Origin: Candidatus Poribacteria bacterium
GTDB lineage: Bacteria; Poribacteria; WGA-4E; WGA-3G
Direction of reading: 5' to 3'
NCBI GenBank assembly: GCA_009839745.1
Contig: VXPE01000124.1
Span: 1 to 57,642 of the forward strand
Length of the DNA stretch: 57,642 nucleotides
A model generated the notes under the pieces. The model was not told the DNA's origin. It ran no database searches and worked only from the letters and a program-made list of their open reading frames with translations. Below, piece by piece: positions 1 through 57,642 of this stretch (positions are counted from its first letter, which is position 1; every line of letters begins with the position of its first letter). A program made the position numbers and the translations under genes.

Positions 1-1950
<1,950 letters not shown>

Positions 1951-2026
1951 AGTAATATCAATTATTCTACCGATTTACCCTCTATATACAATTGTCAAAG
2001 AACAACACCTATTTAATTATAGGCGA

Positions 2027-2095
2027 TGGAGCTGAACGGGATCGAACCGCTGTCTGTCATACTTATGACAGATGCTCACCTAAATGAGCGACTCC
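2027..2095 (-). pseudogene. Degenerate tRNA-like remnant in the rRNA leader
   Basis: On the minus strand, acceptor halves (GGAGTCG against CAGCTCC), a D-arm (GCTC...GAGC) and a good T-arm (AGCGG-TTCGATC-CCGTT) are recognisable. The anticodon arm is a 9-bp perfect hairpin around AG, giving an 8-base instead of a 7-base loop; the variable region has about 2 bases, position 8/9 is short, and one acceptor pair is mismatched. The whole is about 69 nt against 73. The place between tRNA-Ala and 23S suggests the former spacer tRNA (often tRNA-Ile) or a decayed copy. A functional odd tRNA is not excluded. Confidence 0.5.
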
Positions 2096-2111
2096 TATGT
2101 GCGTCAATGGT

Positions 2112-2154
2112 AAGTATACCACAAAAAAATAACTTTGTCAAATTTATTTTGCAA
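2112..2154. repeat. Spacer direct repeat, copy 1 of 3
   Basis: Begins AAGTATACCACA and ends TTGTCAAATTTATTTTGCAA. The same two blocks recur at 2388-2429 and 2437-2479, so the three copies flank the tRNA-Ala and the 23S-like fragment. AT-rich; role unknown, possibly a processing site or remains of an inserted element. Confidence 0.7.
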
Positions 2155-2211
2155 AAAAACCTAATTTTCGCCAAAATTCGACCAACTATCGTTTTTTTTT
2201 AGCGTGAGAAC

Positions 2212-2300
2212 CGAATCTGCCGTTCGGTCTCCGAGCCTGCCCACCTTGTTCCTCTCGTACTAAAGGCAATTATGCCTCTCCTGAAGACAGCTAACCCGGA
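2212..2300 (-). other. 23S-like sarcin-ricin-loop fragment in the spacer
   Basis: The complement carries AGTACGAGAGGAAC (2248-2261), almost the universally conserved sarcin-ricin loop of 23S rRNA helix 95, whose normal place is near the 3' end of the gene. Flanking bases (TTGCCTTT before, AAGGTGGGCAGG after) also look rRNA-like. It lies between tRNA-Ala and the 23S 5' end, where such sequence is not expected. It may be a partial duplication or a recombination scar between rRNA gene ends. Confidence 0.5.
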
Positions 2301-2373
2301 TGGAGATGAGCGGATTTGAACCGCTGACCTTCTGGTTGCAAACCAGATGCTCTCCCAACTGAGCTACACCCCC
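2301..2373 (-). tRNA. tRNA-Ala (UGC)
   Basis: A complete cloverleaf on the minus strand: acceptor GGGGGTG/CATCTCC with two G-U pairs, D-arm GCTC/GAGC, anticodon stem CTGGT/ACCAG with loop TTTGCAA (anticodon TGC), T-arm AGCGG-TTCAAAT-CCGCT and discriminator A. The 3' CCA is not encoded (ATCC follows). tRNA-Ala is a usual resident of the 16S-23S spacer, which fits its place upstream of the 23S gene. Confidence 0.95.
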
Positions 2374-2387
2374 AAACGATAGTATGT

Positions 2388-2429
2388 AGTATACTACAAA
2401 AAATTAACTTCGTCAAATTTATTTTGCAA
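2388..2429. repeat. Spacer direct repeat, copy 2 of 3
   Basis: AGTATACTACA followed by CGTCAAATTTATTTTGCAA; matches copies at 2112-2154 and 2437-2479. It lies directly upstream, in transcription sense, of the tRNA-Ala, where a 16S gene would be expected. Confidence 0.7.
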
Positions 2430-2436
2430 CAGAGTT

Positions 2437-2479
2437 AAGTATACCACAGGAAACGCTGAATGTCAAATTTATTTTACAA
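2437..2479. repeat. Spacer direct repeat, copy 3 of 3
   Basis: AAGTATACCACAGG followed by TGTCAAATTTATTTTACAA, the third copy of the spacer repeat. It ends 24 bases before the stop codon of pafA, so the protein operon abuts the rRNA leader through this repeat. Confidence 0.65.
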
Positions 2480-2502
2480 CGATATATAGAATAATGAAGA
2501 AA

Positions 2503-3945
2503 TCAGGTGCGTGGGGGGCGTTTCCGGAGCCGTTTCATCCATCTTTGCGCCTTTGTGATGTTGGTGTCAAACGGTTCTTTCATCTCAAAGTATTCTGTGT
2601 GTCCTGCATATATTTGATGCCAGTCAACAATACAAGGCATTCGGTTTTGGGTGAGGGTCCGCATCAGGAATGCCCGAACCTTGGCACGGGTATCTTGGGG
2701 TGCGTTGTCAATAGCGTGCTGAATGTGTTCATCGGTGACAACCCGCTGCATGTGTCCCTGGGCCTCCAAGGCGTAGTAGAGTCCGCTTTCCGTATGGATG
2801 TTATGATATTCTAAATCTTGACTTTTAATCCAAGGATCCTCCCAATCTAATTTCTCTTCATCAATGAAGGCTTCGAGCAGCCATTTCTTTGCCGCCCAAT
2901 CGACGCGATCAATAACATTTAGCCACCCGTCTTCGAGGTCATCAAGGATCGACTCCCATGCCGCAAGCACCCATTCGGTTTCCTCGTCCCGTTCGGTAAT
3001 CAAAGCCTGAACGAAGTTAAGATACTCTCTCTGTAAATCAACAGCAGAGATCGTTTTTCCCGATTTCAGTTCGACGCGCCACGTGAAGGTATTATCGCGT
3101 GAGATGTGCCGGATCGCGTAGACGGGATCCGCGAGTTCGAAACCCGGGAGGGGCAATTTTTCGCCATGCATGTCGTGGAATGTTTCAATAGCAGAGAGCA
3201 AAAGTGCAGTCGTGCCTACCTTCAGGGCGGTTGCGTATTCTGACATATTGGAATCGCCAACGAGAAGATGGAGGCGCCGGTATTTTGTGTAATCGCTGAG
3301 GGGTTCGTCTCGTGTATTGATGATGGCGCGGCTGAACTGGATCCATTCGTATATTTCAGTGACGATGTGATCGGCGCGCTGCGAGATTTGATAGTATTGA
3401 TGCTCGGCAAGTTCGTCGTGAAAATCACCGAATTCAATCATTTCATCGTAAGCCCCGACTCTGCCCGTCCCTGCGTAAATTTGGCGTGTAACGAAGAAGG
3501 GCATAAGTGTCGGGATGACAACACGGTAAAAGGGAACGTCCCGACTGATTTGGAAGTTTTCGTGACATCCGAAGGTTGCACCCGTAAAATGATCAATATT
3601 ATTTTTGAAAAACGCCGTGGGTAACCCTGTATCCGTGAGGATATTGTTGATGACATGTTCGATGGCTTTATCGTAAGCGATAAGGTCAAAGAGTGTGCCA
3701 CATTCAGGGGTCGCATACTCCAGATGCCCCATATCGATGTAGAGCCGCCCACCATTGTATAGAAACCCGCCGTTGCCTGGGGGTTCGCCCCAGTCCCGGT
3801 AGTGGATATCCCGAAGACCGAGTTCCAACACATCGAAGACGTAATCTCGGACGCGCGCCGCAACCCCTTCAGAGGTCCCACGAACCCGTTCGGTATCCGT
3901 CATGCACCCAAATTCAGTTTCGATTCCAAAAATTCTTTTCTTCAT
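2503..3945 (-). CDS. pafA: PafA-type UBact/Pup ligase
   Basis: Glutamine-synthetase-fold ligase that joins the C-terminal Glu of the small modifier to substrate lysines using ATP. The protein has 480 residues. The N-terminus IFGIETEFG carries the Mg-binding glutamates, and LYIDMGHLEYATPEC holds the likely catalytic Asp71. The C-terminal domain (CIVDWHQIYAG, EPFDTN) resembles mycobacterial PafA (VDWVHL, KDPF) and not Dop, and the Dop-specific loop is absent. An in-frame start 16 codons upstream is less likely, because its first residues (LRKVKLKIRKVKLK) only translate the repeat. From ATG at 3945 the signal GTAAGG is about 10 bases away and lies in that repeat. Last gene of the proteasome operon. 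Confidence 0.93.
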   Translation of the reverse strand: MKKRIFGIETEFGCMTDTERVRGTSEGVAARVRDYVFDVLELGLRDIHYRDWGEPPGNGGFLYNGGRLYIDMGHLEYATPECGTLFDLIAYDKAIEHVINNILTDTGLPTAFFKNNIDHFTGATFGCHENFQISRDVPFYRVVIPTLMPFFVTRQIYAGTGRVGAYDEMIEFGDFHDELAEHQYYQISQRADHIVTEIYEWIQFSRAIINTRDEPLSDYTKYRRLHLLVGDSNMSEYATALKVGTTALLLSAIETFHDMHGEKLPLPGFELADPVYAIRHISRDNTFTWRVELKSGKTISAVDLQREYLNFVQALITERDEETEWVLAAWESILDDLEDGWLNVIDRVDWAAKKWLLEAFIDEEKLDWEDPWIKSQDLEYHNIHTESGLYYALEAQGHMQRVVTDEHIQHAIDNAPQDTRAKVRAFLMRTLTQNRMPCIVDWHQIYAGHTEYFEMKEPFDTNITKAQRWMKRLRKRPPRT

Positions 3946-3985
3946 TTTTAATTTTACCTTACGGATTTTTAATTTTACCTTGCGG
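3946..3985 (-). repeat. RBS-carrying repeat module, duplicated, before pafA
   Basis: Two tandem copies (minus strand) of C(C/T)GYAAGGTAAAATTAAAAA, the right-hand module of the interspersed repeat family, directly joined to the pafA ATG. The inner copy provides AAGG and an A/T spacer, so the repeat serves as translation start region. The upstream part (3986-4025) has TTTGATAGTCCAAACG, resembling the middle of other copies. Confidence 0.8.
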
Positions 3986-4078
3986 AGGAACAACGGGCGT
4001 TTGGACTATCAAATGCGTTCCTTAAAACCGCCTGAGCCGTTGTTGCAGGCTACAGGTTGGTAGAAAAAGGAAAAGAAA

Positions 4079-4849
4079 TTATGGGAGGGCAGTTTCAATT
4101 TCCTGAGAGGTTAGCAGCCGAAATTTACTCGTTCCGCGTTGGGTTGTCTCCAAAACCCCTGCTTCAATTTCACCATCTTCTCGTGCAAGCTTGATAATTT
4201 CGTGCATCTGGGAAGTATCTATCTGGGTGTCCTCCGATTCGGCTTCCTCCGGTTCCCGTGAACTCAATTCTCTACCGACTGCCCACGCTTCTAAACCCAA
4301 CTGGAGGGCAGCGGCTAAATCTCTGTCGGCATCTGTAGAAGCCGTCGCGAGATAGTTTTGCATTCCCGTCTCGATGGCTTCTGTTCCGCCGATAACGGTA
4401 GCGGTTGTGTCTGTTCGGACGTTCCCGTCGTAGTTGATACAGGTAAAACGGTTTTTACCGTCTGTGCTGCCGAGTTCAGCGAGCAACATTTTAATGATAT
4501 ACGCTTCACCGACAATGGACTCGAACGCTTGTTTAAAGGTATGTGCTAAAACGAAGTTCGTGAGTCGGTGTAGGTTGACATCTTCGGTGGCATTTTGGAA
4601 ACCTTGGACGCTGGCGGTATCGGTCACAAGCATTCGGAGGCGTTCAATATCGGCGGGATGTCCGATTGCGGAGAGTGCGATTCGGTCATGCACTTCAAAA
4701 ATTTTGCGTTGTCCTCTACCAATCGTGAGGAGTACCATGCCTTGGTTATAGGTAAGCCCTACAACGGGACTTCCGACCCGAAGTTGGTCTTCAATGTAAT
4801 CTCGTCGGTCTTGAATCGCTTCTATCCAGCGATACGGTTCATCTCGCAT
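4079..4849 (-). CDS. prcA: Proteasome alpha subunit PrcA
   Basis: 256 residues. Alpha-type 20S proteasome subunit forming the outer heptameric ring and gate. The N-terminal helix region (YRWIEAIQDRRDYIEDQL), the core strand SPVVGLTYNQGMVLLTIG, and IFEVHDRIALSAIGHPAD (equivalent of the actinobacterial 'YDRIAFAAVG' strand) are seen; no catalytic N-terminal threonine is expected or seen. The acidic linker (EPEEAESEDTQ) near residues 205-215 resembles other bacterial alpha subunits. The gene lies between prcB and pafA. Its translation start is supplied by tandem repeat modules (CCGCAAGGAACAATTAAAAA, CCGCAAGGAAAGTTAAAAG) ending at the ATG. Confidence 0.92.
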   Translation of the reverse strand: MRDEPYRWIEAIQDRRDYIEDQLRVGSPVVGLTYNQGMVLLTIGRGQRKIFEVHDRIALSAIGHPADIERLRMLVTDTASVQGFQNATEDVNLHRLTNFVLAHTFKQAFESIVGEAYIIKMLLAELGSTDGKNRFTCINYDGNVRTDTTATVIGGTEAIETGMQNYLATASTDADRDLAAALQLGLEAWAVGRELSSREPEEAESEDTQIDTSQMHEIIKLAREDGEIEAGVLETTQRGTSKFRLLTSQEIETALP

Positions 4850-4956
4850 TCTTTTAACTTTCCTTGCGGTTTTTTAATTGTTCCTTGCGGTTAAACGCCG
4901 CGGGTTTGTGCTTTGACATCTCGTTCTGAAATTCGCTCTCCATTTCATTACGAGCT
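4850..4956 (-). repeat. Full-length RBS-carrying repeat before prcA
   Basis: Minus-strand order: AGCTCGTAATGAAATGGAGA (left module, near 4940-4956), a variable middle, then two right modules CCGCAAGGA(A)...TTAAAA ending 2 bases before the prcA ATG. It is one of at least seven long copies. A second copy (4971-5088) follows head to tail. Confidence 0.8.
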
Positions 4957-4970
4957 GCGCGCTTTGGACG

Positions 4971-5088
4971 ATTTTTTAATTTTTCCTTGCGGTTCGGTTA
5001 GGTGCGTTTGGAGAATACTGTGCGCTTCCGTATCCGTCCTCCTTGTGCAAGCCTCTATAGGAAACCTGCAGGACAATGTTACGAACTA
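4971..5088 (-). repeat. Full-length repeat between prcB and prcA
   Basis: Minus strand: left end TAGTTCGTAAC, middle AGGACGGATACGGAAGCG, right module CCGAACCGCAAGGAAAAATT. It is in tandem with the copy at 4850-4956 and is not joined to a start codon. The 284-base prcB-prcA gap consists almost entirely of these two copies. Confidence 0.75.
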
Positions 5089-5133
5089 CGCGCGCTCTAT
5101 AACAGACCTTGGAAATTCGGTATAGATGCGAGA

Positions 5134-5982
5134 CTAAACAGTCTCTCCGTCGGGTTGTGCTTCAGCGTAACAGGTTTCCAATTCATCGTCAGGAATATCT
5201 TCAACGCCGGTGCGTGTCACAGTTTTGATATTTGGGAATATTTGTGCCCTTGCATTGTAACCGCTTGTTGCGGCATCGTACTCGCTGGCTGTGTCCAAAA
5301 GGCGTAAGATCGTGATGGTCGCCTGCCGCTCATCCATCTCCCGCAAGGGGGTATCACCGAATCGAGAGAGATAGCGTAAAACGCCGCGGATCCAGATGGA
5401 GCCGGAACCGGTCGTGGCAAAATTGACGTTTTCAAAATGTGCACCGAGTGCGTCATAGAAGAAAATCTTGCCGCCATTCTTGTCATCAGCGGTATTCAAA
5501 TCGTAGAGTGCAAAGATCGGGATAACGCCCCCGATACCTTGAAGTGCCATCGGCAGATTCTCCCGGATGAGCCGCGATAGCATTCGGAGCTTGCCTTCAA
5601 GACTCAATTCTTGGAGCTGGCTGCGGCGAAAGTATTGAAACGAATGCTCCAATATTCGGGCGATCTCATAAGCGATTGCGGGTGAACCTGAAATAGCGAG
5701 CACAGAATGCCTATCAATCTGTAAAACCTTCTCTGCGCGATCATAGATGACAGAAGTGCCAGCGGTGGCACGCCGGTCACCTGCGATCATAACACCCTCT
5801 CGGTAACGAACAGCAACAACGGTTGTGCTATGTGCTATCTCAATGTCAGCACCGTGCTGTGATGTTTCCGACGGCACATCTATTGTCAAAGGATAGTTTG
5901 CTTGTTTTAAAAGACTGAGGAAATCCCCTTTATGGTTATCGCTTGATTTAACGCTTTGCGAATTATTAAAAAAAGCGTTCAT
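5134..5982 (-). CDS. prcB: Proteasome beta subunit PrcB
   Basis: Catalytic subunit of the 20S core, an N-terminal threonine hydrolase. 282 residues with a long propeptide; processing is expected between Ser52 and Thr53 in the motif AHSTTVVAV, where actinobacterial PrcB has HGTT. With Thr53 as residue 1, the family's Asp17 and Lys33 fall on Asp69 (AGDRRAT) and Lys85 (DRAEKVLQ), both present, so the enzyme should be active. SGSPA and GSGS turns are typical. The ATG overlaps the UBact stop (TAATG), suggesting translational coupling. The usual Gly at -1 is replaced by Ser. Confidence 0.95.
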   Translation of the reverse strand: MNAFFNNSQSVKSSDNHKGDFLSLLKQANYPLTIDVPSETSQHGADIEIAHSTTVVAVRYREGVMIAGDRRATAGTSVIYDRAEKVLQIDRHSVLAISGSPAIAYEIARILEHSFQYFRRSQLQELSLEGKLRMLSRLIRENLPMALQGIGGVIPIFALYDLNTADDKNGGKIFFYDALGAHFENVNFATTGSGSIWIRGVLRYLSRFGDTPLREMDERQATITILRLLDTASEYDAATSGYNARAQIFPNIKTVTRTGVEDIPDDELETCYAEAQPDGETV

Positions 5983-6179
5983 TACTCCCCCGTTCTTTGG
6001 CGATACCGTCTGGACTGATCTTTGTCAACACGGCGCATCCGTTTGAGCAGTTCTTGTGTATCGGGCCGGCTGACTTTCTGTCTTTTGGGTCCCTCGTTAT
6101 CACTATCACCATCACCGGGACCGATGGGTTTGGTGTCCCTTTGTTTCCGTTCAAGTTGAGCAATCATTTTGGCTGTCAT
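5982..6179 (-). CDS. UBact, Pup-like protein modifier
   Basis: Sixty-five residues, lysine/arginine- and glycine-rich, with an intrinsically disordered N-terminal half (PIGPGDGDSDNEGP) and the conserved C-terminus RRYRQRTGE. This matches UBact, the Gram-negative counterpart of actinobacterial Pup. Here the last residue is already Glu, so it can be ligated through its gamma-carboxylate without prior deamidation by Dop. The RBS AAGGAGACATAAA precedes the ATG, and dop ends 15 bases upstream. A longer frame in another register over the same bases is a shadow. The order Mpa-Dop-UBact-PrcB-PrcA-PafA makes the call firm. Confidence 0.95.
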   Translation of the reverse strand: MTAKMIAQLERKQRDTKPIGPGDGDSDNEGPKRQKVSRPDTQELLKRMRRVDKDQSRRYRQRTGE

Positions 6180-6194
6180 TTTATGTCTCCTTTT

Positions 6195-7721
6195 TTATAG
6201 ATGCAACTTCTCAATGAGCGTCTCAACGGTTGGCGATTGATCGAGCACCTCGTTATATTGGCGTGCGATCGCCGCATCCGCGAGGGCATTTAGATTGACT
6301 TCGCGGGTGCGTCCGTTTACAGTGAAGGTAATACTATCCCACTGTATCGCCTTTATGGCACTGCTGAATCGATCTACAGCGCGTCCGCGGAAGTATGCCC
6401 GTGTGTCAGCAGGTGGATTATGGAGGGCGGCATCAATCTGTTCGTCCGTGACGACGCGCCGCATCGGAATCCCATAGTATAACCCTTCATCAAGATCGAT
6501 GTTGTGATATTCTAAATCCAAACTTTGGAGCCATGGGTCGTCCCAGGCGACTCCCTCTTCCTCAGCAAACGTTTCAAGCAACCATTTTTTCGCGACCCAA
6601 TCCAGTCGATCCGTGAGCGACATTGGGTCCGCCTCAAGGGTGTTGAGGGTATCCTCCCACTCGGTGAGCACCCAGTCGGTTTCAGGGAGGAACGAGGTTA
6701 CCTCGCTATTGCTAAGATACTTCTGTGCGAGGGCAAGATACTCACGTTGATGGTCGATGGCGGACATTGTTTTCCCTTCCGCCGTCATTACTATCCAACG
6801 ATACGTCTGGTCATGCGATACAGTTTTGATGGTATCAATGGGGTTGACGAGTGCTAAGTGCTCTGGGATCCGTCGTTGTTCAATCAAGGTAATCACAAGT
6901 GCTGTCGTGCCGACCTTGAGTGCCGTTGCGTATTCGGACATATTCGCATCGCCCGCGATGCCGTGTAACCTACGATATTTAGAGGCATCCGCATGCGGTT
7001 CATCTCGCGTGTTGACGATAGGACGGTTATGCATGGTATCCACACTCGCCTCCACGTGAAAGAAATCGGATCTTTGAGATAACTGGTAGTGTCCTGGGGT
7101 CGCGAGTCCGGCTTCTGTTTCAATGCCGATCTTTCCTGCGCCTGCGAAGATCTGGCGTGTAATAAAGAACGGCATGATACCTTGCTTAAGCGTTTCAAAC
7201 GGTACTTCGCGTGCCATCAGGTAGTTATCGTGGCACCCGTAACTATGCCCATGGAAATCGGTATTATTTTTGTATAAAAGCACCCGTCTTCCGAGTTTCT
7301 GACTGCGTGTTTCGGCACACCGTTGAAGGATGCGTTCGCCGGCTTTATCGTGTGCGACGAGGTCGAAGAGACGACTGCATTCAGGCGTTGAATACTCCGG
7401 GTGTGCGTGGTCGTTGTAGAGCCGTGCCCCGTTAGCGAGGATGTGATCGCTTTTGATTTCAGCAAAAGAGAGCCGTTCTTTAAGATTGCGGTTCCGGTCG
7501 CGTTCTTCCTCTTCCTTCTCATCAGGGTGATTGGAGAGGGCATTCGCCCGAAAGCCGCGTTCATCTCGAAACGGGTCCTCGCCGCGGTAGTCCCACACGG
7601 GTCGAAAATCTTCCTGTCGGTAGCTTTTTATGAGCTCAATAGATTGCTTGACGGCATCAAGGTGCGCTTCATTTTCGAGCGTTATTCCGTATTCAGTTTC
7701 GATTCCAAAAAGTCTTTCCAT
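6195..7721 (-). CDS. dop: Dop-type depupylase / deamidase
   Basis: 508-residue paralogue of PafA that removes the modifier from substrates and, in Pup systems ending in Gln, deamidates it. Start MERLFGIETEYG; LYNDHAHPEYSTPEC contains the likely nucleophilic or base Asp104. The insertion at about residues 41-95 (WDYRGEDPFRDERGF and a charged stretch) corresponds to the 'Dop loop' absent from PafA. The C-terminus AYFRGRAVDRFSSAI...WDSITF resembles mycobacterial Dop. Because UBact ends in Glu, only the depupylase function should be needed. It lies between the ATPase and UBact genes. Confidence 0.94.
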   Translation of the reverse strand: MERLFGIETEYGITLENEAHLDAVKQSIELIKSYRQEDFRPVWDYRGEDPFRDERGFRANALSNHPDEKEEEERDRNRNLKERLSFAEIKSDHILANGARLYNDHAHPEYSTPECSRLFDLVAHDKAGERILQRCAETRSQKLGRRVLLYKNNTDFHGHSYGCHDNYLMAREVPFETLKQGIMPFFITRQIFAGAGKIGIETEAGLATPGHYQLSQRSDFFHVEASVDTMHNRPIVNTRDEPHADASKYRRLHGIAGDANMSEYATALKVGTTALVITLIEQRRIPEHLALVNPIDTIKTVSHDQTYRWIVMTAEGKTMSAIDHQREYLALAQKYLSNSEVTSFLPETDWVLTEWEDTLNTLEADPMSLTDRLDWVAKKWLLETFAEEEGVAWDDPWLQSLDLEYHNIDLDEGLYYGIPMRRVVTDEQIDAALHNPPADTRAYFRGRAVDRFSSAIKAIQWDSITFTVNGRTREVNLNALADAAIARQYNEVLDQSPTVETLIEKLHL

Positions 7722-7831
7722 ATTTTAAACTACGAGCCCCTGGACTGCGCGCCCTTCTATTACGCGCAGGTTTCTGGTGAAGTCCCAACTGGATTTGAGG
7801 AGCGATACATCCCAAAATAACAACAAACACA

Positions 7832-7914
7832 TAGCCCGTAATGAAATGGAGAGCGGATATACGGAGAGGCTCGTTTTTTATTCACCTCACCGAACCGCAC
7901 GGAAAAATTAAATA
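7832..7914 (+). repeat. Full-length repeat overlapping the 3' end of the ATPase gene
   Basis: Plus-strand order: TAGCCCGTAATGAAATGGAG, GGATATACGGAGAGG, CACCTCACCGAACCGCACGG, AAAAATTAAATAA. It lies opposite in orientation to the operon, and the last bases (7908-7914) form the stop codon and the last codon(s) of the mpa gene. Strong similarity to the copy inside the lipid kinase gene (13164-13251). Confidence 0.8.
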
Positions 7915-9728
7915 ACGCGTGATCCGGAGGCTTTGCGTCGCTCCTGTTTCTCCGCCTTGATAGGTGTAACTTTGACAACATTCGCTGGATCGTAATCAAG
8001 GAGTTTGAGCCAGTCTTCAGTCGCCTCAGTCGGCGGGAAGATTTCGCTTTCACCATATTCTGCTGCGAGAGCATTTAACAGGTCGGCGCGTGTAATACCA
8101 CTTTCCTTCTCTGGGTTCTGAATCGCACGTTTGAGTGCGGATTCCTTCGCCCGCTGCACAATCGACTCAATAATCGCCCCGCTGCAGAGATGTCCTTTAT
8201 AGAGGATATCACGTCTGCCACTCCTGAGAGACACTTCAAGGAATCGGTTGTCTTCGTCTTCACGGAACATTTCATCAACGACCTGTGCGATAAGATCTGC
8301 AACGGCTTTCTCAGCCGGGATAACTTCAGGCGGTGTTTCACCCTTTCCTGTTTCGGTTTCCTTCTCCGCATCCAAGAGTGAAGCGATGGGAAGTTCAGGA
8401 GTGAGATAGATACGGAAGATATCCTTTGCAGCCTCTGCATCTGGACGTGTTACTTTAATCTTTCTATCAATGCGCCCTGGACGTAAAATGGCAGGATCAA
8501 TCAAATCAGGACGGTTTGTCGCTAAAATAATGACGACATCCTGCAGTGATTCAATACCATCCATCTCTGCACAAAACATCGGGACGAGTGTATTCGAGAT
8601 ACTGTGGGATCTGAGTGCCCGACGGGTCCCCAGTATTGACTCGGCTTCATCGATAAAGACGAAAGCCAGTTTGCCATCCTCTTTTTTCTCACGGGCGATC
8701 TGAAAAATTTCTCGCACCTTCCGCTCGGATTCGCCGAGCCACATGTTGAGAATCTCGGGTCCCTTGATATGTAAGAAACAGCCTTCAACATCCTCGCCGC
8801 TTTCCCTTCGGAGCCGCTGGGTTAAATTGTAAGCCGTCGCCTTGCCAATGAGCGTTTTTCCACAGCCTGGAGGTCCGTGGAGCAGGAAACCTTTCGGTGC
8901 GCTATATTGGAACCGTTCAAAAAGTTCGGGGTGCAGGATCGGCAGTTCAATCGTGTCCTTAATGCGTTGGATAGTTTCCTCAAGCCCGCCGACCTTTGAC
9001 CAGGGTATATTCGGGACCGCCTCAAGCGCGTAAGCGTCTGTCTCTTTCGCGGCGATATGTTCAAGGGCGACACGGAAATTGGAGTCAATCCGCACCTCAT
9101 CACCGGGCTTCAGTTTTTCATCTACGAGGTCCGTGGAGCGTTCAAGGATGACGGTTTGAGCGTTCGGTTCTTGACCGATCCGGAGCCGTCCATCCGGCAT
9201 GACATCGGCGATCTTTGCAATGGGACCTGCATCGTTGTATCCGAGTTCACCGACAACGACAAAAGCGTCGTTCAGTAGGATGCTGAACCCCTTTTTAAGG
9301 TTGGACGCTTCCAGTTCCGGATCAATATTCGCATAGTATTCGGAGCCACCGACGATAACGCGGGCAATGTCTTCTTTGGGCAATCCGAGCAAGGTTCCGA
9401 TCCGGTTCGCCGGTGCAGTGAGTTTTTCAATCTGCTCCTCCATTTCGGCGTGGATACGGAGTGCCTCTTGCTGAATGGCACGGACCCTCTCCTGAAATTC
9501 ACCTTCATCGCTGAGAATAGAGCGACGGAGTTCCATGAGCCAGCGACGGCGCCGGTCATCTACCGGGGTCTCGGCGATAATGTGGTGAATTAACTGCAAG
9601 GAATAGCCAGAACCCATTGCCTCCTCTTCAGGAGTGAGTTCCTCTTCAAGTTCCTCGTCATCTTCAATAAACAGGTCGTTCCCATCGGGACCTGGACCCG
9701 CAGTTCTACGATTCTTCTTATCGTACAT
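7908..9728 (-). CDS. mpa: Proteasomal AAA+ unfoldase Mpa/ARC
   Basis: 606-residue ring ATPase that binds the modifier and feeds conjugates into the proteasome. Order: acidic N-terminal tail (1-38), a longer-than-usual segment to about 78, coiled coil (about 78-105, for UBact binding), OB-type domains (about 110-230), then the AAA+ module with Walker A GPPGCGKT (285-292), pore loop region KGPEILNMWLGESER, Walker B FVFIDEAE (about 357-362) and arginine-finger region NRPDLIDPAILRPGRID. RBS GAGGAG before ATG 9728. Oddity: it ends KASGSRVI and lacks the gate-opening penultimate Tyr (QYL/HbYX) of Mpa; its last codon(s) and stop lie in an inserted repeat. First gene of the operon. Confidence 0.94.
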   Translation of the reverse strand: MYDKKNRRTAGPGPDGNDLFIEDDEELEEELTPEEEAMGSGYSLQLIHHIIAETPVDDRRRRWLMELRRSILSDEGEFQERVRAIQQEALRIHAEMEEQIEKLTAPANRIGTLLGLPKEDIARVIVGGSEYYANIDPELEASNLKKGFSILLNDAFVVVGELGYNDAGPIAKIADVMPDGRLRIGQEPNAQTVILERSTDLVDEKLKPGDEVRIDSNFRVALEHIAAKETDAYALEAVPNIPWSKVGGLEETIQRIKDTIELPILHPELFERFQYSAPKGFLLHGPPGCGKTLIGKATAYNLTQRLRRESGEDVEGCFLHIKGPEILNMWLGESERKVREIFQIAREKKEDGKLAFVFIDEAESILGTRRALRSHSISNTLVPMFCAEMDGIESLQDVVIILATNRPDLIDPAILRPGRIDRKIKVTRPDAEAAKDIFRIYLTPELPIASLLDAEKETETGKGETPPEVIPAEKAVADLIAQVVDEMFREDEDNRFLEVSLRSGRRDILYKGHLCSGAIIESIVQRAKESALKRAIQNPEKESGITRADLLNALAAEYGESEIFPPTEATEDWLKLLDYDPANVVKVTPIKAEKQERRKASGSRVI

Positions 9729-9911
9729 TTGACATCTCCTCAGACAGCGCGGATGACTTTACGATAGAGTTTACCACATTTCCCACAATTTTACGAATAT
9801 TTATTTATTTATTTATATCCTACTTAAATTGCGGTATACTGCGATAATTTTCAATAGTTTAGCACAACTTACAACACAAATGCAAGAAAAAAAACAAGTT
9901 TAGGTGGAATT

Positions 9912-9925
9912 TCGTTCGCGAACGA
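9912..9925. promoter_or_regulatory. 14-bp perfect palindrome, possible operator
   Basis: TCGTTCGCGAACGA is a perfect dyad in the divergent region between the proteasome operon and the acyl-CoA ligase. It ends 5 bases before the -35 box of the ligase promoter, a usual place for a regulator site. The regulator is unknown. Confidence 0.5.
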
Positions 9926-9930
9926 TTAAC

Positions 9931-9959
9931 TTGACTTCTGTCAATCCGTATGTTAGGAT
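9931..9959 (+). promoter_or_regulatory. Sigma-70-type promoter for acyl-CoA ligase
   Basis: TTGACT (9931-9936), 17-base spacer, TAGGAT (9954-9959). A leader of about 57 bases leads to the ATG at 10024. Downstream, 9964-9990 holds ATCGGGATTCGGGGATCCCTCC, whose words recur at 54716-54740. Confidence 0.55.
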
Positions 9960-10023
9960 AGCCATCGGGATTCGGGGATCCCTCCTATAAGAAATTTGCG
10001 AGGTAAACAGGAGAAGCAATCTT

Positions 10024-11802
10024 ATGACACTCATATCTCTGTTAGAACACTCAATCCAACACTATGGCAGTAAACCCGCATTGGCGCATAAACCGAAAGG
10101 TGGCACCTATCAAGACATCTCTTATGCTAAATTTGGCGAATCGGTGGACGCTTTCCGTAAAGGGTTAAACGCTTTAGGGGTGCAAAAGGAGGATCGGGTC
10201 GCACTTCTCTCTGAGAACCGTCCCGAATGGGCAATCACGGATTTTGGTAGCCTCAAAGCCGGTGCGGTAACCGTGCCGATGTTCTCAACGCTGACTGCGG
10301 CACAGGTCGGTTATATTCTAAAAGATTCCGGATCAAAAATTATCTGCGTCTCCACGAGCCGGCAGTTGGAGAAGGTAACCGCTATCCGGGATGAAGTGCC
10401 GACACTTGAGCAGATAATTGTCTTTGACCCGATTGAAGGTGAACTCCCTGAAGGTGTTATCCAATTTGAGGAAGTCTGCGAACTGGACGGACAGGCAACA
10501 GATGCCGACGTGAGCGAAAATGACATCGCAACGATTATCTATACTTCAGGAACAACAGGAGACCCGAAGGGGGTCATGCTAACACATGCGAATTTCATTT
10601 CAAATTTACAGGCGTGTAAATCGCTGATTGAGGTCAGTGATGCAGACGTGTTGCTGTCGTTCCTACCGCTATCACACGTATTTGAGCGGCTCGGCGGGCA
10701 TTATGTGCCATTGTCCTCAGGTGCGAAGGTGGCTTACGCCGAGAGCACGTTCACGGTCGCCCAGAATATGCGGGAGGTTGCCCCGACAGTGATGCTCAGT
10801 GTGCCGAGACTCTATGAAACCATGCATGACAGAATCCTGCGTGCCGTGCAGGAAGGCTCATCGCTCAAACAAAAGATTTTTCATTGGGGTGTCTCCGTGG
10901 GTTCATCCGTCAGTTCAGCGATTCAAAAGGGAAAAAAGCCGTCTGCAATTTTGCAATTACAACAGAACATTGCGGACAAACTGGTTTTCGCGAAATTGAA
11001 GGCGGCAACGGGGGGGCGGCTACGCTTCTTCGTCTCAGGTGGCGCGGCGTTACCACAATCGATCGCCGAGTTTTTCCACGCGGCGGGCATATTGATTTTG
11101 GAAGGATACGGTTTAACGGAGACATCGCCTGTCATTAGTATGAACCATCCCGCACAATGGAAGTTTGGAACGGTTGGTGTGCCTGCCCCCGGTGTAGAGG
11201 TGCACATCGCTGAAGATGGTGAGATTCTCACCCGCGGTCCACACGTCATGAAAGGGTATTTCAATAACGAAGCCGCGACAGCAGAGGTTATCGACGAAGA
11301 GGGGTGGTTTTACACGGGCGACATCGGTCTCATTGATGAGGACGGGTTCGTTAAGATTACCGATCGGAAGAAGAATATTATTGTGCTTTCCAACGGTAAG
11401 AACGTCGCCCCACAACCGATAGAGAGTGAATTGGTGCAAAGTCCGTTTATTGACCAGATTATGCTGGTCGGCAACGAACGTAAAAATCTCGCGGCACTGA
11501 TTGTTCCGAATTTCGACGCACTTAAGGCGTGGGCAGCGGAGAATAACGTTGCAACGGAACGGACGGACGGGGAAACCCCGCCCCTACATGAGACGCGGGA
11601 GGTCCAACAACTCATTCAAGGTGAAATCCGAAGTCGGTTGACCGATTTCTCGGACTTTGAACAGGTGCGACGGTTTAAACTCCTTGAAAAGGAGTTCTCA
11701 CAAGAAGCGGATGAGATGACACCGACGCTGAAGTTGAAGCGGAACGTTATTATGGAGCGATACGGGGATGCGATTGCGGAGATGTATCCTGAGGACGCTT
11801 AA
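10024..11802 (+). CDS. Long-chain acyl-CoA synthetase (AMP-forming)
   Basis: Activates fatty acids to acyl-CoA through an acyl-adenylate. 592 residues, a usual length for bacterial FadD/FAA-type ligases. AMP-binding P-loop YTSGTTGDPKG (173-183), GYGLTETSP (A5), YTGDIG (A7), and ITDRKKNIIVLSNGKNVAPQ with the hinge and the catalytic lysine region. RBS AGGAGAAG. At about residues 514-525 a short insertion (TDGETPPLH) is encoded by the palindrome CGGGGAAACCCCGCCCCTAC, a DNA repeat also found in other genes here. It lies monocistronically between a divergent promoter and a convergent remnant. Confidence 0.93.
   Translation: MTLISLLEHSIQHYGSKPALAHKPKGGTYQDISYAKFGESVDAFRKGLNALGVQKEDRVALLSENRPEWAITDFGSLKAGAVTVPMFSTLTAAQVGYILKDSGSKIICVSTSRQLEKVTAIRDEVPTLEQIIVFDPIEGELPEGVIQFEEVCELDGQATDADVSENDIATIIYTSGTTGDPKGVMLTHANFISNLQACKSLIEVSDADVLLSFLPLSHVFERLGGHYVPLSSGAKVAYAESTFTVAQNMREVAPTVMLSVPRLYETMHDRILRAVQEGSSLKQKIFHWGVSVGSSVSSAIQKGKKPSAILQLQQNIADKLVFAKLKAATGGRLRFFVSGGAALPQSIAEFFHAAGILILEGYGLTETSPVISMNHPAQWKFGTVGVPAPGVEVHIAEDGEILTRGPHVMKGYFNNEAATAEVIDEEGWFYTGDIGLIDEDGFVKITDRKKNIIVLSNGKNVAPQPIESELVQSPFIDQIMLVGNERKNLAALIVPNFDALKAWAAENNVATERTDGETPPLHETREVQQLIQGEIRSRLTDFSDFEQVRRFKLLEKEFSQEADEMTPTLKLKRNVIMERYGDAIAEMYPEDA
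11568..11587. repeat. In-frame GC palindrome in acyl-CoA ligase
   Basis: CGGGGAAACCCCG followed by CCCCTAC. The same architecture (arm, short loop, arm, CCCCTAC) is found inside the subtilase gene (15698-15720) and inside mutL (29564-29587). Confidence 0.7.
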
Positions 11803-11930
11803 TCTACATCTATCTCCTGACTGCCATCCGGATGACCGATTACGCTGTGGTCGCCAGACTTAATCACCAGGTATGCTCTTATGCCCCTCTGCTTCATAGT
11901 GTTGGACCATAGCCTCCAATGCTTTTAGTC
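11799..11930 (-). pseudogene. Small decayed coding remnant
   Basis: On the minus strand one frame reads LKALEAMVQHYEAEG and, one base shifted, GIRAYLVIKSGDHSVIGH and PDGSQEIDVD, stopping at 11799. Both pieces look protein-like and join smoothly if a single frameshift near 11885 is assumed. The second piece can also be opened at an ATG (11897) as a 32-residue frame. I do not recognise the family. The end overlaps the acyl-CoA ligase stop by four bases in convergent orientation. Confidence 0.3.
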
Positions 11931-12188
11931 CTTTCGCCTTAGATTCAGATCACCGACATTTTCAAAAGATACATCGGGACTTTCATCTTCGGGCAGTAGC
12001 TGCCGGGTGTTATTCACAGTATCGGGTCCTGCGGTGGATGAGTCTCGCGGTGTTTCCGGGGTGGCATCAGATGTTGACGGCGGTTTCGGCAGACTTTCTA
12101 CAAAGTTTTTCGTTTCCCACTGGACATAAACGACCCCCACACCTATCAACAGTAGAAAGACTATAGAGATAAAAGCAAAAGTTCTCAT
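11925..12188 (-). CDS. Small single-pass membrane protein, unknown function
   Basis: 87 residues from the ATG at 12188: one N-terminal hydrophobic segment (FAFISIVFLLLIGVGVVYVQ) and a hydrophilic, Pro/Ser/Thr/Asp-rich tail without recognisable domain, likely outside the membrane or periplasmic. An ATG four codons upstream (12200) is possible, but GGAG lies 7 bases before 12188 and within those codons, favouring the later start. No family is recognised. Codon pattern and spacing suggest a real gene, but it is short. Confidence 0.55.
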   Translation of the reverse strand: MRTFAFISIVFLLLIGVGVVYVQWETKNFVESLPKPPSTSDATPETPRDSSTAGPDTVNNTRQLLPEDESPDVSFENVGDLNLRRKD

Positions 12189-12390
12189 TGGAAACTCCAT
12201 TTTGTCGTGAGTTCAGGAGAGTAGCCTCCTGAATTAAGTCTATTAAGCAAATTTCATGCCAATTCGATGAAAAATGGTATTTTCTCAGCGAAAATTGCTA
12301 ACATTGCAAAAATCTTTTCACGATAGAATGCTTCTAAACCCTTATATCCACAGGGTTTATCAACTGCTGCCTATAACTTCCAAATTTCAA

Positions 12391-12499
12391 TTTATAGTAA
12401 AACCCGTAATTACCTTTACACTTTTTTGCATCGGCGAGGTTAGGAAACCTCGCCTACCGGGGGCAGAAGTGTAAACTTATTTTCAAAATCTACTATAAA
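12391..12499. mobile_element. 109-bp MITE-like inverted-repeat element
   Basis: Outer ends TTTATAGTA and TACTATAAA are exact inverse copies. Exactly 15 bases further in on each side stands TTTACACTT / AAGTGTAAA, so the terminal repeats are about 33 bases with a diverged middle. The centre holds the perfect hairpin GCGAGGTTAGGAAACCTCGC (12434-12453) followed by CTACCGGGGG. No coding capacity. A related central hairpin occurs at 28181-28200. No clear target duplication was identified by eye. Confidence 0.6.
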
Positions 12500-12553
12500 A
12501 GTTTGTTTTGCGGAAAAAAGCAGATGCCCTCGGGCCCTTCAGGTTATCGTCTG

Positions 12554-12592
12554 GACGCAAAAATTGCGTCACGACACGCAAAAATTGCGTCA
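12554..12592. repeat. Two tandem hairpins
   Basis: GACGCAAAAATTGCGTC (12554-12570) and ACGCAAAAATTGCGT (12576-12590) are two near-identical palindromes six bases apart, in the noncoding stretch 12200-12661. No T-run follows them, so they do not look like intrinsic terminators. The rest of that stretch shows only the MITE-like element and AT-rich sequence. Confidence 0.5.
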
Positions 12593-12661
12593 CTCGGGAC
12601 CCCAATAGTTTGGCGCGCGTCTTTTCTCGTAAAAAACAGAGTGCAAATCCTTGGGGCAAAC

Positions 12662-13672
12662 TCATGGCACTGTGGGTGCCATTACCGCAAGCCCGTGCTT
12701 GATGATCTCAATTGTGGCAGGGGTTTCGCACATCGGCTCGCCATCGGCATACAGCAGCATGGGGGTATCCGTCTCAATTGTTAAAGTGCGGGTCTGGTGC
12801 ATGGATACGGCAGGATGTGAAACGTGTCCCCCCCAGAAAAGTGTCACCAGTAGCCGTAACACCGTTAGAGAGGACACTGGACGGATAATACAAACATCGA
12901 AAAGTCCATCGTCGATGCGAGCCTTCGGCACAATCTGAAACCCACCCCCGTATCGATTTGTGATGCCGGTCGCAGCGAGGAGGAGGGGTCCCTCATGGAC
13001 ACCAAAATCGCCTTCAAGACGGACGAACGGCGGGTCGTAATAGAAAAGCGTCTCTACGGCTGCGTAAGCATAGGAGGCAGTGCCTGCAAACAGCGGTGTG
13101 CCCTTCGCCGCCCGACGACTCACCTCCGTATCGTAACCGCAAGTGGCGATGGTAATGAAGTAGTTTTTAATTTTTCCTTGCGGTTCGGTCGGTGAGGTTT
13201 GGACATTGAAGCACCTTTCCGTAGATCCTCCCTCCATTTCATTACGGGCTACATCATCTGGATTAACAGTTGACTGCTGGTTGCTATTCTGGTAGCAACA
13301 TCCTAAATCCACACGGATAGGTGTGCCAGATAAGAGGGTTGCGATTGCGACTTCCGGTTTCAGCGGCACACCTATCGCAGCTGCAAAATCGTTGCCACGA
13401 CCACACGGGAGCACACCCAAGGTTACATCGGGAACGGTTGCAATACCATTGACGACTTCGTGGAGTGTTCCATCACCTCCGCACGCAATTACGGATCGGA
13501 TGCCATCGGAGACGGCTTCTTGTGCGAAACGCTTGGCATCGCCGGATGCCGAAGTGAAGGTCAATTGTCCCTGAGCACCAGATTCAGTGAGCGCAGTATA
13601 CGCCTGTTCAGCAATGCTTTTCGCGTGTCCTTTACCTGAAATGGGGTTTGCAATGAGAATAAAATTGTTCAT
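12662..13672 (-). CDS. Diacylglycerol kinase-type lipid kinase (YegS/DgkB family)
   Basis: Phosphorylates a lipid alcohol (diacylglycerol or similar) at the membrane. 336 residues: the N-terminus NFILIANPISGKG and CGGDGTLHEVVNG are the nucleotide-binding motifs; GVLPCGRGNDFAAAIG and a C-terminal beta domain (LYADGEPM) follow. About 30-40 residues longer than usual. The excess lies between about residues 140 and 180, where the reading frame crosses a complete copy of the interspersed repeat (13164-13251) and reads ARNEMEGGSTERCFN and PTEPQGKIKNYF. The ATG overlaps the subtilase stop (ATGA), so the two are coupled. Confidence 0.85.
   Translation of the reverse strand: MNNFILIANPISGKGHAKSIAEQAYTALTESGAQGQLTFTSASGDAKRFAQEAVSDGIRSVIACGGDGTLHEVVNGIATVPDVTLGVLPCGRGNDFAAAIGVPLKPEVAIATLLSGTPIRVDLGCCYQNSNQQSTVNPDDVARNEMEGGSTERCFNVQTSPTEPQGKIKNYFITIATCGYDTEVSRRAAKGTPLFAGTASYAYAAVETLFYYDPPFVRLEGDFGVHEGPLLLAATGITNRYGGGFQIVPKARIDDGLFDVCIIRPVSSLTVLRLLVTLFWGGHVSHPAVSMHQTRTLTIETDTPMLLYADGEPMCETPATIEIIKHGLAVMAPTVP
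13164..13251 (-). repeat. Full-length repeat inserted in frame in the lipid kinase gene
   Basis: Minus strand: GTAGCCCGTAATGAAATGGA, GGATCTACGGAAAGG, CCGAACCGCAAGGAAAAATT, AAAAA. About 88 bases with high similarity to the copy at 7832-7914. The kinase frame stays open through it and enters and leaves in register. Confidence 0.85.
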
Positions 13673-16600
13673 TTTATGACTGCGATTTTGCCTATCCTTT
13701 TTTCGGTCTCAAATTCAAGAACATAGATATAGATACCGGTTGATACGTCTGCGGTGTTGTTGCTCGTAAGCCACCATTCCTTGCGGTTGTGATCCTGATC
13801 GGTCACATCCAATGTTTCAAGCAACTCACCGCCTGCAGTAAAAAGTTGGATGCGGGTGCCGATAGGCAACCTATCGAAAGTGATTGCCCCTTTGTCAGCG
13901 ATGTTAGGACGAACCGGATTTGGATAGACCCGCACCTGCGTCAAGTCAGACACTGCCATTCCGATAACATCGAGGGGTATTTCAAGCGGTTGTGTAGAAG
14001 CACGGATAGGATTCTCATCAATATCGACCACATTGGAGACGGTAATCTCATATTGGTCTGTCGTATCAGTGAGCGATTGCCCGAAGTGCTCAAGCAGATT
14101 GCCTGTATCAAACGCCAAGAGTGCGCGCCGCCCCATCCTGTCGCGGATAGCGGACACCGGACTCACCCCACCAATCCGCTCAGCGGCGCGTAAGACATAG
14201 CGGTTCTCGTTCCCAATCCCGGGATCCATCCGTCGGTCAAAGGTGACGATGACCCAGAAATTTCCACTCGTAGACACCCCATTGGGTATCTGAATTTCAG
14301 ATTCTGGAAACCGAGTTGGATGTCCATCCCCTCCTGGACGGTGATAGGTCGCCCCAATCAGCTGCGGGGGTTCCCGCGGTGTCGCAGAAACAGGTTCGGT
14401 GCGTTCCGTTTCATTCCCGTTTTCGTCTTTCGTTGTGATAGCGTACCAGTAGGTATTATCCTTCGTAACCCGCCTATCGAGAAACCTCGTGACGGTGAGG
14501 TTTTCTGACACCTTTTCATAAGCGTTAGTGGCGGGTCCTTCCCTTTTTTCCCCTTGTGCACGGTAGACAGTAAAGGAGCGCGTCTGACCTGTCTGCTCCG
14601 TATCCGTTTCGTCGTTCTCCTCGGCATCCCATGTAACGTGAACCGCTTTCTGTGTCAGCGGTCTTGCTTCAACGTTCCACGGCTTAAGCGTATCAATGGC
14701 ATTCGGGTCGGTTGCGTAGATGGATTCAAAGTGGTAGATACCCTCTTCAAGGTTAACGTAAAATTCATCGAACCCGTTTTGGTTGAGTTCCGCGGTAAGG
14801 AGCGCGGGGGTTTCCGCCATCTTTCGGTGCCAGAGGGGGACCATCGCCGTTCCATCCCACTGCATCACATAGAGATTCGGATAGGTCGCGATGACCAACC
14901 GATTGTGACCATCACCTTCCAAGTCCGCGATTGCGAGACTATTCCCGCTTCGTCGGTGCGGTGCAATCGCGACAGTCGCAGGACGCGTCCCTTCCGAAAG
15001 CACGGCGTAGCCGTTTAACGTATGCGTGAAGACAAAAAACTTCCAGATAAGTGGTCCCGAAGGGTTATCCGGTAGCGACAGTAAACCGCCAACAACAAAC
15101 TCAGGTAAACCATCACCCGTGAGATCCCCGGTAGCGAGTTGCGTGATGTCCTCAAGCGGAAGTTGTGTCTGCCATTCAAGGCGGAACGTGTTACGGATAG
15201 AGGTAGACTCATAAACGAAAAGATCCCCTTCGCTATCCGCTGCTATCAGTTCCGTGCTCCCATCGGCATCAAAGTCGTTAATCGCGAAGTTTTGCGCGAA
15301 TACATTAGAACCAGCGGACTCGTTCATCAAAACAGCCCTCTCAAGATATGTGCGTGTCGCAGGGTCGTATTCATAAACAAGGAGTCGGTCATTGTTGTTA
15401 TCCGCCCCGATAATTTCCTTTTGTCCGTCACCATCCAAATCAGCGATCGTGCCACCGGCGAGAAACGGGGTTTCCCAGATGATCTGGTGCGGGTATCCCC
15501 GGGGTGTAAGACTCTCCATAAGAAAGGTTCTTGCATCGTCGGTCGCCAAGACTTCGAGCAAACCGTCGTTATCGGTGTCATCTACTGTCCACGTAACGAA
15601 TTTTTCGAGATTGGAGAGCCCCTCTACGCTCTCAAGGGTATGTGCCAGTTCATACCGCCCGCTTGGAAGCCGTTCATAGACTGCGAGGATAGTGGACGGG
15701 CTGGGTAACCCAGCCCCTACGGTGTCAAGCGTTTCCGAGGACACCGGACTCCCGACGATTTCAAGCTGACCGTCTCTGTCGAAGTCTGCGGTGACGCTGG
15801 CGATGTGGAGGGGTGGGATATTGAGAAATTTTTCAGTGAATCCGCTCGGCGAGATATAGCCAGCGACAACCTCAGTGGTATAAAACGCGCCGCCGTTATC
15901 CTCTCTCGTCTTGAGGTTTGTCGTGTTCTCTGCTTCAACAAAAAACTGGTAAGTTCCGCGCTCTAAACCCAGAAATAGGAATTGTTCTACGCCGAGATCG
16001 GTTGTCTCAATAGGAGCGAAAGGCGCGAGACTCCCCTTTCGCCGATAATAGAGTGTATTCAGGGTGACATCATCTGTTGCCCATGTAAAAATGGTAAGGG
16101 GTCGCTCACCGTAAAGTGTATCCGTTGCGGTAAGGGAAATGATTTGTGGGGGCGTCCGGTCTACACTCAATACGACTTGATCGTGTATCTGTTGTCCATC
16201 CGTGGCGGTTGCCGTTAAACGGACGGTATAAGTCCCTTCTGGGACGGTTGTGGTATCCCAAACAGCCAACGTCTCACCGATTTTTTGGGCGTTGGAAGAT
16301 TGTGTGAAAGGCGTAAATTGGGTTGGAACTGTAGATTCTCCGTAACTGAGCTGCCAAGAACGGAACTTATAGCCACCTGCGGTCCCAACAATATTAATTG
16401 AATCCGCGCCGCCACTATTGGTTTCAGGTGCGAGGATACGTGCTTGTAATACACCGCTTGCGAGGAGTGCGCGTTCGGCATTGACAGTGCCCGCCCCTAC
16501 AAACCTCTCATCCAATGCCTCGCTCTCCTCTTGGTAAACAGGATCGGCGGTGCTAATGAGTATATGTCGCACCTCTTCATGTGTCAGGGCGGGACGTTTG

Positions 16601-17835
16601 GCGAGTAACAACGCCGCAACACCCGCCACGTGTGGCGATGCCATTGAAGTCCCAGTGAGGAGCCGATATTGGTTATGAATCTGCGTGCTGAGAATCACGT
16701 TGCCGGGAGCACCGATGTCCACAGATGCACCAAAATTAGACTGGTAAAACCGTTGCTGATTCTGTTCAGTAGATGCGACAGCGATGACCTTCCGATAGGC
16801 AGCAGGAAAGATCGCGGTAGGCTTCTGCGAATTGCCGGCGGCGGCGACAAGGATTGCATCCCGTGCATACGCGTAATCGATTGCGTCCTGAATAACGAAA
16901 GAGCGACGCTCACTGCCCCAACTCATATTGACGACCCTCGCGCCGTTGTCAACGGCATAGACAATCGCCGCGGCGGAGTCGTCATCCTGCATCCGAGAAC
17001 TCCCACCTATCGAGAGTCCAGCGCGTATTGCCATGAGCGGACAGTCCCAAGCCACCCCGGCGATACCGATCCCGTTATCAGGCATAGCCCCGGCGATACC
17101 CGCGACGTGTGTGCCGTGTCCTTTCTCATCAATCGGCTCGTTATCGCCTTCAAGGTAATCACCCTCTGCTTGCAAATTAGGCGCGTCGGTAAAATCCCAA
17201 CCGTAAACATCATCAATGTAGCCGTTGCCGTCGTCGTCTAACCCGTTTTCAGGCATCTCGCCCGGATTTATCCACGCCTTGGGTGCCAGATCATCGTGTC
17301 TGTAGTCGATGCCGGAATCAATAATGGCGATTACAACGTTCCTGTTGCCTTTTTCGATTGCCCACGCCTGTGGCAGCTTCATCAACGGTAGGCTCCACTG
17401 TTCAGGATACTTCGGATCATTGGGAACGACACCGGTTGCCAGCGTTGGACGGAGGTAATTATACTCGACAGCCTCAACGAGTGGACTCTGTTCGTAAACA
17501 GCCCTGAGATCCTCAAGCGGCGCGTCAGGCGCAAATCGCAACAGATAGATACGCTTTAGGTTAGAATTCAGCGACGGACGCTCGATGTAGGAAAATAACG
17601 GATGTAGGGATTCAACCTTATGCTGGACGTGCAAGATAGAGATTGGCGCGTTCGCCTGCAACCGATCAAGCTCCGATGCCGAATCAGGCGTTAAGCGGAT
17701 GAGCAATTCACCCGGAGTTATGTCGGAAGCGGTGTTCGCGAAGGGCAAGTTCTCCGCTTTCATCTGAGAGAATTCGGAGCAGATTGCCATTATTAAAAGT
17801 AGGAGGGTTATTAACAAAACCTTGCAGTGTTCCAT
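13669..17835 (-). CDS. Large secreted subtilisin-like protease with FG-GAP repeats and T9SS-like C-terminus
   Basis: 1388 residues. Signal peptide (VLLITLLLLIMAICSEFS), propeptide to about 130, then an S8 catalytic domain with Asp173 (AIIDSGID), His240 (GHGTHVAGIAG), Asn335 (AAAGN) and Ser397 (GTSMASPHVAG). An Ig-like region follows, then about 400 residues of FG-GAP/VCBS-type units (DFDRDGQLEIVG, DLDGDGQKEIIG, DLEGDGHNRLVI) as in beta-propellers and Ca-binding repeats, a fibronectin-like part, and an end domain (VRVYPNPVRPN...GGELLETLDV...GIYIYVLE) like Por/T9SS or FlgD-Ig C-terminal sorting domains. Probably extracellular degradation. The gene contains a GC palindrome read in frame (15698-15720). 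Coupled to the lipid kinase. Confidence 0.9.
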   Translation of the reverse strand: MEHCKVLLITLLLLIMAICSEFSQMKAENLPFANTASDITPGELLIRLTPDSASELDRLQANAPISILHVQHKVESLHPLFSYIERPSLNSNLKRIYLLRFAPDAPLEDLRAVYEQSPLVEAVEYNYLRPTLATGVVPNDPKYPEQWSLPLMKLPQAWAIEKGNRNVVIAIIDSGIDYRHDDLAPKAWINPGEMPENGLDDDGNGYIDDVYGWDFTDAPNLQAEGDYLEGDNEPIDEKGHGTHVAGIAGAMPDNGIGIAGVAWDCPLMAIRAGLSIGGSSRMQDDDSAAAIVYAVDNGARVVNMSWGSERRSFVIQDAIDYAYARDAILVAAAGNSQKPTAIFPAAYRKVIAVASTEQNQQRFYQSNFGASVDIGAPGNVILSTQIHNQYRLLTGTSMASPHVAGVAALLLAKRPALTHEEVRHILISTADPVYQEESEALDERFVGAGTVNAERALLASGVLQARILAPETNSGGADSINIVGTAGGYKFRSWQLSYGESTVPTQFTPFTQSSNAQKIGETLAVWDTTTVPEGTYTVRLTATATDGQQIHDQVVLSVDRTPPQIISLTATDTLYGERPLTIFTWATDDVTLNTLYYRRKGSLAPFAPIETTDLGVEQFLFLGLERGTYQFFVEAENTTNLKTREDNGGAFYTTEVVAGYISPSGFTEKFLNIPPLHIASVTADFDRDGQLEIVGSPVSSETLDTVGAGLPSPSTILAVYERLPSGRYELAHTLESVEGLSNLEKFVTWTVDDTDNDGLLEVLATDDARTFLMESLTPRGYPHQIIWETPFLAGGTIADLDGDGQKEIIGADNNNDRLLVYEYDPATRTYLERAVLMNESAGSNVFAQNFAINDFDADGSTELIAADSEGDLFVYESTSIRNTFRLEWQTQLPLEDITQLATGDLTGDGLPEFVVGGLLSLPDNPSGPLIWKFFVFTHTLNGYAVLSEGTRPATVAIAPHRRSGNSLAIADLEGDGHNRLVIATYPNLYVMQWDGTAMVPLWHRKMAETPALLTAELNQNGFDEFYVNLEEGIYHFESIYATDPNAIDTLKPWNVEARPLTQKAVHVTWDAEENDETDTEQTGQTRSFTVYRAQGEKREGPATNAYEKVSENLTVTRFLDRRVTKDNTYWYAITTKDENGNETERTEPVSATPREPPQLIGATYHRPGGDGHPTRFPESEIQIPNGVSTSGNFWVIVTFDRRMDPGIGNENRYVLRAAERIGGVSPVSAIRDRMGRRALLAFDTGNLLEHFGQSLTDTTDQYEITVSNVVDIDENPIRASTQPLEIPLDVIGMAVSDLTQVRVYPNPVRPNIADKGAITFDRLPIGTRIQLFTAGGELLETLDVTDQDHNRKEWWLTSNNTADVSTGIYIYVLEFETEKRIGKIAVIK
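15698..15720. repeat. In-frame GC palindrome in the subtilase gene
   Basis: GGGCTGGGTAACCCAGCCC followed by CTAC; 19-base perfect dyad around TAA-like centre GGTAACC. It is read as part of the peptide DTVGAGLPSPST in a linker of the propeller region. Same architecture as 11568-11587. Confidence 0.7.
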
Positions 17836-17934
17836 AATGAATGGCTATCAATTATCAGTCTTGAGTTAAAAGAGGGATATGAGAGTTTGGACACCTTTTT
17901 ACTCACTACTGCATTATATTAGCATATCATTGAA

Positions 17935-17986
17935 GAAAAAAACAGCAAAAGCCTTGCCATCAGCGAGTGGCTAATGACAAGGCTTT
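17935..17986 (-). terminator. Intrinsic terminator after the binding-protein gene
   Basis: Minus strand: AAAGCCTTG, 21-base loop containing a smaller stem, CAAGGCTTT, then TGCTGTTTTTTT. It lies 25 bases after the stop codon of the LivK-like gene. Confidence 0.75.
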
Positions 17987-18010
17987 GTTTATATTCATCC
18001 AATGATGGGG

Positions 18011-20257
18011 TTATTCAAAGAGTTGAAGTCCGCCGTCTTTGACCATAAGGACAATCGGATTGTATATCGCTTCACCGTTCGGGTCAAACGAGAAATTCCC
18101 TAAAATCGTCGGGAAATCCGTTGTCTGTGCCAGCGCATCACGAATCGCTGCAGAATCTGCCGCCTGTGCGTTCGCGATCGCCCCGGCGAGAATATAGAGG
18201 GTTGCATACGACTGTGCCGCCCACGGTTCGGGTTCAATTCCGTATTTCGCCTGATACTTCTCGATGAAGTCTTGGTTTCCGGGGATATTAGACAGGTTTG
18301 TCCATCCTGTAAAAGCTATCGCACCCTCAGCGGCATCGCCTGCATCTTGGATCTCTTTTGCCGTCAAATCAGGTACAATAAGTTGAACAGTCTCGGGGAT
18401 ACCGAGATCACCCGCTTGAATGATAACCTGCGTCATCTCTGCTGACAGCGCAGAGATGAAAAGTGCTTCAGGTGCCATCCCCATTATATTGGTTAATTGT
18501 TCAGAAAAATCGGCACCCCCGGTTTCGATGGTTTCTTCTGTGAGAATCTCAACGCCGTTTGCCGCAAGTGCTTTCTTTATCTCCTCGTTGCTACTTGTGG
18601 AGTAGGTATCCGCGGCATCATATATCAGTGCCACTTTTGTATAGCCGAGTTTCTTGTGCGTGATCATCACACCACTCGGATTCACGATGTCTACGGCGAG
18701 ACCGGTGCGGAAGACATAATCCCCAATCGAGCTCAAACCTGCAGCGGAAGAAACTGAACTAAATGCGACTATCCCAGCGTCTTGCGCAATCGGGAAAGCA
18801 TCTTCAAGGTAATCTGAGATAGCGATCCCGACGATGGCGGGCACGTCTTGATCCGCCAATTGCTGCACGGCTGCGATTGCTCCTTCTTCAGAACTCTGGT
18901 CGTCCACAGTAACGAACATGATGTTTCCATGGCCGTGCGTCATGATGTTCTCATGGCTGTGCATATTAATCTCTTCGCGTGCTAATTCAAAACCGCGTTG
19001 CATCGGGAGTCCATACGGCTCGGCATCTTTCCCCGTCAGGGATACGACCAGACCGATCGGAATCTCCGCAGCTACCGTTTCAGGGGCTGTCGTTTCAAAG
19101 GCGTGAAGTTCGCCATCTTTGACCATTAGAACAACCGGTTCATACATCGCTTCGCCGTTGGGGTCAAACGAGAAATTCCCTAAGATCGTCGGGAAGTTCA
19201 TCGTCTGCGCCAGTGCGTCGCGAATCGCAGCGGCATCTGTCGATCCTGCGTTCGCAATAGCGTTGGCGAGAATATAGAGCGTCGCATAGGATTGCGCTGC
19301 CCAGGGTTCGGGTTCAATACCGTATTTCGCGCTGTAGTTTTGAACGAAGGCTTGGTTCCCGGGGGCATCAGACGTGCTAGACCAATTCGTGAAAGCTATC
19401 GCACCCTCGGCGGCCTCCCCCGCTTTTTGGGCTTCGTCTGCAGTCAAATCGGGAACAATGAAAGGCACAGCGGCAGGAATCCCGATTTCTCGTGCCTGAA
19501 CGATAATCTGCACCATCTCTGGTGCCAGTGCGGAGATAAAGAGGACTTCAGGTGCCATACCCATGATAGTGGTTAATTGTGTAGAAAAATCGGTATCGCC
19601 GCCTTGGAAAGTCTCGGTTGTCAGGATCTCGACACCACTCGCCTGAAGTGCTTTGGCGATTTCCTCATTGCTACTCGTGGAATAGACATCCGCGGCATCG
19701 TAGATCGCCGCCACTTTTGTATAGCCGAGTTGCTTCTGTGTTGCCACGACACCATTCGGATGCAGTATATTCGTAGCGAGACCGGCGCGGAAGATATAGT
19801 CCCCAATCGAGCTCAAACCCGCAGCAGCGGAGATAGAGCTAAAGGCGACGATCCCATTCTCTTGCGCAATCGGAAACGCCTCTTTAAGATGTGTTGAGAG
19901 GCCAATCCCGACGAGGGCAGGTACACCTTGATCCACCAATTGCTGGACGGCGGCGACTCCGCCCTCTACAGTGCTTTGGGCATCCACAGTGACAAATGTG
20001 ATGTTCGCACCAGTGTGCATATTGATCTCTTCTTGTGCCAACTCAAAGCCGCGTTTCATCGGGAGTCCATAGGGTTCGGCAAAGTCTCCCGTCAACGCTA
20101 CCGCCATACCGATGGTAATCTCTCCCGTCATCATTTCAGGCAGTGTCGTTGTGTCGTCAGGCACCATCTGTGCCATATCGTCGCACCCCGAAAGTCCGAT
20201 AACTAAGGTAACAATTGCGAATACAAACGCGAATGTTGCAATTCTTGTCAGATTCAT
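18011..20257 (-). CDS. Tandem LivK-like substrate-binding lipoprotein
   Basis: 748 residues. A lipoprotein signal peptide (IVTLVIGLSGC, lipobox LSGC at about 22-25) is followed by two complete Peripla_BP_6 / branched-chain amino-acid receptor domains (about 45-390 and 395-748). The halves are near copies: both have GLPM(K/Q)RGFELA(Q/R)EEINMH, AFPIAQ, AAGLSSIGDY, GYTKVA, YGIEPEPWAAQSYATLYILA and FPTILGNFSFDPNGEA. Ligand unknown. ABC receptors are normally single-domain, and no permease or ATPase gene is adjacent. It may deliver to a transporter elsewhere or act as a sensor. Monocistronic, with its own terminator and a candidate promoter near 20450. Confidence 0.88.
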   Translation of the reverse strand: MNLTRIATFAFVFAIVTLVIGLSGCDDMAQMVPDDTTTLPEMMTGEITIGMAVALTGDFAEPYGLPMKRGFELAQEEINMHTGANITFVTVDAQSTVEGGVAAVQQLVDQGVPALVGIGLSTHLKEAFPIAQENGIVAFSSISAAAGLSSIGDYIFRAGLATNILHPNGVVATQKQLGYTKVAAIYDAADVYSTSSNEEIAKALQASGVEILTTETFQGGDTDFSTQLTTIMGMAPEVLFISALAPEMVQIIVQAREIGIPAAVPFIVPDLTADEAQKAGEAAEGAIAFTNWSSTSDAPGNQAFVQNYSAKYGIEPEPWAAQSYATLYILANAIANAGSTDAAAIRDALAQTMNFPTILGNFSFDPNGEAMYEPVVLMVKDGELHAFETTAPETVAAEIPIGLVVSLTGKDAEPYGLPMQRGFELAREEINMHSHENIMTHGHGNIMFVTVDDQSSEEGAIAAVQQLADQDVPAIVGIAISDYLEDAFPIAQDAGIVAFSSVSSAAGLSSIGDYVFRTGLAVDIVNPSGVMITHKKLGYTKVALIYDAADTYSTSSNEEIKKALAANGVEILTEETIETGGADFSEQLTNIMGMAPEALFISALSAEMTQVIIQAGDLGIPETVQLIVPDLTAKEIQDAGDAAEGAIAFTGWTNLSNIPGNQDFIEKYQAKYGIEPEPWAAQSYATLYILAGAIANAQAADSAAIRDALAQTTDFPTILGNFSFDPNGEAIYNPIVLMVKDGGLQLFE

Positions 20258-20439
20258 GTTAAGTCTCCTCTTTGTAAAATAATAAATTCAGGTGGTTCCA
20301 TTAAGAAAACATCACCCTCTTCAATGGTTTCATCAGATGAAAAAATTTTGTGTTAATCCCTTATTGATACTCCAAACCTGCTTTGGAGACCATGTCCGAT
20401 TAGACAACGTTCTGGTGTGGAAAAAATTAATCGTTGCTC

Positions 20440-20468
20440 ATTATTTCATAGTTAGAAACTATTGTCAA
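20440..20468 (-). promoter_or_regulatory. Candidate promoter for the tandem binding-protein gene
   Basis: Minus strand TTGACA (20463-20468), 17-base spacer, AATAAT (20440-20445), about 180 bases before the start codon. The -10 box is imperfect. The stretch 20258-20812 holds no convincing gene. Confidence 0.4.
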
Positions 20469-20665
20469 GAAAAAACGGGAGATTTAGGAGCATTGCGTCT
20501 TAAGTTGTCAGCAGACTTACCCTGAAAGCGGTCAGAGGATTGTTCTTTAACCATCGGTTCTTGGGTTACCTTAATATATGCAATATATACCCGGCGTTAT
20601 ATTGATGCGCATAGGGGCAACTATTGAATATCCTCAAGTATCTCTGCTTGGATAATTTTTTCTCC

Positions 20666-20694
20666 TTGACATCTATCTAAGAGTCCTCTAAAAT
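20666..20694 (+). promoter_or_regulatory. Sigma-70-type promoter for the sulfatase operon
   Basis: TTGACA (20666-20671), 17-base spacer, TAAAAT (20689-20694). A leader of about 110 bases follows, ending in the repeat-type start region at 20791-20812. Confidence 0.6.
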
Positions 20695-20790
20695 TAAAAA
20701 AAGCGCGCAGCCTGAAACGAAAAGGAAGGGCTTTTGCGGATTTCTTTAGTGCCGCATCAGATACCGTGAAATTCCAAATCCACGTTGTTT

Positions 20791-20812
20791 AACCGTAAGG
20801 AAAATTAAAAAA
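20791..20812 (+). repeat. RBS-carrying repeat module before the sulfatase gene
   Basis: AACCGTAAGGAAAATTAAAA followed by AA and the ATG at 20813. This is the right-hand module of the interspersed repeat; it supplies the Shine-Dalgarno TAAGGA. Confidence 0.75.
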
Positions 20813-22180
20813 ATGCCACAAAGTGATACAAATCAACCGAATGTTATCGTCTTTTTCACCGACCAGCAACGCTGGGACACCTCCGGTTTACACGGCAATC
20901 CACTTGACTTAATGCCCAATTTTGACCGGATGGCGCAGCGTGGGACACATGTCCGTCGCTCCTTTACATGCCAACCCGTCTGTGGACCCGCCCGCTCCTG
21001 TCTACAAACCGGATTATACGCCACGCGCACTGGCTGCTTCCGAAACGGTATCCCATTATCCCCCAACCTCAAGACCCTCGCACACCACTTCGGTGAGGCG
21101 GGCTACGCCACCGGATACATCGGCAAATGGCATCTCTATAGCGGCGGCACCGGTCCGGGACCCGTGCCGGCTGAGCATCGCGGCGGGTATGACGACTGGT
21201 TAGCGTCCAACGTTCTTGAATTCACTTCCGATGCGTATCAAACGACGCTCTACGATAACGACAATAATCCTGTCGACCTTCCCGGCTATCGCGTAGACGC
21301 GCTCACGGATGCGGTGATCCGTTACGTTGATCGGCATCAGAACGAACCGTTTTATCTCTTTACGTCATACATTGAACCCCACCATCAGAACCATCTGGAT
21401 GATTATCCGCCACCGGATGGATATCGGGAACGGTATGCTGGGAAATGGATACCCCCGGATCTCGCCGCGCTCGGGGGGTCGACGCATCAACATTTGGGGG
21501 GCTACTACGGTATGGTGAAAAGGCTTGACGAGGCACTCGGTCGACTGCTTGATGCCCTCAAGAGCCTCCACCTGCTTGACAATACTGTCATTCTCTTTAC
21601 CTCTGACCACGGGTGTCATTTCAAGACCCGCAACGGTGAATACAAACGCTCATGCCACGAGAGTTCCATCCGGGTCCCGACGGCGTTCCACGGTCCCGGA
21701 TTCATTGGGGGTGGGCAGGTCCAGGAACTTGTGAGTCTTGTGGATCTCCCGCCGACGCTCCTGGATGCCGCCGGATTGGACGTTCCAGGTGAGATGCAGG
21801 GCAAATCCATTCTGCCCCTGCTACGTGGCGAAACAGATGACTGGCAAGAGGAGGTTTTCGTCCAAATCAGTGAGGCGCAGGTCGGACGTGCCGTCCGGAC
21901 GCACCGCTGGAAATACGGCGTGGATGCCCCGCATAAAAATGGCGGCGCGGATGCCGGGTCAGACCGGTATGTTGAGCAGTATCTCTATGATCTCCACGCG
22001 GATCCCTACGAGTTGCGGAATCTTATTGGATTGCAATCGCACGAAATTGTCACAGCGGTCATGCGGGAGCGGCTCATTCGTCGGATGTTAGAGGTAGGTG
22101 AAGAGGCACCCACAATCGAACCCGCACCCACGCAGAGAAGTGGACAACGCAGTGTCTCCGAAGCAGAGGCAAGAAGTTAA
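20813..22180 (+). CDS. Sulfatase (formylglycine-dependent)
   Basis: Hydrolyses sulfate esters. 455 residues, type I sulfatase fold. Metal-binding FFTDQQR near the N-terminus; active-site motif C57-G-P-A-R61 (CxPxR), so Cys57 should be converted to formylglycine by a maturase. GKWHLY and TSDHGCHFKTRNGEYK are the usual metal/sulfate-binding segments. No signal peptide, so either cytoplasmic or exported otherwise. The substrate cannot be read from sequence; sulfated sugars of algal or sponge origin are usual for this lineage. First gene of a run with an enolase-superfamily dehydratase and a PLP decarboxylase. Confidence 0.92.
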   Translation: MPQSDTNQPNVIVFFTDQQRWDTSGLHGNPLDLMPNFDRMAQRGTHVRRSFTCQPVCGPARSCLQTGLYATRTGCFRNGIPLSPNLKTLAHHFGEAGYATGYIGKWHLYSGGTGPGPVPAEHRGGYDDWLASNVLEFTSDAYQTTLYDNDNNPVDLPGYRVDALTDAVIRYVDRHQNEPFYLFTSYIEPHHQNHLDDYPPPDGYRERYAGKWIPPDLAALGGSTHQHLGGYYGMVKRLDEALGRLLDALKSLHLLDNTVILFTSDHGCHFKTRNGEYKRSCHESSIRVPTAFHGPGFIGGGQVQELVSLVDLPPTLLDAAGLDVPGEMQGKSILPLLRGETDDWQEEVFVQISEAQVGRAVRTHRWKYGVDAPHKNGGADAGSDRYVEQYLYDLHADPYELRNLIGLQSHEIVTAVMRERLIRRMLEVGEEAPTIEPAPTQRSGQRSVSEAEARS

Positions 22181-22239
22181 CAAAGAAGGCTAATTAAGCC
22201 CTTTGAGATGCTACAGGGGCTTGATTTTAACAAGGAACC

Positions 22240-22262
22240 GCCTGCGACAACGGCGCAGGCGA
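22240..22262 (+). promoter_or_regulatory. Hairpin just upstream of the dehydratase RBS
   Basis: CGCCTGCG, loop ACAACGG, CGCAGGCG, then AGTAAGG, which is the Shine-Dalgarno of the gene starting at 22284. No T-run; more likely to affect translation or RNA stability than to terminate. Confidence 0.4.
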
Positions 22263-22283
22263 GTAAGGTCCATAATTAAAAAT

Positions 22284-23429
22284 ATGAAAATTACAGATGT
22301 TAAAACCCTGGTCATGGGAACCAGTTGGCGCAACCTAACGTTCGTGAAAGTTGAGACCGACGAAGGCTTAACCGGTGTCAGTGAAGTGCGGATGAACAAC
22401 CGCACAGACGCACTCGTTGCCTATATTGATGGTGCGAAACGCCGACATGTCATTGGCAGCGATCCGTTCAACACCGAGGACCTCTATCAACGCTTGTTCC
22501 GCGACGATTATGGTCGCGCGGGTGAGATCGTTGCAACCGGTATCAGTGTTATTGAGATTGCATGCTGGGATATTATCGGTAAAGCAGTGAACCAGCCCGT
22601 CTACCGCTTACTCGGCGGTGCCTGCCGCGATAAGATCAAAGCGTATGCCAACGGCTGGTATCGGGTTGAACGCTCATCCGAAGAATTTCACGCCGCCGCC
22701 AAACGTGTACTCGAAAAAGGCTATCGAGCCCTCAAGTTCGACCCGTTCGGTGCTGGGTATTATGAGCTCTCTTATGAAGAGAAGTTGAAATCCGTTGAAC
22801 TCGTCGAAGCCGTCCGTGATGCCGTCGGACCCGACGTCGAAATTCTTGTTGAGATGCACGGCCGCTTTAGTCCATATATGGCAATCGAGATTTCTGCAGA
22901 ATTGGAGAAATTCCAACCGAGTTGGGTTGAGGAACCTGTCCCACCGGACAACATCGCGGCACTTGCCAAAGCCGCAGAGAAAATTAACCTCCCCGTCGCT
23001 ACGGGTGAGCGGCTCCACAACAAATATGAATACCGGGAATTGATTAACTTACAAGCCGCGGATATCCTACAACCCGACATTACCCAGACAGGTGGATTCT
23101 TAGAAACCAAGAAAATCGCGGCGATGGGTGATATGTGTTATATGACGGTGGCACCGCATAACGTCGGTGGACCCGTTTCCACAGCAACCGCCTTGCACTT
23201 TGCTGCCTGTACCACTAACTTTAAAATTCAGGAACATTTCAACGATTTCTCTGAAGCGTGGGTGAAAGAGGCTGCCACCGGGTGTCCCGAAGTCATTGAT
23301 GGCTATTTCAGTCTGCCCAATGGACCAGGACTCGGTATGGAACTGAATGAAGACCTCATCGCTGAACATCCGTATCGCGAAGGTTCATTCAACCTCTTTG
23401 AAAACGACTGGCACAAACGCGAATATTAA
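22284..23429 (+). CDS. Mandelate racemase / galactonate dehydratase family enzyme
   Basis: Enolase-superfamily sugar-acid dehydratase or racemase, 381 residues from the ATG at 22284; residues further upstream in the same frame translate a hairpin and are rejected. N-terminal capping domain (MKITDVKTLVMG), barrel with the Lys of RALKFDPFG, ILVEMHGRFS, WVEEPVPPDN, TGERL as metal ligands and carriers, and the His of TVAPHNVGGP as general base. The pattern fits the MR subgroup that includes D-galactonate dehydratase; exact substrate unknown. TAAGGTCCATAATTAAAAAT before the ATG resembles the repeat-type start region. Follows the sulfatase and precedes the PLP decarboxylase with 21 bases between. 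Confidence 0.9.
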   Translation: MKITDVKTLVMGTSWRNLTFVKVETDEGLTGVSEVRMNNRTDALVAYIDGAKRRHVIGSDPFNTEDLYQRLFRDDYGRAGEIVATGISVIEIACWDIIGKAVNQPVYRLLGGACRDKIKAYANGWYRVERSSEEFHAAAKRVLEKGYRALKFDPFGAGYYELSYEEKLKSVELVEAVRDAVGPDVEILVEMHGRFSPYMAIEISAELEKFQPSWVEEPVPPDNIAALAKAAEKINLPVATGERLHNKYEYRELINLQAADILQPDITQTGGFLETKKIAAMGDMCYMTVAPHNVGGPVSTATALHFAACTTNFKIQEHFNDFSEAWVKEAATGCPEVIDGYFSLPNGPGLGMELNEDLIAEHPYREGSFNLFENDWHKREY

Positions 23430-24692
<1,263 letters not shown>

Positions 24693-24756
24693 GGTAGACA
24701 TGGGTTAGTTTTCCTGTAGGAGGGGACAGTCAGAAAAGCGAAGGAAGCCGCATAGC

Positions 24757-25773
24757 CTACAACCGTTCTTCCAAGAACGCGATCCCCGGCTCCAAATCAA
24801 TTTCATGTTCACCCTGAAAGTGATCCAGCACTAATTGATCCCGTCTGCCTGAGGCGGCATAAATTTTCTCCAGTTGTCCGAACGCTGCCAAAGCATCTGA
24901 CTCGATAAAACACATATCCTCGGAACCGATCTGCACCATGCACGCCCGCGGGGCGATGAGTCCTGCTACGTCTGCGATGTCGCCTGCCTTCCGAAGCCCG
25001 AACATGAACTGCGAGCCGCACGTATTCCCACGGCCTCTGTCATTTAACGCGTCTGTCAGTGTGCTGAGGTAACAGACAATAACCGCCGCCTTCACCCGCT
25101 GGTCCAAGGCGGAAATATAGGTCGTCATCGTCCCGCCGAAGGAGCATCCCATGCATCCTAAACGCCGCCCGTCAACTTCCGGGAGCGACTGAAGATAGTC
25201 CAAACACCGTTGTCCGTCTGAGATATTCAGCTGTATCAGTTGATAACCGAAGTACCCGAACGCCAGATACGCAACATTGCATCCATCGCGACTCGGGCGA
25301 CGCACCCATTCGTCTCTATCCTTTCGTTCACCGAAGCACCGCCAGTCCGGTGCTAATGTAACAAAACCGCGCCGCGCCAATTCGACTGCGTACTGTTTTT
25401 GATAGTCCTCCACAATTCCAACTGCCCCGTCCTTACCGACACCGTGTCCGTGTGCACATAAAACTGCAGGGGCTGGATGCTTCGCACTCGCGCTTTCTGG
25501 GATTAAGAGGTATGCCGGGATTGAGGAAAATGGGTCTGGATTAAAAATTATCTTTTTCCGTGTGTAACCGTCCCGTTTTATCTCCTCTAAGGTTTCGACC
25601 GCCAACGGCAACGCTTCCGGCGAAGGTCCCAGGTCCTTGACGAGGTTGCGCCGAAAGCGTCTTCTCCATTCTTGCCATTCCGTTTTTGTCTTTCCCTTGA
25701 AATGGAGGAGTGGGGGTGTTTTCAGGAGTTGTTCAACGCCTTGCTCTGTTGTCAAAAAACGCCGTGCTACCAT
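24757..25773 (-). CDS. Alpha/beta hydrolase of the acetyl-xylan-esterase / dienelactone hydrolase type
   Basis: 338 residues from the ATG at 25773, preceded by GGAGG with 8 bases spacing; a TTG five codons earlier is less likely. Oxyanion-side motif VLCAHGHG, nucleophile elbow GCSFGGT, acid region near MVQIGSEDMCF, and His in FQGEHEIDLE form a complete Ser-Asp/Glu-His triad. No signal peptide. Probably an esterase removing acetyl or other acyl groups from carbohydrates, by analogy with the Abhydrolase_7 / AXE1 families. Convergent with lysA, 64 bases apart. Confidence 0.82.
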   Translation of the reverse strand: MVARRFLTTEQGVEQLLKTPPLLHFKGKTKTEWQEWRRRFRRNLVKDLGPSPEALPLAVETLEEIKRDGYTRKKIIFNPDPFSSIPAYLLIPESASAKHPAPAVLCAHGHGVGKDGAVGIVEDYQKQYAVELARRGFVTLAPDWRCFGERKDRDEWVRRPSRDGCNVAYLAFGYFGYQLIQLNISDGQRCLDYLQSLPEVDGRRLGCMGCSFGGTMTTYISALDQRVKAAVIVCYLSTLTDALNDRGRGNTCGSQFMFGLRKAGDIADVAGLIAPRACMVQIGSEDMCFIESDALAAFGQLEKIYAASGRRDQLVLDHFQGEHEIDLEPGIAFLEERL

Positions 25774-25837
25774 TTCGGTTACCTCCAATAACCACCTGTA
25801 AGGATTTTCAATAGTGCTTTTCTAAGCATTGTATTTG

Positions 25838-25969
25838 TTAAGGACGTATAATCTGCTGTTGCTTGAGTGTCTCGATTTCTTCCCTAAGTTCTTGGTATTC
25901 TTTCCTGTCTGCAAAAGTTGGCGAGGTGAACGCACAAAAGAGTCTTGAAAGCGCAAGAATGGTTTTCAT
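25838..25969 (-). CDS. Short secreted peptide, probably a truncated paralogue
   Basis: 43 residues from the ATG at 25969, which has an excellent RBS (AAAAGGAGACATCACA). A plausible signal peptide (KTILALSRLFCAFTSPTFA) is followed by a charged helical piece DRKEYQELREEIETLKQQQ, which looks like the start of a coiled coil cut short by a stop. No family is recognised. It may be the beginning of a larger secreted protein gene that was truncated. Confidence 0.45.
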   Translation of the reverse strand: MKTILALSRLFCAFTSPTFADRKEYQELREEIETLKQQQIIRP

Positions 25970-26051
25970 TGTGATGTCTCCTTTTGGGGATATTAAAGCA
26001 TATTTAAACTTGTGTGTCAACCTCAAAAAATTTAGGTTTTCTCAATTCCCC

Positions 26052-26081
26052 TTGACTTTTCACAAAATCCTATGCTATAGT
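26052..26081 (+). promoter_or_regulatory. Promoter placing transcription start at the ATG (leaderless mRNA)
   Basis: TTGACT (26052-26057), 18-base spacer, TATAGT (26076-26081). The ATG at 26088 lies only 7 bases after the -10 box, about where transcription should begin, and no Shine-Dalgarno is present. Confidence 0.55.
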
Positions 26082-26087
26082 AATCCT

Positions 26088-28175
26088 ATGGACGACACAT
26101 TGCTGAGCGTACAAAATCTCAAAACCTATTTTCGCACCCCCGAAGGGCTTGCCCGTGCGGTTGATGGCATCTCTTTTGACATCAAACCGAACGAAATTTT
26201 CGCACTCGTTGGGGAGTCCGGCTGTGGTAAAAGCGTCACCGCGCTCTCTATAATTCAGCTCATCGCGCAACCTGCTGGGTTCATCGCCGACGGTGCCATC
26301 TATTATAAAGGGCAAGACATCACAGGCTTATCTGAAGTTGAGAAACGGAAGATCCAAGGCAACGACATCGCCATGATATTCCAAGAACCGATGACCAGTC
26401 TCAACCCTGTTTTCACCATCGGCAATCAGATTTCAGAGGCAATCCAGGAACATCAAGACCTTCGCGGTGCCGCCGCAAGAAATGCAGCAATTGAAATGCT
26501 CGATCGCGTCGGCATTCCGGAACCCGCTGCCCGTTACGACGAATATCCACACCAAATGTCGGGGGGTATGAAACAACGTGTTATGATTGCGATGGCGCTC
26601 TCCTGTCGTCCAGGGCTCCTCATCGCCGATGAACCCACAACCGCGCTGGATGTCACCATACAGGCACAGATCCTCGAACTTATTCAACGCCTCCAACAGG
26701 AATTGCAGACGGCAGTCCTCCTGATTACGCATGATTTGGGGGTCGTCGCCAACATCGCTGACCGAGTTGCTGTTATGTACGCCGGAAAAATTGCTGAGAT
26801 GGGGACATGGGAACAACTCTACGAGACGCCACAGCACCCTTACACCGTAAAACTCCTCGAATCCACACCGGCGCGGGATAAACGCGGAACAGCGTTGAAC
26901 ACAATTAGCGGCAGAGTCCCGAAAGCGACTGCGTATAATGACGGCTGCCGATTCGCCGATCGGTGTCCAAAGGTCATGGACGGATGCGACACCATTATCC
27001 CGACGTTACATGCTGTCAACGGTAGTGAACACAGTGTCGCGTGTCATCTCTACAATCCTGAACCGCCCTTTTCGGTGCAGCTTGCAAACCGAAAACCTGC
27101 TATACAGAAGCATGCTACAGTAGTTTCAACTACAAAACTGGCACTTGAAACAGAAGTCGCCCAACAAAGTGAAAGGGTTTCGGAGCAACCAACGGCATCG
27201 CATCCGCAACTTCAGGTGAAGGACCTATGTGTCCACTACCCTATTCAGAAAGGTATCTTCAAACGGACGGACGGTTATGTTTATGCCGTTGATGACGTTA
27301 CGCTTGATATCCCAGGCGGCAAAACACTGGCACTCGTCGGAGAGTCTGGATCCGGCAAAACCTCCTTCGGTAAAGCTATTCTCCGGTTGGGTGTGCCTGT
27401 TGAAGGTGACATCGTTTATGATGGCGTTAACATCGCCACGACGACCCGTCAACAGATGCATCCCTATCGGAAAAGAATGCAAATTATCTTCCAAGATCCT
27501 TACGCGTCCCTGAATCCGCGGATGCCTGTGGGTCGTATTATTCAGGAGGGGATGCAGACACACGGTATTGGTGCATCTGATGAGGAACGACAGACACGGA
27601 CCGCAGAATTGATGCGACGTGTCGGCTTATCTCCAGATATGGTAACCCGCTATCCACACGAATTTTCCGGGGGGCAAAGACAGCGCATCGGCATTGCCCG
27701 GTGTCTCGCTGTCGATCCGGAGTTCATTGTGTGTGACGAGGCGACCAGCGCGTTAGATGTGTCTGTGCAAGCGCAAATACTCAATCTATTGAAATCGCTA
27801 CAGGTCGATTTTAATCTCTCCTACCTCTTCATCACGCATAACCTTTCCGTTGTTGAGTACTTTGCGGATGAAGTCGCGGTGATGTACCTCGGTAGGATCG
27901 TTGAGCGTGGGACAACAGAGGAAATTTTCGATGCGCCTAAGCATCCTTATACGCGGGCACTCCTTTCCGCCGTCCCGAAGATGGATGCCCAGACAGGTGT
28001 TGAAAAGATTCGATTGGAGGGGGATGTGCCTTCCCCAATCAATCGTCCAGTCGGGTGTCATTTTCATCCACGGTGCCCGGAAGTGATGCCGCTGTGTAAA
28101 GAAGAATATCCCGGTGTAACCCATTTTACACAGACGCATTCGTGCCGCTGTTACTTGTATAGGGATGCTGAGTAG
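26088..28175 (+). CDS. Fused peptide ABC-transporter ATPase (DppD-DppF / OppD-OppF fusion)
   Basis: About 695 residues with two complete nucleotide-binding domains in one chain. First half: [37 protein letters not shown] and the OppD C-terminal Cys cluster ([14 protein letters not shown]). Second half: [38 protein letters not shown] and [14 protein letters not shown]. The C-terminal motifs are typical of oligo/dipeptide importers. The ATG at 26088 is chosen because homology begins at [11 protein letters not shown]; an upstream open frame is not coding. No permease or binding-protein genes are adjacent, so the partners are elsewhere. Apparently leaderless. Confidence 0.9.
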
Positions 28176-28180
28176 TGTGG

Positions 28181-28243
28181 CGAGGTTAGAAACCCCGCCT
28201 ACCGTTGGATTTTCGCCAGGCCTGGTAGATGCAGTTTCTAACC
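28181..28243. repeat. Inverted-repeat element after the ABC ATPase gene
   Basis: GGTTAGAAAC (28184-28193) and GTTTCTAACC (28234-28243) are perfect inverse copies around a loop that contains the 10-bp palindrome CCAGGCCTGG (28216-28225). GCGAGGTTAG...CGCCTACC repeats the centre of the MITE-like element at 12391-12499. A third relative is GTTAGAA...TTCTAAC at 54680-54702. No T-run for a terminator. Confidence 0.6.
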
Positions 28244-28316
28244 GCACCGGGCATACCACAATAGCGGTGAACGCTTTTGTGCAATTGCTTGCTACCCTGC
28301 AAACTGCAAACGAACA

Positions 28317-28338
28317 AACCGCAAGGTAAAATTAAAAA
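28317..28338 (+). repeat. RBS-carrying repeat module before mutL
   Basis: AACCGCAAGGTAAAATTAAA then AA and the mutL ATG. Right-hand module of the interspersed repeat, providing AAGG as Shine-Dalgarno. Confidence 0.8.
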
Positions 28339-30228
28339 ATGCCAAAAATTAAAATACTCTCCGCAGATGTTGCCAATAAGATCGCCGCAGGCGAGGTCGT
28401 CGAGCGTCCTGCATCCGTCGTCAAAGAACTCATTGAAAACGCCATAGATGCAGGCAGCACCGCTATCCGCGTCGAAATTCGGGCAGGCGGGAAACGTCTT
28501 ATCCGTGTATCTGATAACGGTATCGGTATGCAACGCGAGGACGCACTCCTCGCCTTAGAACGCCACGCAACGAGCAAAGTGAATCGTATTGAGGACCTTG
28601 AGCGTATTCACACCTTTGGGTTCCGCGGGGAGGCTCTCGCAAGTATCGCCTCCGTGTCCCAATTTGAACTCCTCACTCGCACGGCTGACGCGCTTGAAGG
28701 AACGAAGGTGGACGTTGAGGGCGGTGTTTTCCGGTCTGTGCAAGAGAGCGGATGCTCCCCCGGCACCCACATGTCCATCAACAACCTCTTTTACAATGTC
28801 CCCGCACGCCTGAAATTCCTCAAAACCGATACGACTGAGATGAACCATATCACGAATCAGGTGACATGGGCGGCACTCGCGCATCCGAAGATCCACTTTT
28901 CACTGACGCACAACGGCAGATCGATACTTGATGTCCGTTCCTGTGATTCATACCTCGAACGCGTTCGCCTCCTCTACGGCAGAGAGTTCGCCGAAAACCT
29001 CATCGAATTTACAGAGGCACTGCCCGACCTGAAGATGTATGGTCTGCTCGGTAAACCCGAATTTACGAAGCCGAACCGAGAATATCAACTCTTTTTCCTC
29101 AATCAGCGACCGATACGCAGCCGTATCATCGGCGCAGCATTGACAGAAGCACTTAATGCCATGGTTGCCAAAGACAGGCAGCCTGTCGCGCTCCTTTTCC
29201 TAACCCTGGAACCCGATACGGTCGATGTAAATGTACATCCTGCCAAAATCGAGGTGCGCTTTCGGAACGAGCGGACAATTTATAGCGGAATCGTCCGGAT
29301 GCTCCGTGACGCGCTCCATAAAACAAAATATATCCCCAAAATTGAAACCCCCATTGAACCGACGCGCTCCGACGGAGATACTGAAAACCGTGATGTCAGT
29401 CGGCCGCAACGGGTACCCCCACTGGGCTCCCTATCGGGTCCTGGAAGAGGGCAACGAACAACACCTATCCCGCAGGTGCAGCACAGGCAAACACCGCCTG
29501 CCACACCACAGGAGACAGAGAAGGGAGATCAGGCTTCGGAAGCGCAAACGCCGTCTACGCAGCACGGGCAAGGTACCCGCGCCCCTACGATCGTTGTGCA
29601 GCCACCGCAGCAGCGGATGCCTGATGATGCAAATCTCAGTCTGCTCGACTTCGAGAATGTCCAACTCAAGACGATCCTCTTTAAAACCTACATCGTCGTT
29701 GAGGCGGGAGATAAAATCTTCTTCATTGACCAGCATGTCGCTGCTGAACGCGTCCTTTATGAACGTTTCGTCAACCAAGTGGAAACCGATGGGATTCCTG
29801 TGCAGGGGTTGCTACTGCCGGTGACTTTAGAAGTCACACCGCAGCAGCTGGGGGTCCTCAAAATTCACGGCGACATCTTCAAGAAACTCGGCTTCGATCT
29901 GGAGGAGTTCGGTGGGAATACTATCCTCATTCGTGCGATCCCGTCGCCGTTACCCACTCGTATTGCCGCGCAGACCGTTACGGATCTACTTGACAAACTC
30001 CCGGAAACCCCCCATACCGAGGTCCAGATTCCAGAGGCGATGGACAATGCCTTGATAACGCTCGCTTGCAAATCGGCTGTCAAAGCCGGGGATACATTGG
30101 ATACGAAAGAGATGATGAACCTCATCAAGGAGTTGTCTGAGGCGAAACTCCCGTTCAATTGTCCGCACTCCCGTCCTATTATCGTCGAGATGGGGCGCGA
30201 TGAATTGGAACGCCGATTCCACCGGTAA
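28339..30228 (+). CDS. mutL: DNA mismatch repair protein MutL
   Basis: 629 residues. N-terminal GHKL ATPase: ELIENAIDAG, SDNGIGM, HATSKV, FGFRGEALASI and VDVNVHPAK. C-terminal dimerisation/endonuclease domain with DQHVAAERVLYE, a variant of the DQHA(X)2E(X)4E metal motif of nicking MutL proteins, and CPHSRPI near the end. So it probably is an endonuclease-type MutL that nicks the new strand. The linker (about 340-430), Pro/Gln/Thr-rich, contains a GC palindrome insertion (29564-29587). mutS is not in the window. Translation start comes from a repeat module. Confidence 0.95.
   Translation: MPKIKILSADVANKIAAGEVVERPASVVKELIENAIDAGSTAIRVEIRAGGKRLIRVSDNGIGMQREDALLALERHATSKVNRIEDLERIHTFGFRGEALASIASVSQFELLTRTADALEGTKVDVEGGVFRSVQESGCSPGTHMSINNLFYNVPARLKFLKTDTTEMNHITNQVTWAALAHPKIHFSLTHNGRSILDVRSCDSYLERVRLLYGREFAENLIEFTEALPDLKMYGLLGKPEFTKPNREYQLFFLNQRPIRSRIIGAALTEALNAMVAKDRQPVALLFLTLEPDTVDVNVHPAKIEVRFRNERTIYSGIVRMLRDALHKTKYIPKIETPIEPTRSDGDTENRDVSRPQRVPPLGSLSGPGRGQRTTPIPQVQHRQTPPATPQETEKGDQASEAQTPSTQHGQGTRAPTIVVQPPQQRMPDDANLSLLDFENVQLKTILFKTYIVVEAGDKIFFIDQHVAAERVLYERFVNQVETDGIPVQGLLLPVTLEVTPQQLGVLKIHGDIFKKLGFDLEEFGGNTILIRAIPSPLPTRIAAQTVTDLLDKLPETPHTEVQIPEAMDNALITLACKSAVKAGDTLDTKEMMNLIKELSEAKLPFNCPHSRPIIVEMGRDELERRFHR
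29564..29587. repeat. In-frame GC palindrome in the mutL linker
   Basis: ACGGGCAAGGTACCCGCGCC then CCTAC: arms CGGG and CCCG and the tail GCCCCTAC shared with 11568-11587 and 15698-15720. Read as peptide GQGTRAPT. Confidence 0.55.
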
Positions 30229-30364
30229 GCCACACTTGTAGGGTTGCCTGGCACAGCACATACAGAAATCTGGAACATCTGTAATCGAGAAAACTTGAAA
30301 CCTGTTGGTTCCTCATGTATAATTTACATCCGCCCTATAAGTTAAGACCATAAGTTGAAGTTAT

Positions 30365-31051
30365 TTAGCGACTTCTCACGCCAATCCCTTGGAACGCCTC
30401 TGTCGGTAAGTATCTACCTAACACGTTCTGAACGTCCATTTCCGAGAGTTGTTGTGGTGTGATTAAAGCACATTTATTCCGCGAACTCTTGCTCCAAGAT
30501 GCCTCAAAATCCGTATAATTCAATCGCCGCTTGCTAAGACTGGTCGGATTCTGAAGCGACATTTCGCTCAATTGATCGTTGTAATCGGACAATATTACAA
30601 TCTCGGGACTTCGACCTTGGAATTGGATCATCACAATAGGGGGCCATCCTTTCGCAATAAATGCCTTTAAGACATCGAGCGAACAGTTGGAGATAATAGC
30701 AAGGTTCTGGACGCTACTACGAGTTGTTGCATAAAAATCATCGAGACCTCCTCTGCTCCCAACGTTCGGAGGTTCTTTGAAAGCGTTTCTGACGTAAGGC
30801 AGTCTTTGTAACTGGACAGTCGCACTCGCAGGTAAACTAACTTGGCTCTGTTCGGATGGCTGTCTTGTGTTCCTTTCAGCGGCGGCAAGTGCCGTTTCGG
30901 GGACGTGGTATTGTCCTTGCGGGGGGGGACCGCAGCTGATTGCCAGAAGCACGAACACAAGCGATACCACACAAGCACACACCGTTGAATATGACGAACC
31001 CTTGAGTAACTCTTGACGAAATCCTCTTAAATACGACAAGTAATGTTTCAT
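30365..31051 (-). CDS. Lipoprotein with a possible C39-like papain fold
   Basis: 228 residues from the ATG at 31051 (RBS CAGGAGGAAG); a longer frame upstream is rejected. A hydrophobic segment ending VLLAISC-G gives a type II signal peptide, after a rather long N-terminal part. The C-terminal 130 residues have NCSLDVLKAFIAKGWPPIVMI, VILSDYN and NYTDFEASWS..NKCALI, an order resembling C39-like bacteriocin-processing-type domains (xGxPPIV, D, FxxxW), though the expected catalytic His is not evident. Outer-membrane or periplasmic anchoring is likely. Function unknown; the fold assignment is an inference. Confidence 0.5.
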   Translation of the reverse strand: MKHYLSYLRGFRQELLKGSSYSTVCACVVSLVFVLLAISCGPPPQGQYHVPETALAAAERNTRQPSEQSQVSLPASATVQLQRLPYVRNAFKEPPNVGSRGGLDDFYATTRSSVQNLAIISNCSLDVLKAFIAKGWPPIVMIQFQGRSPEIVILSDYNDQLSEMSLQNPTSLSKRRLNYTDFEASWSKSSRNKCALITPQQLSEMDVQNVLGRYLPTEAFQGIGVRSR

Positions 31052-31110
31052 GATTACTTCCTCCTGACATATAGAAACGGCTTGCGTGAGATATGGTTTA
31101 CGTGTTGTTC

Positions 31111-32130
31111 TTAATCGATTCTGACTGCGACTTCCCGTTTTTCCTTCCACGATTCCACAATAGCTTCAGTAATCCGTAACGCTTGCAAACCATCTCTACC
31201 CGTTGGCGCAGGTGACTGATCGGTGAGTAAATCATCGACGAGGGCGGCCACCCGTAAGGCAAATGTTCCATTAAACGCAAGTTGTTCGTCTCTAAAAATG
31301 GAGGGACGGTATTCTTCGACGACCTGATTATCCCGTCTCATCAAAGTCGCTCGTGTCAAAACATTATCAACGACGATTTCGCCATCGGAACCACAGATTT
31401 CGAGTCGCTCAATGGGGTGAATAAAATCGCTATCCCAACTTGCCATCAATGTAGCGACGGTTTCTGTTTCATAACGGAAAGAAATCGCCATGCTGGTATA
31501 ACATGCATCTTCGCCTTCCCGCGCTTCGTGTTGTCGCGGTTTCGCCATTTGCACACAAACGGCGACAATTTCGCCGCCAAACCATCGAAGTAGGTCAATC
31601 GCGTGAGTTTCCAGTTCATAAAGCAGGTAATATTCGCCTTTCCATGTTGAGGCGGGGCCGCCTTGAGATAATTTCATATCCAAGTAGTAAGTCTGCCCGA
31701 TAGCACCGGCATCAAACCATTTGCGTGCCTGAACATATCCGGGGGCGAACCGGCGGTTGTAATCGATGGCAAGGTAGACCCCTTTTTCGTCTGCCTTCGC
31801 GACCATCTGTTCTGCTTCATCAATGTAAAGGGACAATGGTTTTTCAGAGATAACGTGTTTCCCGGCTTCCAGACATTCCATCACAGGTTCAAAGTGCAGG
31901 TAATCAGCGGTTACAACGTCTACGAGGTCACACTCTTCATTCGCAAGCATCTCTTTGATGGAAGGGTACCACTTCTCTATGCCGAGTTCTTCAGCACGTG
32001 CTTTCGCTTTAGCAGTGTCTATGTCGCATACCGCCACCAATTCCGCACCCGGATGCTGAATATACCCCAGTTGATGACGATGCCCGATGCCACCGCACCC
32101 AACCGCTGCTACTTTCAGTTTCCCTGCCAT
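31111..32130 (-). CDS. Gfo/Idh/MocA family NAD(P)-dependent oxidoreductase
   Basis: 339 residues from the ATG at 32130 (RBS AAAGGAGAATACAATC); 30 more upstream codons are unlikely. Rossmann motif VAAVGCGGIGHRHQ and AVCDID, catalytic-site EKP in HVISEKPLSL, and a GFO_IDH_MocA C-terminal domain (DYNRRFAPGY, LETHAIDLLRWF). Members oxidise or epimerise sugars and inositols; substrate cannot be read here. The promoter region runs divergently from the zinc-ribbon gene at 32384. Confidence 0.9.
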   Translation of the reverse strand: MAGKLKVAAVGCGGIGHRHQLGYIQHPGAELVAVCDIDTAKAKARAEELGIEKWYPSIKEMLANEECDLVDVVTADYLHFEPVMECLEAGKHVISEKPLSLYIDEAEQMVAKADEKGVYLAIDYNRRFAPGYVQARKWFDAGAIGQTYYLDMKLSQGGPASTWKGEYYLLYELETHAIDLLRWFGGEIVAVCVQMAKPRQHEAREGEDACYTSMAISFRYETETVATLMASWDSDFIHPIERLEICGSDGEIVVDNVLTRATLMRRDNQVVEEYRPSIFRDEQLAFNGTFALRVAALVDDLLTDQSPAPTGRDGLQALRITEAIVESWKEKREVAVRID

Positions 32131-32383
32131 GATTGTATTCTCCTTTACGCGCTGGGACGCGTCATGAGCATAGTCTGCTCTTACCAAAGTTCTGATGGAG
32201 ACTGACAACCTTCTACTCAAAACTTTGCTTCTGTATACTGTAGTGGCTTACAAATTTCGACCTAAGGATATGATATACAATGCAAAAAAAAATAACAAGG
32301 GAAATTTTCCAAGGGTCTATTGCGAAAGGAGTCGTTTTTGTGTTATACTGTTTCCTATCACATTTTAAGGGAGGGACACCGCG

Positions 32384-32800
32384 ATGAACTGTCCGCGCTG
32401 CAAACGGAAAGATGCTGTCAAAAATGGGAAAGTTAGGGAACGCCAACGCTATAAATGTAAATCTTGTGGATTTCAGTTTACACGGCTTACCTCCCGTGGG
32501 AGACCCCCATGGCAGAGAGCCTTAGCGGTGTTTCTATACTGTCGCGGGATTTCTATCAGCACTATCGCGCGGAAGTTTTCAGTATCGCCGAGTACCGTCT
32601 TCAAATGGATTCGGAAGTTCGGCACACCCCTCGGACCTACCCCGGAATCTGACGCAGATGGGGCGGTTCTTCTGGATGAGGCTGAAATAGCGAAGTATCT
32701 GAAAACGCAAAGCGAAAACTGTGACTCTGGAAAGATTTTTGTCGTTATACCGGAAGACGTGTCGTCTGAGGATGTAATCGTCGGCATAAAACGAGATTGA
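32384..32800 (+). CDS. Zinc-ribbon/HTH protein, IS1 InsA-like (no transposase core)
   Basis: 138 residues. A zinc ribbon with Cys3, Cys6, Cys25 and Cys28 (CPRCKRKDAVKNGK, RYKCKSCG) and a helix-turn-helix around 46-75 (SISTIARKFSVSPSTVFKWI) match the N-terminal DNA-binding part of IS1/IS1595-type transposases. The rest (about 60 residues) has no DDE core and ends DVIVGIKRD. It may be a domesticated regulator or a transposon remnant; no terminal inverted repeats are visible nearby. RBS AGGGAGGG; candidate promoter TTGCGA/TATACT with 18 spacing just upstream. Confidence 0.65.
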   Translation: MNCPRCKRKDAVKNGKVRERQRYKCKSCGFQFTRLTSRGRPPWQRALAVFLYCRGISISTIARKFSVSPSTVFKWIRKFGTPLGPTPESDADGAVLLDEAEIAKYLKTQSENCDSGKIFVVIPEDVSSEDVIVGIKRD

Positions 32801-32831
32801 CAATCTCGCCAATCTATTAACCAATAACCAA

Positions 32832-33722
32832 ATGAAAAATATATTTTTGAGATGGTGGGGATGCGGCGCGTTTGACGTGCGTTTTGGAGATGTGAATATT
32901 GCTTTCGATCCATACTTGTTCGATCGGAACTTAGCGAATACTCAACCCATATACGACTACATCTTCATATCCCACGAACACTTTGATCATTGTCACCCCG
33001 TAACCTTACAGAAATTGTGTCGCGGGACGCGTTTCAAAAAATTATTCGTCAACCTCGGTTGTATGACCCCCGCACAACCCATCGCTGAGAAATACGGTGA
33101 TGCCGCATTTGCACGGGATCTACCGATTACCAAGCATGTCCCCGCGGATAAGGTCCAGGTTCTCTACCCAAAATATCTCAGCGAAAAACAGGGACTCTCT
33201 CGCGCCTTTCAGGGGTCAGATACGCTCGATCTCGGGGATATTCGCGTCGAAACGATTGAAAGCGGCGAGAACCAAACGCCGAATCTACCGACAAACGGGT
33301 ATCTGATAACACACACAACGAAGGATGTCTCTGTCTTACACACTGGCGATTTGCACGAACCCTATCCAGCGTTGGTGAACCTTCAAGGCAAGGTGGATTT
33401 CCTTATCCACATGAAACTCGGTCTCGGCGAAGGACTTGCGTCTCGACTCATAGAACTTGTGGACTTAATCCAACCGCGTTTCGTGATACCCACGCATTAC
33501 CGAACCGATCGAAAATCCGACCCGATACCAGCCGGACATTGGCCCCCAAACGTCACCGATGAAATGGCGTTTATCGAATCAATTCGTGAAATAGTCGGAA
33601 ATAGAACGCACCTCCTCCCTTTCACCGCAGGCATAGAATACGAAGTAGAAATGCCAGAAAAACGGGTTATCTGGAAATGGGACTGGTTCAACACATGGGA
33701 CGTTCCCCCTTGGCGGGAATAA
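32832..33722 (+). CDS. MBL-fold metal-dependent hydrolase (UlaG-like)
   Basis: 296 residues. Metallo-beta-lactamase superfamily motifs: SHEHFDHCHP (HxHxDH type), HTGDLHEPYP for the metal-bridging Asp and VIPTHYR near the end for the last His. The N-terminal WWGCGAFDVRFGDVNIAFDP resembles UlaG/L-ascorbate-6-phosphate lactonase-like proteins. Likely a lactonase or phosphodiesterase; the substrate is unknown. 31 bases after the zinc-ribbon gene, in the same direction, and upstream of a second Gfo/Idh/MocA gene. Confidence 0.85.
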   Translation: MKNIFLRWWGCGAFDVRFGDVNIAFDPYLFDRNLANTQPIYDYIFISHEHFDHCHPVTLQKLCRGTRFKKLFVNLGCMTPAQPIAEKYGDAAFARDLPITKHVPADKVQVLYPKYLSEKQGLSRAFQGSDTLDLGDIRVETIESGENQTPNLPTNGYLITHTTKDVSVLHTGDLHEPYPALVNLQGKVDFLIHMKLGLGEGLASRLIELVDLIQPRFVIPTHYRTDRKSDPIPAGHWPPNVTDEMAFIESIREIVGNRTHLLPFTAGIEYEVEMPEKRVIWKWDWFNTWDVPPWRE

Positions 33723-33831
33723 AATTCCTTCAACTCGAGCGATTTTTTGAATGGCGATGGCGTCGTGAATGTCCAGGATTTAGTACGGGTTTCATGATAC
33801 TTCGAGCAGAATTAATTGGAGAGAATATATC

Positions 33832-34845
33832 GTGTCAACAACATCGCGCGTTCGAGTCGCTTTCTATGGATGTGGGAACTTCGCGAACCGAACCCGAATC
33901 CCGAACCTATTACAGACACATTCAGTGGATATCGTCGCTGCGTGCGATAGCAACTCACAAGCGGCACAGGAAACCGCCAAACGTTTCAAGATTCCAAACG
34001 TCTATCAAGACGCTCACGAAATGCTTGACACCGAGGCAATTGATGTGCTATACTCTATCGTGCCGGCGTACGTCCGAACCAATGTTGAGTCAACCGCTGC
34101 AGAAAAGGGGATCCACATCTTCAGTGAAAAGCCGCAGGCACTCACGATGCAGGTGGCACACCGAATCAACACTGCCATTCAGCAAGCAGGCGTGATTAGC
34201 ACCGTTGGGTTTCGTGAACGCTATCGTCCAATCTTCCAAGAAGCACGCCGATATTTGCGTGACAAGCACGTCGTGCATGTCCGGTTTCAGAGTTTTGGAG
34301 GATTACCACCTTCAACGGTGGGGAGTCCCAAAACATGGTGGGAGGAGATGGACAAATCTGGGGGCAGTGCCCTCGATTGGGGGGTTCACGCAACCGATTA
34401 TACCCGATTCATGACGGGGTTGAACGTTGCGAAATCTCAAGCGTTTTATTGTGAACGTCCGACCTACGCGAATGCGCTGTCTACAAGTTTCAATTACTGT
34501 CTTGAGAACGGTGCTACGATGACGCTCAACTTTGTCGCAGCGGGTTCGGGTCCCAAAGATGAGCCGAGATTTACTATCTTCTATGAAGGCGGATGCCTCG
34601 AAATTCACGGATACGATAGGATTGTGGTAAATGGCGAGGTCCTTTACCAAGCCGACGAATTCGATCCGTGGTTGGAACAGGACAAAACCTTTATCCGTGC
34701 CGTTCAGTCTGCGGATTCCAGTCTTCTACAGAGTGATTATTACGATGGGCTTTTCTCTTTAGCCCCTATTTTAGCAGGGTGGGAGTCTTCCCGGCGCGGC
34801 GGCGTGTGTATTGATGTCGCGGCGTTCATGGAGGATATCTATTAA
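33832..34845 (+). CDS. Gfo/Idh/MocA family oxidoreductase (second copy)
   Basis: 337 residues; start GTG at 33832 with GGAGAG upstream. Rossmann fold RVAFYGCGNFANR and VAACDSNSQ; EKP motif in IHIFSEKPQALT; substrate-binding region SGGSALDWGVHATDYTRFM. It is only distantly like the copy at 31111-32130. Probably sugar or cyclitol oxidoreductase. An overlapping frame from 33677 is rejected. Confidence 0.88.
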   Translation: MSTTSRVRVAFYGCGNFANRTRIPNLLQTHSVDIVAACDSNSQAAQETAKRFKIPNVYQDAHEMLDTEAIDVLYSIVPAYVRTNVESTAAEKGIHIFSEKPQALTMQVAHRINTAIQQAGVISTVGFRERYRPIFQEARRYLRDKHVVHVRFQSFGGLPPSTVGSPKTWWEEMDKSGGSALDWGVHATDYTRFMTGLNVAKSQAFYCERPTYANALSTSFNYCLENGATMTLNFVAAGSGPKDEPRFTIFYEGGCLEIHGYDRIVVNGEVLYQADEFDPWLEQDKTFIRAVQSADSSLLQSDYYDGLFSLAPILAGWESSRRGGVCIDVAAFMEDIY

Positions 34846-34989
34846 CGGAGGAATGGAGACAAGGATGGAGAACCGCCTTCCAATCTTTTGGCTCTTTAGA
34901 AACGTAAAAATTCCCAAACCCAGCCACAAATTAACCGAAAACCTACAAGAACAACGGACGCAGCAGTCCAGGAGGTCCTAATTAAAAAA

Positions 34990-35208
34990 ATGGATGCCAA
35001 ATTGAAAAAAATTCAGATTACGCCAATGAAATTCGATAAACAGGGCGAAATACAAAAAGAAGAATTCGCCACGCTCACCATTGAAGTACCGATGGATAGC
35101 ACAGCACAACGTGCCGAAATTATAGAATTATGTCAACTCCTCGACCAAGAATGGGTTATTGTTAACGTTGAGGGCAAAACAGTCATCGCTGTCAACACTG
35201 CCGGATAG
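34990..35208 (+). CDS. Small conserved-looking protein of unknown function
   Basis: 72 residues, no membrane segment, alternating beta-like stretches (KKIQITPMKFDKQG, ATLTIEVPMDS, EWVIVNVEGKTVIAV). Family not recognised. The ATG follows AGGAGGTCC and AATTAAAAAA, so a strong RBS with the same A/T spacer as the repeat family is present. It stands alone between an oxidoreductase and an aminotransferase gene. Confidence 0.6.
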   Translation: MDAKLKKIQITPMKFDKQGEIQKEEFATLTIEVPMDSTAQRAEIIELCQLLDQEWVIVNVEGKTVIAVNTAG

Positions 35209-35327
35209 ACATTTCGTTCGTAGTTGTGCGATTTTGCGGCGTAGTCGCCCCGGTTCATGCCACACGGAAACCTGAATACCGTTGATGCATGCGAGGTGCA
35301 TTATCGCACGTTCCGAGACCCTTATTC

Positions 35328-36476
35328 ATGATGAAGAAATTACTTTTTACACCCGGTCCGACGCCAATTCCGCCCGAAGCCCTATTGGCGATGGCGCAAC
35401 CAATTGATTATCACCGCAGCGATGCCGCTGTAACGCTCATTAAAGACATCCTTGAAGAACTCAAACACGTTTTTCAGACCGAGAATGATGTCCTCTTTCT
35501 AACATCATCCGGAACCGGTGCTATGGAGGGCGCAGTTGCGAATCTTTTAGCGCGTGAAGACAAAGTCATTGTCATTCGGAGCGGTAAATTCGGAGAACGA
35601 TGGAGTGAGATATGCACCGCTTACGGCATCGAAGTCCTTCCGATTGATGTGACCTGGGGGGCTTCTGTTGAACCCCAGGCAGTTGAGGCACTCCTAACGG
35701 AGCATCCGGATGTAAAAGCGGTTTTTGCAACGCTCTGTGAGACATCGACGGGTGCTTTGCACGACATTGAGGCGTTGGCAGGTCTAACGCGAGTGCGTCC
35801 GACACTGCTGGTTGTTGATGCCGTCAGCGCGCTCGCTGCCGACGATTTACAGATGGATAATTGGGGGGTGGACGTTGTTGTGTCCTGCTCCCAAAAAGGC
35901 TTGATGACACCTCCCGGTCTGGCGTTCGCTGCGCTCAATCAGCGTGCTTGGGATGCCGTTGCGTGTTCTGATCTTCCGAAATACTATTTTGATTTCCGAA
36001 AAGCATACCAAAGTGGTTTGGACGGATCTGTCCCCTACACACCGGCGGTAACACTGCTGGCGGCACTTCAATGTGCCTTAAATCGCTTATGTGCGGAGGG
36101 GATCCGCAATACCATTGCCCGTCACAACCGCTTGGCAGTCGCGACCCGAAGTGCGGTGAAAGCACTCGGGCTTTCCCTCTTTGCAGCGTCTCCTGCGAAT
36201 ACTTTGACCTCTATTCGCTTACCATCGGAAATTGATGGGAAGGCATTTATCAATTTGATGCGTGATACGTATGGTGTCACCTATGCGGGCGGTCAGAGTC
36301 AGTTGAGTGGGAAAATCGTCCGGATCGCACATCTCGGTTGGATGAATGAGAACGATGTTGTTGTTGCTATCTCTGCCTTCGAGCGAGGTCTCCACGCCAT
36401 CGGATATGAGGTTCCACTGGGTGCTGGTGTCACTGCTGCACAGGAAGCTTTTAAATGTTCGCGAGGCGAGAAATGA
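35328..36476 (+). CDS. Class V aminotransferase (alanine-glyoxylate / serine-pyruvate type)
   Basis: 382 residues from ATG 35328 (a second ATG follows directly). N-terminus LLFTPGPTPIPPEALLAM is diagnostic for AGXT-like class V enzymes; SSGTGAMEG (PLP phosphate loop), VDAVSALAADDL with the PLP Asp, and SCSQKGLMTPPG with the Schiff-base Lys. C-terminal YGGQSQL-type segment (TYAGGQSQLSGKIVRIAHLG). Interconverts serine/alanine and glyoxylate or phosphohydroxypyruvate-like substrates. It precedes cysE with the same direction, suggesting a serine-to-cysteine context. Confidence 0.9.
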   Translation: MMKKLLFTPGPTPIPPEALLAMAQPIDYHRSDAAVTLIKDILEELKHVFQTENDVLFLTSSGTGAMEGAVANLLAREDKVIVIRSGKFGERWSEICTAYGIEVLPIDVTWGASVEPQAVEALLTEHPDVKAVFATLCETSTGALHDIEALAGLTRVRPTLLVVDAVSALAADDLQMDNWGVDVVVSCSQKGLMTPPGLAFAALNQRAWDAVACSDLPKYYFDFRKAYQSGLDGSVPYTPAVTLLAALQCALNRLCAEGIRNTIARHNRLAVATRSAVKALGLSLFAASPANTLTSIRLPSEIDGKAFINLMRDTYGVTYAGGQSQLSGKIVRIAHLGWMNENDVVVAISAFERGLHAIGYEVPLGAGVTAAQEAFKCSRGEK

Positions 36477-36558
36477 GGCGTTTTTTTATTGAGGGTTTCC
36501 TCTTGTATCCGCCTTCACCGTTGTTGCCTGCTGCTATCTTGGATAGAATGAAAAACCG

Positions 36559-36666
36559 TAGTCCGTAATGAAATGGAGGGGTTTTTGCTTGGGTGTTTCT
36601 TCGGATATACGGGAAGGCAGGTCATGATCCGAGTCCGCCTGAGCGAACCGCAAGGAAAATTAAAAA
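36559..36666 (+). repeat. Full-length repeat over the 5' end of cysE
   Basis: TAGTCCGTAATGAAATGGAG, GGATATACGGGAAGG, GCGAACCGCAAGGAAAATTA, AAAA. About 108 bases, spanning the upstream end of the cysE frame. Unlike other copies no ATG follows the right module. Confidence 0.85.
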
Positions 36667-37930
36667 CACACTTTTTGATGCTTCTTACGAACACCGAAAA
36701 AAGCCGCTGCTCACCCAGACGCTGGAACGTTTGCGTCCCATCTATAGCAAGTCTGAATTGGACGCTTTACGTATTGACAGTATGAGTCGAGAGGGGTTAG
36801 CGCAACGTTCTGGACGCGGATTTGTCAATCGGGATATTCTTGAGACCGTGCTCGGCAATTTGCTCGAATGTGTCGCACCGGGATCGCATAACGCGCCGCA
36901 GTTGCGTAACCAAAGACGTGAACTCTCAGAAGCGATTGAAGAGGTAGCGGACCAGTTATATGCGATGGTAGCACAATCGTTTTTGGCTGTTACGGACGAA
37001 ACCCGTCTCGGTGCTGCGCTTGAAACGGCTTTTTCGCTCCTCTGGGAACTGCCACGTCTCAAGAGTCGCGCCCTCTGGAATCGCTTCGCCTCTCTTAAAG
37101 ATCCCGCTGTCTGGGATGCTTATCTTCTCCACACGGGTATCTCGCGCGAGAAACTCGCCGCGCTTGATTTTCGTTCGCAAATTGACACCGCAATTCAGGA
37201 ACGCACCTTTGAGCCCTACCAAGACTTTCTGGGAAGTTTGAATCTTGCATCTGTTTTGGATTATCAACTCCAGTTGGTAGGGAGTACGTATCCGGGGTGG
37301 CGTGTGCTTTTTTACCACGATGTCGCACACGCTTTAACACGGAGCGATGACCTTGAGGAGGGTCCAAACATTCACAGAATCCCGGTACCGTTGTTGCCGC
37401 GCGCCATCTCGGAGCTCGGTGGACGCTACTATCAAGCCGATTTACACCCAGAAACCCAGATAGGTGATGCCAATTTCTTGGAACACCCGCATCGCGGTGT
37501 AACGACCGGACAGACGGGCATCATCGGTTCGGGGTGCGTTATCTATCCCAGCACGTTCGGTGGATTGAGTGTCAAAGTGAAACAACGGCATCCCGTCATC
37601 GGTGATTTTGTTGAAATCGGCACGGACACGAGCCTGCTCGGACCTGTTCAGGTTTCTGACTATTCCACTGTGGGAACGAATACCGAAATTTATGGATTTG
37701 TTGAAATCGAACAACGGTGTCGCATCGGTTCATCAGTCGTTATCGGGACGATCCGAGGCGCGGCGGAGCATCCGGGAAGAATCTATATAGGAGATGAGGT
37801 GCGCATCGGCGACGGCACTATCATTGAGAATACATCGGAAATGGACCTGATTATACCCAACCGCTCGCAGATTCCCGCGCGAAGCCACGTCGCAAATGAT
37901 GGGTTTGGATTCCCAAGATATGTGGTTTGA
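36593..37930 (+). CDS. cysE: Serine O-acetyltransferase, N-terminus overwritten by a repeat
   Basis: Acetyl-CoA:serine transfer, first step of cysteine synthesis. Helical N-terminal domain (about 45-240) with YHDVAHAL, then left-handed beta-helix hexapeptide repeats (IGSGCVIYPS, VIGDFVEIGTDTSLLG, YIGDEVRIGDGTIIE). Longer than E. coli CysE (273), as in some large bacterial variants. The GTG at 36593 is only the first possible start: residues 1-24 are encoded by the inserted repeat, which ends at 36666 without ATG. The true start may be a non-ATG codon after the repeat's AAGGAAAATTAAAAA, or the native start has been lost. 9 bases from purH. Confidence 0.82.
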   Translation: MFLRIYGKAGHDPSPPERTARKIKNTLFDASYEHRKKPLLTQTLERLRPIYSKSELDALRIDSMSREGLAQRSGRGFVNRDILETVLGNLLECVAPGSHNAPQLRNQRRELSEAIEEVADQLYAMVAQSFLAVTDETRLGAALETAFSLLWELPRLKSRALWNRFASLKDPAVWDAYLLHTGISREKLAALDFRSQIDTAIQERTFEPYQDFLGSLNLASVLDYQLQLVGSTYPGWRVLFYHDVAHALTRSDDLEEGPNIHRIPVPLLPRAISELGGRYYQADLHPETQIGDANFLEHPHRGVTTGQTGIIGSGCVIYPSTFGGLSVKVKQRHPVIGDFVEIGTDTSLLGPVQVSDYSTVGTNTEIYGFVEIEQRCRIGSSVVIGTIRGAAEHPGRIYIGDEVRIGDGTIIENTSEMDLIIPNRSQIPARSHVANDGFGFPRYVV

Positions 37931-37939
37931 GGAAAAAAG

Positions 37940-39550
37940 ATGAAAAAAATAGAACGCGCTTTAATCAGCGTCTACGACAAAACAAACCTTTTAGAGATAG
38001 CCAATGCCCTATCGCAACGGGGTGTGGAAATTCTCTCTACGGGTGGCACAGCCAGACACCTGCGAGATGCGGGGATTGAAATTCTTGATGTTTCTGACTA
38101 TACCGGCTTTCCTGAAATGCTTGAGGGTAGAGTCAAAACGCTCCACCCCAAAATTCATGGTGGACTCCTGGCGGATTGGGATAACGCTGAACACACTGCC
38201 CAAGCGACGGCACACGGCATTACCGCCATTGACATGGTAATTTGCAATTTGTATCCGTTCGAGGCAACCGTTGCCAAGCCCGACGTGACGCTCCCTGAAG
38301 CGATTGAGAACATCGACATCGGGGGGCCGACGATGATCCGTGCCGCAGCGAAGAACTACGGGCACGTTGCCGTCCTCACAGAGGCGAGTCAGTACTCCCA
38401 AATTATCGTCGATTTGGATGAAAACGATGGCTGCCTTTCGGAGGCGCGGCGGTTTGAACTGGCAAAAGCAGCCTTTGCCCATACCGCACACTATGATACC
38501 GCAATTGCCGCCTATCTCACCAATGATACTTCCCCCCTGATAAGGGGGGATAGGGGGGTTAATCAGATAGAGGGTTCCGAACCAGACGAATTCGCTGATA
38601 ACCTGACCCTCCGTTTCAAGAAGGAACGCACGCTCCGCTACGGCGAAAATCCACATCAGCGTGCCGCTTTCTACAAAACTGAAGTCAGTCCAGGCGGATG
38701 TGCCGCGTGGGCGAACCAACGCAGTGGACAGCCACTCTCCTTCAATAACCTCCTCGATTTAGAAGCCGCCTTAGAGATCGTCAAGGACTTTGAGACCCCT
38801 GCGTGTGCGATTATTAAACACAATAACCCGTGTGGATTGGCGACGGCGGGCACTCTGCAAGATGCCTTCACGCACGCCTTGGAATGTGATCGGACCTCTG
38901 CCTTCGGTTCGATTGTCGGATTAAATCGGAAGGTGACACTCCAAACCGCAAACATTATCCGCGAAGCCGCGAATGCGGGTGTGAAAATTGACGCAATTAT
39001 CGCACCGAGTTATACCGAAAAAGCACTCCGAGCATTGTCTCGTGTCAAACGTCGCCCGATTCTTGAAGCCGGATCGCTCTCGGCGCCGGAACCTGTCTTG
39101 CAGATTCGCAACATTACGGGAGGTGTGCTGGTCCAAGACCAGGATGTCCATGCCTTAGATGCTAACGATTTAGAGGTCGCAACCTCTCGTGCGCCAACGG
39201 CAGCAGAGATAGAATCCCTCCTTTTCGCGTGGAAGGCGTGCAAACATGTCAAATCGAATTGCATCCTCCTTGCCAATGGTACACAAAGTGTCGGTATCGG
39301 CGCAGGACAGATGAGCCGAGTCGATGCCGCCATCATCGCTATCCGGAAGGCGGGTGAAAAGGCGAAAGGGGCGGTGTTAGCCTCGGATGCCTACTTCCCA
39401 TTCCCCGATGGTGTTGAAATCGCCGGTGAGGCGGGCATCAGTGCGATCATTCAGCCCGGCGGCTCTGTCAATGATGCACCTGTGATTGAAACGGCTGATG
39501 CCTACGGCATGGCAATGGTCCTGACAGGTGTGCGCCATTTCCGGCATTAG
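37940..39550 (+). CDS. purH: Bifunctional AICAR transformylase / IMP cyclohydrolase
   Basis: Last two steps of IMP synthesis. 536 residues. N-terminal MGS-like cyclohydrolase domain (ALISVYDKT, STGGTARHL, GRVKTLHPKIHGG, NIDIGGPTMIRAAAKN) and C-terminal transformylase (LRYGENPHQRA, FNNLLDLEAAL, KHNNPCG, SDAYFPFPDG, IQPGGSVND). Slightly longer than usual; residues about 195-210 (DTSPLIRGDRGVNQ) come from an inserted CCCCCCTGATAAGGGGGG repeat (38532-38560). It follows cysE by 9 bases, so probably co-transcribed. Confidence 0.96.
   Translation: MKKIERALISVYDKTNLLEIANALSQRGVEILSTGGTARHLRDAGIEILDVSDYTGFPEMLEGRVKTLHPKIHGGLLADWDNAEHTAQATAHGITAIDMVICNLYPFEATVAKPDVTLPEAIENIDIGGPTMIRAAAKNYGHVAVLTEASQYSQIIVDLDENDGCLSEARRFELAKAAFAHTAHYDTAIAAYLTNDTSPLIRGDRGVNQIEGSEPDEFADNLTLRFKKERTLRYGENPHQRAAFYKTEVSPGGCAAWANQRSGQPLSFNNLLDLEAALEIVKDFETPACAIIKHNNPCGLATAGTLQDAFTHALECDRTSAFGSIVGLNRKVTLQTANIIREAANAGVKIDAIIAPSYTEKALRALSRVKRRPILEAGSLSAPEPVLQIRNITGGVLVQDQDVHALDANDLEVATSRAPTAAEIESLLFAWKACKHVKSNCILLANGTQSVGIGAGQMSRVDAAIIAIRKAGEKAKGAVLASDAYFPFPDGVEIAGEAGISAIIQPGGSVNDAPVIETADAYGMAMVLTGVRHFRH
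38532..38560. repeat. C6/G6 palindromic repeat inside purH
   Basis: CCCCCCTGATAAGGGGGG followed by ATAGGGGGGTT. An almost identical 30-base copy lies inside the hyuA gene (44029-44058) but is read there in a different frame. Confidence 0.8.
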
Positions 39551-39656
39551 TGATCGCATTGCAGTAAGGAATTGAGTGAAATTGACTTACAAGACAAATA
39601 CCCTAAAAACATTGAGGAATTTTTGAATGGCATGGGTAACCACTAAGGAGCAACGC

Positions 39657-39944
39657 ATGAAAACATACTCATTTCAGGTTGTCTTAGAAAAGGACAAATG
39701 GCCCGATGAGCCAGATGAAAACGCTGTCTGGCGGGCATATATTCCAGCATTAGAGCATAAAGGTGCAGCCAGTTGGGGGTATACTCAAAGAGAGGCTTTA
39801 AAGAATCTTCAAGACACAGTTGAGCTGCTTGTTGAATATCTATTGGAGCAAGGAGAAGAAATCAATCTTGATTCGCTCTTGCAGCATGAAAAGAAAGATT
39901 CTTCTGAATCTTGTTCACACATACAGGCGCTGTTGGTACGCTAA
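39657..39944 (+). CDS. HicB-like antitoxin family protein, apparently orphan
   Basis: 95 residues from the ATG at 39657 (RBS AAGGAGCAACGC). The N-terminal part has the partial RNase-H-like HicB/UPF0150 pattern: TYSFQVVLEKDKWPDEPDE, WRAYIPALEHKGAASWGYTQREALKNLQDTV in pieces. No HicA toxin (a 60-80 residue double-stranded-RNA-binding-like protein) is recognised on either side. Short frames around 39590 (SEIDLQDKYPKNIEEFLNG) and 39925 (VIIEEQARWTETDLQRLG) look protein-like and may be remains of partners or extensions. Standalone HicB proteins of this type are common. Confidence 0.65.
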   Translation: MKTYSFQVVLEKDKWPDEPDENAVWRAYIPALEHKGAASWGYTQREALKNLQDTVELLVEYLLEQGEEINLDSLLQHEKKDSSESCSHIQALLVR

Positions 39945-40056
39945 AAGTTATCATTGAGGAGCAGGCGCGATGGACTGAGACAGACCTTCAACGTCTTGGA
40001 CTGCTTTAATCCTGCTATACCCAACCGAATAATAAATCATTATAGGGAATTAAAAA

Positions 40057-41214
40057 TTGTCTGCGACATTAATGCTTCCATCCACAATAATTACAGGCGC
40101 AGGCGCGTCCGAGAACGTTGGCGAACAGGCGAAGCACCTCGGCGCGACGAATGCACTCATCGTGACGGATCCGGGTATCGCTAAGATCGGATACGCCGAC
40201 AAGATCGCACAAAATTTACGTGCTGCTGGTATAAGTAGCACATGCTTCTCCGATGTAACACCCGATCCAACTTTACAGAACGTGCAAGATGGCTTAAAGC
40301 AATATGCTGATGAAGTCTGTGATGTCATTGTAAGCATCGGTGGCGGAAGTGCGATCGACTGCGGAAAAGGCATCGCTATGAAGTTGACGAACGACGGGGA
40401 CTTCGCCGATTACATGGGGGTGGACAAGATCCCGAATCCGGGTGCCCCTCTCATCGCGATACCGACCACAGGCGGAACAGGCAGTGAAGTCTCCAAAGTT
40501 ACTGTCATCACCGATACTGAGCGGAATGTCAAGATGATGCTGAGTAGCCCGTGTCTGTTGGCATCTGTTGCCCTTGTGGATCCGATGCTATCCCTGACAA
40601 CCCCACCGCACCTGACCGCGGCAGTCGGTGTGGATGCCTTGACGCACGCAATAGAGGCATACATTTCCAAACGCGCCCAACCGATAACCGATGCCCTCGC
40701 CTTGAAGGCAGTTGATATGATTTCGGGTTCGTTGCGGCAGGCATGGGCAGACGGTGAAAACATCCCCGCCCGCACGGATATGATGATCGGGGCGTCTATC
40801 GCAGGAATGGCGTTCAGCAATGCCTCTGTGGCTTTAGTTCACGGGATGTCGCGCCCCATCGGTGCGTATTTCCACATCCATCACGGATTGTCAAATTCGG
40901 TATTGTTACGGGATGTGATGGCATTTAGCGTCGTCGGTGCCCCTGCCCGCTTTGCCGATATTGCGTTTGCCATGGGTGAGCCGATCGATGGATTGTCTCC
41001 GATGCAGCAAGCGGACGCAGCGATTGACGCTGTGGAACGGCTTGTCACTGATATTCAGATGCCACGACTCGGTGGAATCGGCATTGAGAGGGAGAAGTTC
41101 GAGGCGGTCATTGAACAGATGGCAGCGGACGCGATTGCGAGTGGAAGTCCTGCTAACAATCCACGACAGGCTACGGTTGAAGAGATCGTCGCACTATACC
41201 GTCAGTGTTTTTAG
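40057..41214 (+). CDS. Iron-containing alcohol dehydrogenase
   Basis: 385 residues, group III Fe-ADH fold. GASENVGEQAKHLG, nucleotide-binding SIGGGSAIDCGKG and PTTGGTGSEVS, metal ligands in DALTHAIEAYIS (Asp, His) and HGMSRPIGAYFHIHHG (His, His). Oxidises or reduces small alcohols/aldehydes, possibly lactaldehyde or a 1,3-diol. Start: TTG at 40057, preceded by AGGGAATTAAAAA, the same A/T spacer style as the repeat modules; an ATG five codons later is possible. Precedes a 2-hydroxyacid dehydrogenase (15 bases) and hyuA, likely one operon. Confidence 0.92.
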   Translation: MSATLMLPSTIITGAGASENVGEQAKHLGATNALIVTDPGIAKIGYADKIAQNLRAAGISSTCFSDVTPDPTLQNVQDGLKQYADEVCDVIVSIGGGSAIDCGKGIAMKLTNDGDFADYMGVDKIPNPGAPLIAIPTTGGTGSEVSKVTVITDTERNVKMMLSSPCLLASVALVDPMLSLTTPPHLTAAVGVDALTHAIEAYISKRAQPITDALALKAVDMISGSLRQAWADGENIPARTDMMIGASIAGMAFSNASVALVHGMSRPIGAYFHIHHGLSNSVLLRDVMAFSVVGAPARFADIAFAMGEPIDGLSPMQQADAAIDAVERLVTDIQMPRLGGIGIEREKFEAVIEQMAADAIASGSPANNPRQATVEEIVALYRQCF

Positions 41215-41229
41215 AAAAAGGAATGAATT

Positions 41230-42189
41230 GTGAACAAGCTTAAGATCGTTGTTCCCGGTGATTCACCACCGCAAATCCAAGGTTCACCACATCTGGAACG
41301 TCTCGAACCGTATGGCGATGTCGTTCTTTATACCGACCGACCTGAAACCCCCGAAGAGAAAATTCGCCGTGCTGAAGATGCAGATATTCTCATCAATTCA
41401 CGCGGCATTGTCAAGTGGCCCGCGGAAATTCTCTGCCAACTTCCCAAACTCAAATTGATTTCGCTCTGCTCCATCGGCACTGATATGATTGGGCTTGATG
41501 AAGCGAAAAAGCGTGGAATTACCGTTTGCAATCAACCCGGACGCACCGCCCCGGTTGTAGCGGAACACGGGTTTGGGCTGATGTTCGCCCTCGCCAAACG
41601 ATCGGCATTCCTCACGGCGTCTATGAAGGCAGGTGAATGGCCCCGGATGGACAACGTCTATCTTCAAGGAAAGACCTTGGGAATTATAGGCACTGGGCAT
41701 ATCGGAGCAGAGATGGCACGCCTCGGCACCGCAGTTGGGATGAACGTTATCGCCTGGACGTATCACCCTTCAGCGGCACGCGCTGAAGAATTAGGCGTTC
41801 AGTTTGTTTCTCTGGATGAACTGCTCCAGACTGCCGATGTTGTGAGTCTGCACGTCAGGCTGACAGAGGAGAGCCACCATCTCATTGGGGAACGTGAACT
41901 CGGTTTGATGAAACAGGGCGCGCTCCTTATCAACGTCGCACGTGGCGGCGTTATTGATACAGACGCGTTGGTTGTTGCGTTGAACGGTGGACACCTCGGG
42001 GGTGCCGCTATTGATGTCTATGATCAGGAACCACCCCCTGCGAACCACCCGCTTTTGGAATGTGAGCAGGTAATTTTGACCCCACATTGTGCGGACATGA
42101 CCCCTGAGGGTGTTGAACTTCTTAATGAGGGCGCGGTGGACAATATCATCGCTTTTCTGCAAGGCACACCCCAGAATGTGGTTAAATAA
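41230..42189 (+). CDS. D-2-hydroxyacid dehydrogenase
   Basis: 319 residues; GTG start with AAAGGAAT upstream. NAD-binding GKTLGIIGTGHIGAEMARLG, catalytic Arg in INVARGGVID, Glu in VYDQEPPP and His in LTPHCADMTPEG. Reduces 2-oxoacids or oxidises D-2-hydroxyacids; resembles glycerate/phosphoglycerate dehydrogenases but lacks the ACT domain. One base separates its stop from the hyuA ATG, suggesting coupling. Confidence 0.92.
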   Translation: MNKLKIVVPGDSPPQIQGSPHLERLEPYGDVVLYTDRPETPEEKIRRAEDADILINSRGIVKWPAEILCQLPKLKLISLCSIGTDMIGLDEAKKRGITVCNQPGRTAPVVAEHGFGLMFALAKRSAFLTASMKAGEWPRMDNVYLQGKTLGIIGTGHIGAEMARLGTAVGMNVIAWTYHPSAARAEELGVQFVSLDELLQTADVVSLHVRLTEESHHLIGERELGLMKQGALLINVARGGVIDTDALVVALNGGHLGGAAIDVYDQEPPPANHPLLECEQVILTPHCADMTPEGVELLNEGAVDNIIAFLQGTPQNVVK

Positions 42190-42190
42190 A

Positions 42191-44449
42191 ATGGAGCATC
42201 GACCAGATTTGATAGTTAAAAATATTGGGGTTGATACGGGTGGCACCTTCACGGACATTGTGATGCGTGTTAATGGCGATCTGTTCACACACAAAGTCCT
42301 GTCCACGCCGCAGAATCCCGCCCTCGCCGTCATACAAGGTGTGAGTGAAATCTTGCATCAGCACGACACCGATACTGAACGGAAGCCGGATATTGTCCAC
42401 GGATCAACAGTCGCAACGAACGCACTTCTTGAGCGCAGGGGGGCGCGTATTGCCCTCGTCACGACGAAGGATTTTGAGGACATTTTAGAGATAGGGAGAC
42501 AGGCACGTCCGGACCTCTATGATTTCTGCGTGGAACGACCCGCGCCGCTTGTCCCTGCCGATAGACGCTTCGGTATATCGGAACGCACACTGCACACGGG
42601 TGAAATCCAGACCGAGATTGAACCCAGCGATTTAGAAGCTCTCACGTCTGAACTCTCCGCATTAGAACTCGATGCCATCGCCGTCTGTTTCCTCTTTGCC
42701 TACGTCAACCCACACAACGAACAGATTGTTGCGAACTATCTTTCACGACTCGGTATACCCGTCTCCTGTTCACACGAGGTCTTGCCGGAATATCGAGAGT
42801 ATGCGCGGTTCAGCACCACTGTAGCGAACGCGTATATCCGTCCCACTTTGGAACGGCATCTCTCTACGCTGATCGATTCTGACTTGCTGCGCAGTTTTAG
42901 CGAAACCGTAGCCTGTATTGTCCCGCAAGCCCACACGCGGCTTGCGCCAATGGAGGGCGGCTCGAACACGAAAAACGTTGAGAAACAGAGTGCCGATACT
43001 TATCCGCAAGGAAAAATTAAAAAACCTTTCCGTTTGATGCTTTCTAATGGCGGTTGTATTTCAGCCAAGATTTTTCAGCGTAGCTTGCAAGCTGAAAACT
43101 TGCGATACAGCCGTGAATCCGCGGGGATCCGCACGGTCCTGTCCGGGCCCGCCGGTGGTGTTATTGGTGCGTATCAAGTCGCCAAGGCTGCTGGCTACGA
43201 CCAAATCATCACATTTGATATGGGGGGCACTTCAACGGATGTGAGTCTCTGCAATAGCGGTATTTCCCTCACGACCGAGAGCACGATTAGTGGACTCCCG
43301 ATCAAAGTGCCACTGATTGATATTAACACTGTCGGTGCCGGGGGCGGTTCTATTGCGACTGTGGATGCAGGCGGTGCACTACGCGTGGGACCGGAAAGTG
43401 CCGGCGCAGATCCAGGTCCGATATGTTACGGAAACAATGGGACAGATGTGACAGTAACCGATGCAAACCTTTACTTAGGACGTATCGCCGCGGCCCAGTT
43501 CTTAGGCGGTGCGATGTCCCTTGATGCCGATAAGACCCGCACACACATTGAAGAATTTGCAAAGCGTCTTGGCGTTCCACTCCTACAAGCGGCGGATGGC
43601 ATCCTGAAGGTCGCTAACGCCGCGATGGAACGCGCCATCAAAGTCATTTCTGTGGAACGTGGGTTTGATACGCGCGATTTCACACTCGTCTCCTTCGGGG
43701 GGGCGGGCGGTTTGCATGCTGCATTTATGGCGGAGAATCTCGGTATCGAGACCGTGCTGATTCCACCAAATGGCGGTTTGCTCTCCGCTTACGGGATGCT
43801 CTTCGCAGATGTCGTTAAAGATTACTCACGGACAGTGCTATGGCAGTTTGAAAAGAACAGTGAAGGTAGCGAAAATCTTGTTAAAGCATTGAACACCGGT
43901 TTTGGCACACTCCTGACCCGCGCAGAAAATGAGATGGAGATTGAGGGATTCGCGCCGCACCAACTTAAAATTGACCGTTCGCTCGATATGCGGTATCAGG
44001 GACAGTCTTATGAGTTGAATATCGCCTGCCCCCCTGATAAGGGGGGATATGGGGGGTTGACGGAACATACGTCTTCAAACGAAATAGTGGAAACCCTTGT
44101 TGCGAAATTTCACGCTACGCATGAGGTGCGTTTTGGTTATGCCCGGACCGATGCCCCAGTGGAGGTGGTGAACCTTCGACTTACAGCCACTGGAGAGACC
44201 GACAAACCGCCCATCGCATCAGTTCCGATCGCTGATGCTGATGCCGCTGAAGCATTTACGGTCCAAAATCCTGTTATCTTTGAAGGTGAGGTGCTCCCAA
44301 CCAATTTCTACCGCCGTGAGGCGTTGCGTCCTGGCAATCGAATCGCAGGTCCCGCGATTGTCACAGAATTTAGCGCGACAACAGTAGTCCCCCCAGATTT
44401 CTTCGCCGTTGTTGATACCTACCAGAATCTTGTTTTATCGAAAGAGTAG
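42191..44449 (+). CDS. Hydantoinase/5-oxoprolinase subunit A (HyuA family)
   Basis: 752 residues from ATG 42191; upstream codons in frame overlap the previous gene and are rejected. ATP-dependent cyclic-amide hydrolase subunit with an actin-like fold: GVDTGGTFTDIV, HGSTVATNALLER, VLSGPAGGV, FDMGGTSTDV, GAGGGSIATVD, GPESAGADPGPICYG. No HyuB gene follows. About 60 residues longer than usual; the excess comes from inserted repeats at about 43003-43108 (peptides YPQGKIKKPF and FQRSLQAENLRY) and 44029-44058 (CPPDKGGYGGLT). Despite these the frame is intact. Confidence 0.9.
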   Translation: MEHRPDLIVKNIGVDTGGTFTDIVMRVNGDLFTHKVLSTPQNPALAVIQGVSEILHQHDTDTERKPDIVHGSTVATNALLERRGARIALVTTKDFEDILEIGRQARPDLYDFCVERPAPLVPADRRFGISERTLHTGEIQTEIEPSDLEALTSELSALELDAIAVCFLFAYVNPHNEQIVANYLSRLGIPVSCSHEVLPEYREYARFSTTVANAYIRPTLERHLSTLIDSDLLRSFSETVACIVPQAHTRLAPMEGGSNTKNVEKQSADTYPQGKIKKPFRLMLSNGGCISAKIFQRSLQAENLRYSRESAGIRTVLSGPAGGVIGAYQVAKAAGYDQIITFDMGGTSTDVSLCNSGISLTTESTISGLPIKVPLIDINTVGAGGGSIATVDAGGALRVGPESAGADPGPICYGNNGTDVTVTDANLYLGRIAAAQFLGGAMSLDADKTRTHIEEFAKRLGVPLLQAADGILKVANAAMERAIKVISVERGFDTRDFTLVSFGGAGGLHAAFMAENLGIETVLIPPNGGLLSAYGMLFADVVKDYSRTVLWQFEKNSEGSENLVKALNTGFGTLLTRAENEMEIEGFAPHQLKIDRSLDMRYQGQSYELNIACPPDKGGYGGLTEHTSSNEIVETLVAKFHATHEVRFGYARTDAPVEVVNLRLTATGETDKPPIASVPIADADAAEAFTVQNPVIFEGEVLPTNFYRREALRPGNRIAGPAIVTEFSATTVVPPDFFAVVDTYQNLVLSKE
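43003..43024 (+). repeat. RBS-type repeat module inside hyuA
   Basis: TCCGCAAGGAAAAATTAAAA, the right module of the interspersed family, here read as codons (PQGKIKK) in the middle of a gene, with no start codon. A second insertion, GTAGCTTGCAAGCTGAAAAC continuing to TTGCGATAC, lies at 43079-43107. Confidence 0.75.
44029..44058. repeat. C6/G6 palindromic repeat inside hyuA
   Basis: CCCCCCTGATAAGGGGGG followed by ATATGGGGGGTT. Near-copy of 38532-38560 in purH but translated in another frame (PPDKGGYGG instead of PLIRGDRGV). Confidence 0.8.
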
Positions 44450-44465
44450 AGGTAGACAAATTCCT

Positions 44466-44494
44466 TTGACACGGCACATCCCCTTTGATATACT
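44466..44494 (+). promoter_or_regulatory. Consensus sigma-70 promoter before the RspA/ManD gene
   Basis: TTGACA (44466-44471), 17-base spacer, TATACT (44489-44494): five of six -10 bases and all -35 bases match the consensus. The leader then runs through a full repeat copy. Confidence 0.65.
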
Positions 44495-44517
44495 TTATTT
44501 TTATAGCACCCAGATTG

Positions 44518-44630
44518 TAGCCTGCAACATCGGCGTAGGCGGATCTACGCGGAAGCACGTCATCTGCGCAACTTACCTGACCGAACCGCAAGGTAAAATT
44601 AAAAGCCGAACCGCAAGGTAAAATTAAAAA
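44518..44630 (+). repeat. Full-length repeat with duplicated RBS module before the ManD gene
   Basis: TAGCCTGCAACATCGGCG (diverged left module), GGATCTACGCGGAAGC, then two tandem copies of GCCGAACCGCAAGGTAAAAT plus TAAAA; the second ends at the ATG 44631. Confidence 0.8.
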
Positions 44631-45824
44631 ATGAAGATTACGGATGTAAAAACGATTTTGACGGCACCGAATGGTACTCGGCTTGTCGTTGTTAAGATTG
44701 AAACGAGTGAACCCGGTTTATACGGGATCGGGTGTGCGACGTTTACACAGCGTCCGCTCGCTGTAGCAACCGCCGTCGATGAATATCTCAAGCCCTTTCT
44801 CATCGGAAAAGATCCGACGAACATAGAGGACATCTTCCAGACCAGTTTCGTCAGCTCCTATTGGCGGAATGGTCCAGTGCTGAACAACGCTCTCAGCGGT
44901 GTAGACATCGCCTTATGGGACATCATGGGCAAGCGTGCCAACATGCCTGTCTACCAATTGCTTGGCGGTAAATGCCGAGAAGCGGCGACACTTTATGCAC
45001 ACGCAGGCGGTGGCACTTTTGAGGAGGTGGAGGAAAACATCCGCCGTTATATGGAGCAGGGCTATCGCTATGTCCGCGCACAGGTGGCAATACCGGGATA
45101 TTCGACGTATGGGGCAGGTGCTGGGAGACGAAGTTCACCCGCTTTTGAACCGACACCTTATGTCAATACCGTCATCAAACTCTTCGAGCATTTACGGACA
45201 CATCTCGGCGAGGAGGTAGAACTCCTTCACGATGTGCATGAACGCATCCCGCCCATCCAAGCGATTAATCTCGCGAAAGGACTGGAACCGTATAACCTCT
45301 TTTTCCTTGAAGACCCGTTTGCGCCTGAAGACGTTGATTATTTCCAACTCATGCGTCAACAGACGAGTATCCCGATTGCGATGGGGGAATTGTTCAACAA
45401 CCCGAATGAATACGTTCACCTTATCAAGGATCGGCTTATCGACTTTATCCGGGTGCATATCTCACAAATCGGGGGTATCAGTCCTGCGCGTAAACTCGCC
45501 GCGTTCTGTGAATTCTTCGGTATCCGCACGGCATGGCACGGTCCTGGAGATGTTTCTCCTGTTGGGCATGCCGCCAACGTTGCGCTGGATCTCGCATGCT
45601 ATAACTTCGGTATTCAGGAGCAGCATGTCTTTGGCGAAAACACCAAAGAGGTCTTCCCGGGGTGTCCTGAAATTCGGGATGGCTGTTTTTGGGTAAATGA
45701 GGCACCGGGTCTCGGTATTGATGTAGATGAAGAACTCGCAGCACGCTTCCCGTTTCCAGAGCATCCACTCAACGGGGGGTGGGCACCCGTGCGACGAATG
45801 GACGGCACGCTTATCCGACCTTAG
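44631..45824 (+). CDS. D-mannonate dehydratase / RspA-type enolase-superfamily enzyme
   Basis: 397 residues. N-terminal capping domain MKITDVKTILTAP, barrel with LLHDVHERIPP, FLEDPFAPED and MGELFNNPNEY as metal ligands, TAWHGPGDVSPVGHAANVALD as in ManD/RspA proteins, and the long C-terminal part (PGLGIDVDEELAARFPF). Likely dehydration of mannonate/gluconate-like sugar acids, although many RspA proteins have weak activity. Its 3' end overlaps murB by 14 bases, convergently. Own promoter and repeat-supplied RBS. Confidence 0.9.
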   Translation: MKITDVKTILTAPNGTRLVVVKIETSEPGLYGIGCATFTQRPLAVATAVDEYLKPFLIGKDPTNIEDIFQTSFVSSYWRNGPVLNNALSGVDIALWDIMGKRANMPVYQLLGGKCREAATLYAHAGGGTFEEVEENIRRYMEQGYRYVRAQVAIPGYSTYGAGAGRRSSPAFEPTPYVNTVIKLFEHLRTHLGEEVELLHDVHERIPPIQAINLAKGLEPYNLFFLEDPFAPEDVDYFQLMRQQTSIPIAMGELFNNPNEYVHLIKDRLIDFIRVHISQIGGISPARKLAAFCEFFGIRTAWHGPGDVSPVGHAANVALDLACYNFGIQEQHVFGENTKEVFPGCPEIRDGCFWVNEAPGLGIDVDEELAARFPFPEHPLNGGWAPVRRMDGTLIRP

Positions 45825-46731
45825 TGTCGAATCCCAATCGTTTTACCTCGGTGTGGAGGGAGATCCCTGTCTTCTCGCGCACTTGTTCTTGGATGTAGGC
45901 GACTAACGCCAGCACATCAGCTGCTGTCGCGTTGTCGATATTGAGAATAAAATTGCCGTGGACCGTGGACACCTCCGCACCCCCGATACGATGACCTTTC
46001 AGACCGCTGATGTCGATCAAGCGTCCCGCAGAATCGCCGGGCGGATTTTTGAACATACATCCGGCATTCTCTTCGGCGAAGGGTTGCGTTTCGACTTTCT
46101 GCTTGTAAAACGCTTGCATCCGCGTCGTGATTGTATCGGCGTCTCCGGGTTCGAGTCTCAGCGTCGCACCTATGACGCAAAAATAAGCGTCCAAGCCGCT
46201 GCGTCGGTATTCAAATTCTGCTTCGGCGTGGGTTAACGGGACAAGTTCACCCGTATCATCCATGACCGTGACATCTGTGACGACATCTCCGAAACTACTT
46301 CCCCATGCGCCAGCGTTCATAATCAAGGCACCGCCGACGGAACCGGGGATACCGAGCGCAAATTCCACACCACTCAGACCACCTCGAGACATCACCTTTG
46401 AGAGTCTCGGCAGCGAAAGACCTGCGCCGACCGAAACGACGTTCCCATCGACCTGTAGTTTCGCCAACTCCCCGATTAACCTGATACCGATGCCGTTGAA
46501 GCCGGTATCGCTCACCAGCAGATTTGAGCCGCGACCGATAATCGCGACTGGAACCTCCCACTGCCCATGAAAACGTGCCCATGCTGCTAATTGGCTTACC
46601 GTGCTAACTTCGATGTAAGCGGTCACTTCGCCACCGATGCCGAAGTAGGTATGCTTTGCGAGCGGTTCCCCAAACCGGATCCGTGAACCTGAATCCTTTA
46701 CGATGTCCAGCAGCGCATCTTTCCACTCCAT
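45811..46731 (-). CDS. murB: UDP-N-acetylenolpyruvoylglucosamine reductase
   Basis: Second committed step of peptidoglycan synthesis; FAD enzyme using NADPH. 306 residues. FAD-binding GRGSNLLVSDTGFNGI, GIPGSVGGALIMNAGAWG, active-site GCMFKNPPGDSAGRLID with Cys in the proton-donor position usually held by Ser or Cys, and GAEVSTVHGNFILN. Length fits the shorter class of MurB. It stands outside a mur cluster; the methylase gene (ending 46750) lies just upstream in the same direction. Confidence 0.95.
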   Translation of the reverse strand: MEWKDALLDIVKDSGSRIRFGEPLAKHTYFGIGGEVTAYIEVSTVSQLAAWARFHGQWEVPVAIIGRGSNLLVSDTGFNGIGIRLIGELAKLQVDGNVVSVGAGLSLPRLSKVMSRGGLSGVEFALGIPGSVGGALIMNAGAWGSSFGDVVTDVTVMDDTGELVPLTHAEAEFEYRRSGLDAYFCVIGATLRLEPGDADTITTRMQAFYKQKVETQPFAEENAGCMFKNPPGDSAGRLIDISGLKGHRIGGAEVSTVHGNFILNIDNATAADVLALVAYIQEQVREKTGISLHTEVKRLGFDTKVG

Positions 46732-46749
46732 ATCGCCATTCCTCTCAAC

Positions 46750-47586
46750 TCAGTAATTTTTGATAAACAACTCTCTTCCTTTTGCTGCACTTCCTTGCCG
46801 GTAATTATTCATCCCGTATTGAAGCGTCCATTCCTGAATCTCAGCAAAATCGAAAAGGTTCCTGATGACAGGCGAGTCGTCATAAGTGATCAACCATTTG
46901 TGTGGGCACTCCCTCATGTTCTCAGCGAATTGCACATGGTCGAAAGCCGTATGCAGTGCACCTCTCACCCCGTATAATTTCGATTCAGTTGCCTTCCAAT
47001 AGGGCGGATCGAGAAAAATAAATACATCGGGGTCGCCATCTTGAAAAAGTGCCTCGGTATAATCTCCATTCGTAATTTTGACACCGGAGAGATAAGGACA
47101 AATGTTTTTCACACGTTCAATGGATGAATCCGTGAAACGCTTCTCATAGGCAGATTGCGAATATCCGCCGGAATCCACCGTGCCAGAAAAGGTAATTCGG
47201 TTGAGCACGAAGAAGCGCACGGCGCGTTGAAACTCGCAGAGTAATTCTCGGTTGTGGCTTAGTTTATCCTTTGCCTCTGTTAGTTCTTCAAACAGAGCGC
47301 GTCCATCTGTAGCGGTTGAGCGTTTTTCTATGAGTGCGTCAACTAAACTGATCCCATGATCTCTTGCCTGTTTCCAAAAGCAGTAGAGGTCATAGTTAAG
47401 ATCGTTAATCCAATAGGATTTGATACGATCTTGGAAAAGGCTTCGGATCGCAAAGAAGACGGATCCCCCACCCACAAAAGGCTCTCGAAATTCCGATATA
47501 TTCACCGGAATCCGCGGCAAAATCTGTTTGAGTGCTCTCGATTTCCCTCCTGGATATCGCAGTGGGCTTTTGGCTAATTTACGCAT
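46750..47586 (-). CDS. D12-class DNA adenine N6-methyltransferase
   Basis: 278 residues; N6-adenine methylase of the Dam/DpnM alpha group. N-terminal RYPGGKSR, AdoMet-binding FVGGGSVFF (37-45), catalytic DPPYW in FIFLDPPYWK, and ISF..TFSGT-like central region (LNRITFSGTVDSGG). Its ATG lies inside the end of the restriction gene (8-base overlap), so both make one restriction-modification unit. The recognition site cannot be read. Methylation protects host DNA. Confidence 0.92.
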   Translation of the reverse strand: MRKLAKSPLRYPGGKSRALKQILPRIPVNISEFREPFVGGGSVFFAIRSLFQDRIKSYWINDLNYDLYCFWKQARDHGISLVDALIEKRSTATDGRALFEELTEAKDKLSHNRELLCEFQRAVRFFVLNRITFSGTVDSGGYSQSAYEKRFTDSSIERVKNICPYLSGVKITNGDYTEALFQDGDPDVFIFLDPPYWKATESKLYGVRGALHTAFDHVQFAENMRECPHKWLITYDDSPVIRNLFDFAEIQEWTLQYGMNNYRQGSAAKGRELFIKNY

Positions 47587-48760
47587 GGCGACCCGTTATC
47601 CATATTTGTAATCTGTTATTTTGACTTGCTTCTTGGTTAAGCAAAATGAGTCTTTTTTGATGTGTTTGCGTCAAACGATTTGCTGCAGAAAAATTAAACA
47701 CATCCTCTGTAGCGCAGGGTAGAAGCAGGTTACCAATGAGGTCACCTGTTAGTTTCAATCGGGTGGTAAACTGGATATTTGTTCTTTCATCAATTGCCAC
47801 TTCTTCCATATTCGCAAAAAGAATCAGTTTGAACAGTCCGTCCTTGATGTCATCTTCAGCCGGAAGTTTCCCTCTGCTACTGTTTTTAGATTCTTGTATG
47901 ACTAACTGATTGTTCTCCCAGTAAACTTCATCAGCGGTTAAATAATATTGTCCCCCAAGATAGTTTGAAATGTCGAAAACGCCTTTGGTATTTTCTTCAA
48001 GAGATTCTAAGATGTGCGTTGTTACGGATTCTCTATAGGCAGCTTCGTAGGAGCGTGGGAGACTTGCCTCTTTAAAAGATGCTAAACTAAAATGACCATT
48101 CGCTTTAAATTTTTCAAGAGTCTGTAGGTGGTTTTTTGGACTGTGAACGGCGACGTTTCTCTCCCGGGATATTTTCTTGTATCCATCAACTGCATTCAGG
48201 TAAGTTGCCTCAAAATCTCTCTCAAAGTGTGTTGTGTTCCAATGTAACGCAGTCATTTGATACCGACTCACCTCAAACAATTTTTCACGGACACTCTCAA
48301 CATTCAGCGTCTGATCGGTAATTCGGTCAGTTGTGTTTGGTTTTCTCTCCGCATCTTCATACCACGCTAAGATAATATAGATGTTCAAGAGATTCATCCA
48401 TGAAAATGTGATGAAGTTAATTCGGTCATTATTCTGCGTGCCTGCCCCCTCATCTTTGATAATCGGAATAATTGTTACCTTTTTTGTGTTGAAATGGAAC
48501 GTGTTATAAATCCGGGCAAAAGGGTAAGAGCGGGTCCGTTTCGGCGAAACCCATTTTGAAAAAGCCAGATTATTTCCTGATGTTCCCAAATCAATGAGTC
48601 CGGATGCCTGCGCTTGATTTACATCAAATTGGTTTATATCATACGCTTCAAATTTCTCTGGGTTAAGATGTGGTGTATATGTCGCATCTCTTATGAAGCC
48701 TTTCAAATAGAGCGTCGTCACTGAATATCTCCACTCCGAAAATTTATGGATTCCCTTCAA
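47579..48760 (-). CDS. Restriction endonuclease partner of the adenine methylase
   Basis: 393 residues. The catalytic core is best seen in DEVYWENNQLVIQESKNSS (about 270-290), a PD-(D/E)XK pattern with Asp/Glu and E-S-K. The N-terminal part (KFSEWRYSVTTLYLKGF) looks conserved. Family not firmly recognised; function follows from the overlapping methylase gene. Start uncertain: TTG at 48760 is the first in frame; a GTG 11 codons later is possible, and the ATG nearby leads to a stop. A good promoter lies at 48781-48809. Confidence 0.78.
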   Translation of the reverse strand: MKGIHKFSEWRYSVTTLYLKGFIRDATYTPHLNPEKFEAYDINQFDVNQAQASGLIDLGTSGNNLAFSKWVSPKRTRSYPFARIYNTFHFNTKKVTIIPIIKDEGAGTQNNDRINFITFSWMNLLNIYIILAWYEDAERKPNTTDRITDQTLNVESVREKLFEVSRYQMTALHWNTTHFERDFEATYLNAVDGYKKISRERNVAVHSPKNHLQTLEKFKANGHFSLASFKEASLPRSYEAAYRESVTTHILESLEENTKGVFDISNYLGGQYYLTADEVYWENNQLVIQESKNSSRGKLPAEDDIKDGLFKLILFANMEEVAIDERTNIQFTTRLKLTGDLIGNLLLPCATEDVFNFSAANRLTQTHQKRLILLNQEASQNNRLQIWITGRHA

Positions 48761-48780
48761 AATATGCCATTACTTTAGAG

Positions 48781-48809
48781 AGTATAACATAACTCACTTC
48801 AATTTTCAA
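48781..48809 (-). promoter_or_regulatory. Promoter of the restriction-modification unit
   Basis: Minus strand TTGAAA (48804-48809), 17-base spacer, TATACT (48781-48786), with the gene starting about 20 bases downstream. The insertion sequence begins 20 bases upstream of its -35 box. Confidence 0.6.
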
Positions 48810-48854
48810 ATTGACGGGGAATTGATGACCAGAGCCATTTAGTTTTAAGAATGT

Positions 48855-50029
48855 TCATTGAATGAGTTTAACTGCGAGTTTAGGTTTTTCTGCGAAGCAT
48901 CGCAGAGTTTGCGTGATCTTTGTATAGCCATTGAACCGGAAAACAGAAAGGACTGTATTGCGTAAAGCTGCCATGATTTGGGGTATTGCTGCGGTTCGGA
49001 CCTGTGAGGCATCTTCTCGGAAAACGACGTCTCGTGTCCAATGGAGTTTGTTCTCTATGGTCCAATGTCCCCTTCGAAGTGTGAGGAGGTCTTTAGCGGT
49101 GGCTTTCTCTGACGTTAGACTCGTGATGCCATATTGTGTGTCGTGTGTGATTTCGCCTGTTGCGAGATGTTTTCGGTGCGTCTGGTATTCATAGACCTGT
49201 GCGAGTCCTGGCCAGTTGAGATGTTCGTTGAGAAGTGTGCTGGCTCGAAGGGTTCGGGTCGTGAGGATGCCGCGTTTTTTTTACTGAGTGGTATGTTCAT
49301 CAAGATGTGCGTTGGCTTGGGTATGGAGTGTTTGAAACCTTCTCTCTTCAATGGCTTGTGGGTCGTTTTCGGAAAAAGGTTGAAACAGGTCTTTGATGTC
49401 ATCAAAGACCTGTTTCTGATTCGCTTTCACCGGTAGCACATAGTCGCCGTGATGGTCGATGATGCTTTGGCAAAACCGACGTTGCGTCAAAAGCGCATCC
49501 GTCGTGATGACCTTTCCAGCGACATCAAACATTTTCAAGAGTTCCGTAGAGACCGGCACTTCATTAGTCTTTTCACTCACAGCGCATTCTGCGAGAGGAA
49601 TCCCTAACTCATGCGAGACAGCTGCGAGTAGATGCGTCTGTTGGGTGTCTCGGGTGCCGCTGCCTCGTAAACTTTTCCCGTCTATCGCAACGGCTGTCAG
49701 GCGGCTCTTCAACTCAGGTGTCGCTTGAAACACCCGAGAGACCCATTGCGTTAGGATTGCTCTAAACGCACCGGATTCAGACGCTTCAGGAGGTTATGAA
49801 ACGTCGCAGCACAAGGCGATATCGGGTGTGTGAACCCTAAGGCTTTTGTTAGGGACGGGTGCCTGCGTGCCCAAGCTGCGATCGCCGTGTAGCTGCCCTG
49901 ACCACACATGAGTCCGACGACGATGAGGCCTAAGATGGATCGCAAGGGATGGCGTTTGCCTTTTTGCTTGCGTGGATCTGGCAGTGTTGCTAACATATCA
50001 AGTAAGTGGCAGGAAGATGTTCTTGTCAT
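48855..50029 (-). pseudogene. ISAs1-family DDE transposase, two frameshifts
   Basis: Three consecutive pieces in different frames make one transposase: MLATLPDPRKQKGKRHPLRS to NPVR (50029 to about 49765), VFQATPELKSRLTAVAIDGKSLRGS to HTTQ-stop (about 49765 to 49284), and KKRGILTTRTLRAS to AVKLIQ (about 49281 to 48855). Catalytic features remain: AIDGKSLRGS (first Asp), ITTDALLTQ (second Asp), HWTIENKLHWTRDV (Glu). The first break is one base near 49765; the second is at a run of eight A immediately after TAA. It is probably inactive unless supplied in trans. Confidence 0.85.
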
Positions 50030-50070
50030 GATTCACCTAAAAAAATGTGCTATTTTTTACGGTGAAGTAT

Positions 50071-50104
50071 AGCAGATGTTGCGTGAAAAATCACGCAACA
50101 TCTG
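50071..50104 (-). repeat. Subterminal hairpin in the IS
   Basis: GCAGATGTTGCGTGA, four-base loop AAAA, TCACGCAACATCTGC: 15-bp perfect arms. It is located between the right end of the IS and the transposase start, so it may attenuate outside transcription or protect from impinging reads. Confidence 0.75.
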
Positions 50105-50189
50105 CTTATCCGAAAAGTATTAACGATTGTGAAAAAAATCTGCCAAAAAACCTAAAACTAAATGGCTCTGAATTGATGACTTCTTGAAC

Positions 50190-50218
50190 TTGACACACTC
50201 ACAGATTAATGCTATACT
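50190..50218 (+). promoter_or_regulatory. Promoter of the SIR2-APAZ / Argonaute operon
   Basis: TTGACA (50190-50195), 17-base spacer, TATACT (50213-50218). The target duplication of the IS ends 9 bases before the -35 box, so the promoter is just preserved. Confidence 0.65.
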
Positions 50219-50333
50219 TGATTTAAGAATGGTTAGTTTATAGACAAGCAAGTTGGTATGGACCTTCAAAACCCATCGGGGCAGAATGTTTACAGTTGGA
50301 GCATTTATCACAATAACCTGAGAGGACAGCATT

Positions 50334-53135
50334 TTGGCACTTCAAATAGCAACTATTGGACATTTACGTTCGCTTTTTGCACAGGATCTTGATCCCATTT
50401 TCCTGCTTGGTGCTGGTGCTTCCCTTAGTTCCGGTATCCCGCTTGCTGGGGAAATGGTTGAAAGAATCGCAAGGTGGGGATATTGTAGGGAAAACAGTCG
50501 TTCTCCTGAGGATCCCCGCATTCGACGTAGTGACTGGTACCGGTGGTTAGAAAACCATAATTGGTATCGAAAAGATAGGCAGCGAGCAGATAACTATCCC
50601 GCCACTATAGAAAATATTCTTCAACCGCGCGAAGTGCGACGAGCATTTCTTCTTGAAATTTTAAATACACAAGTGCAAACGAGCGGAGGATATAAGAACA
50701 TGGCAGAACTTATGGCACGGAAACTCGTTCGCACCGTACTCACAACGAATTTTGACAGAATTTTGCCGGACTTGCGGAAAATAAATCGTCGTCTTCACCA
50801 TGTTGATGTCATTCAAACGGCATCCGACTATACAAAGTTATCAACCAGTCCGCGGTATCCGCAAATTGTTTATTTGCATGGTTCCGTTGAAAATTACAAT
50901 GACAAAAACACTTTAACGGAAACAGCGCATCTAGATGAAGCCCTTGTTTCAAGGCTGATACCATTTTTGAGGGACCATCCTTTGGTTGTTATAGGATATC
51001 GAGGCGTGGAACCTTCTGTAATGAGACATCTTCTCATCAATAACGCTGCGGCAGCAGAAAATTACCGAAATGGAATTTATTGGTGTGCGCTTGATTATAA
51101 AGAAGAAAGTCCTGACACTTTGGCTCCGTTCGTACACGAACTTGCTGGTGAGACTCAAAGAGCGTTTCATGTTGTTCCCATTGATGGATTTGACAGCGTG
51201 ATGGATAAATTGACAGATTATGTTATTGATCAACAAATTGATTCTACTCATGTTCGAGCAACAATGCAGTCAGAAGAATCTGTTGTCCGTTCCTACGATT
51301 TGCAACCTATCAAAGAATCAAGTTTGGACGATTTTGACTGGCCCACTATGAGGTTTCGACTTTCGCAATACTGCGAAAAAATGGGTATCCCCGTTCCACC
51401 AACTACGAACGATGATTGGATTACTCAATTGTTGTGCGATCAAGAACTTGCTTCACGTACAGAAGAAGGAAACATTTTCCCAACTGTAGGAGGTTACCTA
51501 CTCTTTGCTGATATCCCACAGCATCATATCCAACCTGCTCAAGTCGTCGCGCGTTTAAAAGGGAGTCCAGAGTGGCTTGGAAGTGTTCTCGATGTTTCTG
51601 ATGATGATGCCGAGTTGGATGAAGAAGTAATAGAGCAAGTAATTGAGGGCAACCTTTGGGGGCAGCTTGAAGAGATCTATATCTTGCTCTCTCGCGTCAA
51701 TCGATCATTCCTTTTAAAAGAAGGAAGGCACTCGAGATCTGTCTATCCTTATCCGCCAGATGCCTTGAGGGAAATGGTTGTCAATGCTCTTGTCCACCGG
51801 GACTACGAGACGGACGAACCAATCGTGATGGAGATTGAGGAAACCCATATTCGTGTACGCAACCCAGGGGGATTGGTTGGAGATGTAATAGACCAAGTGA
51901 TAGATACACCTCAAAAGGAGATAAAAGACGCGTTTGAAACAGAAATCAAAAAGGGAGCACGCGGCATTAGAGGCTATCGGAACCCTGTTGTGGCAGACTT
52001 GTTCTATGGTGCAGAAGAGATGGAGAAGGCCGGCTCAGGGCTAGCGGATGTATGGCAGGAAAGCGAGAAAAATGAAAATGCAGTGAGCTTTGGACCTATT
52101 GAAAACAATACGGCTTTCGAGATAACAATCTCCCGTCGCCCAGAGGTTGCTGATGAGGTTACCAAAACTGCCTCCAGTGCTCGTCATTTCACTCGCTATG
52201 CAAGCAATCTCCTTGAGGTTGTCAGTCTTCCTGATGTCATTTGGCATGCTGGGACCGATATGCACAAAGCAAAGGAAGTCTGGGAAAAAACGGGAGCGGA
52301 TTGGTTACCGCCATTCATGCCTTATAGTGGACAACTTTTTACTTTCCATAATCTTTCAACATCCGCTAATCCGCTCTATGCTGTAATTGACCCAAACGAT
52401 ATTGGAAAGATGATGATTGAGGAGTTTACTAATAATTACGGCGAGCAACGCCTCATCTGGCTGATTAATGAATGTTTCTATAGACACCTTGAAGCACAAG
52501 GGCTCTGGGTGGATAAAGACCGTATGCGCGCATATTTTCCTCGAACTGACGAGGGACCTCGAAGAATCAGATACCAAGCACGTTCACGTCAGGCAACCCG
52601 AACGGTTGTAAAAAAAAGAAATCGTTACTGGGAGCATAAGTCTTTTTGGTTTCGATTTGAACGCTTTGGCGATGTATGGACGCTTGTGTTGCTTCCAAGT
52701 TATGTTTTTACTACTAACGGGAAAGCAGCACTTTTGTCAGGGGATTTAGTTAACAGGTTTTCTACAAAGCGACAGAGTCGGGACTATAATAAGGTCATCC
52801 ATAACGATCTCGTGTTCTGGACGCAGGTGCTCTCGAAAGGCAAATATGGCACTTTCGCACTGAATACAGGTCCAGACAATGTCCAAACGGAAATAATTTC
52901 AGCAAACGAGAAGCACAAACTGGATAGAAGCCAAATCCGCATTAGAGCCAACTTGTCAGCGACCGTTGCACCTGATTTTGGAGATAATGCATGGGGCATT
53001 GAATCGCATAAGAAACTGGATGCAAGCCAATTAGCACAGTTGGAATCTGAATTCTCAGAAGCAATTCCACAATTGGCAGGGGAAACAGATGTTAATTCAG
53101 ATGAAAGTCACCCAATTACCGACACCCAATATTGA
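50334..53135 (+). CDS. SIR2 - GHKL ATPase-like - APAZ effector of a short Argonaute system
   Basis: 933 residues. N-terminal SIR2-like NADase (about 20-290): LLGAGASLSSGIP (24-36), LTTNFDR with Asn139, YLHGS with His182 and VVIGYRG. A middle GHKL/RecG-C-like domain (about 340-600): LREMVVNALVHRDYETDEP near 480, RVRNPGGLVGDV, GRGIRGYRNP-type segment and EKAGSGL. The last 300 residues (VIWHAG to the end) should be APAZ, which partners the Argonaute. Start TTG (AGAGGA upstream) since SIR2 begins at once. The known role of SIR2-APAZ/pAgo is NAD+ depletion after guide-directed recognition of invading DNA. Overlaps the Argonaute gene by 47 bases. Confidence 0.85.
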   Translation: MALQIATIGHLRSLFAQDLDPIFLLGAGASLSSGIPLAGEMVERIARWGYCRENSRSPEDPRIRRSDWYRWLENHNWYRKDRQRADNYPATIENILQPREVRRAFLLEILNTQVQTSGGYKNMAELMARKLVRTVLTTNFDRILPDLRKINRRLHHVDVIQTASDYTKLSTSPRYPQIVYLHGSVENYNDKNTLTETAHLDEALVSRLIPFLRDHPLVVIGYRGVEPSVMRHLLINNAAAAENYRNGIYWCALDYKEESPDTLAPFVHELAGETQRAFHVVPIDGFDSVMDKLTDYVIDQQIDSTHVRATMQSEESVVRSYDLQPIKESSLDDFDWPTMRFRLSQYCEKMGIPVPPTTNDDWITQLLCDQELASRTEEGNIFPTVGGYLLFADIPQHHIQPAQVVARLKGSPEWLGSVLDVSDDDAELDEEVIEQVIEGNLWGQLEEIYILLSRVNRSFLLKEGRHSRSVYPYPPDALREMVVNALVHRDYETDEPIVMEIEETHIRVRNPGGLVGDVIDQVIDTPQKEIKDAFETEIKKGARGIRGYRNPVVADLFYGAEEMEKAGSGLADVWQESEKNENAVSFGPIENNTAFEITISRRPEVADEVTKTASSARHFTRYASNLLEVVSLPDVIWHAGTDMHKAKEVWEKTGADWLPPFMPYSGQLFTFHNLSTSANPLYAVIDPNDIGKMMIEEFTNNYGEQRLIWLINECFYRHLEAQGLWVDKDRMRAYFPRTDEGPRRIRYQARSRQATRTVVKKRNRYWEHKSFWFRFERFGDVWTLVLLPSYVFTTNGKAALLSGDLVNRFSTKRQSRDYNKVIHNDLVFWTQVLSKGKYGTFALNTGPDNVQTEIISANEKHKLDRSQIRIRANLSATVAPDFGDNAWGIESHKKLDASQLAQLESEFSEAIPQLAGETDVNSDESHPITDTQY

Positions 53136-54570
53136 ACTCGGTTCACCGGGCACATTCAGTGATCCGAAAATAGGTCTCACTGAAGCGGGCCCCTTTGATC
53201 TTCGTTTTGGTCCCGCACGCAAAAGAGATATCCGCGTCGGTCTGGTTGGCAACGCCGAATTGCTAAAAAACGGAATAGAATGGCTTGAACGTTGCGGCAC
53301 TCCGATTCCGTCAGACATTAAAGATTCTACACAGTATCTGGATTTTCCCGGATTTGAATCTGTTTTCCGTGCTTCGCTTGCCTTGAGCGGACAGTGGATG
53401 ATAGAAATCGGTAGTGATAAATTGGGAGTCGCACTCTCGAAAAATAATCCATCCCGCTTTGAGGCAGTATTGGATCTTTATGCCGATGCAGTAGAGGAGT
53501 TAGCCGATAATGCCGATACCCACCCTGATATTGTTATATGTTGTCTGCCTAAGGAGGTGGTTCAAACTTGCTGGAGTATTTCAAGTTCTTTGACTCCAAG
53601 GCAACGGCGGCTTATTAAGGAACGTTATATAGCGCGTGAACAAGGACAACAACTTTTATTTGATGATATAGAAGAGACCGAGTCAGATCTATTGAATCGG
53701 GATTTCAGACGAGCATTGAAAGCTCGAACGATGGAATTTGAAATTCCAATTCAAATTGGGACAAGTAATTTGTTTGAAGATCAAGATACTAATCAAGATG
53801 CTGCCACACGATCTTGGAACATGAGTGTTGCTCTCTATTACAAAGCCGGTGGGATACCATGGCGTTTTAAGGCAGACGGACCAGAAACCTGCTTTGTGGG
53901 TATTAGTTTTCATCACCTGCGAACCCTTCAACAACATTTCGTCTATTCAAGTTTAGCACAAGCCTTCTCAACCCGTGGCGAAGGGTTTGCCCTGCGTGGC
54001 GAAGCTATTCCTTGGCATGAAAAACAGGGACGCAATGTGCATCTAACAAAGAATCAGGCGGCCAAACTTGCAGATCGAGTTCTTCAAGAATACAGTGAAC
54101 AGACAGGTGGTAATCCACAGCGTATTGTGCTTCATAAGACATCAAGATTTAACGACTCAGAACAAAAAGGTTTTCACCATGGTTTTCGTGATATTCCAAT
54201 AGTGGAATTAATTAATATTATGCCGGCACAATTTCGGCTCTTAACGTATGGAACATACCCACCAAGGAGAGGGACTCTATGTACAGTGAATGAGACAGCC
54301 ACATATCTGTTTACCACAGGTTACATGCCTGAATGGCGGACATATCCTGGTCCACACATTCCTGCCCCTGTAAGACTTATGAGTGAGGATGATATTGACA
54401 TGCATCAGGCCGCCTCAGATATCCTAGGGCTTGCCCGTATGAATTGGAATACAGCAAGCATGAGCAGTGCTCACCCCGTGACCCTCTTTTTTTCCCGGAG
54501 AGTCGGGGGTATTATGGCAGAAGTGGGTCCAAACTGTGAACCGAATTCCTCATTTCGTTACTATATGTAA
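53089..54570 (+). CDS. Short prokaryotic Argonaute (MID-PIWI, catalytically inactive)
   Basis: 493 residues: short-pAgo size, with MID and PIWI domains and no PAZ or N domain. Recognisable are HPDIVICCLPKEV, the hallmark ALYYKAGGIPWRF (about 249-259), FVGISFHH (about 269-276), RIVLHKTSRF (about 346-354) and the end NWNTASMSSAHPVTLFFS. At the places of the first and second catalytic Asp (usually ..GiD.. and ..HRdG..) stand Ser and Thr, so nucleic-acid cleavage is not expected; it is a guide-loaded sensor. ATG at 53089 has AGGGGAAACAG before it. Translationally coupled with the SIR2-APAZ gene. Confidence 0.88.
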   Translation: MLIQMKVTQLPTPNIELGSPGTFSDPKIGLTEAGPFDLRFGPARKRDIRVGLVGNAELLKNGIEWLERCGTPIPSDIKDSTQYLDFPGFESVFRASLALSGQWMIEIGSDKLGVALSKNNPSRFEAVLDLYADAVEELADNADTHPDIVICCLPKEVVQTCWSISSSLTPRQRRLIKERYIAREQGQQLLFDDIEETESDLLNRDFRRALKARTMEFEIPIQIGTSNLFEDQDTNQDAATRSWNMSVALYYKAGGIPWRFKADGPETCFVGISFHHLRTLQQHFVYSSLAQAFSTRGEGFALRGEAIPWHEKQGRNVHLTKNQAAKLADRVLQEYSEQTGGNPQRIVLHKTSRFNDSEQKGFHHGFRDIPIVELINIMPAQFRLLTYGTYPPRRGTLCTVNETATYLFTTGYMPEWRTYPGPHIPAPVRLMSEDDIDMHQAASDILGLARMNWNTASMSSAHPVTLFFSRRVGGIMAEVGPNCEPNSSFRYYM

Positions 54571-54899
54571 ATCCTCAAGGATTAATCTAAATCTTTTCTC
54601 ACCTCTAATTCCCCTTACGCCATTGTGTGTAAAGTTTTTGTCGGGAAGAGGGGTCGTGGTGCGTATTCGGGCACTATGTGTTAGAAATCCGATCCTTCTA
54701 ACTGCTGGCTGCCTTTGTAGGAGGGATCCCGATTGCCGACTCTCTGACTAATTAACCCGGTAGTGTGGGTGTTTCCCCAAGTTGAACGTATAGAAGAAAA
54801 AGTCAAAATCTTCAAACATCCTTTCTGTTTTTATGAGGCGTAATGTATCGGACATCGCAGTGAAACCCAAGACATCTGTGCTACAATCCAGTTAATCTT
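54571..54899. other. 329-base gap with repeat remnants
   Basis: No convincing gene. It contains GTTAGAAATCCGATCCTTCT followed by AAC (54680-54702), a hairpin of the GTTAGAAAC family, and GTAGGAGGGATCCCGATTGC (54718-54737), whose inverse occurs at 9964-9990 before the acyl-CoA ligase gene. The genes on both sides end here convergently; no clear terminator was identified. Confidence 0.5.
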
Positions 54900-57128
54900 T
54901 CAACCTTCCAACCTTTCTGCATCCCAATTGAAAAATCGATCTTCAATTTCCTGCCATACTTTAGGTGAAACACGTCCAGCTGCTTCTTTGCACGCAATGA
55001 TGAGGTCCACCGCTCGGGAATACTGAAAATAGTTCTCTAATTCTTTGTCTGAAACCGCAAGCATGTCGCTGGTTATACCCAAAACAGAGAGCCAAGCGTC
55101 GCGAATAGATTCTGCTGGTGGTTTAATAGATTCCCCTCTCCCTGCTCTCCTGATAAATTTCCGCTGTTCGTTGAATCGTGCGACCATTCGCTGTAAATCC
55201 ACGCCTTTGAAGATTTTCATCTGTTCCATACGTTTGACAAGTGTTATGCGTTCCCGTAGCTCTTCATCAAATCGATCTCTGTTCGCAGCGGAGAAAAGTC
55301 GGTAAAAATAAAGGTCCACATACCGGTAGAGATCTTGGTAGAGATTTTGGTGAAGGTCTTGGTGGAGGTCTTGATAAAAGTATAAGTAAAGGCCTAGGTT
55401 TGGGCCTAGGTGGAGACTTTGGTAGGAGTCTGGGTTGAGGTATCGATAGAAATGAAGGGCGTATTTAACATTCTCCTTAACTTCTTTCTTAATTGTATTA
55501 GACCAATGTAGAGAAAAGTATTGATCGATCACAAATGCTCGTTTAGTAAGTCCACTGTATTGGTTGTCCGTGCTGTCTGTAATACGTTTTGCCCATCGGA
55601 ACAGCGATTTGAGCCCATCAGTGTTTGTCGACTTAGAAGCTTCCACTTCCATTGCCACAAGCAAATCGTCTGCCTCTCGCATTAAACCAGCAGTCAGTAG
55701 GAATACCTCACGCCAATGTTCATCGTGTAGATGCCCCGTCACTAATCCTTGGATTGATTGGGGATGTCCTACGATATAATTCGCCGTTAAATACTCCTGA
55801 AACGTCAAGTGAGAGAAAGAATAGGAACCCCTGACGCGTTCAACGAAAAGCCCCTGATCTATAAGAATTGTATCCAAAATTTTGGGAGCATTGAATGTTT
55901 CCAGTGTATTCGCATTGCCCTCCCCGAATTCTCGAATCTGTGTAATGAGTTCGTTTTTACTAAAAAAAAGACGGTTCGCCTCAAAATTTTTCGCCGCAAT
56001 TTCAGAGAGCATCCTCTTTTCATCCGCAATATCCAAATATTGATTTATTGACGCGCCTTGATGAACTAATTTTTCAGCTGCCCACTCTTCGAGAAAAACG
56101 CTGAGTGCCTTTTCATAAAGACTTGACCGGTTTCTTGGTAAAGTTTGCGATCTATCGTAGACCGTACACAGAAGCGTAAGCAGTAATGGATTTCGTGCCA
56201 ACTCTTTGGTTGCTGAATGCTCGCTTGCATTCAGCATCATCCAGCAGTGCTTAGCTGTTTCCATATCATCGTGGAGCTGCCGACGATACTCATCAGGTGT
56301 TGAATCGAACCAATTTTTGATATACGTCTGAATCTGTGAATCATCAAAATCTGCCATCTCAACTTCAACAAAACGCCTAAATCCTCCTTTGTACGCCGCT
56401 ATCCGGCAAGAGGCGATAAAGCGGTTTTGGCTATATTGATCGACGAAATCCCCAATTTTAAGAATGACATTGTTAACATTTGAAGTTGGGACCTCGTCAA
56501 GCCCGTCGAAGAGTATCAGCAGTCTACCCGATTTCAACGCAGCGTTTGTCATCAATTTTGGATCTGGATAACCACATACTTCAAACTCGTAAGCAATCAG
56601 TGTTTCAATATCTATTTGATCCTCGGTGAATCTCTTCAGTTCAAGGAAGACAGGAATACTTTTGTGTTCAAAATTCCCATTCTTTCCCTTGAGTGCTTCA
56701 AGTCCAACTTTTCGGAGAAACGTGGATTTTCCAACACCGGGACCACCAAGCAACATTAGATACTGTTCGTCATTGGCAGCTTGTGTTCCATTCTGGCGTT
56801 CATCCGAGGTTGAATCAAAATGTAGTCTACTTCTTTCTCGGAACGCTTGTTCAACCTCTTCGGACGATCTATACCGTAATGCTGTGTGCTGATTTAAGAA
56901 CTGAACTGTCACATAGACCTCATCAAGCAGTATTGGTTTCCGCATCTCGGCACAGGAGACTTTGATTTCGCCGTGCCGATGTCTATAGTTTTTCTCATAC
57001 TGGTGACAGGCGTTAGCGATTTTTGCCTCTAATGTGTCATACCCCTTTCCAGTTAACTCACAGACGTTTTTGAAGATTTCTGTTACAACTCCTGATTTGA
57101 GAAGTTCGGTTGCAATTTCAAGATCCAT
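54900..57128 (-). CDS. Bacterial NACHT (NLR-like) NTPase with a Tyr/Leu tandem-repeat insert
   Basis: 742 residues. N-terminal effector-like helical part ending YEKNYRHRHGEIKVSCAEMR and LDEVYV, as usual before bacterial NACHT. Walker A GGPGVGKST (128-136), Walker B LLILFDGLDEVP (Asp208, Asp211), sensor IASCRIAAY, NPLLLTLLC and the winged-helix SFSHLTFQEYLTA. A C-terminal helical region follows. About residues 578-605 read FYQDLHQDLHQNLYQDLYRY, a 4-residue tandem repeat. Known bNACHT proteins act against phages, probably through C-terminal sensing. GGAGG precedes the ATG. It lies between Argonaute and Type ISP genes. Confidence 0.88.
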   Translation of the reverse strand: MDLEIATELLKSGVVTEIFKNVCELTGKGYDTLEAKIANACHQYEKNYRHRHGEIKVSCAEMRKPILLDEVYVTVQFLNQHTALRYRSSEEVEQAFRERSRLHFDSTSDERQNGTQAANDEQYLMLLGGPGVGKSTFLRKVGLEALKGKNGNFEHKSIPVFLELKRFTEDQIDIETLIAYEFEVCGYPDPKLMTNAALKSGRLLILFDGLDEVPTSNVNNVILKIGDFVDQYSQNRFIASCRIAAYKGGFRRFVEVEMADFDDSQIQTYIKNWFDSTPDEYRRQLHDDMETAKHCWMMLNASEHSATKELARNPLLLTLLCTVYDRSQTLPRNRSSLYEKALSVFLEEWAAEKLVHQGASINQYLDIADEKRMLSEIAAKNFEANRLFFSKNELITQIREFGEGNANTLETFNAPKILDTILIDQGLFVERVRGSYSFSHLTFQEYLTANYIVGHPQSIQGLVTGHLHDEHWREVFLLTAGLMREADDLLVAMEVEASKSTNTDGLKSLFRWAKRITDSTDNQYSGLTKRAFVIDQYFSLHWSNTIKKEVKENVKYALHFYRYLNPDSYQSLHLGPNLGLYLYFYQDLHQDLHQNLYQDLYRYVDLYFYRLFSAANRDRFDEELRERITLVKRMEQMKIFKGVDLQRMVARFNEQRKFIRRAGRGESIKPPAESIRDAWLSVLGITSDMLAVSDKELENYFQYSRAVDLIIACKEAAGRVSPKVWQEIEDRFFNWDAERLEG
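55314..55440 (-). repeat. 12-base tandem repeat inside the NACHT gene
   Basis: Imperfect units of the type TCTTGGTAGAGA / TTTTGGTGAAGG / TCTTGGTGGAGG (plus strand) encode Q-D/N-L-H/Y repeats; flanking sequence (55388-55440) is a more decayed continuation with CCTAGG motifs. A candidate for slippage-driven length change. Confidence 0.75.
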
Positions 57129-57186
57129 TGTTTACCTCCATGTTTTAATTCATGTTAGTCAACAGGTTACCGCACACGGCGTGTGC

Positions 57187-57642
57187 CTACTGCTTTAATG
57201 CAGGCAATCCATCAACAATATCCACCGTCTCTAAACTGACCGTGATAACCTGCCCAATGAGACGAAGTATATATTCCGGGTCTTCCTCGCAATTCGGATT
57301 GTTGACGATGCCGCTCCGTTTGTCCACCTTGACACGATACTGATCCACGACCCATTCCAGTGCAGACCGATTCCCTAACCGATAATCAAACACCTCCGGA
57401 GGGATGCCCTCTAACGTGAGAAAGTCGTTGTATTTCAACTGCGTTTTGTCTTTGGAGAATTTCATCCGCTCTACAGTCAAATCTACTTGCATTCCCGGTG
57501 TCTCTATAGGATTGAGTTTATCGTATTCGAGCTGCGATTCGTAGTTGATGTGGAGGTCTGCCAATCGCGCACCAGCGTTGGCAAATCCCCAGAAGTCTTC
57601 GGCAAAAGGGATGTGTGGTAAATCCCGCTTCAGGTTTTCCTG
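57187..57642 (-). CDS. Type ISP restriction-modification enzyme, C-terminal end (partial)
   Basis: The last 151 residues, open to the window edge; an inner ATG at 57564 is not the start. The sequence IPFAEDFWGFANAGARLADL, then MKFSKDKTQLKYNDFLTLEGIPPE, RLGNRSALEWVVDQYRVK, SGIVNNPN and ILRLIGQVITVSLETV in pieces matches the target-recognition end of single-chain Type ISP (LlaGI-like) enzymes, which combine nuclease, helicase, methylase and TRD. They methylate one strand and cut after ATP-driven translocation. 58 bases separate it from the NACHT gene, which follows in the same direction. Confidence 0.85.
   Translation of the reverse strand, partial: QENLKRDLPHIPFAEDFWGFANAGARLADLHINYESQLEYDKLNPIETPGMQVDLTVERMKFSKDKTQLKYNDFLTLEGIPPEVFDYRLGNRSALEWVVDQYRVKVDKRSGIVNNPNCEEDPEYILRLIGQVITVSLETVDIVDGLPALKQ

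Follow-up and report, generated by a model that had tools for sequence, protein, structure and literature searches.

ATPases are generally held to open 20S proteasomes by means of a C-terminal HbYX or QYL tail, which serves as the key. In the archaeal 20S proteasome, the penultimate tyrosine of the tail bonds to the backbone of G19 and lies sandwiched between L81 and K33; the terminal carboxylate rests on K66 (PMC10349882, PMC12352868). The archaeal gate can also be opened by L81Y or V24Y/F alone (PMC10349882, PMC12352868), and a conserved lysine of the alpha subunit has been described (PMC12288473). Mycobacterial Mpa, which ends in GQYL, additionally uses a beta-grasp hairpin to contact the alpha ring (PMC8755798). 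PA26-type (11S) activators dock without a penultimate tyrosine (PMC10349882), so that this residue is dispensable for docking. Each of these elements, i.e. Mpa-type ATPases with QYL, HbYX gating, PA26-type tails, and the modifiers UBact and Pup, is already known. Within the literature searched, which covered few subscription papers, we found no description of the tail of a UBact ATPase, of an altered alpha pocket or of UBact and Pup occurring together in Poribacteria, and text searches for UBact returned passing mentions only.

Here, we describe a proteasomal ATPase of a Candidatus Poribacteria bacterium encoded on a stretch of 57,642 nucleotides (GCA_009839745.1, contig VXPE01000124.1), referred to below as the window.

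A UBact operon encodes an Mpa-type ATPase lacking the penultimate tyrosine

The window harbors a UBact operon in which one modifier gene (PF20513) lies beside genes for two 20S subunits (PF00227) and two ligase-family proteins (PF03136). The operon shares its modifier, its ligase family and its 20S and ATPase genes with the UBact system of Gram-negative bacteria (PF20513). The ATPase, here called type A, combines proteasomal OB domains with an AAA domain and is homologous to Mpa/ARC over most of its length; its best solved relatives are the Mpa structures 5kwa and 7px9 (E about 1e-102). It resembles mycobacterial Mpa/ARC (5kwa, 7px9; PMC8755798) in its OB/AAA/beta-grasp layout and in sharing an operon with 20S and Pup-ligase family genes, but differs at its C-terminus. 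The open reading frame translates into a protein ending in RRKASGSRVI, which bears out the preliminary description of a GSRVI end without a gate-opening tyrosine motif, and this aliphatic Val/Ile end takes the place of the GQYL of Mpa. Two internal segments of type A ATPases differ as well: the linker at residues 106-109 reads PANR (PP in Mpa and in the type B paralog described below), and the pore loop at residues 328-333 is NMWLGE, with a tryptophan, instead of NKFVGE, as in Mpa, or NKYVGE.

Table 1. Features of the UBact operon, the adjoining repeat and the second proteasome locus (positions refer to the window unless a locus is named).
Feature	Position	Strand	Basis
Second Pup_ligase-family protein (PafA or Dop type)	2503-3993	-	PF03136
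PrcA1, proteasome alpha subunit; Lys49, Phe51, His64-Pro65, Gly26-Ser27-Pro28; no Pro17-type turn	4079-4849	-	PF00227, alignments
PrcB1, UBact-system proteasome beta subunit	5134-5982	-	PF00227
UBact modifier, 65 aa, end RYRQRTGE	5982-6179	-	PF20513, E 3.9e-18
Pup_ligase-family protein (PafA or Dop type)	6195-7721	-	PF03136
Dispersed repeat copy abutting the ATPase stop; bystander	about 7832-7912		other copies in the window; genome-wide count
Stop codon TAA of the type A ATPase gene	7908-7910 (+ strand TTA)	-	sequence; relatives at 98-99% identity that lack the repeat here have TAG
Codons of C-terminal GSRVI; Val-Ile end is the conserved tail	7911-7925	-	translation; 106 orthologs
UBact-type proteasomal AAA ATPase (type A), 606 aa	7908-9728	-	Pfam AAA, Prot_ATP_ID_OB_N, OB_C
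Complete second Pup-proteasome locus	L191:5452-14037 (G000:C94, about 11.4-20.0 kb)		PF05639, PF03136 x2, PF00227 x2, AAA + proteasomal OB

A dispersed repeat abuts the stop codon and is a bystander

The preliminary description had placed an inverted repeat at 7832-7914, with the stop codon and the last codon(s) of the ATPase gene inside its end. The repeat is real and belongs to a dispersed family. One of its ends gave 243 matches in the 5.04 Mb genome, against 0 for a reversed control pattern, and further copies lie in the window, for example on the opposite strand at 13166-13251 (78% identical). No local inverted repeat was found at about 7832-7912, and the term "inverted" holds only relative to the other copies. 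The minus-strand 3' end of the gene reads GGA TCA CGC GTT ATT TAA, with the last Ile codon at plus-strand positions 7911-7913; the overlap comprises the stop codon, as described, and at most two bases of this Ile codon. The copy at 13166-13251 lies in frame within a diacylglycerol-kinase-like open reading frame (12662-13672), to which it adds the segment ARNEMEGGSTERCF...PQGKIKN.

The overlap, small as it is, could be read as the trace of a repeat insertion into the gene's 3' end that removed a native QYL/HbYX end and changed the coupling to PrcA, one of the two alternatives given in the preliminary description. We consider the chance of this negligible. Among 29 same-genus orthologs fetched, 28 end in -SRVI and one (L011) in -ARVI, despite widely differing sequence after the stop. 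The tail codons of these orthologs vary silently (CGC/CGT/CGA/CGG, GTT/GTC/GTG, ATT/ATC) with the residues unchanged. The closest relatives, L004 (99% identical) and L005 (98%), have no repeat at the stop and read CGC GTT ATT TAG followed by different DNA, where the window has ATT TAA; in L007, the stop lies only a few bases from the next gene. Relatives lacking the repeat at this place (e.g. L007, L011, L021) have SRVI-like ends, which is the observation that the preliminary description itself had named as speaking against replacement. The last codon ATT and the first two stop-codon bases, TA, also occur in relatives that lack the repeat here, and from this codon-level comparison the repeat would have contributed no more than the final base of the stop codon. 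Beyond the genus, 106 orthologs across several phyla end in aliphatic pairs. A search of the downstream minus strand for a lost HbYX-coding end, suggested earlier, was likewise negative: in frame 3' of the stop there is no tyrosine-containing end, and readthrough gives just FFRAVR before the next stop. Both a repeat-truncated tail and a displaced HbYX end were thereby ruled out, and we regard the repeat as a bystander because orthologs without it at the stop keep the same end.

The aliphatic tail is conserved behind a hypervariable linker

We compared the C-termini of 106 distinct type A orthologs from Poribacteria, Armatimonadota, Verrucomicrobiota and records labelled Latescibacterota/Gemmatimonadetes, as the preliminary description had advised. 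They were drawn from whole Candidatus Poribacteria genomes, from UBact loci or genomes labelled Latescibacterota, Gemmatimonadetes, Verrucomicrobiota or Armatimonadetes, and from an Armatimonadota sample. Nearly all of them end in two residues that are valine or isoleucine (I97/V8/L1 at the last position, entropy 0.46 bits; V80/I25/A1 at the one before, 0.86 bits), with an aromatic residue at position -2 in none of the 106 tails. The linker formed by residues -3 to -19, by comparison, is hypervariable (2.4-3.3 bits), and between a conserved DW and the C-terminus there are 31 to 36 residues. Such a pattern, with two conserved terminal residues behind a hypervariable linker of varying length, is the hallmark of a docking tail under selection. 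On these alignments, the best reading is that the tyrosine-less end is old, native and under selection rather than damaged. A predicted structure of the type A ATPase was of modest quality (pTM 0.43), and the low pLDDT of residues 593-606 is consistent with a flexible tail while being no evidence of docking.

The cognate alpha subunit differs around the tail pocket

We aligned 71 UBact-type and 10 Pup-type PrcA sequences with PrcA of M. tuberculosis (Mtb), the letters of the latter being taken from a PDB alignment. Positions (L81, V82, K66, Pro17) are numbered after the archaeal 20S alpha sequence, which served for orientation only and whose row is misaligned around K66. The equivalence of Mtb K52 and archaeal K66 was therefore based on the known conserved alpha lysine (PMC12288473) and a shared motif, and the archaeal row was not used.

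This pocket lysine is invariant (71/71 UBact-type and 10/10 Pup-type sequences), and its surroundings differ between the two types. At archaeal position 81, a leucine in archaea, 69 of the 71 UBact-type subunits carry histidine, and at position 82, an archaeal valine, 64 of 71 carry proline; both residues are absent from all 10 Pup-type sequences. A phenylalanine follows two residues past the lysine in 69/71 UBact-type subunits. Positions 34-36 are Gly-Ser-Pro in the UBact type as opposed to Ala/Gly-Lys/Arg-Glu/Asp in the Pup type, and the segment from the N-terminal PY to the pocket lysine is shorter in the UBact type. The Pro17 turn is devoid of proline in every scorable UBact-type sequence (65/65), compared with SPEQ or SPDQ in 8/9 scorable Pup-type sequences and in Mtb. 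The conservation of an aliphatic tail over several phyla, together with a partner alpha subunit altered at matching places, supports the other possibility raised in the preliminary description, namely that UBact-type ATPases dock otherwise.

The tail need not be the main dock. The beta-grasp domain alone might hold the ATPase on PrcA1, with the gate opening by other means or leaking and the Val-Ile end being kept for stability or ring assembly. Mpa, too, contacts the alpha ring by its beta-grasp hairpin (PMC8755798), and conservation is strong in EDWLKL, a segment of the type A beta-grasp domain. This would, however, leave open why two terminal residues past a hypervariable linker are kept in all phyla sampled and why the carboxylate-binding lysine is invariant, and we consider it unlikely.

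A second, Pup-type proteasome is encoded in the same genome

A paralog of the ATPase, type B, is encoded on another contig (C94) and is about 38% identical to type A. It belongs to a locus unlinked to the UBact operon that comprises all parts of a Pup system: an Mpa-like ATPase with the aromatic tail TFL, two PafA/Dop-family proteins, a Pup with a GG[EQ] end (QRGGQ), PrcB2 and PrcA2. Within this Pup operon, a D12 adenine methyltransferase gene and an R.HinP1I-like restriction gene are located between a PafA/Dop-family gene and Pup (L191:8861-10504). A Pup-like protein was present at the matching locus in 10/10 genomes looked at, and a search across Poribacteria recovered type B from nearly all of them. 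Compared with other UBact systems (PF20513), Poribacteria add a complete Pup system. The penultimate residue of type B was aromatic in 42/42 sequences (FL 30, YL 12; ends -QYL, -AYL or -TFL). In seven same-genus genomes (G048, G052, G054, G057, G076, G078, G082), the type B match contains one in-frame TGA, which is possibly confined to the part before a true start further downstream. One assembly, KW1-S15_112, has two separate UBact loci (JAPUJS010000023.1 and JAPUJS010000113.1).

In 23 UBact genomes searched outside Poribacteria, type A was the only Mpa-like ATPase found; 22 gave one strong match and one (G108) gave two, both type A. Conversely, five Poribacteria keep type B and lack type A as well as UBact and PrcB1 (G003, G004, G025, G031, G072). 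Some of these absences may be due to incomplete assemblies, but completeness reaches 95-96% in G004 and G025. In three further Poribacterial assemblies (G005, G063, G068), type A is missing and UBact, PrcB1 and type B are present, which may reflect assembly gaps.

In the eukaryotic Rpt1-6 ring, linker proline and HbYX coincide in part of the paralogs only, which sets Rpt2/3/5 apart from Rpt1/4/6. Types A and B recall this arrangement: the linker between coiled coil and OB domain reads [AS]PANR in A and APPNN in B, and the second proline and the aromatic tail are both found in B and neither in A. The two could form one mixed ring in Poribacteria, with HbYX and the conserved linker proline confined to part of the subunits. 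Subunits of such a ring would be mutually dependent, yet no B was found beside A in any genome searched outside Poribacteria, and B persists in the five Poribacteria without A, UBact and PrcB1. Unlike Rpt1-6, the Poribacterial paralogs are encoded in separate operons, each beside its own 20S genes, and each can exist alone. A mixed ring is very improbable on this evidence and was dropped in favor of two separate systems.

Alternatively, type B with its canonical tail might drive PrcA1/PrcB1, leaving type A to a different peptidase or to none. Against this, type A is the sole ATPase of proteasomal type found in non-Poribacterial UBact genomes, and UBact and PrcB1 are also missing from five of the eight Poribacteria that have B and no A; the other three keep UBact and PrcB1, with assembly gaps as a possible reason for the missing A. 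We regard such a division of labor as very unlikely.

Discussion

The interpretation that we favor, and consider fairly probable, is that the tyrosine-less end is native and that the UBact ATPase docks by its conserved aliphatic tail into a re-built alpha pocket, with gating that does not follow the HbYX scheme. The type A ATPase would dock on its own 20S core, PrcA1/PrcB1, encoded in the same operon. The two branched aliphatic residues at the end of its flexible C-terminal tail would thread into pockets that lie between neighboring alpha subunits, and the invariant lysine there would hold the terminal carboxylate. The alpha ring appears re-built to fit: the Pro17 turn, a neighbor of the tyrosine-binding site in HbYX docking, is shortened and proline-less, and His-Pro at positions 81-82 would flank the inserted tail. 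From these two changes we infer that the tail would open the gate by a route other than the canonical tyrosine bridge.

A partial precedent is PA26 (PMC10349882), whose tail also lacks a penultimate tyrosine and still binds the alpha pocket, as the type A tail presumably does. PA26, however, does not belong to the ATPases, and its activation loops open the gate by acting on Pro17, whose turn is missing from UBact-type PrcA.

Since Poribacteria have in the same cell a second, canonical Pup proteasome with an aromatic-tailed ATPase, the two tail/pocket pairs probably keep the UBact and Pup proteasomes apart. More tentatively, these features may amount to a distinct gate code, in which a Val/Ile tail replaces HbYX, the alpha ring has taken over part of the tyrosine's role through His-Pro at 81-82 and the lost Pro17 turn, and Poribacteria run two mutually insulated tag-and-degrade proteasomes in one cell, one for UBact and one for Pup. 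The changes in tail and pocket coincide with a single deep divergence of UBact-type from Pup-type systems and therefore count as one correlated event, as opposed to repeated co-evolution, and by themselves do not prove co-evolution. The conserved tail and lysine could also serve assembly or another partner.

A proteasome lineage that lacks the tyrosine and the Pro17 turn and keeps the lysine constitutes a natural test of which contacts serve docking and which serve gating. In Poribacteria with both UBact and Pup proteasomes, moreover, the orthogonality of the two machines would be testable with parts from one organism.
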